DNA of 64,000 nucleotides. Origin: Polychytrium aggregatum (taxonomy: Eukaryota > Chytridiomycota > Chytridiomycetes > Polychytriales). The number at the start of each line of letters is the position of its first letter. Within the stretch, counting starts at the first letter, position 1. The position numbers were made by a program, and so were the translations under genes. Shown in pieces: positions 1-64,000 of this stretch. The notes under the pieces were generated by a model. That model made no database searches. It saw only the letters and a list, made by a program, of their open reading frames with translations, and was not told where the DNA came from. The DNA lies in the NCBI RefSeq assembly GCF_025602895.1, contig NW_026516293.1, positions 62,001-126,000 on the forward strand, in the 5' to 3' direction.

Positions 1-717
1 CCGATGGTGTATGCGCTCTCGGAGGAGCTGAGCTCACAGGGCCTCTATGTCGTCGGGAGGATCATTCTCTCGTGTCTGGTCATCATGGTCTCGTCCTTGA
101 TCCCGATCATTCTCTTCAGCACAAGACTCCTCAAGGTGCTCCAGCACAAGCCAGTCGGGAACGACAACGAGAAGCAAACGCAGAGATCGTCCCCGACTGC
201 CACCAACCGGTCGTCCGTCACAAGCCAAGGCATGGCCAGAGCCTCGATCGTCGCCTATGCTTACGACTGCGGCCTGCAGGGCCTCAAGTTTGGAGGCGCC
301 TGGGTGTCGTCGACGGTCCTGGTCTTCACCAACCTGGATCTGATCGAGATGCGGGAGGCCGACATGGACGGGACCATCCAGGCCAGCTTCCGCTTCTCAT
401 CGTGCGAGTGCGAGCTCTGCGACCCCGAGAGCGACCCCGATGCAGAGAAGGTCCTGGCTCGAAGTGTCCGGGTCCGCCGCAACAAGGTGACGTATACACT
501 CGAGTTTGGGTCAAAGGACACCGCCGGCTCGTTCATGGCCAACTATGCCGACGTCAAGGCAAAGGCCGGCACTGCCGCCGTGAAGGGTGTCGGCGGAATC
601 AGCGGCCTTGGAGGAGCCGCAAAGCGAGACAAGACCGTCTTTGGGCTGCTCGAGGCAAGCGTCACCGGCACCAATGAACCCAGAGATCGCAAATCAGCGA
701 ACGACCAGTCGGAGTGA
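1..717 (+). CDS. C-terminal part of an unknown membrane protein (5' end outside window)
   Basis: The reading frame is open from the window edge to TGA at 715-717, so the visible 239 codons are the end of a longer gene; the ATG at 4 need not be the start. A hydrophobic stretch at about residues 15-38 (containing IILSCLVIMVSSLIPIILF) is a probable membrane helix. It is followed by a basic, Ser/Thr-rich linker (about residues 50-75) and then a mixed alpha/beta-looking tail with a Gly/Ala-rich segment (about 185-205). I do not recognise the family. It does not resemble the other large membrane protein in this window (9564-11591). The coding call rests on length, the clear membrane helix and a sensible composition. 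Confidence 0.55.
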   Translation, partial: PMVYALSEELSSQGLYVVGRIILSCLVIMVSSLIPIILFSTRLLKVLQHKPVGNDNEKQTQRSSPTATNRSSVTSQGMARASIVAYAYDCGLQGLKFGGAWVSSTVLVFTNLDLIEMREADMDGTIQASFRFSSCECELCDPESDPDAEKVLARSVRVRRNKVTYTLEFGSKDTAGSFMANYADVKAKAGTAAVKGVGGISGLGGAAKRDKTVFGLLEASVTGTNEPRDRKSANDQSE

Positions 718-1519
718 TCAATGGGCACCGAGCTTGATGGATCGGATGCGGGCCATCCTCAAGCACCACATGGCCGAACTGGCAGGGCACTGCAGAGACC
801 AAAGCCATAGACAGCGAAGCTGATTGGGCTTTATGCAACTAGAGTCGGGGATGAATTGGAGGCATGGAGATTGTCAAGGTAACAACAATCAACGACTTGG
901 GAACAATATACTCCGTCCTCGACAACAATCGCGGCATGGAGATGCATGACCACACTTGGATGTGCCCTGTCGTCACAGACCGGTGCCTTGGCGATGATGG
1001 CAATGGATCAGTGGGACATTCCTGGCAAGAATGGTGGCGAGCATCCCGGACAGGCGTTGTCGACGAACAGCCACCAACAGACACACTTCGGTTCAAAGAC
1101 GACCGTGTTAAACTATTAGTCATCATGTTTTATGGTGAGAAAGGGCGAACCTCTGTTGCTTCTTGATTGGTATATCGCATGTCTATAGTGGGGGAGGGCT
1201 ACTTTTGTAAAGCGACCCAGAGTTTTGGTGGGCCCAATGGGTTCATCAAAATGTTACTCGATCATAGTCGCAGTTTTCCGAACTACAGTTGCCTCTGCTT
1301 TCCACGGCAGAGGGCATTGTGCGGCCTCTGAACACCATCCCTCCATTCGCCGCATCAAAGGACCACATCGATATGAGGCTTTGACTCCATTCCGACACTA
1401 CTCGGCACCTCCTCACGCACACACACTGGAGAACGCCTGGAAGGGATATGAGAACTCTTGTCGAAACGGGAATAGTCGATTCTCAGATCCCCGCGTTGAT
1501 TTCGTCCAATAAATCAGAC
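718..1519. other. Intergenic, no gene recognised
   Basis: Only short, mutually overlapping open frames occur here, and none has a recognisable motif. The stretch separates the unknown membrane-protein gene from the right-hand flank of the IS607-type element. Confidence 0.5.
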
Positions 1520-1539
1520 GATGTGTTCATCCGAGCACA

Positions 1540-1640
1540 GGGGGCAAACTCGGAGGTGCCAGGCCACAGAGGCGGGTCTGCAAAGTGCAGACCACACCCC
1601 ACTTCTCGTCGAGCCTCAGAGGCTCTTGAGAAGAATATTG
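1540..1640 (-). ncRNA. Candidate guide-RNA (omega/fRNA) scaffold of the Fanzor2 element
   Basis: Two perfect short hairpins lie at and just beyond the nuclease stop codon. One is GAGCCT/AGGCTC at 1611-1616 with 1620-1625, overlapping the stop at 1616. The other is GTCTGCA/TGCAGAC at 1576-1582 with 1586-1592. TnpB and Fanzor guide RNAs are known to start in the 3' end of the nuclease gene and run into the element end, which is exactly this position. The existence of an RNA here is an inference; the transcript limits cannot be read from sequence. Confidence 0.35.
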
Positions 1641-2731
1641 CGTGCTCCATTCACGTCTCGATCGATGACGGTGGAGCACTGGTTGCAGTTGAATGTCTTG
1701 GCTGCCCCAAGGTCTCTCTTGATGAACCCACAGTGGGTGCAGGTCTTGCTGGTGTACTCTTCACCGACCACCCTGACAATGGTGCCATACTCCTGTGCCT
1801 TGCATTGCAGCCAGGTTGCGCTTGCTGATGTGTCTGAAACCATGGTAGTTGAGCTTCGGGATGAAGATGATGTCGTAGTTGGAACAGAGCCACTTGGCTG
1901 CCTTGCGATGGAGATCGTCGACCAGGTCTCGGATCCGCTCGTTCAGCCGGGCAATGGCCCGTCGCATCAACTTCTTCTTTCTCCGCTGCTTCTTGGTCAA
2001 CTTGGCCATCTTGGACTGGACCTTGCCAACACTTCGCTTGAGGTCGTTGATCTTGGAGTATCCACTGACATTGGGACTCCAGGCTGTGACCAGCCCAGAG
2101 GGGTCGAAGGTGGTGATGAAATCGCGCACACCAGGATCGACAGAGACAACCCTGAGATCACCCTGAGGAGCTTGGCTTCGCTCCTCTTTGGTAGTGGCTC
2201 GGCGACGACAATATACACCTTGTTGGTGCGTGTCTTGATCAGGCGGGTGTCATGGGCCAGGGGGAGAGTGAGTTGCTTGCCTCGCTCGACTCGGTCCTCG
2301 GCATTGAGCTTGAAGGGATTGAGTCTGTTCCAGAAGCTGTCACCCTTGACGATCTTGCCCCAGTGCTTCTTGAGCAGGACACAGGACTCTTGGCTGACCC
2401 GTTTCTTGCTCGAGAAGTGCATGTCGAATGAGCTGGGGTTGTTGCCTTGGGCTTGCTGGGACAAGTATCGCTGCTGGTTCGAGAACCAGTTCTTGACAAA
2501 GTCTCGGACCGAATCGTCGATGAAATCGGCAGCGACACCCGTCTGGCGGATCCAGTGGTCCTTGTCGTAGCAAGACAGGACACCGACTCGCTGTCTCAGG
2601 TGTTCCAGGAGGACTGTCTTCTTCTTCTTGGGTGGATGGGGCTTGGGTGGCTCCGGAATCAGGATCTCGCCGAGGTGATTCTTCCACTGCTTGTCGGGGT
2701 ACTGCTTCTGGAGAGCCTTGCGGGCAGCCAT
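1616..2731 (-). pseudogene. Fanzor2 / TnpB-like RNA-guided nuclease, frameshifted
   Basis: Three consecutive minus-strand frames join into one TnpB-like protein. The N-terminal part (2731 to about 2165) is lysine-rich, beginning MAARKALQKQYPDKQW. The frame then shifts near 2165 into RuvC-I (VVSVDPGVRDF, catalytic Asp) and a basic helical region (KLTKKQRRKKKLMRRAIARL). It shifts again near 1800-1825 into the C-terminal part with the zinc ribbon (CTHCG...CNQC) and RuvC-III (DRDVNGARNIL). The usual RuvC-II glutamate position reads IIFIPKLN with Pro instead. The alternative Glu before YTSKTC (GEEYTSKTC) is present, which is the rearranged active site typical of Fanzors. Two or more frameshifts make it a pseudogene, unless one of them hides a small intron. 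Confidence 0.8.
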
Positions 2732-3012
2732 GTATGGCTCTCGCTCTCGTTTCCAGACTTGGAGTCAGTGTGATGGTCTGCTCGCTGGTGGGATGAACTG
2801 ACTCTGGCGTAACAAACTATGGACCTGGTTGTGATGGGCTGGGTGAGGCAGAAGACTCGCTCAATGTCCCGCACATTGTAGAGTCTGTGTCCATTCTCGT
2901 TGGGGCGGATGTATCGCACTTTCCCAGCATCGACCCACTTGGACAGGGTGGATGGGACGAGGCCGAACTGCTTGGTGAGTTTGTGGATGGATATATATTT
3001 TTCATCGCTCAT
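2659..3012 (-). pseudogene. IS607-type serine recombinase TnpA, truncated
   Basis: The fragment starts MSDEKYISIHKLTKQFGLV and carries a MerR/Xis-like DNA-binding domain (YISIHKL, TLSKWVDAGKVRYIRPNENG). It enters the catalytic domain at IVCYARVSSSHQ, which contains the nucleophilic serine motif YARVSS. After HQ the family pattern is lost and the frame runs into the upstream end of the nuclease gene. About 100 residues of the usual recombinase core and its catalytic arginines are therefore missing. It cannot be an active transposase. Confidence 0.8.
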
Positions 3013-3070
3013 GGCAGACAGGGTTGTTGTCGATGCTGGCCCGCTCTTACCCTTGCCCAAGAATCAATAT

Positions 3071-3159
3071 CAGCCTGAATCGATGCACATTATGAACGGG
3101 TACTGGCCTGGACGACGAGGATACTCTGCCCCAATTCAGGCTGGGCTCATCCTCGTCGT
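3071..3159. repeat. Two interleaved perfect inverted repeats upstream of tnpA
   Basis: Stem A pairs CAGCCTGAAT (3071-3080) with ATTCAGGCTG (3134-3143). Stem B pairs ACGACGAGGAT (3112-3122) with ATCCTCGTCGT (3149-3159). The order A-B-A'-B' is interleaved, which is the topology of an H-type pseudoknot. It lies about 60 bases upstream of the recombinase start on the minus strand, so it would be in the 5' leader of the element transcript. It could equally be a recombinase binding site at the left element end. Confidence 0.6.
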
Positions 3160-3433
3160 TTCGTAGTTAGCGGTCAAAATCTATCAGTTTTAAAGTGTTC
3201 GTTGTTGTTTTTGAGCCAATGAGTGGTGCTTGATCATTTGGCAAAACGATCGGATCGACCGATAGCGACGAGCGTCATAGTTTGTTTGAAATACACATAA
3301 ATGGTGAATGGTATGAGAACAGTGTGGATCGAGTCATATCAGATACATGAAAAGTGAAAGCCATAGGATTGCAGGATGGTCTGCGAACCATCTCGAATGT
3401 GAGGATGCGGTGTCATAGCCAACGGTCGGTGGG
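3160..3433. other. Spacer between the IS607-type element and FTR1
   Basis: AT-richer than its surroundings, with no open frame of note. It probably contains the 3' UTR of the iron permease gene that ends at 3434. Confidence 0.4.
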
Positions 3434-4862
3434 CTAATCTTGACGCTCAACGACGTGCTGTGGAGTAACAACGGACTCGCTTTGGTTTGGATCAAGGCTC
3501 TCGACCAGCTGAGACTCTGAGTTGGCGCTCTGGCTTTGGCGCTTTCGATATAGCTTCATGATGGAAAAGCTAACTATGGTCACCAGCCAGTAGACGCAGT
3601 ACCCAACAACAGAGCCGATGGTGGCAACGTTGTTCCAGCCCAAGAGCGCGTTGAAGATTTGCCAGCCGATGTTGTCGGATGTCTTGAGCATCGGATTGCA
3701 GCAATTGAGATACCACAGCGTGGATCGCACATCGACAAGAGGGGTGCCAACGGCACTGTCGGGATCGGCCAAACCGAGGTTGCGGGAGAACATCTGGGCC
3801 TCGAGGAGGTAGACGCCCTTTGAGAAGAGACCCGAGCCCATCAGCAGCATCACAGCGGTGCTGCAGATGAAGAACCACTTGAGCTGGATCTTTCGGCCAC
3901 CCCTAAAGTGGCATCGAGAGGAAGACGAGTGAACCAACGGCGATTAGTTCATGTCGAGCACAAGCCAGCGCATCTCGGCCGATACTCGTGCGCTGCCAGA
4001 CTGCCCTGTGCCCCGGCGGAGGTACTAGTTGCGACTGTGGCTGCTGCAGCTGGGTCGAAGTACGACACTCACTTGTACATGATGTATCCGATCAGACAGC
4101 CCAAAAGGATGCCGCAGATGGTGGCCAGTGGAATAGCCCTGACGTCGTCCGTAAGCGAAACCTATCCGTGGCAATACAGTCGCTGATCAGTTCCTCATCC
4201 TGGCTTATGTGGCCGCGGATATCGAGGGAGACGACACAATCGATGAGACTTACTCCGCCGACGATGAGAACACCCTCGACACCTTCACGCACGACCGAGA
4301 CAAAGGGCAGGAGCATCAGGGCGTATTTGCCCTTGCCCCGCACGGTCGGGCGCTTCTCGTTGGTGTTCAGGGACTTTTCGAGCTTGTCTTTCCAGTGGTC
4401 GCGCTTGGACTCGGAGGCCAGCATTGTCAAGCTCATGCCGCCGATCAGGAACGAGGCGATCAGCGAGAAGCTGCCTTCCCAAGCCAGCTCGTTCTGGGAC
4501 CAGGCATTGGCGCTGTTGGCAGCCAGATAGAAGATGGCAATGAAGACGGCGCCGATGATCAAGCTGACAAGCAGACCCAAGGCCGTTCCGATCCACACCT
4601 GAAGAGGAAACATGCCACGCCAATCGGACGGGATATCAGCGAAGCGCAACTCGATCCAAGACACGAGCCCAGGGCCAGGCGTACTCATTTGCAGGCAATG
4701 CACAGAGTGCGCCGACGGGCTTACTTGTTTGCGGAGGTGTTTGGAGATGATGGGATCCGGGAACGCTTGGGCGATGAACGTCAGGAGGACCGAGACGATG
4801 ATGGCGGCCTCAAAGGTCTCGCGGAAGATGACAAAGAAGATGGGGATTGAAAAGTATCCCAT
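3434..4862 (-). CDS. FTR1: High-affinity iron permease FTR1
   Basis: Plasma-membrane iron permease that imports Fe(III) made by its partner ferroxidase. Four exons (4725-4862, 4254-4598, 4073-4161, 3434-3902) with GT-AG introns in matching phases give 346 aa. The family iron-binding motifs are present: FRETFEA in the first helix (residues 13-19) and REGVEG (150-155), equivalents of the two REGLE-type motifs. About seven hydrophobic helices are visible, followed by a hydrophilic tail after residue 300. The length is normal for fungal FTR1. It is divergently transcribed from the multicopper ferroxidase gene starting at 5966, so the two probably share iron-dependent control. It looks intact. Confidence 0.93.
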
Positions 4863-5965
4863 GGTGCATCAACTGTGATTCGAGGGGAGGTAGCTTTGGA
4901 CGGAGAGATACGGAAAGCTGTTCAGCGCAAGAGCAGGATACACTTGGACGAGAACAGGGGAGCGAAGAGTATGAGGAGCGATCCAGGCACGGCCCCAAAG
5001 CAAGTGGGAAGCAGAGGGTGCAGAACGCAGAGGAAGGCGATTCGAGTTCGTCGATGCGAGCTTGCAGCCAACTCTGCGCGGATGGTGAAGATGCAGGACC
5101 GAGCGGGTGATGGGTGAGGTTTTATGCAGAGCTCGGTGCGGGTGGGCGACCGGACAGGTGCGGACGCCTCGACCGGCCGGCTTTGGTGGCCATGGCAAGG
5201 GCCAAATGGCAACCAAGACAAACGACAGCAAAGCCACGCCCGGGGCCAGAGAAAAAAAGTGACTCGGATGGGGTCCTCGCTGGCGATCTCATGGAGGCCC
5301 TGGCCAATGGGGGCGCAGCGGACCAAATCAGCCAACGACACCCGGCGGCCAGGCGGCCGTCGCGGCAAGGACGGGCCCAGGCAGGCATACAACTCTGATC
5401 GTTGTGCCGCGACCCCATGGCGAGCCAGGCTGCGGGCTCACACGAGCGGCGCTTGTGGGTCGCGGTGCGGATGGTGATGCGCCCCGTGCCCAAGCGCAAA
5501 ATGGCCGCGGGCGGGTCGCCCCGCCAATCGGCACCACCGGGGCGTGCCGACCAATCGCACCAGGCGGGCGTGTGTGCGGCCGCCTTCCTGTTTAGGCAGC
5601 CTGTGGCGCACTGGCTGGCCACAGCGTTGTTTGAACCGACCCCGCAGTCTGTGTTGACTGGCACAGTGCGTTGCTTCTGTGGCGTGTCCGCCTCCCGCTG
5701 ATTGGCCGCAGTGCTCTGGGTCCGGCGCGCTTTGTCGGTCTCTGCTTCTTCGGCCCGGTTGGTCTGCCGGCCGATCAGCGCATGCGGATATAATCCCATA
5801 GCTCGCCCTCGCCATCCCTACAACACATCTCATCCCGCCGCCTGGGCTCCCTGCTTTGCCCCCGCCTTCCCAGCCAGACTGCCATATTCGCACGTCGGCA
5901 ACGCTGATCTCTGACACCTGCTCCACAGCCCATCCCGAACACTCGATCCCAAACACTCGATCCCA
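4863..5965. promoter_or_regulatory. Shared bidirectional promoter region of FTR1 and FET3
   Basis: A GC-rich 1.1-kb gap lies between the start codons of the divergent permease and ferroxidase genes. A TATA-like GATATAAT sits near 5787-5795, about 170 bases before the FET3 start. No other open frame here has recognisable features. Fungal iron-uptake pairs are typically repressed by GATA-type factors (Sre/Fep1); I did not find a convincing cluster of GATA sites by eye. Confidence 0.5.
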
Positions 5966-8608
5966 ATGGCCAAAGCCAGCACCCTGGGCGTGTGGCTGTT
6001 GCTCGCCACTTTGGCCTTCGTCGCCAGAGCCGCAAACGTTACCGTGAACTGGGATATCACCTATGTCTACAACGTCAACCCCGACGGCCTCGCCGCACGC
6101 TGGGTGATCGGCGTCAACGGATCGTGGCCGTGAGTACCCGCCGCTGCATTCGCTGGATGTAGTGTCTGCAATCGCTCCCAACCAGTGCTGCACTACTGGC
6201 TTCCTCGCCATGCTGGTTCTCATATTCCCGGATGACTCTTCATCGACTCCAGCATCCCCGCCATCAATGTCACCGAGGGCGATCTGCTCATTCTTAGTGT
6301 CGTAAGTGTGCATCCGCCCACCCACGCATCTGCTCCATCCATCCATCTGGCTCGGCCGCATCTAACTCGGCCACCACTCGCTTGCAGAAAAACTCCCTCA
6401 ACGTATCGACGTCCCTCCACACCCACGGCATGTTCCAGAACGGAACAGGATATTATGACGGCGTGCCCGGTGTGGTGCAGTGGTAGGTATATCTGGAATC
6501 GCTGCATCGCTGCATCACTGCCGCAATGCATGTGCTGCTATCCAACAGTATCTAGGCACCATCCCGCTCCAAGTGCACCCCATGCACACTCCGTCCGACT
6601 TACAATCATATCATTCGGTGCCATCGTCGCATGCTGAAACAATGTCCTGCACGCACCTCTCAGCCCCATTCAGCCTGGCCAGTCCTTCACCTATCGCATC
6701 CCCATGCAGCAGCACGGCACCTACTGGATCCATGCCCACTACAAGGGCCAGTACGGCGATGGCCTGCGCACTGCACTCATCATCAAACCCAAGGCCGCCG
6801 AGGTATACAAATATGACCAGGAGTACACTGTTGTCCTCTCCGACTGGTACCACACTCCCCATGACGACCTCATGGTGTGGTTCATGAGCCCTTACAATCC
6901 CACCGGATCCGAGCCCATTCCAGGTAATGTGCCCCGCCTTGAACATGCTGCTACAACTTCTTCCACACACATCGCAGAGCTACTCACCCCCAGCCTGCAT
7001 CCAACCCGCTCGCCGGACGCTCCTACTGACTCGTTCCTGTGATTCTCCTTGATCCAGACTCGACTTTGATCAACGACAACTCGGACAACAGCACCTTCGC
7101 CATCACCGCCGGCAAGACTTATCGCTTCCGTCTGATCAACGTGTCGCTCATGCCATCGATGTTCATTTCCATCGACGGTCACAACATGACCATCATCGAG
7201 GTCGATGGTGTATGTATTTAGTCAGATAGCAGTCCCGCTCTCATTCATCAGACCATTGACGCCTTCCTTCCACCACAATAGATTGATGTTCAGCCGTACA
7301 CCGTGCAATCGTTCGCCATCACAACTGCCCAGCGATACTCGATCCTCGTCACGGCCCTCAACACCACCACCCAGAACTTCCAGTTCCACGCTGACACTGA
7401 CCCCAGCATGCTGGACTTTCCCGACAAGTGCACCAAGCCCAATGCGACTGCCACGTTGATCTACAACGCCACAGCTCCGACGGCCGTCATGGATCGTGTG
7501 CCCTGGAACATGACCTTCAACGACATGGAGCTGGTCCCGGTCGTCCCAGTCGCCGCGGTTGACCCTGACACATCCTTTGAGCTGAATGTTATTCTCAATG
7601 TTTTCGACGATGCCTCCAACCACGCCACTTTCAACAATATTGTCTACGCTGCTCCTCCCGTCACTCCGGCTCTCTGGACTGCGCTGACCATGGGCCCGCA
7701 GGCCACCGATCCGACTGTCTACGGTCAGAACAGCCATCCTCTGGTTCTGCAGCATAACCAGATGGTGCAGGTCGTGATCAATAACCTCGATGTCAAGGGC
7801 CATCCCTGTGAGTTTGCGACCACTCGACTGTTGATGCTGTGGTGCACTTCGGCGGCTGTTGCGAACCCCTTTTGGCAGTGTCCCGGACGATTTGCGATGC
7901 ATGAAGAGGGTCCATGGAATGTATGCTGGCTCGATCGGCTCACCAGGCTGCTCTTCTCTCAGTCCATCTCCACGGCCACGTCTTCCAGGTAGTCTTCCGC
8001 TCCACCGAGGCGGGGCAGTACTACAACTCCAGCATCGTCATCCCTCCTCAGCCCAACCCTGTCCGGCGCGACACAGTCATTGTTCCTGGCACCGGCAGCG
8101 CCGTCTTGCGGTTCCGCGCCGACAATCCTGGCATCTGGTTGATCCACTGCCACATTGAATGGCACTGTGAGTATTGCTTGAGAGTCGGGTGTGAGCACTC
8201 CCACCCCCCTGGCGCACAAATCATTGTTGCACTGCATCGAAGCGATGTCTTGTGTTTTGGACATTGGCAGCGCTGTGAAGTGAACCTTGGCCACTTGTCC
8301 TGATATTTGATACCCTTTCATGCTCAACAGTCGAGGCAGGCTTGGCCGCCACTTTCATCGAAGCCCCGCTCGAGATTCAGTCCCGCATCGCCGTTCCCCA
8401 GGAGCTCAGCAACTTTTGCACAAACAACGGCTTCAAGACCTCGGGCAACGCCATGGGCAACAACGGCACGGACCTGACCGGCTACCAGCTCACGGCGCAA
8501 CCCCTGAGCGGCAACTTTGAAACCAAGGGCATCATCTCGCTGGTCGTGACCATCGTCGTTGCCTTGCTCGGACTCGGCACCGTCGTGTGGTTCGGCCACC
8601 ATCAGTAG
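5966..8608 (+). CDS. FET3: Multicopper ferroxidase FET3
   Basis: Cell-surface multicopper oxidase that oxidises Fe(II) for uptake by FTR1. Eight exons (5966-6129, 6253-6301, 6388-6482, 6664-6923, 7058-7209, 7282-7807, 7963-8166, 8331-8608) splice in phase to 575 aa. A signal peptide is followed by three cupredoxin domains. Copper ligands are visible: HTHG (82-85), HAH (126-128), HPFHLHGH (414-421) and HCHIEWHF (477-484, with the type-1 Cys 478). A C-terminal membrane helix ([20 protein letters not shown]) anchors the protein, as in yeast Fet3. The membrane anchor and the divergent FTR1 neighbour support a ferroxidase rather than a laccase. Many N-glycosylation sites are present. Confidence 0.93.
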
Positions 8609-8985
8609 GCAAGATGGCTCACCAGCGAAAGGTCAACGATCTTTCGTTTATTCCCTCCAAAACACGACCATGACTCATCCGTTCGAAACATGTCACGACT
8701 ATGATATCTTTCGCAGTTGCGCAAGACCGACTTGCCTCCCCCTATCCTTCACTTGTATATCTATGTACCCCTCTCACCCAATGGAGCATCATTGGTTCAT
8801 GTTATTCGTCTTCAAAAAATGAACGTCATAATATCGAGCTTTCGAAGGGATGGCATTTGTGTGAAACGAAAAGCGCTGGTGTGTCTTGTCAGATTCAGTC
8901 CGGCTCGGGCCGGACTGGGCCGGACTGGGCCAGACTCACCGGTCGATGTGCGATGCAGGCAAGGGCGGACAGATTTGCACCATGC

Positions 8986-9080
8986 CGATGCCCAGATGAT
9001 GCCCAGATGATGCCCTGATGATGCCTTGATGATGCCCTGATGATGCCCTGATGATGCCTTGATATGCCCCGATGATGCCC
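8986..9080. repeat. TGATGATGCC tandem repeat
   Basis: About nine imperfect copies of a 10-12-base unit (TGATGATGCCC/TTGATGATGCC), intergenic. Confidence 0.8.
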
Positions 9081-9301
9081 TGCCGACGACATTGCGGCGA
9101 GACGGGACAACCTGCGCTCGATTCTGCAGACGACAGTGATGGCGATGGCGATGAGAATTATAGTTGCGATCCATGATCCATCTCGTTGGTCTCGATCACA
9201 TTGAGCATCTCGCTACCGGCACCCTCGATCGCTTTCCTCAATGTTCACATCTCTTGGTCCATTCAGTTTATTCGGGTTGAATTGGTTCTATTCCACTGAA
9301 T

Positions 9302-9384
9302 GCCATCCCCTGCCATTCAGCGACGTGCTCTGCCACTCAGCGAGATGCTCTGCCATTCAGCGAGATGCTCTGCCATTCAGCGAC
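9302..9384. repeat. 20-base minisatellite
   Basis: Four near-identical copies of a 20-base unit built on CTGCCATTCAGCGAGATG. Confidence 0.8.
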
Positions 9385-9563
9385 AGTTGATAACATCCCA
9401 TACAACTCTTTGTGACTCTCTTCCATCTGCTGCCACTCAATACCACCCTCTGTGGGTTGTTGCCTCGTCTTGCAACCTCGTTTTGGCTCCCAGTCTTTGC
9501 CACCCCGCCTCGCTCTGTACCAAGGCTGTCGTACCCAATCCCATACCGCCGTCGTGGCGCTGG

Positions 9564-11591
9564 CTAGTTGTTCTGTGTAAAGTTGTCCCATTCGGCATGC
9601 ACCGTCGGGGTGAAGCCGCCGTACATTTTGTCCTCCTTGACCGTCGAGATGAACCCGGCCTCGCCGATCTGGAGGTGCCCGATCTCGTTCTCGCACGTAT
9701 TGATGTCCTCGCCGTACCGCACTATCCGGTTGCCGATGGCCCGGACCGATTTGCGTGTCGTGACGTTGCAGTAGTCGTCGGGACTGGATGTCTGGAACCG
9801 AGACAGAGTGTGGGCGGTATCAAGAGCAAATCGCATCGGATGCTGGAGCGCTCGGCGGGCCTCCGTGAATCCGGGCGTCTTGATGGTCGCCCGCATCGTC
9901 ACCCAGTAGATGATCTCGGCAACCTTGCTCAGGATCGCCGTTATCGAGCCGATCGCTGCGATGATGATCGGGAGCGACGGGATCGACAGCATTCCGGCTC
10001 CGGCAAACCCGTAGTAGTCGCAGTTGACCGTCAGCGACGGATTGTACTGCATGATGGCGTAGTGTGCCGACGCTCCGATCCCGACGGCCACGCCCCGATA
10101 CATGGCCTCGGTGTGGTAGTATCCGTCAGGATAGGTTGCCCACGAGAGGTAGTTGCAGAAGGTGGCGCCTTGGGATGGGTAGTAGCTGGCGTTGAGGACC
10201 GACTGGAAGACGCTCTGGCGGATCAGCGGCAGCACTCCGTAGCTGTCGGTGGTCTCGCGGAAGGCCAGCTGGGCCGTCCGGGCAAAGCTCGACGGCGATG
10301 TCGGATAGGCCACCGAGAACGACCTCGAGGGACTCGATGCTGCCACCAGTCGACCGCCCGTCACCATCGACCACTGGTCCGACACAAAGCTGTACTGGAT
10401 GACTCCGACTCCGACCTGGACAAACACAACGCATTCTTGCTGGAAGGTCGAGTTGACGACGGTCTGGGCAATGTCGTCAAAGACACTTCCTGCCGGGAGC
10501 GTGACGCTCATCTCGAGCATGAATCCGCGGCTGCTGGACGAGAGGACCGAGCTGACGATGTTGGAGGCGCCGTTGGTGTTGATCGAGGGCTGCGGCTGTC
10601 CGTCGTCGCACTCGGCCTGGATGATGTAGACCGGTCCCTGGCCTTCGATCGTGAACGAGTCCATCGGATTGTTCATTGGCCAGCCGGCCCAGGCGCCGAT
10701 GATGCCGTCCGACAGCGGTAGTCCGTAGTTGTAGACGGTGGCAAAGTCGGCGTCGCCCTGGATGAACTGCTGGATGGCAATGTTGGGCGACAGAACCGAG
10801 CCGATATAGTTTGGCGGATTGCATGTTCCCTGGAGCAGGAAGGTCTCGGTGGCGTCCCACACGAACGAGATGCTGCATCCAATCAGGATCAGCTCCGAGA
10901 CAATCTCGATGAGGCAGCTGATCTGGATGATCTTGTAGCCGGGGCTCCTCTTTCCCTTGACCCAAAAGTCGGCAATCTCGGCCACGGTGATCTTCCCGCG
11001 GACCAGGTCGCTTGCGGTCATCGAGAGCCGGATGATGTCGGAGATGCGGGTGCTGGCATGGTGGGCCAGCAGGGCGCAGGCAATCACAAACAGCTGGAGA
11101 AAGTTGTAGACCCAGATCCCGGGCATGACGGTGTAGAGCGCAATGATGAAGATTCCCGTCACGAACGTGTGCGCAACAACCGCAACCGCCAGCCATGCCA
11201 TGATCTGCGTCACCTCGTTCGACAGGAACTTGATCGTTTCCTTGAAGGCGGACGAGTTCATGGCTGCCGTTTTGACTTGCTTCAGGAGCAGCAAGACGGG
11301 ATGGGCCCGGCCCAAGCTCTCTTGGGTCGATGTCCTGCGAGACCAGCGGCCCAGGCTCGGATTCAGCCAGACGTTCGCACTCTCGGTCTTGACGACCTTC
11401 TGGATGAATTGCTGATTACTTGTCTTGCCCATGTCTGTTCCCACCGCCAATGTGGTCCTTCCAAGCGAGAGGAATTTGTTTTTCTCATTATTCAGTGCTG
11501 GGCGTAGAGTTGCTCCCAACGACGCCTGACTTGCATCATAGCCTTGGTTCTCGTCACCGTTGTTACGTTGCTTCTGATGCTCCTGCGCCAT
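9564..11591 (-). CDS. Large multi-pass membrane protein of unknown function
   Basis: A single uninterrupted 675-aa frame. After a hydrophilic N-terminus (about 110 residues) come hydrophobic segments around residues 135-175 (AWLAVAVVAHTFVTGIFII, FLQLFVIACALLAH) and 225-250. A long, Cys-containing region rich in Ser, Asn, Tyr and Gly follows (about 250-510), with N-glycosylation motifs, so it is probably extracellular. A last hydrophobic pair (about 525-560) precedes a hydrophilic tail. The topology suggests a surface receptor-like or structural protein with a large loop. I do not recognise the family. The absence of introns contrasts with most neighbours. Confidence 0.75.
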   Translation of the reverse strand: MAQEHQKQRNNGDENQGYDASQASLGATLRPALNNEKNKFLSLGRTTLAVGTDMGKTSNQQFIQKVVKTESANVWLNPSLGRWSRRTSTQESLGRAHPVLLLLKQVKTAAMNSSAFKETIKFLSNEVTQIMAWLAVAVVAHTFVTGIFIIALYTVMPGIWVYNFLQLFVIACALLAHHASTRISDIIRLSMTASDLVRGKITVAEIADFWVKGKRSPGYKIIQISCLIEIVSELILIGCSISFVWDATETFLLQGTCNPPNYIGSVLSPNIAIQQFIQGDADFATVYNYGLPLSDGIIGAWAGWPMNNPMDSFTIEGQGPVYIIQAECDDGQPQPSINTNGASNIVSSVLSSSSRGFMLEMSVTLPAGSVFDDIAQTVVNSTFQQECVVFVQVGVGVIQYSFVSDQWSMVTGGRLVAASSPSRSFSVAYPTSPSSFARTAQLAFRETTDSYGVLPLIRQSVFQSVLNASYYPSQGATFCNYLSWATYPDGYYHTEAMYRGVAVGIGASAHYAIMQYNPSLTVNCDYYGFAGAGMLSIPSLPIIIAAIGSITAILSKVAEIIYWVTMRATIKTPGFTEARRALQHPMRFALDTAHTLSRFQTSSPDDYCNVTTRKSVRAIGNRIVRYGEDINTCENEIGHLQIGEAGFISTVKEDKMYGGFTPTVHAEWDNFTQNN

Positions 11592-12319
11592 TCCGTGCTA
11601 TCACGTCGAGCAAGCCTCTTGCCGATATATAGGCGGTTATCGCTGGCTGAGGGGCGGCGATTTCTTGGGTTATGTGATCCAGAGACCCAAAGCCAGGGCT
11701 GAGCCGTGGCTCAGCATCGACTCGTACCTGATCAGCTTTCCTCGCTTTGAGCTGGCGTTGCTGAGGAACAGGTGCAGGGTCACCTTGGGCTGTCCCTGTT
11801 CAATCAATTTACCCAGTCGGGATCCATCCAGTCGTGATTGCCTGACGTATGCGGTGCTCCGCAGCAAGTGGACACCCCCCGCAGCCTGTCCATGTGAATC
11901 ACACTGAGCAAGTATCGAATTTCTCCGCACGCATGTTCAAATACCGCTGCATTGAACGTTTCGAGCCCCACCTGCACACCCGATGCAGCCTGCTCTCAAC
12001 CCCGGCTCTCGCTGGCCAGAAAGGAGCACTTGCCATCCAGCCGTCTCTCCCTGTCAAGCATTCGTTGCTCATCAGCGTGAGGAAATGCGCAATGTTCACA
12101 TTGAACAAATCAAAACGGAATTCCTGTTGTTTTATCAGAGTTATGGCATTGTCCAGAACACAATGCGAGCTGGAGCGTCGGAGGGCAACGACACAGGGAG
12201 CTGAAGTGAATATTTGCGGCTTCTGTTCTTCACAAACAACTACTCCGAACCTTGTCAACGTCCGGTGCAAGTTTTGATTGTCCGTTGCTAGAGGCACAGT
12301 TGGGACATTTACAGGCAAT
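11592..12319. other. Intergenic region left of the mariner-Fanzor element
   Basis: Only short frames without recognisable features. It contains the promoter region of the membrane-protein gene (first ~100 bases, leftward) and the flank of the transposable element. Confidence 0.5.
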
Positions 12320-12337
12320 CCAATAAAAAACGGGACA
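12320..12337 (+). repeat. Left terminal inverted repeat
   Basis: CCAATAAAAAACGGGACA, 50 bases upstream of the transposase start. It shares AAAAAACGGGACA with the right end. Confidence 0.7.
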
Positions 12338-12386
12338 CCCGGGTTTTTGACCATTCATCGAATATTTTGTTACCCAATGTTATCGC

Positions 12387-13316
12387 GTGCTGGCCATGAC
12401 CATTCGCCACACATCCGACTTTCGCACCGCCGCATTGCGATGCTACGCCCTCATCCATAGCCTGCGTAAGGTCGCCTCCATATTCAGTGTATCCAAGAGC
12501 ACCATCCATCGATGGCACCGAGGATGCAAGCTGGATGACCCATCCCGGGTCCCAGCTCGCAGATCCACTTTCTTCGAGCAGGCATGTCCAGTCATTCGCA
12601 CCCTGATTGAACAGGACCCGTTCCAGACTGGTCCTGTGTTGCGATGCAAGCTCGAGTCCATCCTCCAGAGGAAAGTATCACTCTCACTCTGCCACACTGC
12701 CATCCACCGAGCAGGTCTCTCAGACAAGAGGGCAACACACCTCTCCAAGTCCAAGCGACTGGCACAGTTCAGGGACCAGGTCCGCTCCATCGACCCGCGG
12801 CGATTCGTTTTTGTCGATTAGACAGGGATCAGGAGATCCATTTTCCCTCTCTACGGATACTCACCGAAGGGTGCTCCTCTTCGCCAGCGCAATCACATGA
12901 AACACAAGTCTGTCTCGGCTGCATTTGCCATCAACCACTCTGGTGTGCTGCATCGCATGTACATCCCCACATCATTCAAGACACACTCGATGGTCGAGTT
13001 CTTTGAGCGAGCGAGCTTCCCAGACGACTCTGTGATTGTGATGGACAATGTCAGCATGCACAAGACAATGGCTGTCCTGGACTGCATCGAGCGCCGAGGA
13101 TGGTCAGTGATCTTCACCCCATCTGCTTCACCCGACTTCAATCCCATCGAGAACTTCTTTGGGATTGTGAAGCATCAGTACAGGAAGGTGGCAGCGCTGA
13201 ATGCGTCCGAGGGGTTCAAGATCGGGATGGTGACCCTGTTTGAGTCTGCCGTTCGGAGGGTGCTTCCAGATGTCTTCCCACGGCTGATTGAGCGAGCGAT
13301 GCGCTTCTGGGGTTGA
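12387..13316 (+). pseudogene. Tc1/mariner-type DDE transposase with one amber codon
   Basis: One frame of 310 codons encodes a helix-turn-helix DNA-binding region (KVASIFSVSKSTIHRWHRG), the first catalytic Asp (FVFVD), the second Asp (VIVMDNVSMHK) and the catalytic Glu (SPDFNPIENFFG). The spacing between the last two is D34E, diagnostic of the IS630-Tc1-mariner superfamily. The only defect is TAG at 12819-12821, directly after the first catalytic Asp, where the family normally has Glu (VDE). The frame is the same on both sides (TGIRRSIFPLYGYSPKG follows), so this is a single nonsense substitution. A second possible start lies at 12396. Confidence 0.9.
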
Positions 13317-13431
13317 GCTCCCCAATCACGCCGCCATTTTCACGCTCAAATCCCTGGCTTGAACCTCTCGGCGATTTTTGAACAGGGTCACTTCCCCAAC
13401 CAGCCCGCGCAGACGGGTTCCTGCTCTCGGG

Positions 13432-13437
13432 TATAAA
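13432..13437 (+). promoter_or_regulatory. TATA box of the Fanzor1 gene
   Basis: TATAAA in the context GGGTATAAATGCC, about 130 bases before the Fanzor1 ATG. It suggests that the nuclease is expressed from its own promoter and not by read-through from the broken transposase. Confidence 0.55.
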
Positions 13438-13564
13438 TGCCACACCTTCGTCCTGCTGCTTTCTTCCCTCATCTCGCCTTGATCGGATCATCGCGCTATT
13501 GTACGATAAAAAAGTCTCTGCTCTGACCAGTACCACTGGCAGGCATCCAGCATCCTCTGCCCCC

Positions 13565-15931
13565 ATGCCTCCGAAGCGTAAGGGTACCGGTGATGGCCAG
13601 CCTCGGCCACCCAGGCCCAAGAAAGCCAAGTCACAGTCGGAGCCTGTCTCTGGTTCGTATTCTGATCCCACGCATGCTTGTTTCTCTGTTGCTCCGTCGC
13701 TCACCACCACTGCTTCTGCAGATCCAATGGATGTCGATCCCACCGAGCCTGGTCCCTCATCTGGTCCTGTCAAGCGATGTCGCAAGTGTGATGGTACCGA
13801 TCACGAGCGAAGCAACACTAGCAAGTGTCCCGAATACCGGCCCCTCAAGAGTTCTGTCGTCCCACTCGTGGATGGAAGGTCATCCGCCCCTCAGTTCAGC
13901 TGCTTCAAGCAGACGATGGATGGCTGTTGTCTCAATCCCGCTCTCCGCGACAAGATCCAGGCCACCGTCGAGGCCATGACCCAGATCCAGTTCGAGGCAT
14001 CCAGGCTGCTCAACCTGCACATCCTCCGGTGCATCGAGCAGGATCTTCCCGTCCCCGTCATCTCCAAGTCCACCCCTGCTTTCATCCGCCAATGCTTTAA
14101 GATCGTCCAGGCCGGTGCCCTCTCCCCGACCGGGGACAATGAGAAATACAACGAGCATCTGGTCGCTTCCTTTCGCGACTACCAGACCACTCGGCACGCA
14201 GACCTGCCTCCGGCCCCTTGTCTGCCTGATGGTGCTCACAGTCAGCTTCTCACACTGGCTGTCAATGCCTATGCCACCAACTGCACCACCCACCTCGACC
14301 TGGCCTACTGGCGACTCCTTCGCCGCTTCTGCGCTGCCGTCTTCCCAGCCAACAAGCATAAGCACGACGCCATCGAGGCCTGTCTCGAGCTCTTCGAGAA
14401 ACCAGGGCAGACTCCACCCAAGGCCGATCTCGAGTTCCTCTATCCAGACTTTGGCCACGTCCTGGACGAGTTTCGGTACAGCAACGACCAGGACCGCTTC
14501 CGGGCCCTCCACCGCCTCTCACACCATGTGGGTTTCCTTGCCCGGGACAAGATGCAGGACGATGTCCACAAGTGGATCGACTGTGACATGCCCGCCCTCC
14601 GAGTCACCGAGCTGCAGCGCCAGGCCAAGCTGGACGAGCTCACTGCCAGAGGCATTCCCTCCGACGACAAGAGGTTCACCAAGGCCAAGTCTGAGCTCGG
14701 CACCACCAAGGCCAAGATCAACAAGCTGGCATCCAGGATCAACTGGGCACTCAAGCAGCTCGCTCTCGACACTCCTCCGGCCGTGTGCACGATGGTTCCT
14801 CTATGCACTGCCACGGCCAAATACATCAAGATCGACACGGTCACTCTCTGGCAACTCCTGGGTCCAAAGAAGCGCCTTGGACTCACCAGGGACATGCTCA
14901 AGGAACAAGGTGATGACGGTGTCAACAACCAGGATCGTCTCTGGCGCAGTTGCTTCAAGCTGCGTAGTTCCCTCTTCCAAGAGCGGGTCAGGGACAAGAA
15001 GCTGTTCAACTACGAGATCAGCACCGATGGCATTGGATGCACCATCGGTCTCGTCAAGTTTCTGCCTCGAACCGATCGCACCGAGACCTCCGAGCCTCCT
15101 CCGACTGCCGAGCAGCGCATCCAGGCCCACATCGGCGACCCAAACCCCGATCGCACCACTTGGATTGGCATCGATCCTGGAGTCGGCTCCATCTTCACTG
15201 CGGTCATCCAAGCACCGGGCCACCAAGACGAGGTGGTCTCATTCTCGAATGGTCACTACCAGCACATGTGTGGCCATACGTCCAACACCAAGTGGCACAA
15301 CACCATGAAGTATCGACTCAGCATCGAGACCTGGATGTCGACCACCCCCTCGCCCAAGGTGTCGTCCTCGGAGGCTTTCAAGGTCCATCTCACCCATGTC
15401 CTGCGACCGGAGCTACGAGTGCAGCTCGACTTCCACCTTGGCAAGAAGGCCCGTCACCATCGCTTCACGGGCCACAGGAGACGCCAAGTGGCCGTCGACA
15501 GGATGTGCAAGGCCGTCCTGAGGCACGCCCCGATACGGACCGATGTGGTGATCGCCTTTGGCAATGCATCATGGCGACAGGGCAAGGGCTATGCATCCAG
15601 CCCTCGGAGGCAGCGGTTCGCTCGGTACTTTGAGCAATTCGAGCACCACCGACGCCGTCCCAATCACCATCATGGAAGCGTCAAGGTGGCCTCGACGAAC
15701 GAGTTCAACACCTCGCAAGTGTGCTCCAAGTGCCTGGAGCCAGTTCGGTTGGAAGGACTCGATGCGCCCAGTGTTGCGAATTCCCACTTTGTCAGGAGCT
15801 GCAAGAATCCCAGCTGCCGGACAGTGTGGAATCGCGACGTCAATGCGGCGCGCAACATGATCACAGTGTGCAGGTCGATTGTGGAGATCGGAGAGCGACC
15901 GGCGGTCTTCACTCGGAGGCTGCCAAAGTGA
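13565..15931 (+). CDS. Fanzor1 RNA-guided nuclease (eukaryotic TnpB homologue), intact
   Basis: A complete 788-aa intronless frame. ATG at 13565 (MPPKRKGTGDG) is the first in-frame ATG. Basic nuclear-localisation-like stretches follow at once (PPKRK, RPPRPKKAK), then a zinc-knuckle-like CRKC...H...C (about residues 71-87). A helical middle part (about 120-500) precedes the RuvC nuclease. RuvC-I is WIGIDPGVGSIF (Asp about 537), the alternative catalytic Glu is in STNEFNTSQVC (about 713), the zinc finger is CSKC...CKNPSC, and RuvC-III is WNRDVNAARNM (Asp about 758). The classical RuvC-II position (VVIAFGNASW) lacks Glu, as in other Fanzors. Such proteins cut DNA guided by an RNA encoded at the gene's 3' end. 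All catalytic positions are present, so it may be active. Confidence 0.92.
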   Translation: MPPKRKGTGDGQPRPPRPKKAKSQSEPVSGSYSDPTHACFSVAPSLTTTASADPMDVDPTEPGPSSGPVKRCRKCDGTDHERSNTSKCPEYRPLKSSVVPLVDGRSSAPQFSCFKQTMDGCCLNPALRDKIQATVEAMTQIQFEASRLLNLHILRCIEQDLPVPVISKSTPAFIRQCFKIVQAGALSPTGDNEKYNEHLVASFRDYQTTRHADLPPAPCLPDGAHSQLLTLAVNAYATNCTTHLDLAYWRLLRRFCAAVFPANKHKHDAIEACLELFEKPGQTPPKADLEFLYPDFGHVLDEFRYSNDQDRFRALHRLSHHVGFLARDKMQDDVHKWIDCDMPALRVTELQRQAKLDELTARGIPSDDKRFTKAKSELGTTKAKINKLASRINWALKQLALDTPPAVCTMVPLCTATAKYIKIDTVTLWQLLGPKKRLGLTRDMLKEQGDDGVNNQDRLWRSCFKLRSSLFQERVRDKKLFNYEISTDGIGCTIGLVKFLPRTDRTETSEPPPTAEQRIQAHIGDPNPDRTTWIGIDPGVGSIFTAVIQAPGHQDEVVSFSNGHYQHMCGHTSNTKWHNTMKYRLSIETWMSTTPSPKVSSSEAFKVHLTHVLRPELRVQLDFHLGKKARHHRFTGHRRRQVAVDRMCKAVLRHAPIRTDVVIAFGNASWRQGKGYASSPRRQRFARYFEQFEHHRRRPNHHHGSVKVASTNEFNTSQVCSKCLEPVRLEGLDAPSVANSHFVRSCKNPSCRTVWNRDVNAARNMITVCRSIVEIGERPAVFTRRLPK

Positions 15932-16003
15932 TTTGATTTATTTCTTGTGGCTTTGCTTGACGCAAGCACAGCACATACTACATGTTCATGGAAACGGCTA
16001 TAT
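15932..16003 (+). ncRNA. Possible 3' guide-RNA region of Fanzor1
   Basis: The stretch between the Fanzor1 stop and the right terminal repeat contains a perfect hairpin, TGCTTG-ACG-CAAGCA (15954-15968). Fanzor guide RNAs end at or near the element boundary, so an RNA is expected here. The limits and existence are inferred. Confidence 0.3.
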
Positions 16004-16019
16004 TGTCCCGTTTTTTCTG
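16004..16019 (-). repeat. Right terminal inverted repeat
   Basis: TGTCCCGTTTTTTCTG, the reverse complement of CAGAAAAAACGGGACA. An AATAAA immediately outside (16020-16025) could serve as a poly(A) signal for Fanzor1. Confidence 0.7.
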
Positions 16020-16209
16020 AATAAAGTGTAACCCTCCAAATGTAAGCCTGTGTGTTTGTTTGATGAAGATTTCGAATGTATATTGCTTGCGATGCATGTC
16101 GAAAAGGTGAGTTCACATGTTCAATAGATGTTGGTGCTGTTTGCCAAACGAAAGGAGTCATTCTAGAGCCCACATCATCATCATCGTCATCATCAGCCAC
16201 GCACGTCCT

Positions 16210-19200
16210 TTAGCTGGCGAACTTGAGGGTGCCTTCCAGGAAGCCCAGAGCGTCGTCGAGGGATACATGGTCGCTGATCCACCTGAGGAGCATACACACA
16301 AGGGTGATTCAGTAGGGAGGTCATACACACAAATCCGGGTCTCGCTCTGCCGCTTTGATCCAGGATAGCCCCTCTTGTTCGGTTTGCATCCATCTGCTCA
16401 TGACATCAAAATTGCATCTGGCTCTCGCGCGCTTTACCGTCTTGGCTTCACCGTGAGCGAATGTCGCGAGTCGAGCTGCAGGTCAATCAGATTGGGGTCT
16501 GAAGCGCCGGGACTGAAGCCGATCCTCAGCGAATACTCGCGAGGGACCTCAGGCGCTTCGCTCGATGCTAGTCCGCGTGTGCGTTCGTAAAGCTCAAAGC
16601 TGATCTGAGTCATATCTGTGGTCAAAGATAAAATAACGCAGCCCCATTCACATAGAAATTTCACAAATGCGCGATGGTGTCAGTGCCATGCAGCCATGAG
16701 CGAGACAGCCCCTCCCGATAGTGATCGATGCATCAGCTCAAGATTCATGTCGCTGTGCTTACAGTCGAGTTCGCAAACTTCCGAGTGCGCGACCTTGGTG
16801 GGCAGCCCGGAGAGCAGAACAACGTTCAAGAGCGAAATGACCTTGCTCTCCTTGGTGAAGTACAGGCAGGTGCGGGGCTGGGTCGAAGGCTGGGTAGCGT
16901 CCTTCAGGTCCTCCAGGATCTCCCTAATCACCGCCTGTGCATTCAGCACACCAATCTCAAGCTTCTCCTTCTCCTGTGGCGATCCAGGAAGGGCAAAGGG
17001 GCAAGAGTGCGAGTCTTTGGTTACCAAGTAGCTCGCGCATCGAGCTGTCAAAATGCCGGTGACTATGCATGGGTTGACTGCCGACGTGTAGCTGCAAATG
17101 ATCGAGAGACAGGGAGGGGTCGATGCACCACAATCGTGCTCCAGCGCCATCCACGATGTTCCCCGCATGTACCGTGATTCCGTATTCTAGCGTGGCAATC
17201 ACATCAAACAGGAGTTTGGCCTTGTCATAGAGCTGCTTCAGCACGTCGCGACCGTACTTGGGCGACGAGAAGATCACTAAGGAAAGGCCATGGTGATGAG
17301 CAGGTGGATATGGTTCCGTGCGTTGGGCCAGTTATGTTGTACTCTTCGCGGACGACTGTGGACGACTGTGGCGTTGCGGTGCATGGGCGCACTCCAACCA
17401 GAACACCCCAGCGGCAGCTTCGACTCACCCTCGATAAACTCGCGGTTGTGGAGGAGATCGTATTTGATTGAGTCATAGAGCTCCGAGATCTTGGAAGGTT
17501 CGAACGCAGTCCTCTCCACATCGCAAAAGTCGCGGAAGAGTTTCTCCCATCGTTCCTGGACAGGCATGCGAAAGGCGAGGACAAGTCAGATATCATCGCG
17601 GAGGGGAGAGTAAAGGCGCGAGAGGTGGTATCATCTGCAAATCCAAGCGGCTGCTTTCTTAATGGGTGTGGAGACGAGCGGTGGGGAGGGATGCCAGTGT
17701 GGTGGACATACCCGGAACAGGAATGGTGACTCGTTACAGCACCAGCGCGCTTGGATCTTCTCGACATCGTGATTTGCAAAGTTGGTTCTGAGGATCTCGC
17801 GGAGAAGGCTCAGGATGTCGATAACCTCCTGGGTCAGAATGACGGGGTCCTCGGCGCCTTCGGGCAGCGCCAGCGTGGCGGGCAGCTGATGGTCGGGCTT
17901 CCCAGGGTTGATGATGGACTGCAGCTCAACCTTCACGGCCTCGGTCTGCTCCTTGGCTGCAACGCTATCGTCGAGCATCTCCTTGCTGACCTTGATCATG
18001 TCGTCCGGGATGTTGACGAGGTTCAAGAACGCTTGCACAAACACCTGCGCCGTCGCCAGCACTCGGCCCTCGGAGCTGCTGAAGATCTTGACGTTATCCA
18101 GGACTTCCTTGTTGATGATGACGAGGTCCTTGCGCAGATTCTCGCCCAGATCTTTGCTGTGGTGACGACCGCCGTGGGTAAACTCACCACCCCACTTGAC
18201 AATCAACTGAACCTTCTCGAGAGTCCGGGGCTCTTTCTTGCTGAACGAAGGCTTGACCTGGACCTTGGTTCCGGCTAGCTCGCCCTTGGCGGAGAGAATC
18301 ATATTGAGCTGCTCCAGGGATGTTTGATCATCTAGGCCCTCCTTCAGAGCCATCTGGCAGGCTTCGCCAACGATCTTGAGCTGCTCGGGCTTCTTGAGGG
18401 CAACCTCCTCCTCTCCGCCGTTGAGGAGATCAAGGAAGTGCTTGCTCTTGAACGAAAACTAGATCGTATCCCATGGACGGCTGTCAGCGGACTATGCAGC
18501 ACGACACAGAAGCCAGCCAGACGCAGCCGATGCTGCATGGCCACATACCTTGAGCTTCTGTTTGGGTGTTCTGTCGCCGTGACGGAGCACCGAGAGGAAG
18601 GCCTTGAGTTTCCAGCGGCTGGAGTCGCTCGCTTGGCGGGAGATGACGGCCTGGCGGTTGTAGGTCCATCCGGCCGTTTTGGTCACCGTCAAGAACAGCT
18701 CCCGCAGGATGCTCGCACACTTGTCGTAGTAGTCGGAGTTGCCCTTGACAAACGACCAGCCGTTGACATCGATGACGTAGGACTTGCCGTTGGCTCGGAG
18801 CAGATCGAACCCGCAGATTCGCTGGCCGAACGCCTTGGCGACCTTGGTGGCGATCTCCTTTTCCTCGTCGCTGAGCGGGGTGATGTAGCGCACTTCCTTG
18901 CCCTCGGCGTTGCGACGGACGACACCGTCGACGACAGGCGATCTGTGGATCATGGTATCGATGCTGTTAGCGAGCCCAGGCTACAGCCGCGATGGCAGAC
19001 CTTGCCGTCAGAGTGCCAGGATGCAACCACGCACACCACGCACGCCAGGCACCATTCGCTACCCGACTCACTTTCTGGTCTCGGCATGGGCATAATTCTC
19101 GCCGATGGTGTAGACCTTGACGTCCTCGGCATTGTCGACGGCCATGAACTCCTCGTAGATAAAGTCGCCATCGGCTCGGACGGTCTGAAGGGACTCGACG

Positions 19201-20642
19201 TATTCACTGGATTTGTTGCCGACCTGTAGCATGGCGATGCCAAAAGTCATCGAGGGAGGCAACACATCGACACGCCGATATGTCAATACACCAATACACC
19301 AATACACCAGCGCATCGATCTATCGTCTCTGCAACCCATCCCGATCTCGCCGTCTCTGCACGACGGTTCCGCGAGCCACACAGGCTGCTTGACGATACCT
19401 TTCGGAACAGGCGCCGGGCACCGCCGCCCATGCTCTGAGGATAGTAAATGATGATGTTGTGGTCTTCGCCAGAGACAGGCTTTTCGACAAAGGGCTTCTG
19501 GAGCGTCTCGCCATAGACACGGATGGTGTCTGGGTCGGGCTGCTCGATGACGGGCTCGCTTGACCGATGGAAATGCGTTTTCAGATCCAGGCCGGTCTCC
19601 TGTTGGACGCGGTGGATGACATAGTCCGAGAACTTGGGGATCGTGGTCTGGCTGCCGGTGTGCAGCCGCTTCGGGGTCGGGACGCCGACCGAGTCCAAGA
19701 TCTCGAGCACGACCCGCCGGTCAAAGAAGACGTCCTGCATCGGCAGGTCGTTGACGCAAAAGGGCTTGCGGAGATTGACATAGTTGATGGCCTTCTGAAG
19801 CGGGAAGTCGGTCGAGAAGAACGAGATCAAAAAGTCGCAGATTGGCCAGTTCTCGATGTCTGGTGCGATCGAGCCGATCCAGCAGACGATGGTCATCATC
19901 CGAGCGAGTCATATCGGTTGAAAGGGATGTTCGAGTCGAGCGATATGTTGCAATATGGAGGCGGCCATCGCAGTTGGGTCGATGGCAACGCCGCATCAAG
20001 TGGATTACACCGTGAAGCAATGCCGATATCGAACTCAAGTCAGCAACACTCCATTGGCGATGGGACGACAGAGACCCAAAGCGACGAGAGCAAGGCAGAT
20101 CGACATCCCCGCTGGCGGATACGATCGTTCCTCCATCACAGCCCTCCAAACGACTCCCTGTCGGTTCTGTTTCAACCCAGCAAAACACGCCGGTTTGCTC
20201 ACCTTCATCGAGAATGACTTTGTCGCCAAAGACAACCACCTCAAAGTCACCGGCAGCAATCAGCCGATTCAGGATGTTGCGCATGGGCTTGGAGCGAGCT
20301 GGTGGATGCAGCGGAGAAGGTGGTGAACCCGGGTCAGCGTCGAGTCCTGGGTGCTGCTTCTACTTCTGCATCTGCATCTGCATCTGCTTCTGCCTCTGCT
20401 CTGCCCTGTTCCGCCGAGCATTGTCCTGCCCTGTCCCGCACCCTCCAGCGCCCTGTTCTCGACTGTCCTCTCGCTCGAGATGGCTGCTCCCAGAGTTAAA
20501 CTGGTGCCAGTATGGTTGGCTCTGGTCGGATCAGGATGGCCCAGCGACAGGGTGCAGCAAGGTCCAGAGGGACTCTTGCGGGCTCGATCCGACAATGAGG
20601 CAACGTACCCTTGGTGTCCATGGCACATACTCCGATGACATC
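16210..20642 (-). CDS. VIP1: VIP1/Asp1 (PPIP5K) inositol pyrophosphate kinase
   Basis: Bifunctional kinase/phosphatase that makes and removes 1-position inositol pyrophosphates. Exons in order are about 20609-20642, 20203-20298, 19399-19859, 19072-19223, 18549-18942, 17712-18458, 17429-17555, 17173-17276, 16763-16973, 16438-16615 and 16210-16282; all junctions are GT-AG and in phase. The N-terminal strand [10 protein letters not shown] joins [13 protein letters not shown]. The ATP-grasp kinase domain shows [22 protein letters not shown] and [18 protein letters not shown]. The histidine-acid-phosphatase domain starts at [16 protein letters not shown]. The tail is [12 protein letters not shown] then [14 protein letters not shown]. 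The first coding exon with the start codon was not found; an acceptor at 20643 implies one further upstream. About 860 residues are visible. Confidence 0.92.
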
Positions 20643-22136
20643 TGCAGGTCCATCCGTGGATTGGTGCGGAGCCGAAGCCGGAAGCCGAGGGATTCGTTTG
20701 ACGACGAGATGGAGAGGTGGGAGAGAGAGTGAGAGAGACAGAGACCCGAGTGGGAAAGGGGCGAGAGGTTGTGATTAGTTGCTGCCGTCCTGTTGCCGCT
20801 ATTCAGCTGCGGCCATCTAGTTGCCGCTATTCAGCTGCCGTAAGCCAAGCGCAATGGAGGAGTGGTTGCCCTCCGCCGATTTCGGCGTCGATGTTGTCGG
20901 CAAACGGAGCACCCCAGCGCCGGAGGGGCCGCAGACAGCCAAAGCAAGAGCGAGCCATTACACATTACGAAGGGTGGAATTGCACAGAGGGAGGGACAGG
21001 GGGGGGGGCTTAATTGCAGCTCCCGCGGGGCAAAGGAGACGGTGTCGGAGCAGTGAGGGGGGCAAGCACACAAATCAAGGCCGGATCGCCGTCGGAGCGA
21101 TCGCAGGCGGGCAAAGGACAGGGCTGGGTTGGAAAGCCACAGCGCAGGATGCAGTGGATGTCGAGGCCAGCAGGCACGGACACAACTTTAAGGGTGGATC
21201 CCTTTGGCGGGAGCAGGCTCTGTGCCAGCGCTGCGACTGGGGAGAGGTCGACAGCGATGCCCTGGCCAGGCCATGGGGGCTGGTGCAAGCGATCTGCAGG
21301 AAGGGAGTCTGGGAAGGGAGTCTGCCCGGGCACTGAATGCCGATGCAGCGCCGCTCCGACAGAGCAATGCAGCATGAATGCAAAGCGGGTGGGGGTGAGA
21401 GAGGCAGCAGCCCGAATTGCATGCCGAATTGCATGCCGAATTGCATGCCGAATGGCATGCAGGACGCCGAGGCAAAAGGTAGGTTCCAATGATCGAGGGA
21501 AAGAATGGGCTCGAATGAATGCGGACCCGGGAGGCCCCAATGGGTGTGGAGTCGGTGGGCTCGGATGGGTGCGACTCCACCGGATCCAAGCAAGCGCAGA
21601 TCGACACTCCCGAACGAGCGGCGGAACGGGCTATTTACAGCGAGGCGGGTGGGTCGAATCGTCCATGATTTTGATCCTTTTGGCCGACGGATAGGAGCAA
21701 TCGCACATTCCTTGGGAGGACGGGGTGAATCGCAGAGGCAGGCGGTGGGAAACCAGGGCAGAGCGAGACCTGAGCGCAAGTCGGGACGATCGGCGGACTG
21801 CCACCCCACCGACTTTTTTTTCTCTCTCTCTCGTGCAGCCCACTGTTGCATCGCCCGCACCGGCCGCATCCACTCGGGTTCGCTTCCAGCAACAGCCATT
21901 CCTGTTTGCGCAATCGCTGCGACAGCCCCCACCCGGCTCGTCGGGGCACACGGCTTTGTTTGTTGGTGCCGCAGAGGCCGTGGCTGTGCGAGATTCGGTC
22001 CCACAGAACGGGGGAGGCAGTGGAGGCGCTGCTAGATCGCCACGGGCCGGATCAGATACAGGCGTCGTTGTTGTGGAGGCACCTGGTTCAATCAATCTCG
22101 ACATGCACAGCGCCGTCGGCGCAGACTCTGGCTACG
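20643..22136. other. Region between VIP1 and SEC6; VIP1 first exon probably here
   Basis: Many overlapping GC-driven open frames, none with recognisable motifs. The missing first exon and promoter of VIP1 should lie here, as should the SEC6 3' UTR. Confidence 0.45.
21413..21460. repeat. 12-base GAATTGCATGCC tandem repeat
   Basis: Four copies, the last with one change. Confidence 0.85.
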
Positions 22137-24687
22137 CTACTTTGCCGGAGACAGCCGGCTGAACACCGTCGGCGTAAAGTCCACCCGGTTCTCCTCCTTG
22201 ACCTTGGTCTTGCAGTTCTCCATCACCTCCTTGATCGTCGCCTTGTCGAGGTCGTCGCGCTTGAACAGCACGCTCTCGATAAAACTCAGCGGCACATCCG
22301 GATACGAGCGGTACAGCGAGTAAAAATCCAGAAACACCATGCGCGGATTGCTCTCGATAAAGCCAATGATTTTCTCGACAACCTCGAACGAGGTCTTGAC
22401 CCTCTTGGCGGTCTTGAACTTGCTCAGCGTCAGAATGAGCGAGTCGATATCCGACTTCATCTTGTCGATCGCGACTGCCATCTTGAACTTGGCCGACTTG
22501 TTGCGCAGTGTCTCGATCCACAGCAGCACCACCTGGTCCATCATGTCCGTCACAAACTTGGAAAACAGGTATTCGGCCATGCGCTCTTGAAAGTCCGTCA
22601 GGTAGTCGTCCAAGGTGGCCGTGATCAGCAGCATCAGGTTCTGCTCATACCACGCCGGGCAGTGCATCTGCACCAGCGCCGGCTTGAGGTCCAGCGAGAT
22701 GATGCTGATGACAAGTGTGTAGCACTTCTTGGCCAGCTTCATGCAGCTGTCCGAGCTCTGCTTGATGCGGCTGAGCGCCTGGGTCTTGAACGGCTCGTCC
22801 AGGAGACCCTCGACCCGCCCGCTCATGGTGTCGGCAAACTCGGTGCTTCGCAGGCAGTCGTTGGCGAGCGCAACGAGGTAGTCCGGCAGTCCTTCGCCCA
22901 GCTCGGGATCTTTCTCGCAGAAGCGCTGGAACTCGCGGTCGGCAACGTCGCCCCAATAGACTCCGTAGCGGTCCAGAGCCTCGCAGCACTCGGCTATCAC
23001 GTCGAACATGAGCGGTCCGCGCGACGACGTCATCACAATGTCGACCTGCTGGTTGAACATCTGGAAGACAATGACCGACCCCGAGAGCAGGTACGTGCCG
23101 TTGTTCTCCGTCTCGGGCGCACTCTGTCGCCGCAAAAAGTCCTGCGTCTCGCGGGACAGCAGGTTTTCGAGCCACTCGGCAAGCTTGGTGCGCACCAGCC
23201 GGATGTAGTCCTCAAACAGGGCTTCTTCGCGCCCGTCCAGCAGACGGGGCTCCAGCAGCTCCTCGCCCACGCCCAGGCGGCCGCTCATCGAGTCATAGTA
23301 ATCACGTACCCACTTGAGCAGCTTGAGAATGGCGCCGCCCTCCATGGGTCCGCTGACGACCTTGTTCAGGAGGTCGTAGATGTTGCGGTGGTACTCGAGC
23401 ACAAAGAACTGGAAGATGTTGTATCGTTTGGGGAAGCAGGGCTCGAGGTCGTCGTGGATGACAACCAAATCGTCGATGAAGCCGTCGCATCCCGCCAGCA
23501 GCTTGGTGAGATCGCTCCTGTTGTTGGTGAGCAGCTCCTCAACCCGGATGCCAATCTCTTCGCGCAGGACGTCGATACACTTGATGCGGTACGACTTGAT
23601 GTGCCGCTTCGGCACCAGCTCGTCGTTTGGATCGACCGAGTCGTGCTCCTGTGCTTCTTTGACCGACTCTTCTTCGTCGGCGCGCTCCTCGGTCTCGATG
23701 ATCTTGACGATTCGGACGATCGCGCAGCTGTGGCCCTTCTTGGCCAGATCGACAATGTGACGGACCAGGCTCCAGAAATACATGTCAAAGGACTCTTCGA
23801 GCACGTCGACCTTGCGGAAGTAGTTGCTTAGGGTCTGAATAGCCTCGGCACCAGAGCCGCGGGCCTTCTTGAGGGCATCGCCGCGAAACTCTTGCAGCTT
23901 AAAGAGATGATAGTGGATCAGCAGCAGGTTGTCGGCCGGACCCAGAATATCGCGCAGGTCGTCGTCCAGGAGACCCTGGATGCGGTTGACTTGGCTGTTG
24001 AGTTTCTGGAACTGCTCGACCATGTTTTTCGTGGTGATGAAGTTGCGGTGGGTTTTGGATATCTGTGGCGGGAGCAGCAGCCAGGTGCACGGGACAGAGG
24101 AATCGTGGCGATCATCAACATGACTGGCCACCACCACCATCACCACCACCATCACCGCATCACCATTGGCAGCGGCCGCGAATATGCATCTATGGATTGG
24201 CAAGTCCCTCTCTGGAGCCCAGAGCAGACGGCCGCGCTTAGAAGGACGCGTTTCGACTCACCAGCTTGATCTGCTCATAGTTCTCGATGGTGTTCTTGGC
24301 GTTGGCGCAGAGCTTGTCGGTCTCGAGCAGATTGGCCCGGATGACCATCGTCTCGTCCATCGAGGACTTGAGGGTCTCGAGACCAAGGTTGGCATCGTCA
24401 AGCTGCAGCTCCATTGCCGTCTTGAGCTGGGCGTCGATCGATGCCCGCTCGAGCTGGAACTTTTTCCGGACCATGGCGAGCTTGTTGGCGAGGTCGTCGG
24501 GGTGCTTGAACAGATCGCAGATCCGGAGGATGGCGGCGTCGGTGGCGTCTTCGAAGAAATCCGTAACCATGCTGCCCTTGGGGCCTGGACTGGCGACAGA
24601 GTTCTTTTTGGCGGCCGACGGCCTTTGCGCGGCGGATCTCCTCGCGTGGAGGTTGAGGGCAATGACGGACTCGCTCATGGATGCCAT
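22137..24687 (-). CDS. SEC6: Exocyst complex subunit SEC6
   Basis: Subunit of the exocyst, which tethers secretory vesicles to the plasma membrane. Two exons (24262-24687 and 22137-24062) with a GT-AG intron in phase 0 give about 783 aa. An in-frame ATG at 24780 would lengthen it to 814; I prefer MASMSESV at 24687 because the residues before it look like untranslated sequence. The helical, coiled-coil N-terminus (TIENYEQIKL then ISKTHRNFITTKNMVEQFQ) and the C-terminal helical bundle (WIETLRNKSAKFKMAVAID, FIESNPRMVFLDFYSLYRSY) match the Sec6 family. The intron contains a CACCACCACCATCACC tract. Probably shares its upstream region with the divergent MMAA gene. Confidence 0.92.
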
Positions 24688-25261
24688 GGCGGTGGACGCG
24701 AAGGCTGAGTCGGAGGACGCGGAGATGGGTTGGGCGAAAGCGAGCTTGACCAAGATGGGGACGGAGATGGAGACTGGCAATCAGGCACACAGGTGAGTAG
24801 TGGTGCTGGAAAGGCCAGGTTCTGAAAAGGCCAAGTGCAGCCCGGGCGACTGAGATTCCCGGCCAAGCGCAATCGATCAAGTGCCCCCGTGGGAAACGCA
24901 GCGCCAACCGGGAGGAGTGCCGCACGGGCGCGCACCGGTGCACCCGCGGCGCGCCCGCGTCACGGAACGTCATCGGAACCGTCGCGGCGTTTGCTTGTCG
25001 GGACAGCTCATCATCGATCTCGACACCTCATCGCCGCTCTCGGCACCTCTGCATTGATCTCACCATCTCGGCGCCGATCTGGACACCTCAGCATCGATCT
25101 CGATATCCCAGCATTGATATCGACACCCTTGAGCTGATCTCGATACCTGTTTATTGACATCGATACCGCCGCATCGGCCGATACACTTCACCCCCTCCCT
25201 CACCCACCCCATCCCAACTGAGACACATCGCCCCGACGTCGTCTGGACATCTGGCCTCATC
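24688..25261. promoter_or_regulatory. Bidirectional intergenic region SEC6/MMAA with degenerate repeat
   Basis: Divergent promoter region. From about 25015 to 25170 it holds seven or so degenerate copies of a ~20-base unit around ATCTCGACACCTCA/GCATTG, just upstream of the MMAA start. No gene seen. Confidence 0.5.
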
Positions 25262-27744
25262 ATGCTCCGTCAAGCCTCTTCCGCGGCACTGTCGCTGCTG
25301 GCCACTCGGCCATCCGTCGCCTGCTCCGCCGTGCTTTTGCCTCGCTCGTCTGCCGTGCTCGGCGCCCGCACCATCACCGCCGCGTCTCCACGGGCATCGG
25401 GTCTGTTCGAGGGCCTGGTGAGCGGATCAAGGAACTGTCTGGCCAAGGCAATCACTTTGGGTACGCTATCGTCAGCGCCGCTTCAGCTGCTCCATTCGCA
25501 TCATCAGTATCGCCTACGCGCTGGTTGGTGGGTGGAATCCTGTACCCCAGGAGAGGGTGCATCGAATGTCCCATCAGCCACCCTGTGTGCTATGTCCTCC
25601 GTCTCGACAACTGCCCTGGTTACTCATCTCTCTGCTCTGCTTCCTGCATTGCATCGCGCCGCCAGTCGAATCCACTCGTTACGATGACAAGGACGATGCC
25701 TCAGAGCTGCTGTCCATGGTTCTCCGCAGCTCCAGCATCCGCCAGTACAAGACCCAAGACAACTTCAAGTCCACCTTCCGCATCGGTCTCTCTGGTGAGC
25801 ACAATCGCCCAGCCCAGGTTGACGCACTCATCCGTAGACTCACCCTTGGCTCCCACGACTCGCGCATACAGCACATCACTGATGGCGTGCTTACCTAGCC
25901 ACTCTTCACCTCGTGCTTTGCGACAGGTGCACCTGGAGTCGGAAAGTCCTCCTTCATCGAGCAGTTTGGTCTCTTTCTGATAGAGCGAGGCCACAAAGTC
26001 GCTGTGCTGGTCAGTGTCTGAGTACATGGCTCGGCAATCTTTCCAAGCCAGGCGGCATGTGCGAGTTTGGACATGGGTGGAGTCGGATGTCTTGCCTTGC
26101 CGTCCCGTAGCTGGACTTGGCAGCGATATCCGCCCATACCTGTTGCAGCGCTCCATCGTCTTTGGCTGTGATCCGTTTCTCACGCCGAGCCTCTGTCTTT
26201 GCCCAATTGTGTGCCGATGCTCCAACCACAGGCCGTCGACCCGTCATCTGCCCGGACAGGCGGCTCCATCTTGGGTAAGCCGTCGGCAAGAGCCATTCCA
26301 CCAGATTCCCTTCTGCTCTATCTCTCTCGCTGCCATCGCCGCCTCGTGAGCGACCGTTTCTGTGACTGCTGCGTTGATTTGGTCTCACCAAGCGTATGCT
26401 CCAACCACAGGCGATAAGACTCGCATGGAGTTCCTCTCCCGCCACGACGATGCATTTGTTCGCCCATCTCCGAGCAGCTGCACCCTTGGTGGCGTCGCCA
26501 GAAACACCAACGAAGCCATCCTCATTTGCGAAGGTAGATCTTCTGCTCGCCGAGCGGCTGGTCGGGAAGCTGAGTGACTGGATACCTGAATGACTACCCG
26601 ACTGGATTGCTGAATGGCTGGCCATCGGCATCCATCGCTCGTGTGCCGTGCGATGCGGCTGTTGATGATCCTGGAACCCACTGGCTGATCCTGGAGCACA
26701 CTGGCTGTCTTGATACTGCAGCCGCAGGATACGATATCATCCTCGTTGAAACCGTTGGCGTCGGACAGTCGGAAACTATGTAAGTTTGCTCGAGTATCGT
26801 CGTGGATGCAGTCTTGGGGCAAATGGAAGTGGTGGGATGCTATGACGGGATCTTACGACAAATCCCTCATCGTGACTCGCTGCCTGTCGCTCACCGCGGT
26901 GTATTCCGTTCAAAGGGTTGCCGACATGGTTGATATCTTTACGCTGCTGGTAGCACCAGGAGGCGGTGACGAACTGCAGGTGAGAGACGCGGAAGCCAGC
27001 GACTCGATGTCCACTGCCGCCACTGTCAGATGCAGCGCCATTTCAGATCGCGCCGCTAACCACGATATCCGGCCATGCAATATCAGGGCATGAAGCGAGG
27101 TATCATGGAGCTCTCTGACCTGGTGCTTGTCAACAAAGCCGACGGTGTCCTTGCCGTCCCAGCCAGGATGGCCCAGGTGAGTCCAAGATCTGTGTCTCCC
27201 CTCTCCATGTCGATCCCATGCTGCGGCCATGGTTTCGCCTCACGAACACCCTTCTTGGTCGCGATTCAGATGGAATACATCAGCGCCCTCAAGTTCATGC
27301 AGCCCGTCAACGCTCTATGGCGACCCGAGGTCCTACTGATGTCGGCGGCAGAGAAGAAAGGCATCGATGAAGTCTGGAACTCCATGAAGCTCTATTACAA
27401 GACCATGTATGACTCCAAGTCGCTGTTCCAACGCCGCGCAGAGCAGAACAAGACTTGGATGTGGAGACAGATTACCGAGGAGCTTCTGTGGAGGTAAGCC
27501 TCCGTGGACGAGCGCGTGAGCTAGCACATGCATCCTGTCTTTTGCTGTGATAGAGCTCTGATCGAGCCTGCTGATGCCTCCTGTGCGTTGACGTCGCGGG
27601 ACCTACAGGCTTCGACACGACCCAAAAGTCAAAGCCTCGCTCCTGCAGCTCGAAGAGTCCGTCAAGAACGGCAGAATCACCCCCGGCAGCGCCGCCGAGC
27701 AAGTTTTGCATCAATTCATCGCCGACCAGCAAGTGCGGCCCTGA
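25262..27744 (+). CDS. MMAA: MMAA-type G3E GTPase, methylmalonyl-CoA mutase chaperone
   Basis: Homologue of human MMAA and bacterial MeaB/ArgK, a P-loop GTPase that loads and protects B12-dependent methylmalonyl-CoA mutase in mitochondria. Ten exons (25262-25460, 25666-25794, 25927-26009, 26232-26274, 26411-26533, 26722-26779, 26916-26979, 27087-27176, 27270-27493, 27609-27744) join in phase to 382 aa. The N-terminus looks like a mitochondrial presequence ([19 protein letters not shown]). Then come AITLVESTR, Walker [10 protein letters not shown] (110-118), [30 protein letters not shown] and the guanine-specificity motif NKAD (249-252), and the C-terminal dimerisation helices. Length and motifs are complete. 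Several introns are very short. Confidence 0.94.
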
Positions 27745-28279
27745 ACGCACCAAGTGTCTATGCCACTCCTCGGTCTGAGTTTCTATTCTCTATTTTTGTC
27801 CACCACGATACCTGCTCCTGGATAAGCTGCCTCCCCGACGTCAAGTTCAAGGACGAACCAAGCACCCGCCAGACCCACCCGCTGTTTGCTCTCTCGTATG
27901 CTACATCCCAACCGCCCTTCATGTGGAAGCGGTGCAGCCGAAGCAGCCGAGAATCCGATAGACGACTGCGTACATTTGCAAGGAGGACCCCTCTCCCTCC
28001 TCCAGCCAACACGAGCATATGACCACTAGGATCCGTTGTTGACCATGACGAGCCTTGCGCATTGCTCGAATGATGATTTTGACTCTGGCAGATACATCGT
28101 ATTGAACACCCCCCCCCCAGTCCCACAAAAGTACCGTGGAAGAAAGCAATCACGGACCAGTCGCCTGGATGGAGGGAACGGGAGGGGTGTGGCACTCTTG
28201 TGGACAGTAAAATTTACACTTATTCAAGTACAACAAAAGCATCAGCGGTCCTTGGGGACATAGGCACGTTCGTCTCGTT
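27745..28279. other. Convergent intergenic region
   Basis: Between the 3' ends of MMAA and the CK1-like kinase. Only short frames. A run of nine C residues at about 28111-28119. Confidence 0.5.
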
Positions 28280-31200
28280 TCATTTCACGAGCGCCACGGC
28301 CGCGGTCGCGGTTGCAGCCCCCGTCCCATGGTCCGAGTGCGACTTTTTGGAAAGCTCGAGCCAGTCGTACTTGCGATCGTAGGTGAGCCCCAGGCGGACC
28401 AAGCAGTTCATCCAGTTGCCCAGCAGAATCGAGTAGTGGGCGTCGGGCACAAACGGCCGGCTGCGGTCTCGGGTCAGAGCCAGGTGCTCCTCGAGACACC
28501 GCGCCAGGACGCTGTACTCGGTCGTGTCGAGCGCCCGGATGAACTCCTTGAGGCAGCTGTCGCTCTTGCCCTGGGCAATCTCCATGTGTGTGCGCAGGTG
28601 TCCCCATGGAAGCCCTCGCTTGCCACCGGCGATGAAGAACTGGCCAGTCCGAACGAGACGACAGAATACGGATATGGTCAGAACAGGGAGCACCTTTGCC
28701 TCACCCAAACCATCTCATTGGCCAGAACACGGCCTGCTTACCATGAGGACATATCCGATCGACTCAAGATCGTCTTGCCACGACGGATCTACGGCGACGA
28801 AGGACTGTCAGGGAATCGAGTCGAGCAGCAGCCCGACACAGCCTTCTGTTCTGCCCAGCTGACCGACCTCTCGCTCGACCAAGCATATGCGCACTCTCCT
28901 TGCGCTTCTCAGCGCGGCGATAGAAACATGAAATGGCTGATCGCTTACACACGGAGCCAAACACTTGGATGCCCAGGGCCATGAAGAGCGGCGTTCCTGT
29001 CTGTCCAGGCAGGCGTTCTTGTGGAGGCGTCGAGTATCCAAAGTCGATGAGCGACAGGCGGTCGCCGCTGCCTCCGGTGCAGTAGTTGGATGGCTTGATG
29101 TCGATGTGAACGTGCCCCGTTCGACAGTAAAAGTCGCGCGAGACCTCCAGCTGTTCATTGAGAGCATGTGCGCATTAGCGTTGTTGGAGAGGAACAGAGT
29201 AACGGACAGACCAAGCACCAAGGGGGGAGGGGGGACAGTGCTTCGTGTATGCAAGGCCGGATACGGGAGACGTGCAGCGAGACAATGAGGAAAGGGCACT
29301 GGCTCTTGAACAGTCGTGGGCCTCACCATATCAATCGCAAGCATCAAGATCGTTTTGACGCTGAACCGGTAGTTGCACCTCTCGAACTGCTTCGACAGCG
29401 TGTCCGACAGATACTCCATGATCAAGACATTCTTCTTCTTGCAGGATGCAATCAGCTTGGGCGTTGGACCTGCGGCACGCCACGAATGATCGTCAAGGAG
29501 GAAAGAATGAGAGCAACAGGATAGAGGTGGTGACACGGATGTCAGTAGCTGTAGTGAGAGATTTGGCCGGGAAGTGGTTGGGGTGCGCTGAAGCAATGGT
29601 ATTCAAGGGAGGATGTCTTGGGAGCTGCAGAGTCACAACCGCCAAGGCACTCGCAGTGCTGTCCAGAACCATCGACGAGCGGACTTGGATCGGCTACAGT
29701 CACTCACCTCGACCCTGTTTGTGGCTGTCGAGGATCTTCATGGTCTTGAGCTCAGACAAATATTGCTTGTGGTCCTGCATCCATGATGGAAAAGGGTCAG
29801 TGGGTTGTTTTTCGCAAAGGCAGCGCTGTGTGGCCACGGTGTGCTTGCGGAGGCTGGGGGAAATGAGGGGGGGGGCAGTGTACCTGGATTTGTTTCAGAG
29901 CCACATACTCGGACGACAGGGACTCTTTGGATCCTGGCTGACTGATGACCTCGCGTCCTGAAAAGCGAGAGAGCGACAATGTTCCATGGTCAGGAAGATT
30001 CCAGTCGACAGCAGTCGATGGGAGTCCAGGGCAGTTCGATTGTGAGAAAATCCAATCAGCGACGGGGATCCGGTGATGCGACCCAACGAGAATGAGCGTC
30101 CAATCGAAACGGGGAACAGCGAATAGGGGCACCGAAGGGGAAGAATCATGTCTTCACATTCAGGCAGCTCTCGGGTACGAATAGGGTATGAACAGCCGTT
30201 GGCTGGTGTGGCATATTCCACTCGCTTGTACAGCTCCGGCACACAGTCAGTACTTACCCAGATAGACTTCTCCGCATCCGCCCTTGCCGAGAGGCCGAAG
30301 AACGACCCATTTGCGTTTCCCGTTGTCCGACACGATCTGTCCGGAGTCGAAGAGTTTCGTCCACAAGGAAGGCGCAAACAAGAGGAGTGGCCGAGTTAGT
30401 CACGGCAGTAGCAAAGCTGCCCCGTGGGATGCTCGGCTTTACCCAAGCACAGGGCGGAGTGAGCAATCGATTAAGGCAGCAGGCGAACCTCGGAGATGGG
30501 ATACTCCTTGCCATCGTTGGGAGACTTTGCCGAAGCGAGCTCTTTGTCGAGCCGCTTGTGGGGTGGGCGTTGATCGGCATGAGCAGGCAGCTCCTGGTTG
30601 ATGAGGATATGGGGATACACTTGAGCCTGATGTTGCCGTTGATGTTGATGTTGGTGCTGGTGCTGGTGCTGATACTGACTCGGGTGCTGATGCTGGGACT
30701 GGAGTGAGATGGCACAGCCCGGGCGAATCTGTGGCTCCGGGGTCTGAGCACCCACTGATACTGCGATAAACCGCAGACCAGACGCACTCTCGTTTCGGCC
30801 GCACTTTTGCCGCTTGGCGGGATGGTTGAACACATCCTCCCCCTCGAACGATCCAGGCTTAGCCTTGGCCTGGGGCAAGGACTCGCGCTGGCACAGATAC
30901 AATGAGGGCGTATAAACTGGTTGGGGTAGCGGAGCAGGTGTTTTTGAAGGAGATTGCGGCTCGTATGGCGGGGCAGCGGTCCGGATGGTGGCAGGTGGCG
31001 GGGACCTCTGGGTTGGAAGAAAAGGCAGATCGCCCGAGATCGGCGTCACGATCCCGGTCTCGAAGGTGGACGTCTTGGAAGCTTGATATGTGCTGGCCAC
31101 ACATGCTTTGGTGAGCTCTGCCCGGGAAAGGCCCATAGGGACCGCATGAGGCTGGAAGGCCATTCCAGCACAGCCAGGAGACAGCTTGACATCGTGCGGG

Positions 31201-31901
31201 TGGAGAGCAGGGCAGCCGCAGCACTGAGCACACTCGAGCTCGGCAGGCAAGGGCCTGTCGGTATAGCGGCTGTGACCGCCGATGGAGTGAAGAGCCGGGA
31301 CCGACGAGCGAGTCTGTGGTGACTGGGCCCACTGGAGCGGATGGTTATTGTGATGTGACGAGGGCGGTGTTCCGTACAGTTCGTGGTAGACGGGGCTCCA
31401 TGCTGAGATGGCTTCGTTGGGTGAACACGACCGCTTCTTGGGAAGCAGGGGAACAGGAATGGGAGCTGGGGCTTGGGCTGGGCAAGGAGATTCGGGCAAA
31501 TTCTGAACCAAAGAGCGATTTGGATACGACGCAGTCAGTCCAGGCACAGCTGTGAGCAAGCACGGGGATAGAACATGGCGAGTATGCACCAGGATAGAAC
31601 ATGGCGAGAATGCACGGCTGATACTGCTGGCACCAGACCCGCCCAAGACAGGGTGCCATGGATTCGTAAGGGCACATTTGGCAAGACGAACGACAGAGGG
31701 CCCGCAGTCCGGCGAGCACAACTGAGGCAACAGCTGTGGCCGCCAGAACACACCGCACGCAAGCCGTACCGGCGGATGTATCCAGTTCGTGGGAACCTGG
31801 GCCGGATAGGGATGCAGAGTACTCGGCCCTCGCAAGAAGGGCTGGTCGTCGAATCGTGGGAACAGTTTCAGGGGCGGCGGAAGGACATGGGGTATCGACA
31901 T
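28280..31901 (-). CDS. CK1-like protein kinase with long disordered N-terminus
   Basis: Eight exons (30489-31901, 30258-30336, 29884-29957, 29708-29774, 29327-29469, 28965-29150, 28742-28804, 28280-28639) give about 794 aa. The first ~470 residues are Pro/Ser-rich with a His-Gln tract near the end (QHQHQHQHQHQ). The kinase domain starts at KWVVLRPLGKGGCGEVYLG and continues with YVALKQIQ (ATP-binding Lys), NVLIMEYLS, HIDIKPSN (catalytic loop with Ile in place of Arg in HRD), IDFGYS and GTPLFMALGIQ. DDLESIGYVLMFF is the CK1-superfamily signature. The kinase exons are well supported by phase. The first exon is joined through a weak donor (GTTCGC at 30488) and is less certain. The substrate is unknown. 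Confidence 0.78.
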
Positions 31902-34168
31902 TCTTGCTCAGGCAATGTCGGCAAGGATGGTGCTGAGGACAGCAGCGATGAAAACAGGAATGTGGTGGGAGATAGAAAGAGGGAGGGATGCTGGGACGAG
32001 GTTGGGGGAGACGGAGACAGCGAGTGCTGGCCGGGGTGTCAGGTCTGTGGAAGCCCAAGAGACGCTGTTTCTGCGACAAGCCCTGGATATAAAGGTCTCT
32101 CGAGGAGTTGTTTGCAAAGAGATGTCAGGGCCGCAGAAGCGTCTGGGAGCGGAGCTCTTGATGTTGTTGGAAGCGCAAGCGGCGTCGACTTGGTTGTTGT
32201 TGGGTGCTGGAAGGCCCCGCGGGGACAGGAAGGAAGATCGCCGGATTCCCAGTCAACAAAATGAAGGGCTGGGAAGAAGATTGGTTGACGAGCAGCCGAA
32301 CAAACGCCACAGTGTCATCGACAGCGACGGCGGCGATGGTGGAAACGGAGGCGATGGTCGAGGGCTCCAGAGGTACAGCAGCAGCCAGAGACGCAGTGGG
32401 TGAGGCAGAGGGACCCGATAGTTGCGCACTGTGTTCGCGGGATTGAAGAAGCGCCGTGGCCGCAAATACTTACAGCAGGGCCGTTGTGGATGTAATCGGA
32501 AGCAAGGATGCACTCAACTGCCTCGAATGGTGGCAAAGCGCTGAACACTGTTGGGATTCGCCAGCAGCAGCAGCAGCAGCAGCAGACAATGCCGATACGT
32601 GGGTGGTGTGTATTCAGCGAGATGTTTGCAGTCGCGAAAGCCAAATCAGCGTTTGACGAGCACAGTCTCTGTGCCTGGGCTGGACTTGACTGGGCTGGGG
32701 GAGTGGCAACGAACGGAACAGAACAGCTCAAGAGAAAGTGTTTTGCCAGAGTTTGGTCTGGCCTCCATCCGCCTGCCACTGCATTCCCTGGAGAACGGTG
32801 GGCCGCGGCCGGTCCTCACTTTTAGCAAAATAAACAATACTCTGTCGATTGCAGGGTCGGCGTGGAGTTGCTGCGTGATAGGGCCGGGGTGGCTCGAAGG
32901 CAGGCTGAGAGAATGGGCAGCTACAACACCTGAGGCGAGGCAGGCAACTGCAGGGCCTCCGCGAGGTATTTTGTTCCGAGCCAAGGGACACATTGCATTC
33001 ACACAGCGGATGGGGCGTCGCCGAGGTGGCCATTGATCGACAAAGCCAAAGAACAGAGAATGGAGGACCCAACGCCGCTTGGTGTCTGGAGGTCAGCGCC
33101 GAGCGAATTGTGATGCAGCGCTCGCTGCGAATCTGGCCCACCAATGCACCCGCGAGAAGAATCGGGGGGATCAGCGTCGCACCTGCACCAATCGGCCGGT
33201 CACCAGGAGCGATCGATTGTGGGGACATCAATGTCAAGTCTGGGGAGAGCTGTGGCCATTGATGGGACACCAGCGGGGACCCACCATCCCTGGCCCGAGC
33301 AGGCTCGCCCAGAGCGGCCCCCCGGATTGCAGATGGATCAAAGCAGAGGAGTGTGCGGTCGCCTCGCAGGTACAGGCGATCTCTCCAAGCAGATATCCGA
33401 TGCAGGAGCCGCAACGGGCAGGAATGAACAACGACGAGCAGAAGCGAGCAGGAATAAACGGAAAGCGTGCTGGATAGACCATGGGCGTCATCACTTCCGA
33501 CAAGCCATTCCATGATATCTTATCGGCAAAGTCCATCGCAACAGCGCGAGTCCCGAACGATGTCGTTAACAACGAACCAGTTTTGAACCGGGACACCTTC
33601 ACACGCAGATGGCTTTGTGGATCGGTTGATGATGATCGATCTGGCTGAACGACATGGATCGGTATCCAAACCAGCGATATTGCTCTTTGCCCTGTCTTCC
33701 TCCCTCATCCCAGGTGTGTATTCTTGCCCTGACCTGCAGTGGCTCACTGGTTCCCGTCGTGCCCACTCACTCCATGCATCTCCCTCACTCAGGGAAATGA
33801 CTTGACCGGGTGTGTGATATGATCCGACTACGCCGTGTTGTCGGAATGAGACGATGTCCCGTTGTCAGTTCAACACGCTGTACCTTGACGATCGATCAAT
33901 ATAACTCAATTCAAGTGCCGTTTCGACTGGGCGGACTGCCATCCGGGTCCGATTCATGGAAGCCTCATTCGCCCAAGACATCGCTCGTCGTCGTACCAAC
34001 AGCTTAGTGATAGAAAGTCGTCAGTATGTTGCCCTCATTTGTGCAATTGGAGCCAAATACACCATCGATGTCGGCACTTGCTCGATCGGAGGGATGTGAG
34101 TGCTTTTCATGACCTCCGGGCTGCTTGATGGTGGATTCATGACCCGGCAACATCCCAACACAGTCAAA
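31902..34168. other. Intergenic, no gene recognised; contains a CAG repeat
   Basis: More than 2 kb with only overlapping, motif-free frames on both strands. Eight CAG triplets at 32562-32585. It presumably includes the promoter of the leftward kinase gene. An undetected, highly spliced gene cannot be excluded. Confidence 0.4.
32562..32585. repeat. (CAG)8 microsatellite
   Basis: Perfect trinucleotide tract, not inside a recognised gene. Confidence 0.9.
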
Positions 34169-34187
34169 CCAGAAAAAAAACGGGACA
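34169..34187. repeat. Third copy of the mariner-Fanzor terminal repeat
   Basis: CCAGAAAAAAAACGGGACA, nearly the same as the right end of the 12.3-16.0 kb element (reversed). It sits just beyond the C-terminus of a Fanzor1 fragment, exactly as in the intact element. Confidence 0.75.
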
Positions 34188-34560
34188 GTCACTTTCTGGC
34201 TTCTGAAGCCCGCTGACTGACTTGTAGGCCCAGCGGGCAGGCCATGGCATTGCACTCCTGTCTTCGTCGGCAATCTCCTTGATTTCGTTGGTTGGGAAGC
34301 ATGGTCTTGAATACACCCGGTCGATCTCCTGTGGCGATGGTCGACTGGCATACCGAGATCATGTTCCTGGCTGCATTGATGTCTCGATCCCACAGCGTAT
34401 GGCAGCTTGCACAGCTCCGGACAAAGTGTGGTTTCTCGATATCAAGATGGCGCTGTGCTCGGCCATGATTGCAATGAGTGGGTGGGTGTATTCAGGTCAC
34501 AGAAAACACACTGTCATGGGTCAAAACGGAGCGTCCCATTTCATTTTGGTAACGCTGTAA
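34188..34560 (-). pseudogene. Truncated Fanzor1 C-terminus (second Fanzor1 locus)
   Basis: On the minus strand one frame reads KPHFVRSCASCHTLW, then DRDINAARNMISVCQ, and continues (GDRPGVFKT) to a stop near 34208. This matches the RuvC-III/zinc-finger end of the intact Fanzor1 (SHFVRSCKNPSCRTVW, NRDVNAARNMITVC, GERPAVFTR) but is clearly a different, diverged copy. Upstream, pieces such as QNEMGRSV and CVFCDLN recall the NEF and first zinc-finger segments but need frameshifts. Nothing earlier in the protein is present before the E(z) gene starts at 34625. Confidence 0.75.
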
Positions 34561-34624
34561 GCTTTCCCCTCATCGCTCCGCCAGCCCGGCTCTCGCCCAC
34601 ATACCCCGCAGCCTTAGCACCACA

Positions 34625-37600
34625 ATGAAACCTCTGGAGACCAGCATATCTTTCATCGACTTTGTGAAAGACGAGCCCGAGCCCGAGTCCGAGCCAAGCC
34701 GGATCCGAGCTCGGCGCACCCCCCGGCCAAAGCCCTCAGCGATGAGGACCAGCGCGAGGCCACAACGCAACCGTGGTGACAAAAAGCCTCTTCAGGATGC
34801 CGGCCAACAGAAGCGGGCCGATATTCCCTATCGGCGGCCGATCCGGATCGGGGACAGGAAAGATCGCCGCCGAGTCAGCCAGCCCTGCTCGACTTTGGAT
34901 GCGGTTGTCATTCCGTTCAGACCCATAGAGGAGATTCGAGGTAGACCCTGACGACCGACTGCTCCCTGTCAATACCCGCCTCGCTATGCTCTATCGCATC
35001 TATCCTTGAGTCCGTCTGCGATCGACCTCTCGCTGCACGTTCATTCGCAGTGCCAGTGATTCCTCGGATCTGATTGCTCCTTCTGCTACCTATGTGTGTG
35101 CGCTGCCGACACTCCCTTCCATCCAGCGCATCTCGACCTGAAAATCCCCACATCCCATCGACTCAATCAGTTCCGGCGAGAGGAGCTGAGGCAAAAAGAA
35201 AGCGAACGCATGGTACGATCCCCTCTGCGCTCGGTGGCTGCATCACTAGCCTGTTGCCAGCTCGCCCTAACAGGATCTACCCTCGATTTACATTCTCTAC
35301 CATATTAACTTGTCCGCTCTTCGATGTGCCTGCTCCTCTCCGGCTCTCCGGCTCTCCGTATGGCAACTCATCCCCTGCTTTGGAAACGCCATCGACATGC
35401 ACATATTCTTCATGCAGAGCCACATCAAATCGGTGATCGACAGCTTTGAGTCGATTGTTGCCCAGAGGCAGCAACATCATGCGGCTCTGGAGCGTCCGTC
35501 GGTTCCCATCGTCAATAGTATCGGACACTCATCAAATTCGATCACGAAAGTGGCGTTCATGGTATGCTTGCCGTGGTAGAGACTTTGGTTGTCGCAAGCC
35601 ATTGCTTGATCCTCTTCAGGCCAAGGCAGTGCGCAAGCCCCGCTCGGCCACAGTTTCCGCTCCTTGGTGCCCTCGAATCGGAGCTGGCCAGCCGCATCGT
35701 TGGGAAAATGCTCGGTCCGAGCCAGTGCTGTGGAGTGCAGCCGGTGGATATCGGCCAACAAGGCGACGGCAGTGCGGGTGCTCAGTCTAGATGTGTCTTT
35801 CGTATCGATCTTAGCGAGGTCCAAACCCGAACAAGCTCAGGCATGACTACGCCAATTCAACAACCATCCAGCACCCGTTCGCTCCCAGATCCATCACATG
35901 GATCCCGACCGACCATTCCATCATGGTACTGCGCCAGCGCTTCTGGGACCTGTGCTCCCGACTCTCGGTCGTGCCGAGCAACTTTCGCTGTCGCAGCCCG
36001 GCTATTGATGGCACACACTGGGGCCAGAGTTGCCTTCCGCGATGCTGACGCTGCTGCATACACTCACTGCAGGTTGAGGACGACAAAACGATGCAGTACT
36101 TGCCCTACTTCGACTCGGACCCCACCTTCAAATATGACCACTCTCTCTATGAAGAGAATCTGTTGAGGCGCACCGAAAAGCATGACACCGGCAAGTGCAC
36201 TCGCTAGAGCGCCTGAGCTGCGCTTACCCAGGGCGACCGAAACGAGCCGCGATCGCTTACTCCTCAATTTATCGATCTAGAGGAAGGACTCCATATGCGC
36301 TTTCTGCATCACTGCTTTGTCGAAAACGGCATCTCGATTCAATCGCTGGACTATCTGTACAACTATCTTCACCGCTCTCGTTGGTGGCTCAGATACCTGA
36401 GTCGAAGCACCGACTCGACCAAAGACATGGCACCCGAAGATATCGACCCCAGCGTCGATCCAAGCGTTGCTTTTGACTTTCATGTCACCCGAGCCAAGAT
36501 TGTGCTGGAGGCCATGTACCGAATCATCCCTGATCCGGAGATGTATCAAAACAAGCGGCGCGGTCCAATGTTTGGCCTGGCCAAGCGGTACGATGTCAGA
36601 ACCGAAACGGCGCCACCTCGATGTTGAGGTGTTGAGGTGTTGAGGTGTTGAGGTGTTGAGGTGTTGAGGTGTTGAGGTGTTGAGGTGCTGTGTTGGCACC
36701 GGACTTACTGGGTATCCCATCAGAGATTGCTCAATTGGCATACACTTCCTAACTTGCCCATGTGTCGGTCGAAACTGATTCAGGTTCTATGAGTGGCTGC
36801 TGCCATACAACACCGCAGGACCTATCGAATTCTCGGTAGACTATCACATGCATTGGGAAATGGTAGGTGCAGGTCCAGATGCTTGGTGCAGGACTGGCTG
36901 GATGGAACGAAAACGCGCTCGCTCGGGCGATGGACCGATTCGTATTGGTATCCCGATTCGTATTGGTATCCCGATTCGTATTGGTATCCCGATTCCGCCG
37001 GCATTCTACCGCGGAGCTTGAACATGGGCGATTCGCTACTATGCCATCGGATGAAGTGTTACGAGGGATGTGGCCTGCATACGATCCATCTTTCATATCA
37101 CATTAACCCCAGTCGTATCACAGGGCGACTGCCCGATCTGCCTCAAATATCGGTGCCGAGACCACCTGTTTGACGGCCACGGTATGCGCTCGCTCTCGCA
37201 CTGCACTGCACTGCGCTGCACTGCACTCAGTTCGAGCGTTCTCCTGATCCAGTCTCCGATCTTCAGGGTTTCCCGCCGTGCCAACCAAATCAAGTACCAC
37301 CTCAGCTAATTCCACCTTGTCCTATAAACCGTGTGGAAAACGGTGTCACTTGAGGCCTCAGTACTGCTTGGGGCGAATGGAATTCGGTGAAATACAAACG
37401 CGCTTTGAATCGTTTGACGGCAACGACAGAGAGCTACTGGAGCTCTACGTTGAGGTCAATGGCTCATCCGATCAAAGAATATGCGACATGGTCCATCTAT
37501 TCGACGACAAGACCTGTTTGGACGTAAGTCGTCGGCTCCGCTCAAGTCTCAATGGGTCTCGCTCGCTCATGCAAGCTGTCGCTTTGAGCTTCTGTCGTGG

Positions 37601-39749
37601 CTCATACACTGACTTCTCCCACTGACGCAAATGCCGCCACGTTCGTCGGCCCAGATTGCTTGCTGCCTGTATCTCTTGAAGGCACAAAATAGCATGTCCC
37701 GCAGAATCAAGCGAAACATAAACAAGAAGCCACCCAAGACTGACGCATGCAGTTGTCGCCAGCGGTGCGCTGGTGAACCCGGCGCAAGCTCCAAAAAGAA
37801 CAAGCGGTGGTGCCCGTGCTTCAATGCCGGCCGAGAATGCACGCAAGAGTGCCGCTGGTAACAGACAGAGCGAGCTTTCTCATCGGCTGCGACCTCCACT
37901 CGAGCCATCTACACATCCCGCCCTTGAGCTGACGCAACCAACCTGCTTCTCGTCGGCGTCTCGCTGGCATTTTCTCGTGTCTGGATGTCGGTCGGCTTTG
38001 TGCAGCTCTAAAGGTATCGTTGCTTGGATTCAGCAGCGCGCTGCTCACCGCTACTGACGCTGAAGTGCTTTACCTCTTACTCGAAGAGAATAGTCTCCTG
38101 TGCACTGTCCGTTGGATTGTTTCGAATTGGCAGCAGTCTGATCCGTCTCTTGTGCTTCCACGATGGCAGAGTGTGGCAACAAGTCCTTACAGTGCGGCCA
38201 ACGCAAGGTAGTCGAATCTTGCTGTTTCATCGGATGGATGTGATGTTGTTGGTCGTTGGCGAGTACATTGAAGGGGAGGTTGCATTAATGCCGCCTGAGC
38301 CTGCCTTCGAATACCCTTATGTCTCCCTGCGCACCTTGACTGACGACTCGGCCCGGTCACCATGTCTACAGCTGACGCACGTTGGACGGTCGCAACTGCA
38401 CGGATTGGGTCTCTACACGATGCAAGATAGTAAGAACATCGATTGGCGACCCGATTGATGTAGATCGATATCCGAGCCGCTCTCGACCTGCAGTAGAAGA
38501 GCAACGCATGGTGTTAAGTCGTGATGCTAACCCAAGTTTCGCGACGCTCAAACCAGTCCAGAAGCACGAGCTCATTGGAGAGTACACTGGAGAGGTCCGT
38601 ACAGATTTTCACCATAGCTCCTACTCCAACCCCTCCTCGGGATTTTGGATTCCGTGCTGGCCGCGATAAGTGGCTTGGAAATCTGCTGCCGAGATTCCTT
38701 GGGTGCTGGAGCAGCGTGAGAAACGGACACAGTATGGCTGTACTTACTTGGACCGTGCTTTCCAGGTGATATCGTCGGAGGAAAATATCAGGTCAGCTCA
38801 TCACTTGTGCGATATTGGCCTTGGTGCTGGCAGCACTGGCGCAACGGAATGGCCTACCACACGGCCACGTCCCATGTGCTAGCTTGGAACACAGCAGTAT
38901 ATACTGATATCACGGCTGCTCCTTGACCGGCCTCCACTCCCCCTCCTTCTAGACGACAAAGCTACTACCACTCCATCGGGTTCAACTTTTGCATGGGCAC
39001 TGGCAAGAACCGGCTCGGAGAGAGCATCGACGCCTTCCTGAAGGGCAGCAAGATTCGCTTCATCAATCATGCGACACCGGAATATCCTGCCAACTGTGCT
39101 GCAAGGAGTAAGTCTAGCGAGGCTGGTGTGGCACCTTCTGTCCCGAATGGAACAGAGCGAATGAGATATAGTGTCCGTCGATCGCGATGTCGATACCCGC
39201 ACCGTGCAACGGCGTCATGCCACCGGCACTGCCGACTGTCCATCTTTGGATACTGTTTGGTTTGTTCGTGTTGAACTCGCTGAGACATGACTCCTTTGGT
39301 TCTGACTCTGCTTCATTTGATAGGCAAATATGTCTACGGCCGTTGGAGGTATGAGCGAGAGCGGGCACAGCGCTGACCGGGTGGTGGATTGGGTGGATAC
39401 CTGAGCTGGGGAGCTTTTGCCGACAGGCAATTGATCCAGCGCACAATTGCGCCAGCGCGAGCGTCAATGTCATTTGCCACAGGGAATATTTCTTGAGACT
39501 GCCGGTGCCGCTCCCTTCGGCGGGCCAACACGGCCCCAGTCTTGTGCAGCCGTATAGGCGCACCGCTTGCAAGACCGCCATCCCTATACATGAGGACTCG
39601 CCACAGCTAACAACCCACTACTGCACACACACAGGGTGGGCTGCTATGCCACACGGAACATTCGCGCAGGGGAAGAGCTGACCATGGACTATGGCGAGAG
39701 TTTTTTGATGGGCGAGGTCGGCTCCGGCCTTCAGCCCATGGACGAATAA
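34625..39749 (+). CDS. E(z)/EZH2-type histone H3K27 methyltransferase (PRC2 catalytic subunit)
   Basis: Exons with matching phases: 34625-34940, 35127-35212, 35418-35561, (one from 35620, end unresolved), 35872-35925, 36073-36190, 36281-36587, 36784-36862, 37124-37181, 37306-37523, 37655-37857, 38006-38013, 38170-38207, 38372-38429, 38557-38594, 38694-38791, 38953-39107, 39325-39349, 39635-39749. E(z) order is clear: MVEDDKTMQYLPYFDSDPT (36.1 kb), CPICLKYRCRDH then YKPCGKRCH (37.1-37.4 kb), a SANT-like DDKTCLD, the CXC domain (CSCRQRC, CPCFNAGRECTQEC) and SET (GLGLYTMQDI, HELIGEYTGE, KIRFINHATPEYPANC, GEELTMDY). It would methylate H3K27 in chromatin. The intron after 36190 has a GC donor. One 8-base microexon is needed (38006-38013). 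Confidence 0.88.
36624..36687. repeat. TTGAGGTG x 8 minisatellite in an E(z) intron
   Basis: Eight perfect copies of an 8-base unit just after the donor at 36588. Confidence 0.9.
36935..36995. repeat. 18-base tandem repeat in an E(z) intron
   Basis: CCGATTCGTATTGGTATC three times plus a partial copy. Confidence 0.9.
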
Positions 39750-39886
39750 AGCACAGGCGCAAGACCGGGCACTGCACGGCCCTTGATTTGCTCCCCTTTT
39801 CAATGGGAACCAAGAGTCTTTGTTCTCGTTCCTGTGAACACCCGAAACAACTCAAGTCACATCGGTGATCGAGTCAGCCATCGAGA

Positions 39887-42504
39887 TCACACGATCCACT
39901 TCTTTTTGTCTGGCCGTTCCTGAACCATCTCCGCACGCACCTTGTTTTGGTTCAGCCCCTGCGATCGCTCGTGGCACCAGTTGCGGATGTAATTCGACCG
40001 GAAGCCCTCCCAGCGTTTCTGGCGGACACCCCGGATGAAGAGCGCAACGATGCTCTCGGGCGCCATGTCGTGATAGGCATTGCGCTCGAGATGTCCCCGG
40101 AATCGCACCCGGACGTCGATAATCGGCCAGACGCCAACCTCGCAGTACTTTCTGTCGACGCAGGCTCGCACCTGCACCCTTGACGGAATCTCGAGGAGAA
40201 CATCGGAGAGCGCAGGCACCTCGTTGAAGTACGAGAGTTCGGGTGCGATTGCGATCGGAACCTTTACAGACCCCGCCTTGGCCGGGTCGATCACAGTCTT
40301 GAGAGACGGGTGTGGTGGGAGCGAAGTGAGGACGTCGCACTTGCCTCTCTTGACGAGGAAAAACTCGGTGATGGGCTGGCCTTTGAAGAGCAGAATACGT
40401 TTGTGGATGCGGCGACGCAGGACAGAGAAAACGACAGTGGCAATCAATGCCACGATGCAGGCCCAGCAGGCACACTGGCATTCAGGTCAAGAAGACACCC
40501 AGCGGTCCGCTGGTAGCCGCTCAACGTTTCGAGCTCAACTCACCTTCCTCTTGGATGATGCTGCCCGCTGGATATCGGCGCATGACCATTGGCTCAGCTA
40601 TGTACTTGAGCGTCGACAGAGAGCAGCTGGAGAACTGCGGATGCCGACGCAAGAAGATGAGCTTGCTGCGCGAGTTGCACTCCTGCAGGGTCCTGAGGAT
40701 CTTGCTGTAGTTCTCCTATCCAGACGGTTGCGCCCGGGTCAGTCGCAACATAACGAGCACCGAGTTATCAAGGACACATCCGATCCCCCGCAAAGCCAAC
40801 GAGCCGAGCAACCTTTTCGATGATAAAGAAGAGGCAGGGCGACGAGCATATCACCGTGGCCGAGCGCGGGGCGTCGTTGATCAGAGCCAGGTCGCCGAAT
40901 CCCTGACTGAGGCAGGGCAGAACAGAAACGATGAATCATCCCGGTATCAATCTCGTCGATGACTTTGACGGCTCTGGAGAGGGGCGGTTGTGGGCTGCCG
41001 AGCTGGACTGCTGCATACCCTTCCTGGAGCGACTTTAGCTTCTTGACTTGGTCGATGCTCTCGTCTTGGATGAATAGATCAACCTCGCCTTCGATAATGA
41101 CATACCAAGCCGACCCAATATCGCCTGGACGAATCGCAAACGGGAAGGGCATCAAACTCGAGGCGGTGAGCTATGGAGAGTTGCCATGACCACCCACGAT
41201 TGACTCTAACAGACAGAGCATGTGAAACTCGGTGCGGACTCCCAGTACCCACCCTGTCGAAACACTGCCTCGCCCTCCTGACACCGCTGGTACTTTAGCA
41301 CGGCGCAGATCTCATAGAGCAAAAAGTCGGTCATCTTCTTGAAAGCCTCCTGCGCCTTGGCGACTCGGTAGATATTGTCGACGTCCTTGTCTTTGCGCAC
41401 GTATGAAGGAAGATCGAGAGCTTGGGTGGCTCGCTCGATTAGCGCCCTGTGCTTGAGCGAGGTGCGTCGTCGCATCGACATCCGAGCAGTGCTCTCGCGC
41501 AGCAGCACAGAGGTCCGTCCATGTTCATGATCATGTTCCTTTGATGCGTGAATGACGACCGACTTTCTTCCAAGCGTCGACCCGGATCCGAACTCGGTTC
41601 TGCTGGAAATGTGGCGAGCCCCTTCCAGAGCCTCTTGGCTTGCATCGCGGGCATGTCGGGCTCTGATTTTTTGCGACTCGTCGGCTGCTAGCCAACGACG
41701 ATTGTTCTCGAGGGTCTGCTGGACCTGCTTGGCTCGGGTGGCGAGAACTTGGGCGGACCTGGTGCGGTAAGTATTGATAAAGTCGGTGGCCTTGAAGGTG
41801 GCGGGGTTCCAGATCGGATCTTCGATCTGGGTGCGGTGCTTCCAGTCCTCGAGGGTCATGGGGCGCTTGGAGCTTTCGGCTCGCTTGCTGTTCAAGAACT
41901 CGAGCACAACATTTCGCTGAGTTTCTGCTGTGGCAGAGGGTGGGGCCGACGGACCGGCTGTCGATGGCCGTCGGGATGCAACACCCAGCGCTCCAGGAGC
42001 CGACTTTGGACGAAGCGTCCGTTGTGTGCTGCGAGCCGATCCTGCCGTCGCTGGTCGGCTTGTTCCCGGAGAGCCATCATCTGGGCCTCGAACTCGTTGG
42101 TCGCCGTAGTGCTGAGACTCCGGACCTGGTGACAGAGCCGATTTCTTGGTGCAAGACATGACTCGCCGGAGAATGCCGTCGTGGAAGGACTCGCTGGCAT
42201 CCAGATCAGTTTGCTTGTCACAGTGCTCGCCCAGTTGTCTCAGATAGTGGCCGACAAGTGCAAAGGCCTTTGGTCCGTCAACCACAACATCGGTCGAGGG
42301 CGTGGTCTTGTTGTTGAGGAGTTGAACGCAGAACTCACTTTGGTCGATTCTTCCAGGGCAGCTGCGGGGACGAACCTGGGCGGCTCGGCCAGAGACCAGA
42401 CCGGTGCTGGGTCGAGAGAGTCGGTCTGTGCGCTTAGTAGACGACGGTGGCCTGGCTGCAGCAGGATGCCGGCTTGAAGTGGGTCTGCTTTGGAGTGAGA
42501 GCAT
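39887..42504 (-). CDS. Cyclic-nucleotide-binding-domain protein, CNBD2-like
   Basis: Four exons: 41253-42504, 40813-41124, 40544-40715 and 39887-40380. The N-terminal ~380 residues are basic and disordered, followed by a helical segment (YRVAKAQEAFKKMTDFLLYE). One cNMP-binding fold runs from EGEAVFRQGDIGSAWYVIIE to GFGDLALINDAPRSATV, where the last part is the phosphate-binding cassette. A second, less complete one includes YPAGSIIQEEGQPITEFFLV. The two-domain layout and the helical spacer resemble CNBD2, a protein linked to sperm flagella. Within exon two, at about 40890-40935, the frame must shift between VKVIDEIDTG and GFGDLAL without a normal GT-AG intron. This is either a small non-canonical intron, a frameshift or an assembly error. 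MLSLQSRP at 42504 is the chosen start; 42642 is possible. Confidence 0.72.
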
Positions 42505-43113
42505 GGTTGGTTGTGAGGTTGGCTGCTTTCGTCTGGGGTGCGGTCGTGGGAAAGACAGAATCAGTCCAGAGACGATGCGACCAAACTCATCACTCAATGC
42601 AGCGGACGTCAGCCCATACCAATCGCAGATGCAGCTGCCCATCTAGGCGTTGCCCGCCGGGCTCATACTCTCTGCCATCGTGAATGCAAGTCTTCCTGTC
42701 GAGGCGTTCGCGGAAGCTATCCAGTCGATCGAGAGATACGCGAGCGAGACCTCCAAGGAAGTAGCCAGCTCTGGCAAGATCAAGATCGAGCTATTGCTGC
42801 CCTGTGTCTACAAGAGTTCTGGTACCCCAGAGCCATCGGCCAAGGACTGCGATGAGGGTGGTCAAGACGTTCATCCGACCGATGACGGAGGATTGATCGA
42901 CCCTCGAGACCCTCAGCAGGCAGCGGGCGGTGATACTCAGCAGACTACTGCCTGCATCTCTGTTCCTGTTCATACAGAGCATCCCACGATGCAATGCTCC
43001 TCGGCTGCAGCCCCATAGCCCCGTCGACAACACTGCCGCACTCTGCACTGTCTCATTTGCCAGATCAACTTTATTCTCAAGAGCGACCTTCAGCCGGCTG
43101 TTGACGCTGTTGC
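42505..43113. other. Intergenic between CNBD2-like and TKL-Sel1 genes
   Basis: A plus-strand open frame (42647-43018) reads sensibly (IVNASLPVEAFAEAIQSIE) but has no ATG and no partner exon that I can find. It is not called. Confidence 0.4.
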
Positions 43114-45054
43114 TCATAAGCATCCTACGAGTTTAACATCAACATGATATCCATGAGTATATCCCCTGCCTTCGTTGGTGTTCGAGCCCAGTTTGGTAGC
43201 CTTGATATACCAATCTAAGCTAGCTAATGGATTGCAGACGACTCCCAGGCCCATCGCAAAACAGTCGCCAAGAGCCCACATGCTGTATCCATTGTTCTGG
43301 TCGACGGAGGCCCAGTACCACTTCAGCGCCTTTGATCTGCTGCGGAGTGTTCCCAGACGGAAGGAATAGCAGTGTCCGAGCCAGTACTGGCTGTCGCTGT
43401 GTCCCTGCTTGGCGAGCTCCTTGAAGATCGTGAAGGCCCGGTTCTTGTCCTGCTCGGTGCCGAACCCGTTGACATAGCACACGGCCGTCAGATGCTTGCA
43501 GAGCCAGTCGTGCTCGGATCCCATGTGACAGAGCTCAAAGTACTTGCAGGCCGCAGCCGACCTCGACGACACCAGTACAAAGCCGCTCAGACACGATCTC
43601 TCGCCAAATTTGAAGTCGGAAGTGTATGTTGCGCTCTCCTGGATTTGCTTGATGCCGGTGACGGTGTCTCTGTCCACTCCGCGACCGAGATACCGGAGCC
43701 AGCCTTGCATATGCAAGGCGATGGGAGCAAGCATCGGGTCGCCAGATTTCTTGTGGACCTTGGTCCAGTACTCAAGGGACTTTTCAAAGTCTTGGTTGAC
43801 ACCCATGCCGATCATGTACATCCAGCCGAGATAGAAGCAGGCCTCGGGGTTGTCTCCGTCGGCCAGATGCTGGAAGATCTGGAGGGGAGTTTTGTTGTTG
43901 GGCTGGGAGGGCTGGGAAGGCTGAGAAGCCGAGTGGTGGGCGGTGTGCTTGGCAAGGAACTTGAACAGACCCCGCGGCGGCTCTGGCAGCTCCGGCAGCT
44001 CTGGCGGCTTGAGCAAGCTCTCGGCGATATCGAGGGCGGCGTCGGGATCGCCGGCACGGAAGCGCTGGACCATCGACGGCGACAGATTGCAGTCGGCGGG
44101 AAGATCCACGGACACGGCCTGGGAGGACTTGGATGTGTCGGGGGACTTGGGTGGGTCCGATGGGTCCGATGGGTCCGAGGAGCTGGGCTGCTCGGGGGTC
44201 GGGCGGATATAGTCCTTGTAACAGTCGAGGGCCTCGACGATGGCGGGGAACTTTGGGCGACCATCGGGAGCCTGTGCCCAGCACTCGCTGATGAGCTGCC
44301 AGACGTCATCAGAGACACCGCTGATGCGTGCGGGTCGGTCGCCGCGAAGAACATGTCTGGTGATCGAGCCGTTATCCAGGCGGTTGCCATTGCGGGTCCA
44401 TGCGGGCCGGCCGTCCTTGATGACCTCGACCGCAGCGATGGCAAAGGCAAAGACGTCCGAGCGCTTGGTGATCAGCGTTTGGTGCGGCCCACCCAGCAGC
44501 TCGGGGGCCATGAAGCCGGGAGTGCCGGAAATCGAGCCCTCTCTGTTGTCGCTTCGGTCCGAGTCGGCTCGGATGCAGGCCAGGCCAAAGTCGGCAATGA
44601 CGGCCGAGAAGGACTTGTCCATCAGAACGTTGATCGGCTTCAGGTCGCCGTGGGCAATGTTGTTTGCGTGCAGATACGCCATGCCCGAGGCCACTTGGTA
44701 GAGGAGACAGAGCTTTTCGTTGAGGGGACGCACGGAGCTTGGATTGCTGATATAGGCGTGGAGTGTGCCGTTGGGCATGAATGGCGAGACGACGCAGTGC
44801 TTGGAGTTGTTGTCGCAGGCGCCGATGAACGGCAGGACGTGTGGATGGCTCAGCTTGCTCCAGATGGCGATTTCCTTCCGAAAGTCGTCCAGCAACCGAT
44901 TGTTCTGGCCGCGGAAGGGCTGCTTCACAGCAACGTCGATTCCGTTGTATGAGGCTCGGTAGACCTCGCCAAAGCCGCCGTGGGCGACGGGAGCGAGGAC
45001 CCAGTTGGTGATGCTCTCGGCAGGAATGATCCAGGACGGCGATTGTGTCGACAT
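43114..45054 (-). CDS. TKL-type protein kinase with C-terminal Sel1 repeats
   Basis: A single 646-aa exon starting MSTQSPSWIIP (an earlier ATG at 45180 adds a Ser/His-rich stretch that looks untranslated). The kinase domain (about residues 17-285) has a glycine loop HGGFGEVYRAS, catalytic Lys 44 (DVAVKQPF), HGDLKPINV (135-143, Gly in place of Arg in HRD), DFG (155-157) and GTPGFMAPE. After a Pro/Ser/Asp-rich linker (about 290-345), the C-terminal half carries Sel1-like repeats (ACFYLGWMYMIGMGVNQDFE, SQYWLGHCYS, MWALGDCFAMGLGV). Kinase-plus-Sel1 proteins act in signalling scaffolds. The HGD change is common in kinases that do not need activation-loop phosphorylation. Confidence 0.88.
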   Translation of the reverse strand: MSTQSPSWIIPAESITNWVLAPVAHGGFGEVYRASYNGIDVAVKQPFRGQNNRLLDDFRKEIAIWSKLSHPHVLPFIGACDNNSKHCVVSPFMPNGTLHAYISNPSSVRPLNEKLCLLYQVASGMAYLHANNIAHGDLKPINVLMDKSFSAVIADFGLACIRADSDRSDNREGSISGTPGFMAPELLGGPHQTLITKRSDVFAFAIAAVEVIKDGRPAWTRNGNRLDNGSITRHVLRGDRPARISGVSDDVWQLISECWAQAPDGRPKFPAIVEALDCYKDYIRPTPEQPSSSDPSDPSDPPKSPDTSKSSQAVSVDLPADCNLSPSMVQRFRAGDPDAALDIAESLLKPPELPELPEPPRGLFKFLAKHTAHHSASQPSQPSQPNNKTPLQIFQHLADGDNPEACFYLGWMYMIGMGVNQDFEKSLEYWTKVHKKSGDPMLAPIALHMQGWLRYLGRGVDRDTVTGIKQIQESATYTSDFKFGERSCLSGFVLVSSRSAAACKYFELCHMGSEHDWLCKHLTAVCYVNGFGTEQDKNRAFTIFKELAKQGHSDSQYWLGHCYSFRLGTLRSRSKALKWYWASVDQNNGYSMWALGDCFAMGLGVVCNPLASLDWYIKATKLGSNTNEGRGYTHGYHVDVKLVGCL

Positions 45055-46072
45055 TGTGGATGTGCAAGTGGTGTGGATGTGCGAGTGGTGTGGATGTGCA
45101 AATGCTGGAGGATCGATCTTGGACTGACAGTGTTCGAGAAGAGAGCGCAGTGGACGGTCGCAGGGTCGGAATTCACCCAAAGGAAGCGTTGAGAGACAGA
45201 GTTTGCGGGCTCCATCGGCGATCGCGGGGCGACGGGGGTTGATATACCAGAGTTGCGATATCGGTCGGTATCATCGACGCGTCGGTGGCGGGTCGGTGGC
45301 GGGCAGTGGCGGGGCGGCTCGGCCAACCAGAGAAGCGCTGGGGCAGTCACGTTGTTCTGGCGCGGTATCATGGCTTGGTGGATTGTTCGGTGGATTGTTC
45401 GGTGGGTTGCTCGGTGGGTTGTTCGGTGGGTTGCTCGGTGGGTTGCTCGGTGGGTTGCTCGGCAGTTCGCTCAGCCGGCCGCACGGTATCAGGATGCAGC
45501 ATCATTGGTCTCTGCATTCCTGGCCGCCTGATGATCGCAGGCGAGATCAGCATGCGGCAGCGAGCAGCCCCCAGCGGCTGTCGGCATTGGTGTCGCTCTG
45601 GGCATGGTCAGACAAGCCGCAACCCGCTGAGTACCATCCAAGATGCTTGGCCGCTGACGACAAGGGTGCGGCAGACATGAAGAATAGTATATTGGAGCCA
45701 GCAAGACAGCGTACACGTCGGGGGTCGAAGAACCTCCCACCGTACAACCCATTTCAATTTTTGGAGTGCCGTGAAATGAAAGGAAGCGGTAAGAAAAAGA
45801 TAAGCAATGCGGATGGATGATCAAGATGATGATGATAATAATGATAAGAACTGCAGCAAACACAACAGAAAAACAACAGAACCGACAAAACGAACAACAA
45901 CGGTAATCGGGCTTGGGATTGTTATCTCTTTTCCTGCATTCGTTCATGGCGGATCTTTTGGGAGGCGTTGGGCACGCAGCGGGACAAGCCAGAGTGGCGA
46001 AATTAAGTGATCGTGCTCGCTTCCACAGATTGCAATATTCGTGTCCGTCCTGGCACAGCCATGTCGGTCGAA
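45055..46072. other. Intergenic with a 12-base minisatellite
   Basis: Holds the tandem repeat listed below and an ATGATGATAATAATGATAAG microsatellite near 45826-45848. No gene recognised. Confidence 0.55.
45377..45465. repeat. TTGCTCGGTGGG 12-base tandem repeat
   Basis: About seven copies alternating TTGCTC and TTGTTC. It lies upstream of the TKL-Sel1 kinase gene. Confidence 0.9.
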
Positions 46073-49000
46073 TCACACTCGCGCGCTGTCCGATGTCGCT
46101 ACGGTCACCAAGCTGGCCAGACGAGCGCATTGAGAAAGTCCCGGCGCGGCCAGCATCGGAGACGATTGCGAGGTTTGGTCCCCGTTTGGCTGCTGTTGAT
46201 GCTGCTGCTCGGCGTTTTGCGTCGATAGTCGCCTTTCGATTTGTTCACTGATTGCGCCGAAGAGCGTCGCCAGCGGTGCCATGCTGGCTGGAAGGAATCG
46301 GCCAGCCGGCTTCCGAGCTGTGCCTACCCTCCGCTTGAACCGAGTCTTTCGTTCCACCAAAGTCGGGGGCAGTGTGCTCATACGAGCGTGCTCGCTACGC
46401 TGGTGCAACGCCTGGCCGGACCGATGCCCGATCCGCCCGGGCAAGGATGCGTACTGCTCGACGGGTGGGTACGGAGCAGAAGAGGGATCGTAGACGGAGC
46501 CGGCAGCTTGTCGGCCAGCTGAGCCCTCCCGCGTCTTTGTCGAATCCGACGAGCGAGTCGAGGCGTCGATCCTCTCGCTGATAGAGTCGACAGGACTCGG
46601 CGTCAATCGGTATGTCCAGCCCGTCGATTCGGCCTTCTCTGACACTGGCAGCTTCAGGTTGTCGGCAGAGCCTGAGTCCAACGATGCATTCTCGATGGTG
46701 GCGCCAGCTTTGGAGTGATCCTGTGACATTGGATCTGGTGACGGCGTCGGCGGTTTTGACGGCGAGGCGGGTTCGATGGACGGCGAGGCAGACAAACTGT
46801 CAGGCGAAACAGGCGCGCTATGTCGGGGCAAGACGGACGAGTCGATCTTGGTGGAGACGGATGCAGTGTACGGGCGAGCATCGTTCATCAGAGAAAACTT
46901 GTCTAACTGATTCATTGGCAATGGCATGGTCATGGTCATGGTTGAGGGGAATACAGCCGATTGACACCTAGAGGATGCTTCGCCAAGAGACTGGGTCGGC
47001 TGAATGAGCGCCGGTGCCCATCCATGATCAGCGGAACCGTGATTCTTCGACAGCTCCTCGGCAGGAAGACGCCCGTCGTGACGACTTTGATACGCGGTCG
47101 GATGCGCTCCAGATATCGATGTCTGTGTCTTGGACAGATCTCTCGGGCTTGCCTCGGTCTCAAGCAGCTTGACCGTCGATTCGGTGCCTGTTCTTGAGCA
47201 GAGATCGACAGTTCCATCCAGGCTGGAAGCCAGCGTCGGTCTTGACGCTGCCGACAGTGGTGCTGGGTAACTCGAGTGCGCTGTCGCGGCGACTGTCGCG
47301 GCCGAGACAGACGAAGGCGATTGTGATTGGGTAGAACGACGCTGAGGAGGGTGCGATAAGAACGGACGAGGATGACCGGCCATGCCGTGCGGATGGACAG
47401 GCACGACGTACGGACCTGCAGCTGTTGCGTAAACCACATGTGGCGCATAAACCCCTGGCGGAACAGAGTAGAGCTGCGGGTGGACCGGGTACGGCACGGG
47501 CACGGCAGAGTACGGGCTCGGCGGGAAGAAGTGGCCTGGGACCATGCCAGGTGCAGCAACCGGTCCTCCTCCTGGCAGCGCTGCCATTCGACGAGGGGGG
47601 TGCGAGGGAGCGCTGACGACAGTAGCTGGAAGATGCGCTTGTCTCATTTGCGGGTGGGCATTCGCAGTTTGATGAGCCGCTGCTGTTGCTGCTGCTGCCG
47701 ATGGGTGTGGTTCTGCAGCCCGCGGCTGCGGAGGACCGAGATTCAACACAACCTCGACAGCAGGCTGGGTCGGACGAGGGCTCTCTGGCTTGGACACGGT
47801 CGGATCCTCCTCCGGGACGGCATACCGCATTGTAAAGACTTGGAAGGGTTCGGAGGTATGCGACCGAGGAGGATACGAGATGCGGTGCTCCCACGCATCG
47901 CCGGCGAGCTTCTCGGCGTGTTCGCAGAGGCTGAAATCCATGCGCTTGATCCAGGTGCGGTTGGGAATACCCGAGAGACTCGACATGTTCGGAGGCAAGA
48001 CAATGGTCCGCAGTTTCTTGAGGTTGACGTTGAGGCCAGACAGACTCCTGAGTGAGAGGCATGCCGACAAATCTAGTTTCACCAGCGAGCCCAATCCGCG
48101 AGGCAGTTCCTTCAGGTTTTCTATATGTATAGGCGGCGTCAGCACCCTCAAATAGGGCATCGAGTGCGGAAGGCCGGCCAGGGTCCGCAGCTTCAGGCAC
48201 GCCGACATATCGAGCGCCACAAGAACATCAAGGGCAGAGCTGAGGCCCTCGAGGCTGTCCAGATTGGGCGGCAGCGACAGCGACTCCAAACCCGGCAGGG
48301 TCGTTGGCATGCCCTCCAGGCTCGTCAGCTTGGCGCAGCCAGTCAGATCGAGTCGTTGGAGGAGTGGCATGGCTTTGGACATGCCCTCGAGGCTCGCGAG
48401 GGTGGAGGGAAGATGCAGCTCCCGTAGGCGAGGTAGCTGGTTGGGAAGCCCCTTCAAGTCGGCAATGTGCACGCACCGGGTAAGATTGAGGGTGCGGAGC
48501 AAGTCCATCGACGATGGCAGGCCCTCTAGCGATTCAAGGGAGGTTGGGAGGGAGAGCGTCCTCAGGGCCGGGAGGCTGAGGCACATGCCGGCCAGGGACT
48601 TGAGCTTGTGGCATTTGCTGATGCCCAGGTTTCTGAGCGAGCCGAGCAGCGGCATTCCGGCGAGAGACTCGAGCGAGGGCGGAAGATAGAGCTCCCGGAG
48701 ATGGGGCATGGCCTCGGGGAGACCAGCAAGGCCAACGAGATCGACACAGCCGGATAAATTCAGGCTGGTCAGAGACTTTGTTGGCACGGTTATGCCGTGG
48801 AGGCTGTGCAGGTACTGCGGAGGCGAGAGTTTGGTCAGGGCGGGCAGGTGCTCGGGCATGCCCTCGAGGGTCTCCAGGCGGTCGCATCGGTTCATAACCA
48901 GAGACTCGAGGGCATCGAGCGATCGTGGCACGCTGGCGAGGTTCTCCAGGTCCCACGGCAGAGTGAGGCGAGCCAGGCTCGGCATGCTGGCCGAGATGCC

Positions 49001-50371
49001 CTCGAGGCTCTTCAGCTTGGTGATCAGGCTGAGATTCAGCTCGGTGAGCGACTCGAGGGTCGGCGACATGCCCTCGAGGCTCTCGAGGTTGTTTGGCAGA
49101 AGCAGAGTCCTGAGCCTTGGCAGAACGACAGGCATACCGGCAAGGTTTCGGAGGGCCGCGCACTCGGAGAGATCCATCGCCTCGAGCGACTCCAGCTTCC
49201 GCGGGAGGCCGATGAGGCTCCGCAGCTGAGGAGGGAAGATCAAGCTCCTGAGCGCAGGAGTGTCGGGAACCTGGTGGTTGCCCCAGGCGATGGTTTCGAG
49301 ATTGCGGCCCATGAATCGCATGGTCACAACATTGGAGAGACTCTGCGGCCATCCGGCGAGCGAGGCGAGAGTGCAGTTGCAGAGAACCAGGCCGACGTTC
49401 TTGGTGTGTTCGATAAAGTGGAGCTCGTGGGGCAGCAGTCGAGCGTAGTGGTTCGGGGGGATCAGTGGATGCGATCGTGCGCGGTAGATAAGAAAGGTGC
49501 ACTGTCGTCGGAGCCTCTCGCTTTCGTGTTCATCCTCAGGACAAGGGGCGGTTGTTTCGCTAGGCTCTGCCTCGTAGTCCGAATGGTCGCTGCCGACAGC
49601 GGCGGCCGCAGGGGGGTCTGTTGCGGCAGCAGTGGAAGCGACGCTGGGCGCATCGGACTCGGAGGGGACGCTGGCCGGAGCAGCGGGGGCGGCAGGAGGG
49701 CAGAGGATGCGTGCGCTGTCGAGGAAGCGAAAGGCCGATCGATCGTCCAGGTGCGAGAGGGCAGCCGGGCTGTACTGGTGTGCAGGGCCAAGCGCCCCAG
49801 GCAGCCGATGGGCTCGCAGGCAGTAATCGTGAATCCGATCGCGGAGGAGGCTGTTGTGGCGCACGGCCGACCAAAGGGCGAGCTCCTTCAGATAGCAGCT
49901 GGACGAGAGCGGGTAGTCGTTCTCACGCCGGGCAATGTAGCAGAAAAGGCCCTGCAAGACAGCAGCCGGGTCGACGGAGGAGCCAATGTCCTTCAGGAGA
50001 GTTGCGGTTTCACCCAGACGGAAGGCCAGGGCCTGAGACCAGGCGGGCTGAGAAACAGCCGAGAGAATACCACGGAACTCGCGGGCCAGCCGGGGGAGCT
50101 TGGCGAGGGTGGAGAGGCCAACGGCGGTGGTGAACTGGTGGTTGGTGATCAGGATGGCCATCAAATCACGGCGGCTCGATGCCGACAGCCCGACGGGCGA
50201 TGAATCCTGGGCCAGCAGACGGGCTCGCTTGGCCACGGCTTCGTCTGTGGGCAACAGCGCTGCGAGTTGGCGCTTGTTGCTTGGCGGTGGTTGATTGCTG
50301 AGCAGTGTTTTGTCGTTGGGAGTGTCGTTGGGAGTGTCGTTGGGAGTGTCGTTGGGAGTGTCGTTGAGCAT
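46073..50371 (-). CDS. Giant leucine-rich-repeat protein with long disordered tail
   Basis: A 1432-aa single exon when started at 50371 (MLNDTPNDTP); the frame is open to an ATG at 50611, but the extra 80 residues are Arg/Pro-rich. An N-terminal helical part with a KRARLL nuclear-type basic patch (about 20-230) precedes a continuous LRR array (about 320-815). The array alternates two repeat types, LPxLRxLxLPxxLxSLEGMP and LxxLxxLxLxxCxxLxSLxGMP, giving a ~46-residue double unit about ten times. The remaining ~600 residues are low-complexity Pro/Ser/Ala-rich, ending with a basic patch (RKTRFKRRVGTARK). The LRR domain probably binds proteins. No catalytic domain is seen and I cannot name a family. 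Confidence 0.8.
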   Translation of the reverse strand: MLNDTPNDTPNDTPNDTPNDKTLLSNQPPPSNKRQLAALLPTDEAVAKRARLLAQDSSPVGLSASSRRDLMAILITNHQFTTAVGLSTLAKLPRLAREFRGILSAVSQPAWSQALAFRLGETATLLKDIGSSVDPAAVLQGLFCYIARRENDYPLSSSCYLKELALWSAVRHNSLLRDRIHDYCLRAHRLPGALGPAHQYSPAALSHLDDRSAFRFLDSARILCPPAAPAAPASVPSESDAPSVASTAAATDPPAAAAVGSDHSDYEAEPSETTAPCPEDEHESERLRRQCTFLIYRARSHPLIPPNHYARLLPHELHFIEHTKNVGLVLCNCTLASLAGWPQSLSNVVTMRFMGRNLETIAWGNHQVPDTPALRSLIFPPQLRSLIGLPRKLESLEAMDLSECAALRNLAGMPVVLPRLRTLLLPNNLESLEGMSPTLESLTELNLSLITKLKSLEGISASMPSLARLTLPWDLENLASVPRSLDALESLVMNRCDRLETLEGMPEHLPALTKLSPPQYLHSLHGITVPTKSLTSLNLSGCVDLVGLAGLPEAMPHLRELYLPPSLESLAGMPLLGSLRNLGISKCHKLKSLAGMCLSLPALRTLSLPTSLESLEGLPSSMDLLRTLNLTRCVHIADLKGLPNQLPRLRELHLPSTLASLEGMSKAMPLLQRLDLTGCAKLTSLEGMPTTLPGLESLSLPPNLDSLEGLSSALDVLVALDMSACLKLRTLAGLPHSMPYLRVLTPPIHIENLKELPRGLGSLVKLDLSACLSLRSLSGLNVNLKKLRTIVLPPNMSSLSGIPNRTWIKRMDFSLCEHAEKLAGDAWEHRISYPPRSHTSEPFQVFTMRYAVPEEDPTVSKPESPRPTQPAVEVVLNLGPPQPRAAEPHPSAAAATAAAHQTANAHPQMRQAHLPATVVSAPSHPPRRMAALPGGGPVAAPGMVPGHFFPPSPYSAVPVPYPVHPQLYSVPPGVYAPHVVYATAAGPYVVPVHPHGMAGHPRPFLSHPPQRRSTQSQSPSSVSAATVAATAHSSYPAPLSAASRPTLASSLDGTVDLCSRTGTESTVKLLETEASPRDLSKTQTSISGAHPTAYQSRHDGRLPAEELSKNHGSADHGWAPALIQPTQSLGEASSRCQSAVFPSTMTMTMPLPMNQLDKFSLMNDARPYTASVSTKIDSSVLPRHSAPVSPDSLSASPSIEPASPSKPPTPSPDPMSQDHSKAGATIENASLDSGSADNLKLPVSEKAESTGWTYRLTPSPVDSISERIDASTRSSDSTKTREGSAGRQAAGSVYDPSSAPYPPVEQYASLPGRIGHRSGQALHQRSEHARMSTLPPTLVERKTRFKRRVGTARKPAGRFLPASMAPLATLFGAISEQIERRLSTQNAEQQHQQQPNGDQTSQSSPMLAAPGLSQCARLASLVTVATSDSARV
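50310..50366. repeat. 12-base coding repeat (Asn-Asp-Thr-Pro)
   Basis: Almost five copies of GTGTCGTTGGGA encoding (NDTP)n at the N-terminus of the LRR protein. Confidence 0.9.
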
Positions 50372-51953
50372 CGTGGTGGGCGACCTCTTGGGCCTGGGAT
50401 AGCGAGGGGTGGGGAGAGAGCAGATGTGAGCGACGGTGCGTTTGATCAGAGGGCAAGCAGATTGGCGAGGGCCAGGACGTCGGGGGGGGGGTTGGCGATG
50501 AGGGGCAGAAGGACGGAGGAATTGCCTAAAGGCCGGCGGACAAGCGGGTGTGGGTGGGGGCTTTGAGGGCAGACAGGGACGGGAGAGACAAGGACGGGAG
50601 CGACAAGGCATCGGCGAAAGAGTTTGGAGTTATACAAGCAGGGGCGCCGAAGCGATTCAACAGCAATTTTATCGCTGCGATGGCAGCGGCAGCGTGATAT
50701 TAAGCATTGCGATATTACTGCAATGTGATATTAATGCATCGTGATATTAATGCAATGGCATTGTTATATGAATGCGGTGCGAGAACTGCCGTTGTGCAGT
50801 GACAGCACAATGACAGCGGAGTTGCGGAGTTGCGGTCAGCTGAATTCAAATTGCAAACTACAGGCGGGTCCTGCCGCCACAGACCCGCAGCACAGTGCTC
50901 ACACAGACTGCGTGGCGGAGCCTATTGGCACAGAAAGCAACTGTGCGCCACAATGGGAGTGCAAAACAAGCAAATGGCAACAAAGAGACCCAGCATAGCA
51001 GCAAACACAGAGGCAAGCAGCAGAAACAAGGGTGGCGGCTCCTTGGCCACACAGGGCAGAACTCAAAGCCGGCCCCAAGGCGGCCCGGCCCAGCACAGAT
51101 CACATGTCGCTCCGCGGGTGTGGCCCCGCTGGCCGCGTCGCGTCCGCGGATATGGGGCTTGCCTTGTCGGGCGTGGTGCTGTGCGGCTGGCGGCCTTCCT
51201 CGTGTGCTCGCGCGCAGTTGCTTGGTTGCGCAGACGATCCCACGCGGCGCTGATGGCGTCCCAGGCCCTTGTCGCCGGGTGTCTCCTTGTTGCAGCCGGC
51301 CAATCGTCTGCCGACGTGCGTGGCCTTGCCGCGGAACTCTCTGGTGCAGTGGTGCGCATGTGGCACTGCCCGATTTGGCATTTGTTTTGCTTGTGCCACC
51401 GCAGGTCGGCGTTTGGAGGTGTGAATGTGCATTTCCAATGGTCGCGCCGAACCACTGCCCGGACACAACGGGGTCCCAGGCAGGTCCCAGGCGGGTCCCA
51501 GGCGGCGCTGGGGCGTTGCGCTGCTGTGCGACCCGCTTGCCCAATTTGGCTCTTTGGTCTGTGATTTGGCATCATCCTCCGTGCCATCCCTGTCGCTCCT
51601 TGCTGTGCCTCCGAACCAGTCGATCGAGACGGGCCGCTGGTGGAAGCAAAACCCCGTCTTGCGAACGTGGCCTGCCTTGCATCAACGTGCGGGGTCATGC
51701 CGCAAGTCGCCGCCCAGGTCGCCGCTCAGGGTGCGGCTCAGGGTGCGGTTCGGGGCCGTTCGGGGTGTCGTTTGGCTCGTCCGCTTTTGGACTGCCGCCT
51801 CTATTCCAGGAGATGCCATTACAATGCCAAGATATGCCCGCTGCCTTTCCAAGAAACGAATCGCCTTTCCGAGAAACGACAGACAAGACACGCATCGCCG
51901 CCGCTTGCATTGCCCCCAGCCCCACCGCCATCACGCGGCTGCTGTCTGGATGC
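50372..51953. other. GC-rich intergenic region, no gene recognised
   Basis: Contains several overlapping long frames on both strands with no motifs, typical of GC-rich non-coding DNA here. Near its left end is the short AT-rich repeat listed next. Confidence 0.5.
50693..50755. repeat. AT-rich GTGATATTAATGCAAT repeat
   Basis: Four imperfect copies of a ~16-base unit in the promoter region of the LRR gene, an AT-rich island in GC-rich DNA. Confidence 0.7.
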
Positions 51954-54900
51954 TCATGGCAGCGACATGCCATTGGCCTCCCGCAGGCGCGAGTCTTGGC
52001 GGAGCTTGCCCTCCAGCTCAGCATACCGCAACGGGCCTGCGAGTTTTTCCTGGAACCGAGAGGCTTGCCGGGGTCAGGCTCGCAAGATCATGCGGCCAAC
52101 GTCGCTGCTCCAACGACGCACGTTGCATGTCGAGCACATGCGGCCCGTCCGCCAATGCTCTCCAGACACATATCGTGATCTTACCGCGGCCACACGCTTC
52201 TCCAGGATGTGGATTCGGAACAGTGCTTCGTCGCAGAACTGGCAATTGCATCGCATTGGTCAACACGAGGATGAAAGCATGACAGAGCAGCATGCCACGG
52301 CGCCGCCATCGTACCTTGACATACGCCTCGGTCTCCTCGACGCTCATCGAATCGGCATTGCGCGAGTACGCAAGTTGGCGCCGCTGATACTCGGCGCTGA
52401 CTTCGTCCAGCCGGGCTTGAATGATGGCGAGTTTCTCGGTCTTTCTCTCGCTGGCATGCCCCAGGCACGCCTGCCACACATCGTACGCCTCCTTGCTCGA
52501 GAGGCCGCTTGGGTTGGGCTGGGTCATGCAAAAGCCGAATGGTCAACATCGCCTGCGCAAATCCAAACGCCGAATCGGCTCATGCAGCGCCCTCGGTTCC
52601 AGACGCCTCCCCCCCCCTGTTCAAGACGCGACTGTTGCTCGGGGCTCCAAAAAAAGGAGTTTTGGCCCGGGTCCCTGTAGCTGAGCAAAGCTGTGCGCTG
52701 GCAAACGATGACGGATGACTGCCATCTGAATTGGCATCGGTCACAAATAGAAACGGGGGGCCCGAGCGGGTGCAGTCTGATTTCGGGTGGTCCTGGCTGG
52801 GTCGACAGCGGTCGCCAGAGTTTGCGGCGTTGCCTCGGCACGGGTTCGTGCAGGTCTCGCTCCAATCCCAGCAACCTTCGCTCGGGCACCTCACCTCTCG
52901 CTTCGTCAGCGCACCCCGCACGCATTTCTCGCATCGGCTGCGGACTTTGCAATACTCACATACGACACCAGGAACGGTGATAGATAGTCGATCTCGGCAG
53001 CGGCAGCATCGATCTCTGTGGCCTTGTGGATCTCAGTTTCCCTTTCGCTTGGTAGTTTCTGCACCGGTTCAAAGGTATATAAATGTGAGCAGGCTCGCCA
53101 TGGCCATCACCGCAATCACAATCGAGACGACGCAAATTTGATCGCTGGCGCTGGCACCCGACCGATCGGCAGAGTCAATCCAACACGGTCGCGGGCGCTC
53201 GGGTTCGTCGTCCATCCTACCGTCTCATTCCGGGTGGTGTCGTAGATCGATATCGTCAGTGCCACCTCCTTTTCTTCGTTGAGCCGAGCAGCCACGATCT
53301 CGCTGGCTTCCTTCTGAGATCGCTTGATGTCGATCATGCACGCTGCCTCGGCCTTGAGGAGGCCGCAGAACTGAGCATACAGATGCTGCTTCTTTGGGTT
53401 CTTGAGGTATGGGTTGACCTGTGGCCGCAAGCGCCAAACCGAATGAGCGGCGATGCAGCGACGGCAGTAGGGCCTCGAAAAAAAAAGTCGTCACCTCGAA
53501 CGAGTTTAGCAGCTCCACCGATGCAGCCTTCTGCTCAATCGCCGTTCGCTTGTATTCCCGCATGGATGGAATGACACGTCCTTCGCCAAGGTGGTACACA
53601 ATCTTGATCTGCATTCCAGACCATGAATGTCAGGAGGAGGGGGGAGGAAACCATGTCACCGAGTCCACAGTTGTTGGAGAAGAGGAAATGACAGCCAAGT
53701 ACGGGCGCTGCTCTGTGCAGTAGTGCCCGGCCAGCGCATTACCCGATCCGGAAAGTACGTCTTTTTGTAAATATCTTCCGTCGCCGGAATTGCTGGACAG
53801 AGCGAGGGAAGGGTGCTGTCAGAACCTTCACAGGGCAGCACGATCTCGCCGCCGGCAGAGTTTGGCATGTCGGCATATCCGTTCTGTCAGATCCATTGAT
53901 CACGTCATGAATCAAGTACAACAGGAACCAGTGCTTGGACTTGATCCGGCCCAGCATCCTCTGGCTCAGACATCTCCCTCTCTCTGTGTACCATACCAAG
54001 GTTCCTCGAGAACTTCTCGGTCATCTTGAAGACCGGGGTTGGTTCTCCGAGTGTCTCTTCTTGTTGCTGGACGATGAAACAAAGATCCGCGTGAGGGAAG
54101 TCAGAAGGACATATTGTTTGACCCGGAGGGGCAGCGGCGACAGATGCTCTACTCAATATCGGAGTTAAAGTGCCTTGCTTTGGGACCCAGGACTGACAGT
54201 ATTCTCTGTGGCCACTTACCGTCTCTGATACATCGTACGTAACGCTTCTGTAAATCAATCGATCTTCGCGGTTGGTAAAGTATTCCATCGTCTAGTCAAA
54301 TGGCCAGAGTGAGTCACACAACACAAGGTGTTCCTCCGAGCGGAATAATACAGCTCCGCCCTCCTTTCCAACGGCTCCCAGTGCTCGCTCGTACCTTGTT
54401 CTCGGTCTCGACTCGCTTGACGAGCCCGTCCGATCGTGCTTCGGGGTAAAAATGCATCTCGGCCGTGTTGCCGGCGATGAGAAGGTGCTCCTTGAGTCCG
54501 GGCTGTCGCCCGGGGTCAAAGAACTCGTGGACGCGGTCCACATCCGGGTTCCTGATGCGCTTGCACAGCTTGTCTCTGGGTCGTGTGTTGTTGGACACCG
54601 GTCGCAGGGTGGTCCGAGACAGGTCGTGGCTGGTGAGGCACTGTCGGTGGGTGATCAGACGCTTTCGCCAGCACTCCGTAGTCAGACGCACTCACCTTCG
54701 GTTCATAAAAATCTCACGGATCTCGCCGTTGAACTCAATGTCCTCGTTCGAATAGAACGTCACCCGGGACACCATGCCGTCGTTTCTGTGGTACTCTGCA
54801 AAGGTTTCCTGGGTGGCAGCATCAGTATCTCGTACCGCTCCGTCGTCTTGGCCACACACTGTCGATGACCAAGCTCGTACTGACTTTTACTTCAGCACAG

Positions 54901-57711
54901 GATCTCCGATACCACTCTCCGTCTCCAATGCGGCTTCCAGAAGGCACAGGTAGCAAAACACACAACTCCATCCGCCATGCATGAGAGCGCAGTCACTCAC
55001 CAGTTTGGCGTTGCGAAAGTACGACGTTTTGCTGCCGCTTGGACATCTGGACTCGAACTGATCCTTGGAAAGCACCAGCTTGTCGACCCAAGAGGGTGGC
55101 AGATCGAGGACGTGAGCGCAGCAGTTAAGGAATAAAGCTCATTCAGAAGGCACAGCCACTGGCTCACTCATATGACATGTCACTCGCTCCCGCAACCACT
55201 ATCGTCCTCGAGAAGCAAGGTGACAATCAAGAGCTTCAAATGTGGATCCGTTTGAAGCCCCGACTCTCTCGTCCGCGCGTCCCCCCCCCTTCCGCCTTTC
55301 CATGCAAATCGCTTCAGAAAGGATATCTCCAGATTGACATCTTCTTCTTCGTCCTCCTCGGACTGGTTGTCGTTGCCTTGGTTGTCGTCGTCGTCATCGT
55401 TGTTCTTGACAATGTTTCCGCCTGGCTGGGTGTTTCCAAGAAGGAGGAACTCCCATTTGGAGTTATCGCCCAGGTCGAAAGAGATTCCCTGCATTCGCAC
55501 CATACGTTCAGTTAGTCGGCCGGTGAAGCGATCGAACAAACAATCTGTCACTCTGCGATTCTATATTGTCCTTCTTCCAGCCTGAGGACTCATCAGCTCG
55601 CCCCAGCTTCCGTGGTGTGAGAAGATGCCGTGGCCACCTATCACGGAATGGCTCGATACGCTTGGAGAATATTGCCCAGTAAATGGCAGAGCGGATGAGT
55701 CTGGCTCACCTTGAGACCCTCATAACAGACTTGCATATTGACCCAATAGTTGGTCGAGCTGAAGACGCTCTCCACGCCGAGGTAATTCTCGTGCTCGGTT
55801 GGGTAGATGCGACCGGTACTGGGCTCTGGAGTTGGTGACGGTGGCGGTGACATGTGCATGTGTGATTATGATTATTTTGTAAGAGTTCGTGATGAAACAC
55901 ACACAGGGTCATGGCCGATCCAGTGATGGCCAATCCAGTCATGGCGATCCAGTCATGGCGATCCAGTCATGGAACGGAAGGAACAAAATACGCCGTGACA
56001 TCATCGGGGGTGGTCGATCTTGCGGGCAGTAAGCAGAAGATCTTGTTTGAGTTTACCGATGAAGAACGCCTCAGCAACTTCGCGTTTTCCTGGAAGAACC
56101 AGAATCCAGGCGTGGATGCGGAGGCCCTTGAGTTCATCGACATCTTCCTCGGCGAGCTGGAAGGAGCAAGAGAGAGCAAGAGAGAGAGCAAGAGAGAGGC
56201 GGAATCGTCAGCACTGAATCTGAACGTGATCGACGGGCTCGGTTTGATGACTCCAGGAGTGCGGTGGTAGGGGTGGCGGCAGTGCCAGTGCACGATTTGG
56301 TTGCGTTTATCAGGCGGAATGGCTGCTCACCATCCTGGCCCGACGAATCTCCGCCAGCTTTGCCTCCTGCAGCTTCCGGAACTCGGCCTTGCGCTTCTCA
56401 TCCTGTTTCATGATAAACTGGCTCCTCAGCACCCTGGGCTCCTTGACCTTGTATCTCGGCTGGATCTCGGCGGCGTCCTTTTCGGAGAGCTCGGACTTGG
56501 ACAGCGCCGCCACAGGCTCCCCGCCGGCACTGGGCATCGATTCAGGTGGGTCGATCCCGAGCTTGACCGTGTCGAACCGGGTCTCGTCGACGAGGGTGAT
56601 GTCCCGAGACGCGTAACCCGAGACCACATAGGCATCGTATCCCACGCCTCGCAGGAGCGACACCAGCAGCAACGAAAAGTCGAAGCAGTTGCCCGACTGG
56701 AGCTTGAGTGTGAAGGTTGGCGACGGAAGCGATTTGGGCTGACGTCGAAGCCGCGATCATGCATCACCAAAGGAGCGAAACTAGTGTCAATCGACACTCC
56801 AGAACAAAACACTTGCAGTGGCGTTGGCTCTAACGCACCCACGAGCCGAGATACAAAGCAATGTAAAGAGGCAATACCAGCTCGTGCGGCGGATCGAGTT
56901 CCTCATAAGTCAGATAGTCTGCAACAAACTTGGCACACGATTGGTAGTCATAGAGCTCCTTGAATGGCAGCTGCGTGGGGCGGATCGATGTGCAGACGAA
57001 TTTCTAGACCAGATTCAGCAGAATAGAGTGTACCGCCTGGGTGAGATTGACTGGCCAATGGCTTCAAGCCAGAAACATTGGATATCATTGTGATTTTGAT
57101 ATGGAAAGACGAGCGTCATACTGGAATGACGTGATGCTGCGAAGGCGCAATGCCGTGGCGAGCGCGATGCTACGATGGCATGGAATGCCGACTCATCACC
57201 GCGCTCCGCGAAGATATCGTCATGCGCCAACACCGGGACACGATAGGATAACGGTCGCTGCACTTACGCGCAGACCAAACTCGTTGGTCGGGAACAACAG
57301 CAGCTCCTTGCGGCCGGGATACAGCTGGACATACTGTCGCTGGAAGTTTTCGACATACTCGATCACCAGCTCCTCTTTCTTGTTGTTGTTGTAGTAGGTG
57401 GTCGGGACCTTGGTTCTGTCGAGGAGGTCTACCAAGAGCTCTTGCCGCTTGGCTTCGCGCTTCTCGAGGTACTCGAGTTCGTGTTGGTCAATCTCGTCCA
57501 GCACTGGAGGCTGGCTTTCGGGACGTGGCTCCTCGGGCTGCTCGGCCGAATCAGGAGCATCGCCAGCGGCCTCTTCAGCAGGGGCGTTTTCGGCATCTGC
57601 AGCGGCCTCTTGGTCGTTATCGGGCTGAGTCGCGGCCGTTTCGGGATCCTCGGGTGGCTCGCCGGCCTGGGAGGCGTCCTCGATATTTGCAGGCTCCTCT
57701 GTTGCGAGCAT
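51954..57711 (-). CDS. DRC7: Dynein regulatory complex subunit 7 (DRC7/CCDC135)
   Basis: Axonemal nexin-link (dynein regulatory complex) subunit, required for flagellar motility. Eighteen exons in phase give 905 aa: 57268-57711, 56878-57003, 56331-56738, 56057-56156, 55710-55825, 55327-55488, 55001-55111, 54696-54808, 54395-54575, 54220-54291, 53997-54066, 53743-53792, 53495-53608, 53221-53418, 52960-53058, 52315-52518, 52185-52238, 51954-52049. An acidic N-terminus leads to YVENFQRQYVQLYPGRKELL. The transglutaminase/protease-like core has SGNCFDFSLLLVSLLRGVGY. Then come DELKGLRIHAWILVL, LDLPPSWVDKL, KMTEKFSRN and the C-terminal helices EALFRIHILEKR and LRYAELEGKLRQDSRL. One intron is U12-type. 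Its size matches animal DRC7 (about 870 aa). Confidence 0.93.
55112..55326 (-). other. U12-type AT-AC intron in DRC7
   Basis: On the minus strand the donor reads GAG|ATATCCTTTC, the branch site TTCCTTAAC lies at 55132-55124, and the acceptor is CTCAC|GTCC twelve bases later. All three match the minor-spliceosome consensus exactly. No GT-AG alternative keeps the frame: joining here gives EEEDVNLE-VLDLPPSWV, the conserved DRC7 sequence. Confidence 0.88.
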
Positions 57712-58245
57712 GCTTCACTAAATCAAGCTGGAGGAGGAGGAGGAGGAGGATGCAAACGGCTGGGCTCGGCAAATATGCCTTACTCTGAGATTATTTGATG
57801 GTCTGACAACAGTGAAACTGCACTGCCGGCAGAGAGCAGGCGCTAAAATAGGGTTTCTCTTGGAGCGGGCAGGGCCACGATCCAAGACACTTGCAGTCAC
57901 CGCACGACCCACTCAATAGCGGCTCTCCACATTTCACACTGTTGGCGCGGAGACGTGCAGGGTCGCTCGTGGTCGAAATTATGCTGCGATGGTATTCCAT
58001 ATTCTCAGTTTGCTGGAAATTGCGACAGCCTCCCCTCGGGAAGCTCTCTTCACCAAGGATAGCACCATCAGCATCAAGCTCGACCACACATCCGAGCGCC
58101 CGTTGTGAATCATGTCCCGGAAGCGAGGAATGCAAGTGGCTCAAAAATGTCATACACACAGGAAAGAGAAAAGCTTGCGCGTGGCGAACCGGGGAGAGGA
58201 GCATCGATGCCAGTCCCTGGAGCGACACGGCGATCATGGGCGACT

Positions 58246-59837
58246 CTACGATTGCTTCTGGATGGGCAAGAAGAGCTACAGGACGTGCAGGGCGAGTGGT
58301 AGTCAATGAGCGGGATGAAAGCACATCCAACGACAACAGCAACAACAGCAACAACAGCAACAACAGCAACAACAGCAATAACAGCGACAGAAGCGTCAGC
58401 CTACCTTGAATTCTGGTGGGAGCTCCTCCTCCGAGTACAGCCGATCGGAAAAGTAAATGCGTCGGATTCGGCAGTTGGCGTGGATCTGCACCCTTAGTGT
58501 CTCGATGTAGTTGGTACCGTACGCACGCCTGGTAAAGTCCGAGAGGTTGAACTGGATTTGATTCCATCCGTCGTCGAGCCTCATGGGCATCGTGCAAATA
58601 AACGGCTTGACACGGGTCGTCGACTGGACATGGCGGGGCCGTCCAAGGTAAGGCGATGGAAGCGGGGAGGATGGCGCAGATATTGCGATACAGGACCGAG
58701 TGCAGTAGATCGACAACGTGAGCACGGTGTGCCGTAGACTCGGCAAAGGCTCTATGCAGGGCCAATCCGAGCGAGGCAGGTGTTCAATGTCCGCGTGCAG
58801 GGGCGATCATCAGGGTAGCGGCGCCATCAAGAGCCTTGGAGACACTGACCTGGTAGTTACTGGCGCGGAATCGTCTCCTGACATTCTTGTCGTCCAAGAC
58901 CTGGACCTCAAAGGTAAAGTACTTTTTCAAGTTCTTGATGATCATCACGAGGAAGGGCAACTTGATGCCCAGGGTGCGGTTCTGCTGGGCCGGACAGGTG
59001 ATGTAGTTGGTCGAGACATTGGTGCCGATGATTTCCAGAACGGACGACTGGATGTCGTTGTCTGTGATGCGCTTGATGTGGCCGTTGCGGACCTTCTTGT
59101 CCCAGATCTGGAGCGGCTTGGAACTTGGAGAGCCGATCGGGAGAATGTGTGGGCAGCGCAGATGATCAGAAAACGGTGTCGAGCGCGAGGCTTTTGGATA
59201 CAGCACAAAGATGAGGAGCCACCTGGGGCAACTCGGCTGAATCAAAGGCAGCGAGGGGGAAACATGAGTCCGGCGAGGGTGCGAAAGAAGGTCCGGATAT
59301 AAGCGCAGCAGAGCATAATTGAACACGCAGGGCAGAATCAAACGCAGCCAAGAGAGTCGCACTACGCCAGCGCCACCGATGGTGGACTTGAGAGAATGAT
59401 GCCTCCTGGCTGTGTATCGGCCATGGAGGAGACGCGTGCTGCTGGGGCTGGCCATATCACAAAGGGCTTGATCTGTTCCAAGCACACGGCCCACGGAAAC
59501 GAAGCGGTGCCGCTATGCTCTGTTCCGTGATGGCCACCCATTGCAATGCTTCGCTCGTCATCCAGTTCATCTCTCTTGCCACGCGGCGATCATCCTGGTG
59601 AGCGGTCGCGTAATGCAGTGCCAGAGGCACATACCCAATGCTATAGAGAATGGAGAGAAACCCGGACTGGGGCGTACGCCGGTAGGGAGTCAGGAAAATT
59701 GCAGAGCCGCTGCCAGGCGCGCACCGTCGATACAAGAGGACTCTGACGGCGCTTGCACGCGTTGTGGGCCGAGTGCGGTTGCTCTGCGACGACAACGGAA
59801 GCCATGGGCAACGTACCTGGAAGGTGTTGCGGAACAT
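58246..59837 (-). CDS. CFAP20: Cilia- and flagella-associated protein 20
   Basis: Highly conserved axonemal inner-junction protein (also called BUG22/GTL3). Five exons (59817-59837, 59635-59666, 58850-59123, 58405-58623, 58246-58275) in phase give 191 aa, against 193 in human. [80 protein letters not shown] and [20 protein letters not shown] are nearly identical to animal CFAP20. The last exon is only nine codons plus stop (LFLPIQKQS), after an intron filled with AACAACAGC repeats. It lies in tandem with DRC7, another flagellar gene. Confidence 0.95.
58330..58383. repeat. (AACAACAGC)n tract in the last CFAP20 intron
   Basis: About six copies of a 9-base unit. Confidence 0.9.
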
Positions 59838-60400
59838 GGCGGATGGTGGCGTTCGGCGGATATGGAGGCCTCTGTCTCAGGCCGGCGAGTGCGCGGATGA
59901 GGAGGGTTGTCGCAGGGGCAGAGAGCGACAGGCCGGAGGAGATGGAGCAGACCGGGAGAGAGGAAAGTGAGTGGCGGACGGAGGGTGCGGGCGGGTCGCC
60001 CAGCACCGAGAGGGGCGTGGCACCCGTGCGGAGCCAGCAGTCGCTCTGCCGGGGCCGTCGATGCAGCCCTGGACAGTCCCGAGTACAGCTTTTGATTGCC
60101 GAGTGGCGTGGGAAACGGCGGGTTCGATTTGATTGTGGGTTCGACTGATTGTGGGTTCAATTGATTGCGGGTGAGGTCACCCGGGCACGTGGGCGCGGTT
60201 GCATCCAGGATTGCCGTGGTTGCATCCAGGATTGCCGTGGTTGCATCCACGTCTGTTTTCTTCCATGTCGCACAGACTCGTTTCCGATCGCAGTCACCGT
60301 CCAACACCGCAAGCATCAACCCACTTCAACCCACTTCAACCCACTTCAACCCGCATCAACCCGCATCAACCCGCATCAACCCGCATCAACCCACACGGCC
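59838..60400. promoter_or_regulatory. Bidirectional region CFAP20/DEAD-box helicase with two minisatellites
   Basis: Divergent start codons at 59837 and 60401. A 21-base repeat (GTTGCATCCAGGATTGCCGTG, two and a half copies, about 60196-60251) and a 10-base repeat (CAACCCACTT then CAACCCGCAT, about 60318-60392) lie directly upstream of the helicase ATG, probably in its 5' leader. Confidence 0.6.
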
Positions 60401-62383
60401 ATGCTCGTCAGCCTGCGCCGGATCTGCCTCCGCGGGTCCTCAAATGCCCCCGTCCTTCCTTGCATGTCCCTCCGGATGCCCGCCAGTGCTCGGCATCTCG
60501 GCGGCCCACATCGCCCATCTTGGGTCGACTCTCGACCACCACTGCTCGAGCAGCACGCCCAGCAGGCGGTTTCTGGCCTGCGCTTGTTCTCCACATGCCC
60601 TGTCCGTGCCTCACGATCATCGACAACGTATACGTTCTCGACAAAATATCCCCGTAGGGCAGCAAAGCCAAAGACCAAGAAGCCCTCGTCCAAAGGACGA
60701 CCCAGGCGGTTCTCGCAGCCCAGCGGCGCCAGGAAGCCGTCGCAAAGCCCTGGCTCGCTGCGGAACGTCCCCGGCCTGGTGCTTCCTCGCAAGCTGCAGC
60801 TCGATCCCCACATCGGCACCAAGCGGAACACCAACCACCAGTCTACCCAGGATCTCCGGCGGCCAAAGAGCAAGAAGCCGATGACAGGATCTGGGACCAG
60901 ACCACCGGCCCCTTCTCCCGCGCAAAAGACAGCCAGAGCCCTGAGTCTCGAGAAGCGCCGACTGGTCATCCAGGAGTCGATCAAAAAACACAATCAAAAG
61001 TTTGCCCTCGAGCCCAACGAGTACTCGGAAAAGTCGGTGCAGGATCTGAAGCTCGAGCTCAACGGCATTCGCTTCGAGACCCTGGGGCTGCTCCCCGAGA
61101 CCCTTGAGGCCGTCTCCAAGGGCCTCGGGTACCGCCGCCCAACCGAGATCCAGGCCCTGACCATCCCCAAGATCCTTGCCCGCGAGCAAGACATTCTGAT
61201 AGCAGCCGAAACCGGCACCGGCAAGACAGCTGCCTATCTGATCCCCATCATGAACAACGCCAAGCTCATCGAGACTGAGCGGATCCAGCGGGCCACCCGG
61301 AGCGGCATCGACAGCTCAGCGCCAGCAGCCGTCTTTGGAGTCCAGGCCGACGGCACTCCGATCGCCACAACGACAAAATACAAGCCGCCGCTGCGGGCAC
61401 CTCTGGCCTTGGTCATTGTGCCTTCGCGCGAGCTCGTCGACCAGGTCACCTCGGTCGCCAAGCGAATCACGCATCATCTGAAGCTCCGGGTGGTGGGCAT
61501 GCACTCCAAAACCCGAGCGGCAATCATCCAGACCAAGCTGCAGTCACCGGTCGACGTGCTTGTGGCGACACCCTCGCTTGTCGAGCGGCTCGTCGAGGAG
61601 TCGCAGCTGTCGCTTAGATACGTCGCCAACGTCGTCGTCGACGAGGCCGACACCCTCTTTGACCAGGAGTTTGGAGCACAGCTCCGCAAGATCGTCACGC
61701 TGATCAAGGATGCCGCCGCCAAGCAGACGACGTCGTCGCTGCCCGAGATACCTTGTCGCTTCACCTTTGTGACTGCAACGCTGCCTCGCACCGTCACACT
61801 CGCCCTGAGCACCCACTTCCCCAACACCCTGCGCCTGACGACGCCGTCGCTCCACAAGACCCTGAAGCGGTGCTCGCAGCAGTTCCTCTACATCGACGGC
61901 TCCACCACCAAAAACCTGATGCTGCTGGACGTCCTGAAGCGCTCCTCCGGCGATCAGCGCATCATCATCTTTTGCAACACCCGCAAGTCGTGCGAGGCCG
62001 TTGGGCAGTTCCTGCGGTCCAAGGGCCTCAATGCCCACAACATCTCGGCCGAGATGGAGGTCGACGAGCGCAAGCGCATCCTGCGCGAGTTCACCGACAA
62101 GAGCCAGATCCTCTCCGTCGACAACCAGTTTGAGCAGGAGTTTGTCCGCAACCAGATGATCCTCGTTTCGACCGACCTGACCTCGCGCGGCCTCGACACG
62201 ATGCTGGTCTCGCATGTGGTGCTCTACGACTTCCCTCAAACGGCGATCGACTATCTGCATCGGGTCGGCCGCACGGCCCGTAACGGCGGTCGCGGCCGGG
62301 CAACAGCCATTATCTCCAAGAAGGAGGCCCGCCTGGCCAAGAACATCGAAGCTGCCGTCAAGAACCACTCGGTGTTGGCTTGA
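60401..62383 (+). CDS. DEAD-box RNA helicase, probably mitochondrial (MRH4/DDX28-like)
   Basis: A 660-aa intronless frame. The open frame extends upstream, but 60401 is the first ATG with a good N-terminus: a basic, hydroxylated presequence (MLVSLRRICLRGSSNAPVL) followed by Lys/Pro/Ser-rich sequence to about 190. Helicase motifs follow in order: Q motif (GYRRPTEIQ), I (AETGTGKT, about 268-275), Ia (PSRELVDQ), II (VDEADTLFD, about 413), III (FVTATL, Thr for the usual Ser), IV (IIIFCNT), V (STDLTSRGLD) and VI (HRVGRTARNG). The likely role is mitochondrial ribosome assembly, by analogy with MRH4/DDX28; the presequence and family resemblance support this but do not prove it. Confidence 0.88.
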   Translation: MLVSLRRICLRGSSNAPVLPCMSLRMPASARHLGGPHRPSWVDSRPPLLEQHAQQAVSGLRLFSTCPVRASRSSTTYTFSTKYPRRAAKPKTKKPSSKGRPRRFSQPSGARKPSQSPGSLRNVPGLVLPRKLQLDPHIGTKRNTNHQSTQDLRRPKSKKPMTGSGTRPPAPSPAQKTARALSLEKRRLVIQESIKKHNQKFALEPNEYSEKSVQDLKLELNGIRFETLGLLPETLEAVSKGLGYRRPTEIQALTIPKILAREQDILIAAETGTGKTAAYLIPIMNNAKLIETERIQRATRSGIDSSAPAAVFGVQADGTPIATTTKYKPPLRAPLALVIVPSRELVDQVTSVAKRITHHLKLRVVGMHSKTRAAIIQTKLQSPVDVLVATPSLVERLVEESQLSLRYVANVVVDEADTLFDQEFGAQLRKIVTLIKDAAAKQTTSSLPEIPCRFTFVTATLPRTVTLALSTHFPNTLRLTTPSLHKTLKRCSQQFLYIDGSTTKNLMLLDVLKRSSGDQRIIIFCNTRKSCEAVGQFLRSKGLNAHNISAEMEVDERKRILREFTDKSQILSVDNQFEQEFVRNQMILVSTDLTSRGLDTMLVSHVVLYDFPQTAIDYLHRVGRTARNGGRGRATAIISKKEARLAKNIEAAVKNHSVLA

Positions 62384-63124
62384 TCAAGCGATTTGGCAGC
62401 TGTCAGACGGAAGGGCGCTGGGCTACGGCATCGGGCGATGGTGCTGCGTCATCATTTCACACGACCGCGAGGCTCATGTACGATGCAAATGCACTCCGCG
62501 GCCGCTTGCTTGCTTTGAGGCCCGGCTGCTGCAGAGGCGCCCGCGGAACGTTGCCGGCTCGCTGCTGCTTCGGTGCTGGTGAGACAACACATTAGACAGA
62601 TTCCTGAGGCAAACACAGAGCTCACGATGAAGCCGGGCACGATGCTTTGACTGAATAGGAATACACACGCATCCATCATAGGCAACCACCATCCGCTTTG
62701 TTAGAGACTGCCATGCGACGTGTTGAAGTCAATCATCGTGGCCCGAGGTGTTGGCCAAACGGCTTCCTGAGTGGTCACTATTGCTAATGGCCTCGTTAAC
62801 GCTCTGGTCGCTATGGCTGAACAACACAAGTCTCTCTCCCGGGCGCAGGGTGGACAACGGTTTGGCGGTGGAGAACGTACATTTGGTCACTGGGTTCCAG
62901 GCCGGTATTCCCGTCTCCTCTACGCCTGCTCGATTCACACACGCATCACACCCATTTCGCCCGCTCGACAAACTACAAGGGAAGGAAGAAAACACAGCAC
63001 TCGATCCGTCTCGCTCTCTAGAGGCACTCATACGCCAAGTTGGATGCTGGGCAGGCTCGCATCGGCATGTATCTGCCTGCCTGACACACACACACACTCT
63101 CTCTCCCCCTCCCACGGCTCCAGC
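62384..63124. other. Convergent intergenic region
   Basis: Between the helicase and dehydrogenase 3' ends. Short frames only. A (CA)n(CT)n tract at about 63085-63110. Confidence 0.55.
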
Positions 63125-64000
63125 TTAGTCACGGATGCCCGTCAGCTCTGTTTTCGGATCCCGTCCCATAAGCTCGGCCAGGACCATCTTGATGTTGCCG
63201 CCCTCGAAGAGCACCTTGTGGACCGAGTTGACCAGGGGCGAGTCCACGTTCAGCTTGCGGCAGAGGGTGTACGCCGCTCGGGTGGTCTCGACACCTTCGG
63301 CGACGGAGCCCAGGGTGGCCAGCACATGATCGAGGGCTTCGCCCTCGCCGATGCGTTTGCCGACGGTAAAGTTACGCGATTTCTCCGAGGTCGCGGTCAA
63401 GAACAGATCGCCGGCACCAGCCTAGAACCAAAGCGAAGAAAGAGGAGCCATGCAGAGGATGGGCCGTCAGAAGATGAGCCCACATGCCCATATCCAGGGC
63501 AGAAGAGGGAGACGGCAAGCGAGCCGCACATGCACATGCAACTGCACATGTTCAGATGGAAATACCCGTCCGTATCAAAGTTCCATCGGAGCCATTCTTC
63601 GGTCGCACTCGAGCGCCATCGATATCCCTTCCTCATCGACGCAGCGACAAGAGCCCCACGCCAGCCGGAGGCTTGCGTGCTTCGCTTACCAGTCCAGTAA
63701 AAGTCAGTGGATCGGCACCCATGGCCACACCGATCCGAGCAATCTCGGCCAAGCCGCGGGTGATCAGCGCAGCACGGGCATTCTGTTGGAACCCGAGGCC
63801 AGTGCAGGCGCCCGAGGCAATCGCAATCACGTTCTTGAGGGCACCCGCAATCTCGACACCGACGGTATCGACCGAGTCATAGACGCGGAAGTGCGGGGCG
63901 TGGAAGAGTCGCTGGGCCCTATGGGCCCGGGCTCGAGACTTGCTGGCAACTGCGACGCATGTCTGGAAGCGCAGAGGCATGGTCCGGCAGAGAGGATCAC
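63125..64000 (-). CDS. NAD(P)H-dependent glycerol-3-phosphate dehydrogenase, GpsA type (5' end outside window)
   Basis: Interconverts dihydroxyacetone phosphate and glycerol-3-phosphate. Two exons are visible (63691 to the window edge, ending about 63690, and 63125-63421) with a GT-AG intron in phase 0. The upstream exon shows [31 protein letters not shown] and [18 protein letters not shown]. The downstream one shows [17 protein letters not shown], then [21 protein letters not shown] and the C-terminus. AGAGDLFLT and the TSEKSRN loop are of the bacterial/plastid GpsA type, not the cytosolic GPD1 type (which has GVADLITTCYGGRN). The intron shows it is a resident eukaryotic gene. Confidence 0.9.

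Follow-up and report, generated by a model that had tools for sequence, protein, structure and literature searches.

The window analysed here, a 64,000-nucleotide stretch of Polychytrium aggregatum contig NW_026516293.1, holds a Fanzor1 nuclease gene next to a Tc1/mariner-type transposase. The association of Fanzor proteins with DNA transposons, as stated in the preliminary description of this locus, is known, published cases including PGv-1 and PUl-1 (PMC3627910); Fanzor1 genes in Tc1/mariner elements, ghost copies and TAM-like flanks are likewise already known. Saito et al. 2023 describe the biological role of Fanzor nuclease activity as still unknown (PMC10432273).

Extent and composition of the element

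Judged by its sequence, the element is a TA-flanked Tc1/mariner transposon of 3717 bp with a transposase and Fanzor1, at positions 12312–16028 (all features are on the forward strand unless stated otherwise). Its ends were set by the homology break-points among fetched copies together with the TA on both sides. Specifically, homology between copies at different sites continues past the repeat core AAAAAACGGGACA, which lies about 13 bp inward of the true ends, out to CAGG...GTG with TA on each side, and the ends must therefore be moved outward from the 12320 and 16019 given earlier. Two hallmarks of Tc1/mariner elements are present, namely a TA target-site duplication (12310–12311 and 16029–16030) and terminal inverted repeats (TIRs; 12312–12337 and, on the minus strand, 16004–16028). 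The repeats do share AAAAAACGGGACA, as had been described, and the core matches the 64.7-Mb genome 743 times (376 forward and 367 reverse), far above its reversed control (2 forward and 0 reverse).

The open reading frame at 13565–15931 encodes a complete 788-aa Fanzor1 with its RuvC positions, in agreement with the preliminary description: DPG at residues 537–539 (15173–15181), the alternative glutamate E713 (15701–15703) and the third aspartate D758 (15836–15838). It contains the Pfam TNB domain (PF07282; E-value 6.4e-9, better than the Pfam cut-off). The Fanzor1 Ealt arrangement, in which DPG is joined by a glutamate placed six residues ahead of the zinc finger, is found as E713-x6-CxxC; the published Ealt search expression (120–160 residues from DPG to E, and CxxC twice) is matched in a relaxed form alone, since the spacing here is 173 and the second cysteine pair is CxxxxC. 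The protein also carries the Fanzor1 motif of Bao and Jurka, D-X(125,275)-[TS][TS]xx-C4 zinc finger-X(5,50)-RD (PMC3627910), with a spacing of 178, TSQVC and RD at 757. A PDB sequence search with the protein gave no significant match. A putative TATA box (TATAAAT, 13432–13438) and putative nuclear-localisation-like signals (the basic stretches PPKRK and RPKKAK) are where they had been reported.

The Tc1-type transposase frame (12396–13316) matches DDE_3 in its C-terminal part (PF13358; E-value 5.3e-20), and in one intact family copy the catalytic residues are D145, D221 and E256, with 34 residues from the second D to E, so its assignment as D,D34E holds. The claim that it is dead is correct for this copy, where a TAG stop (12819–12821) immediately follows the first catalytic D codon, but not for the family: the 310-aa transposase is open in 7 of 28 copies sampled through their TIRs, and also in the copy found at the same site on another contig (C412).

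A high-copy family with ghosts

The preliminary description had proposed a genome search for AAAAAACGGGACA pairs 3–4 kb apart, and this search, with a comparison of the copies, defined the ends and confirmed Fanzor1 and transposase as one unit between TIRs: all 28 fetched pairs, spaced 3.3–3.7 kb, show homology to the element at its transposase end as well as at its Fanzor end, and several have internal deletions. A ghost junction of about 308 bp occurs 52 times in the genome when two mismatches are allowed (46 times exactly), and ghosts retain the end with the predicted guide RNA. Given 743 core matches, 52 ghost junctions and intact transposases in 7 of 28 copies, the element is no isolated relic. 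Among the same 28 copies Fanzor is open in 16. pN/pS is 0.47 in Fanzor and, over codons 1–255, 0.35 in the transposase; amino-acid changes are below expectation in both frames across the family.

One-sided flank preference, predicted guide RNA and left-end patches

Of 81 distinct left flanks, 78 have T before the TA (position −3), whereas 18 of 84 right flanks have the mirror-image A at +3 (Fisher p = 4.6e-25); T precedes TA at 13% in the remainder of the window. In SPu-1 of Spizellomyces punctatus, a conserved CA upstream of the left inverted repeat forms, together with TA, the CATA TAM of SpuFz1 (PMC10432273), and by analogy we predict that the left TTA (12309–12311) is a TAM. The SpuFz1 RNA is described as extending 14–15 nt into the right flank as a guide (PMC10432273), which would here place the guide in the first bases of the right flank (16031–16046), after a predicted scaffold that begins with the stop codon and ends with the right TA (15929–16030). 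This scaffold folds with a minimum free energy of −24.9 kcal/mol (z = −2.17; 3 of 200 shuffles equally stable), and related end stems appear in the folds of the L031-flank and L041 ends and are absent from the L042 end. The guide RNA expected at 15.9–16.0 kb is thus a prediction supported by the fold and by the ghosts that keep this end.

The left tips of copies also resemble their own targets, with 57 matches against 26.9 when permuted and none of 20,000 permutations as high, in a test that covered left ends alone. Left ends carry patches derived from the target. One copy (L029) has a 4-nt match at its right end too, which counts against the homing proposed below.

Occupancy and mismatch of alleles

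Of 26 sites queried, all from the Fanzor family, 15 had both flanks complete in two copies, and none of these 15 showed an empty allele. Length differences of at least 30 bp separate 17 of 27 allele pairs, four of which combine a full-length element with a ghost; the fourth ghost allele (L060/C368) and a 1.1-kb allele (L059/C93) are known from lengths alone. The three fetched ghost alleles carry the junction that occurs 52 times genome-wide, and this rules out their origin by in-situ deletion.

Allelic flanks differ at 8 of 6084 bp (0.13%), while the elements between them differ at 339 of 14,485 bp, with mismatches clustered in tracts. The alleles of a pair have long identical tracts in common (e.g., 1571–2456 in the pair L052/L054), which exceed shuffles in 4 of 4 pairs (P ≤ 0.009). 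Four allele pairs of a control repeat, partly chosen for equal scores, differ at 0 of 1407 bp. On the other hand, alleles differ outside the Fanzor family too: a kinase paralogue does so between contigs C410 and C412 and, to a slight degree, a kinase match between C26 and C201. Two further controls were dropped: a reverse-transcriptase family, whose 150 scored copies had mostly equal scores and were often clustered, leaving alleles indistinguishable, and two 20-kb stretches of the window meant for haplotype divergence, which were overrun by a repeat of about 400 bp or the kinase family.

Among copies, mean r2 falls to 1/(n−1) past 60 bp. CpG-type sites make up 52 of 233, and r2 decays in the same way at the 71 transversion sites, which rules out recurrent CpG mutation as the cause. 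In the three closest non-allelic pairs the copies lie next to each other on one contig. Were it true, this almost total breakdown of linkage within a DNA transposon family would be surprising by itself.

Homing as a proposed explanation of the family's patterns

We propose that Fanzor-guided homing with template switching explains these patterns, and give this reading a probability of about 0.5. The transposase would insert the element at a TA, and the right-end RNA would carry the first ~15 nt of the right flank as a guide. Fanzor with this RNA would then cut the unoccupied homologue at TTA plus target; the occupied site would be spared by the GTA at its right end. Repair would copy an occupied site into the break, so that insertions turn homozygous, as in a natural gene drive. 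During long copying, repair may jump among many other family copies, and the second allele may therefore become a mosaic or even a ghost, with the family acting as one recombining pool. In support of homing we count the left-only T, the 0 of 15 empty alleles, the mismatched alleles, the linkage loss, the left patches and the SpuFz1 precedent; against it stand the kinase differences between contigs, the right-end match of L029 and the loss of a signature residue in 4 of 35 open Fanzor frames of the family. The fuller claim, which we advance more tentatively, is that Fanzor acts as a natural gene drive of a diploid eukaryote: every insertion would supply the guide for cutting its empty homologue and would enter it by copying with template switches, hundreds of transposon copies would thereby share one freely recombining gene pool, and non-coding ghosts would spread likewise.

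The alternative that survives best, though in our view unlikely, is that excision by the transposase left breaks whose repair drew on other copies and switched between templates; an asymmetric transposase complex would then produce the left T, and Fanzor would be a passenger. Gap repair of this kind is an established feature of Tc1 and P elements, 7 of 28 copies have an open transposase, and both swapped alleles and ghosts would be accounted for. However, the patches are on the left side, none of the 15 two-copy sites has an empty allele, and a pN/pS of 0.47 for Fanzor is unlike that of a pure passenger. The one-sided T is also unexpected, because both transposase ends act alike on the palindromic TA. 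We find it harder still to credit that old insertions, homozygous by descent, were later altered by ordinary ectopic gene conversion to which the nuclease is unrelated. With flanks so little diverged (0.13%), insertions are likely to be homozygous in any case, the closest non-allelic pairs adjoin on one contig and the kinase paralogue likewise differs between alleles, yet conversion among hundreds of copies in blocks down to about 50 bp needs an unusual source of breaks and leaves the left-only T and left patches unexplained.

Linkage loss within about 50 bp is extreme enough to suggest an assembly artefact, in which mixed reads patched into repeats created false mosaics and false allele differences, and alternate contigs may over-represent sites with alleles of different length; we consider this improbable, as allele pairs share long identical tracts beyond shuffles, full-length/ghost differences are structural, and the left T and patches are independent of allele assembly. 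Finally, the earlier reading of a near-complete unit that lost its transposase but retained the nuclease for its own sake fits this one copy (transposase stopped, Fanzor open) and the excess of open Fanzor over open transposase (16 against 7 of 28), but is very improbable for the family, given open transposases elsewhere, including at this same site, and the shortage of amino-acid relative to silent changes in both frames.

Relation to known systems and implications

The element resembles SPu-1 as described in having Fanzor1 between TIRs at a TA with conserved bases upstream of the left end (PMC10432273; PMC3627910), a right-end RNA with a flank-derived guide (known in SPu-1, predicted here; PMC10432273) and numerous ghost copies without the frame (PMC10432273; PMC3627910). 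By contrast, SPu-1 is about 2.1 kb long with no transposase reported within its inverted repeats, against 3717 bp with a transposase here (PMC10432273; PMC3627910), its TAM is CATA rather than the predicted TTA, and it counts 42 Fanzor and 134 ghost loci, against 743 matches to the TIR core alone (PMC10432273). PGv-1 and PUl-1 likewise combine a Mariner-type transposase and Fanzor1 in one element with TA duplications (Bao and Jurka 2013, PMC3627910), but PGv-1 is described as virus-borne and single-copy with a third protein, and here we have a high-copy cellular family with two frames (PMC3627910). The predicted cycle is akin to the plasmid gene drive of IS200/IS605 TnpB, in which a guide from the insertion site directs cutting of unoccupied copies and the element spreads; that system is bacterial, uses another transposase and was demonstrated by experiment, whereas here a drive is inferred from genome patterns (PMC11870625).

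We found no description of homing by Fanzor into empty alleles in the literature searched, subscription journals and most preprints being outside its scope, and within the same literature the population signs of Fanzor action (left-only T, allele patterns, linkage loss and left patches) were previously unreported. They suggest that the cutter helps the element to be copied into the unoccupied homologous chromosome, a function so far only suspected for the Fanzor class. The homing hypothesis can be tested in this genome, which offers young copies by the hundred, guides and TAMs that can be read off, junction patches and, for many sites, both alleles; homing, if true, could explain why Fanzor has been captured by transposons of several kinds.

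Element boundaries and genome-wide copies

We searched the genome (64.7 Mb in 418 contigs, labelled C plus a number, with the window at C410:62001-126000) for AAAAAACGGGACA and found 376 forward and 367 reverse occurrences, compared with 2 and 0 for a reversed control. The stretches retrieved comprised 28 AAAAAACGGGACA pairs 3.3-3.7 kb apart (L009-L036), drawn from 100 places listed among all matches, twelve further stretches around AAAAAACGGGACA chosen from the same 100 (L037-L048), and 20 copies taken from matches to a Fanzor protein search (L049-L068). The latter search gave at least 58 matches, 51 of them without a stop, as a lower bound with 57 of 1275 first-look candidates scored. When copies were aligned with 300-bp flanks, homology extended beyond AAAAAACGGGACA, and both ends lay at TA in most copies. 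This break in homology at TA on both sides places the element in the window at 12312-16028, bounded by the imperfect TIRs CAGGCAATCCAATAAAAAACGGGACA and CACTTTATTCAGAAAAAACGGGACA, and thus moves its ends outward from the 12320 and 16019 of the preliminary description.

Coding capacity of the family

The 788-aa ORF (13565-15931) carries the DPG/Ealt/zinc-finger/D signature and a TNB domain, in line with its original description as a complete Fanzor1. It fits the Fanzor1 motif of Bao and Jurka (from the accessible text of PMC3627910), while its DPG-to-E spacing of 173 and second zinc knuckle, CxxxxC, both fall outside the strict search expression in the accessible text of PMC10711439. The full signature is kept in 31 of 35 open Fanzor ORFs, with a zinc-finger cysteine or catalytic residue changed in 4 of the 35. 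The accompanying ORF matches the DDE_3 domain and was rightly called a D,D34E transposase, the spacing having been measured in one intact copy. It had also been considered dead; this holds for the window copy, interrupted by TAG at 12819-12821, but not for the family, as a 310-aa transposase is open in 7 of the 28 TIR-sampled copies (Fanzor in 16, both in 5). Across all 50 copies examined, 20 of which had been selected by Fanzor match, the corresponding numbers were 11, 35 and 8. Over the 28 copies, transposase codons 1-255 gave a pN/pS of 0.35 and the Fanzor ORF one of 0.47. In a common subfamily (~3.6 kb), about 140 bp close to the transposase 3' end are missing (element ~856-997; window ~13167-13308); members of this subfamily mostly encode a 268-aa transposase with an altered C-terminus, and Fanzor is open in many.

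Allelic states at insertion sites

Using the joined flanks of 26 sites as genome queries, we found 15 sites present twice with both flanks, which we infer to be haplotypes; this search returned no empty allele among the 15. Eight sites occurred once (L009, L010, L011, L016, L023, L024, L064 and L068), and at L033 a contig end cuts the second copy. L022 and L032, whose flanks are present in other combinations, were excluded from the allele set; their left and right flanks were also found apart on other contigs (C81, C346, C334, C358 and C24), which could reflect either repetitive flanking sequence or exchange between elements inserted at separate sites. Flank-to-flank distances in the two copies were 3731/3602 (L020), 3611/304 (L030), 3733/307 (L055), 3734/1109 (L059), 3625/3629 (L053), 3629/308 (L062), 3737/3613 (L057), 3629/3365 (L028), 3737/3738 (L013), 3477/3515 (L018), 3736/3633 (L051), 3496/3386 (L067), 3368/3733 (L029), 3739/3739 (L050) and 3622/306 (L060), a length gap of at least 30 bp in 12 of 15. 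Three of eight more pairs with both flanks in common, taken from the left and right flank lists, differ, as do two of four allele pairs fetched whole.

In these four pairs the flanks had 6 mismatches in 4404 bases (plus two gaps in one pair) and the elements 339 in 14,485; the flanks of three fetched pairs of a full element and a ghost (a short deletion form) had 2 in 1680 and a one-base gap. Element differences between alleles were clustered in tracts: L052 and L054 showed none over 591-1080 and 1571-2456 except at tract edges. The nearest relative of most alleles was the partner allele, but L065 is more similar to L050, which lies on the same contig, than to L058, its partner. The elements at C39:75840-79625 and C112:124838-125218 have the same first 8 right-flank bases and different left flanks, through either chance or ectopic exchange.

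An unrelated repeat was identical across 1407 bp in four allele pairs, partly selected for equal scores. A kinase paralogue scored 5173 bits on C412 versus 5060 on C410, and a second kinase match 186 on C26 versus 181 on C201, so allele divergence is not limited to the Fanzor-carrying family; scores were alike in three other allelic contig pairs (C190/C56, C81/C23 and C363/C68). The kinase-type gene region at window 42746-45660 has a 98% identical paralogue ~60 kb away (C410:164271-167208), and window 34160-34560 is a copy of another high-copy repeat of ~0.4 kb (at least 38 places; 1080 first-look candidates). ORFs for reverse transcriptase form dense clusters, possibly centromeres, on C11, C112, C115, C173, C201, C366 and others (150 scored of 1671 candidates); many of these ORFs are 1284 aa long and score equally.

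Linkage among copies

Across 46 copies (one per locus) and 233 biallelic sites, mean r2 was 0.36 under 10 bp, 0.077 at 10-30 bp, 0.028 at 30-60 bp and 0.022-0.023 beyond, the 1/(n-1) baseline being 0.022; for 71 transversion sites it ended at 0.025-0.027. Distances between copies were almost uniform, with a median of 4.1% across 1221 non-allelic pairs. In each of the three closest of these pairs the two copies are neighbours on the same contig, which local jumping would also explain; taken together, the 11 near pairs were not significantly closer (p 0.08).

Target asymmetry and left-end patches

Among 81 distinct left flanks (from 100 listed of 154 matches), 78 had T at -3 and 62 had A/T at -4; of 84 distinct right flanks (100 listed of 159), 18 carried A at +3, the mirror position. 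Both patterns required exact TIRs and, at the far end, barred one base; variant copies are therefore absent from these lists. In the rest of the window, 13% of TA have T before them. According to the accessible text of PMC10432273, the SpuFz1 TAM, the motif that Fanzor needs beside its target, is CATA and corresponds to the CA that precedes the left IR together with TA; by analogy, we predict TTA for the window family. The right end reads GTG and then TA, and an occupied site therefore presents GTA.

Left tips resembled the target after the right TA: over 49 loci the summed match was 57 versus 26.9 in permuted targets (0 of 20,000 permutations). This set leaves out L014 and seven second alleles, L041, L048 and L051 were not anchored, and L015 and L031 are mis-anchored within it. 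Target bases replace the element tip in L034 (9 nt), L035 (7), L019 (6) and L058 (4), the last being the weakest patch because its CGGG tip also occurs at other targets (L009, L033, L050 and L067). By eye, eight tip bases are replaced by target in L015, and short microhomology is present at each join. Right ends showed no match to the left flank in 48 of 49 loci, on a side compared without permutation; four bases match in L029. If a nuclease cut 15-20 nt downstream of a TAM on the left, only the left side would retain target bases, and microhomology priming on the donor would then leave a left-end patch.

The AAAAAACGGGACA core is found in diverged sister families as well (L041, L042, L043, L044 and L046), and in L043, L044 and L046 TTA precedes the left end. 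The L041 copy is inserted into a family element, within that element's right end, and, by eye, has a target-derived patch of ~9 nt at its own left end.

Ghosts and the predicted RNA

What remains in the ~308-bp ghost is a left-end piece of about 95 bp and a right-end piece of about 213 bp; the right-end piece takes in the final ~115 bp of the Fanzor ORF as well as the predicted guide RNA. Its junction was found 52 times in the genome (46 exact; alleles counted separately), and a second deletion form measures 1.1 kb (L039 and L040). Both resemble the S. punctatus ghost loci in the accessible text of PMC10432273. From stop codon to right TA, the predicted fold has -24.9 kcal/mol (z -2.17; 3 of 200 shuffles equally good) and puts the right-end GUGUA, TA included, into a terminal stem. 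A similar stem is predicted in two of three diverged sister ends and is absent from the third.

Judged from sequence, this set of copies may offer testable natural evidence for Fanzor acting after insertion, at the empty allele.
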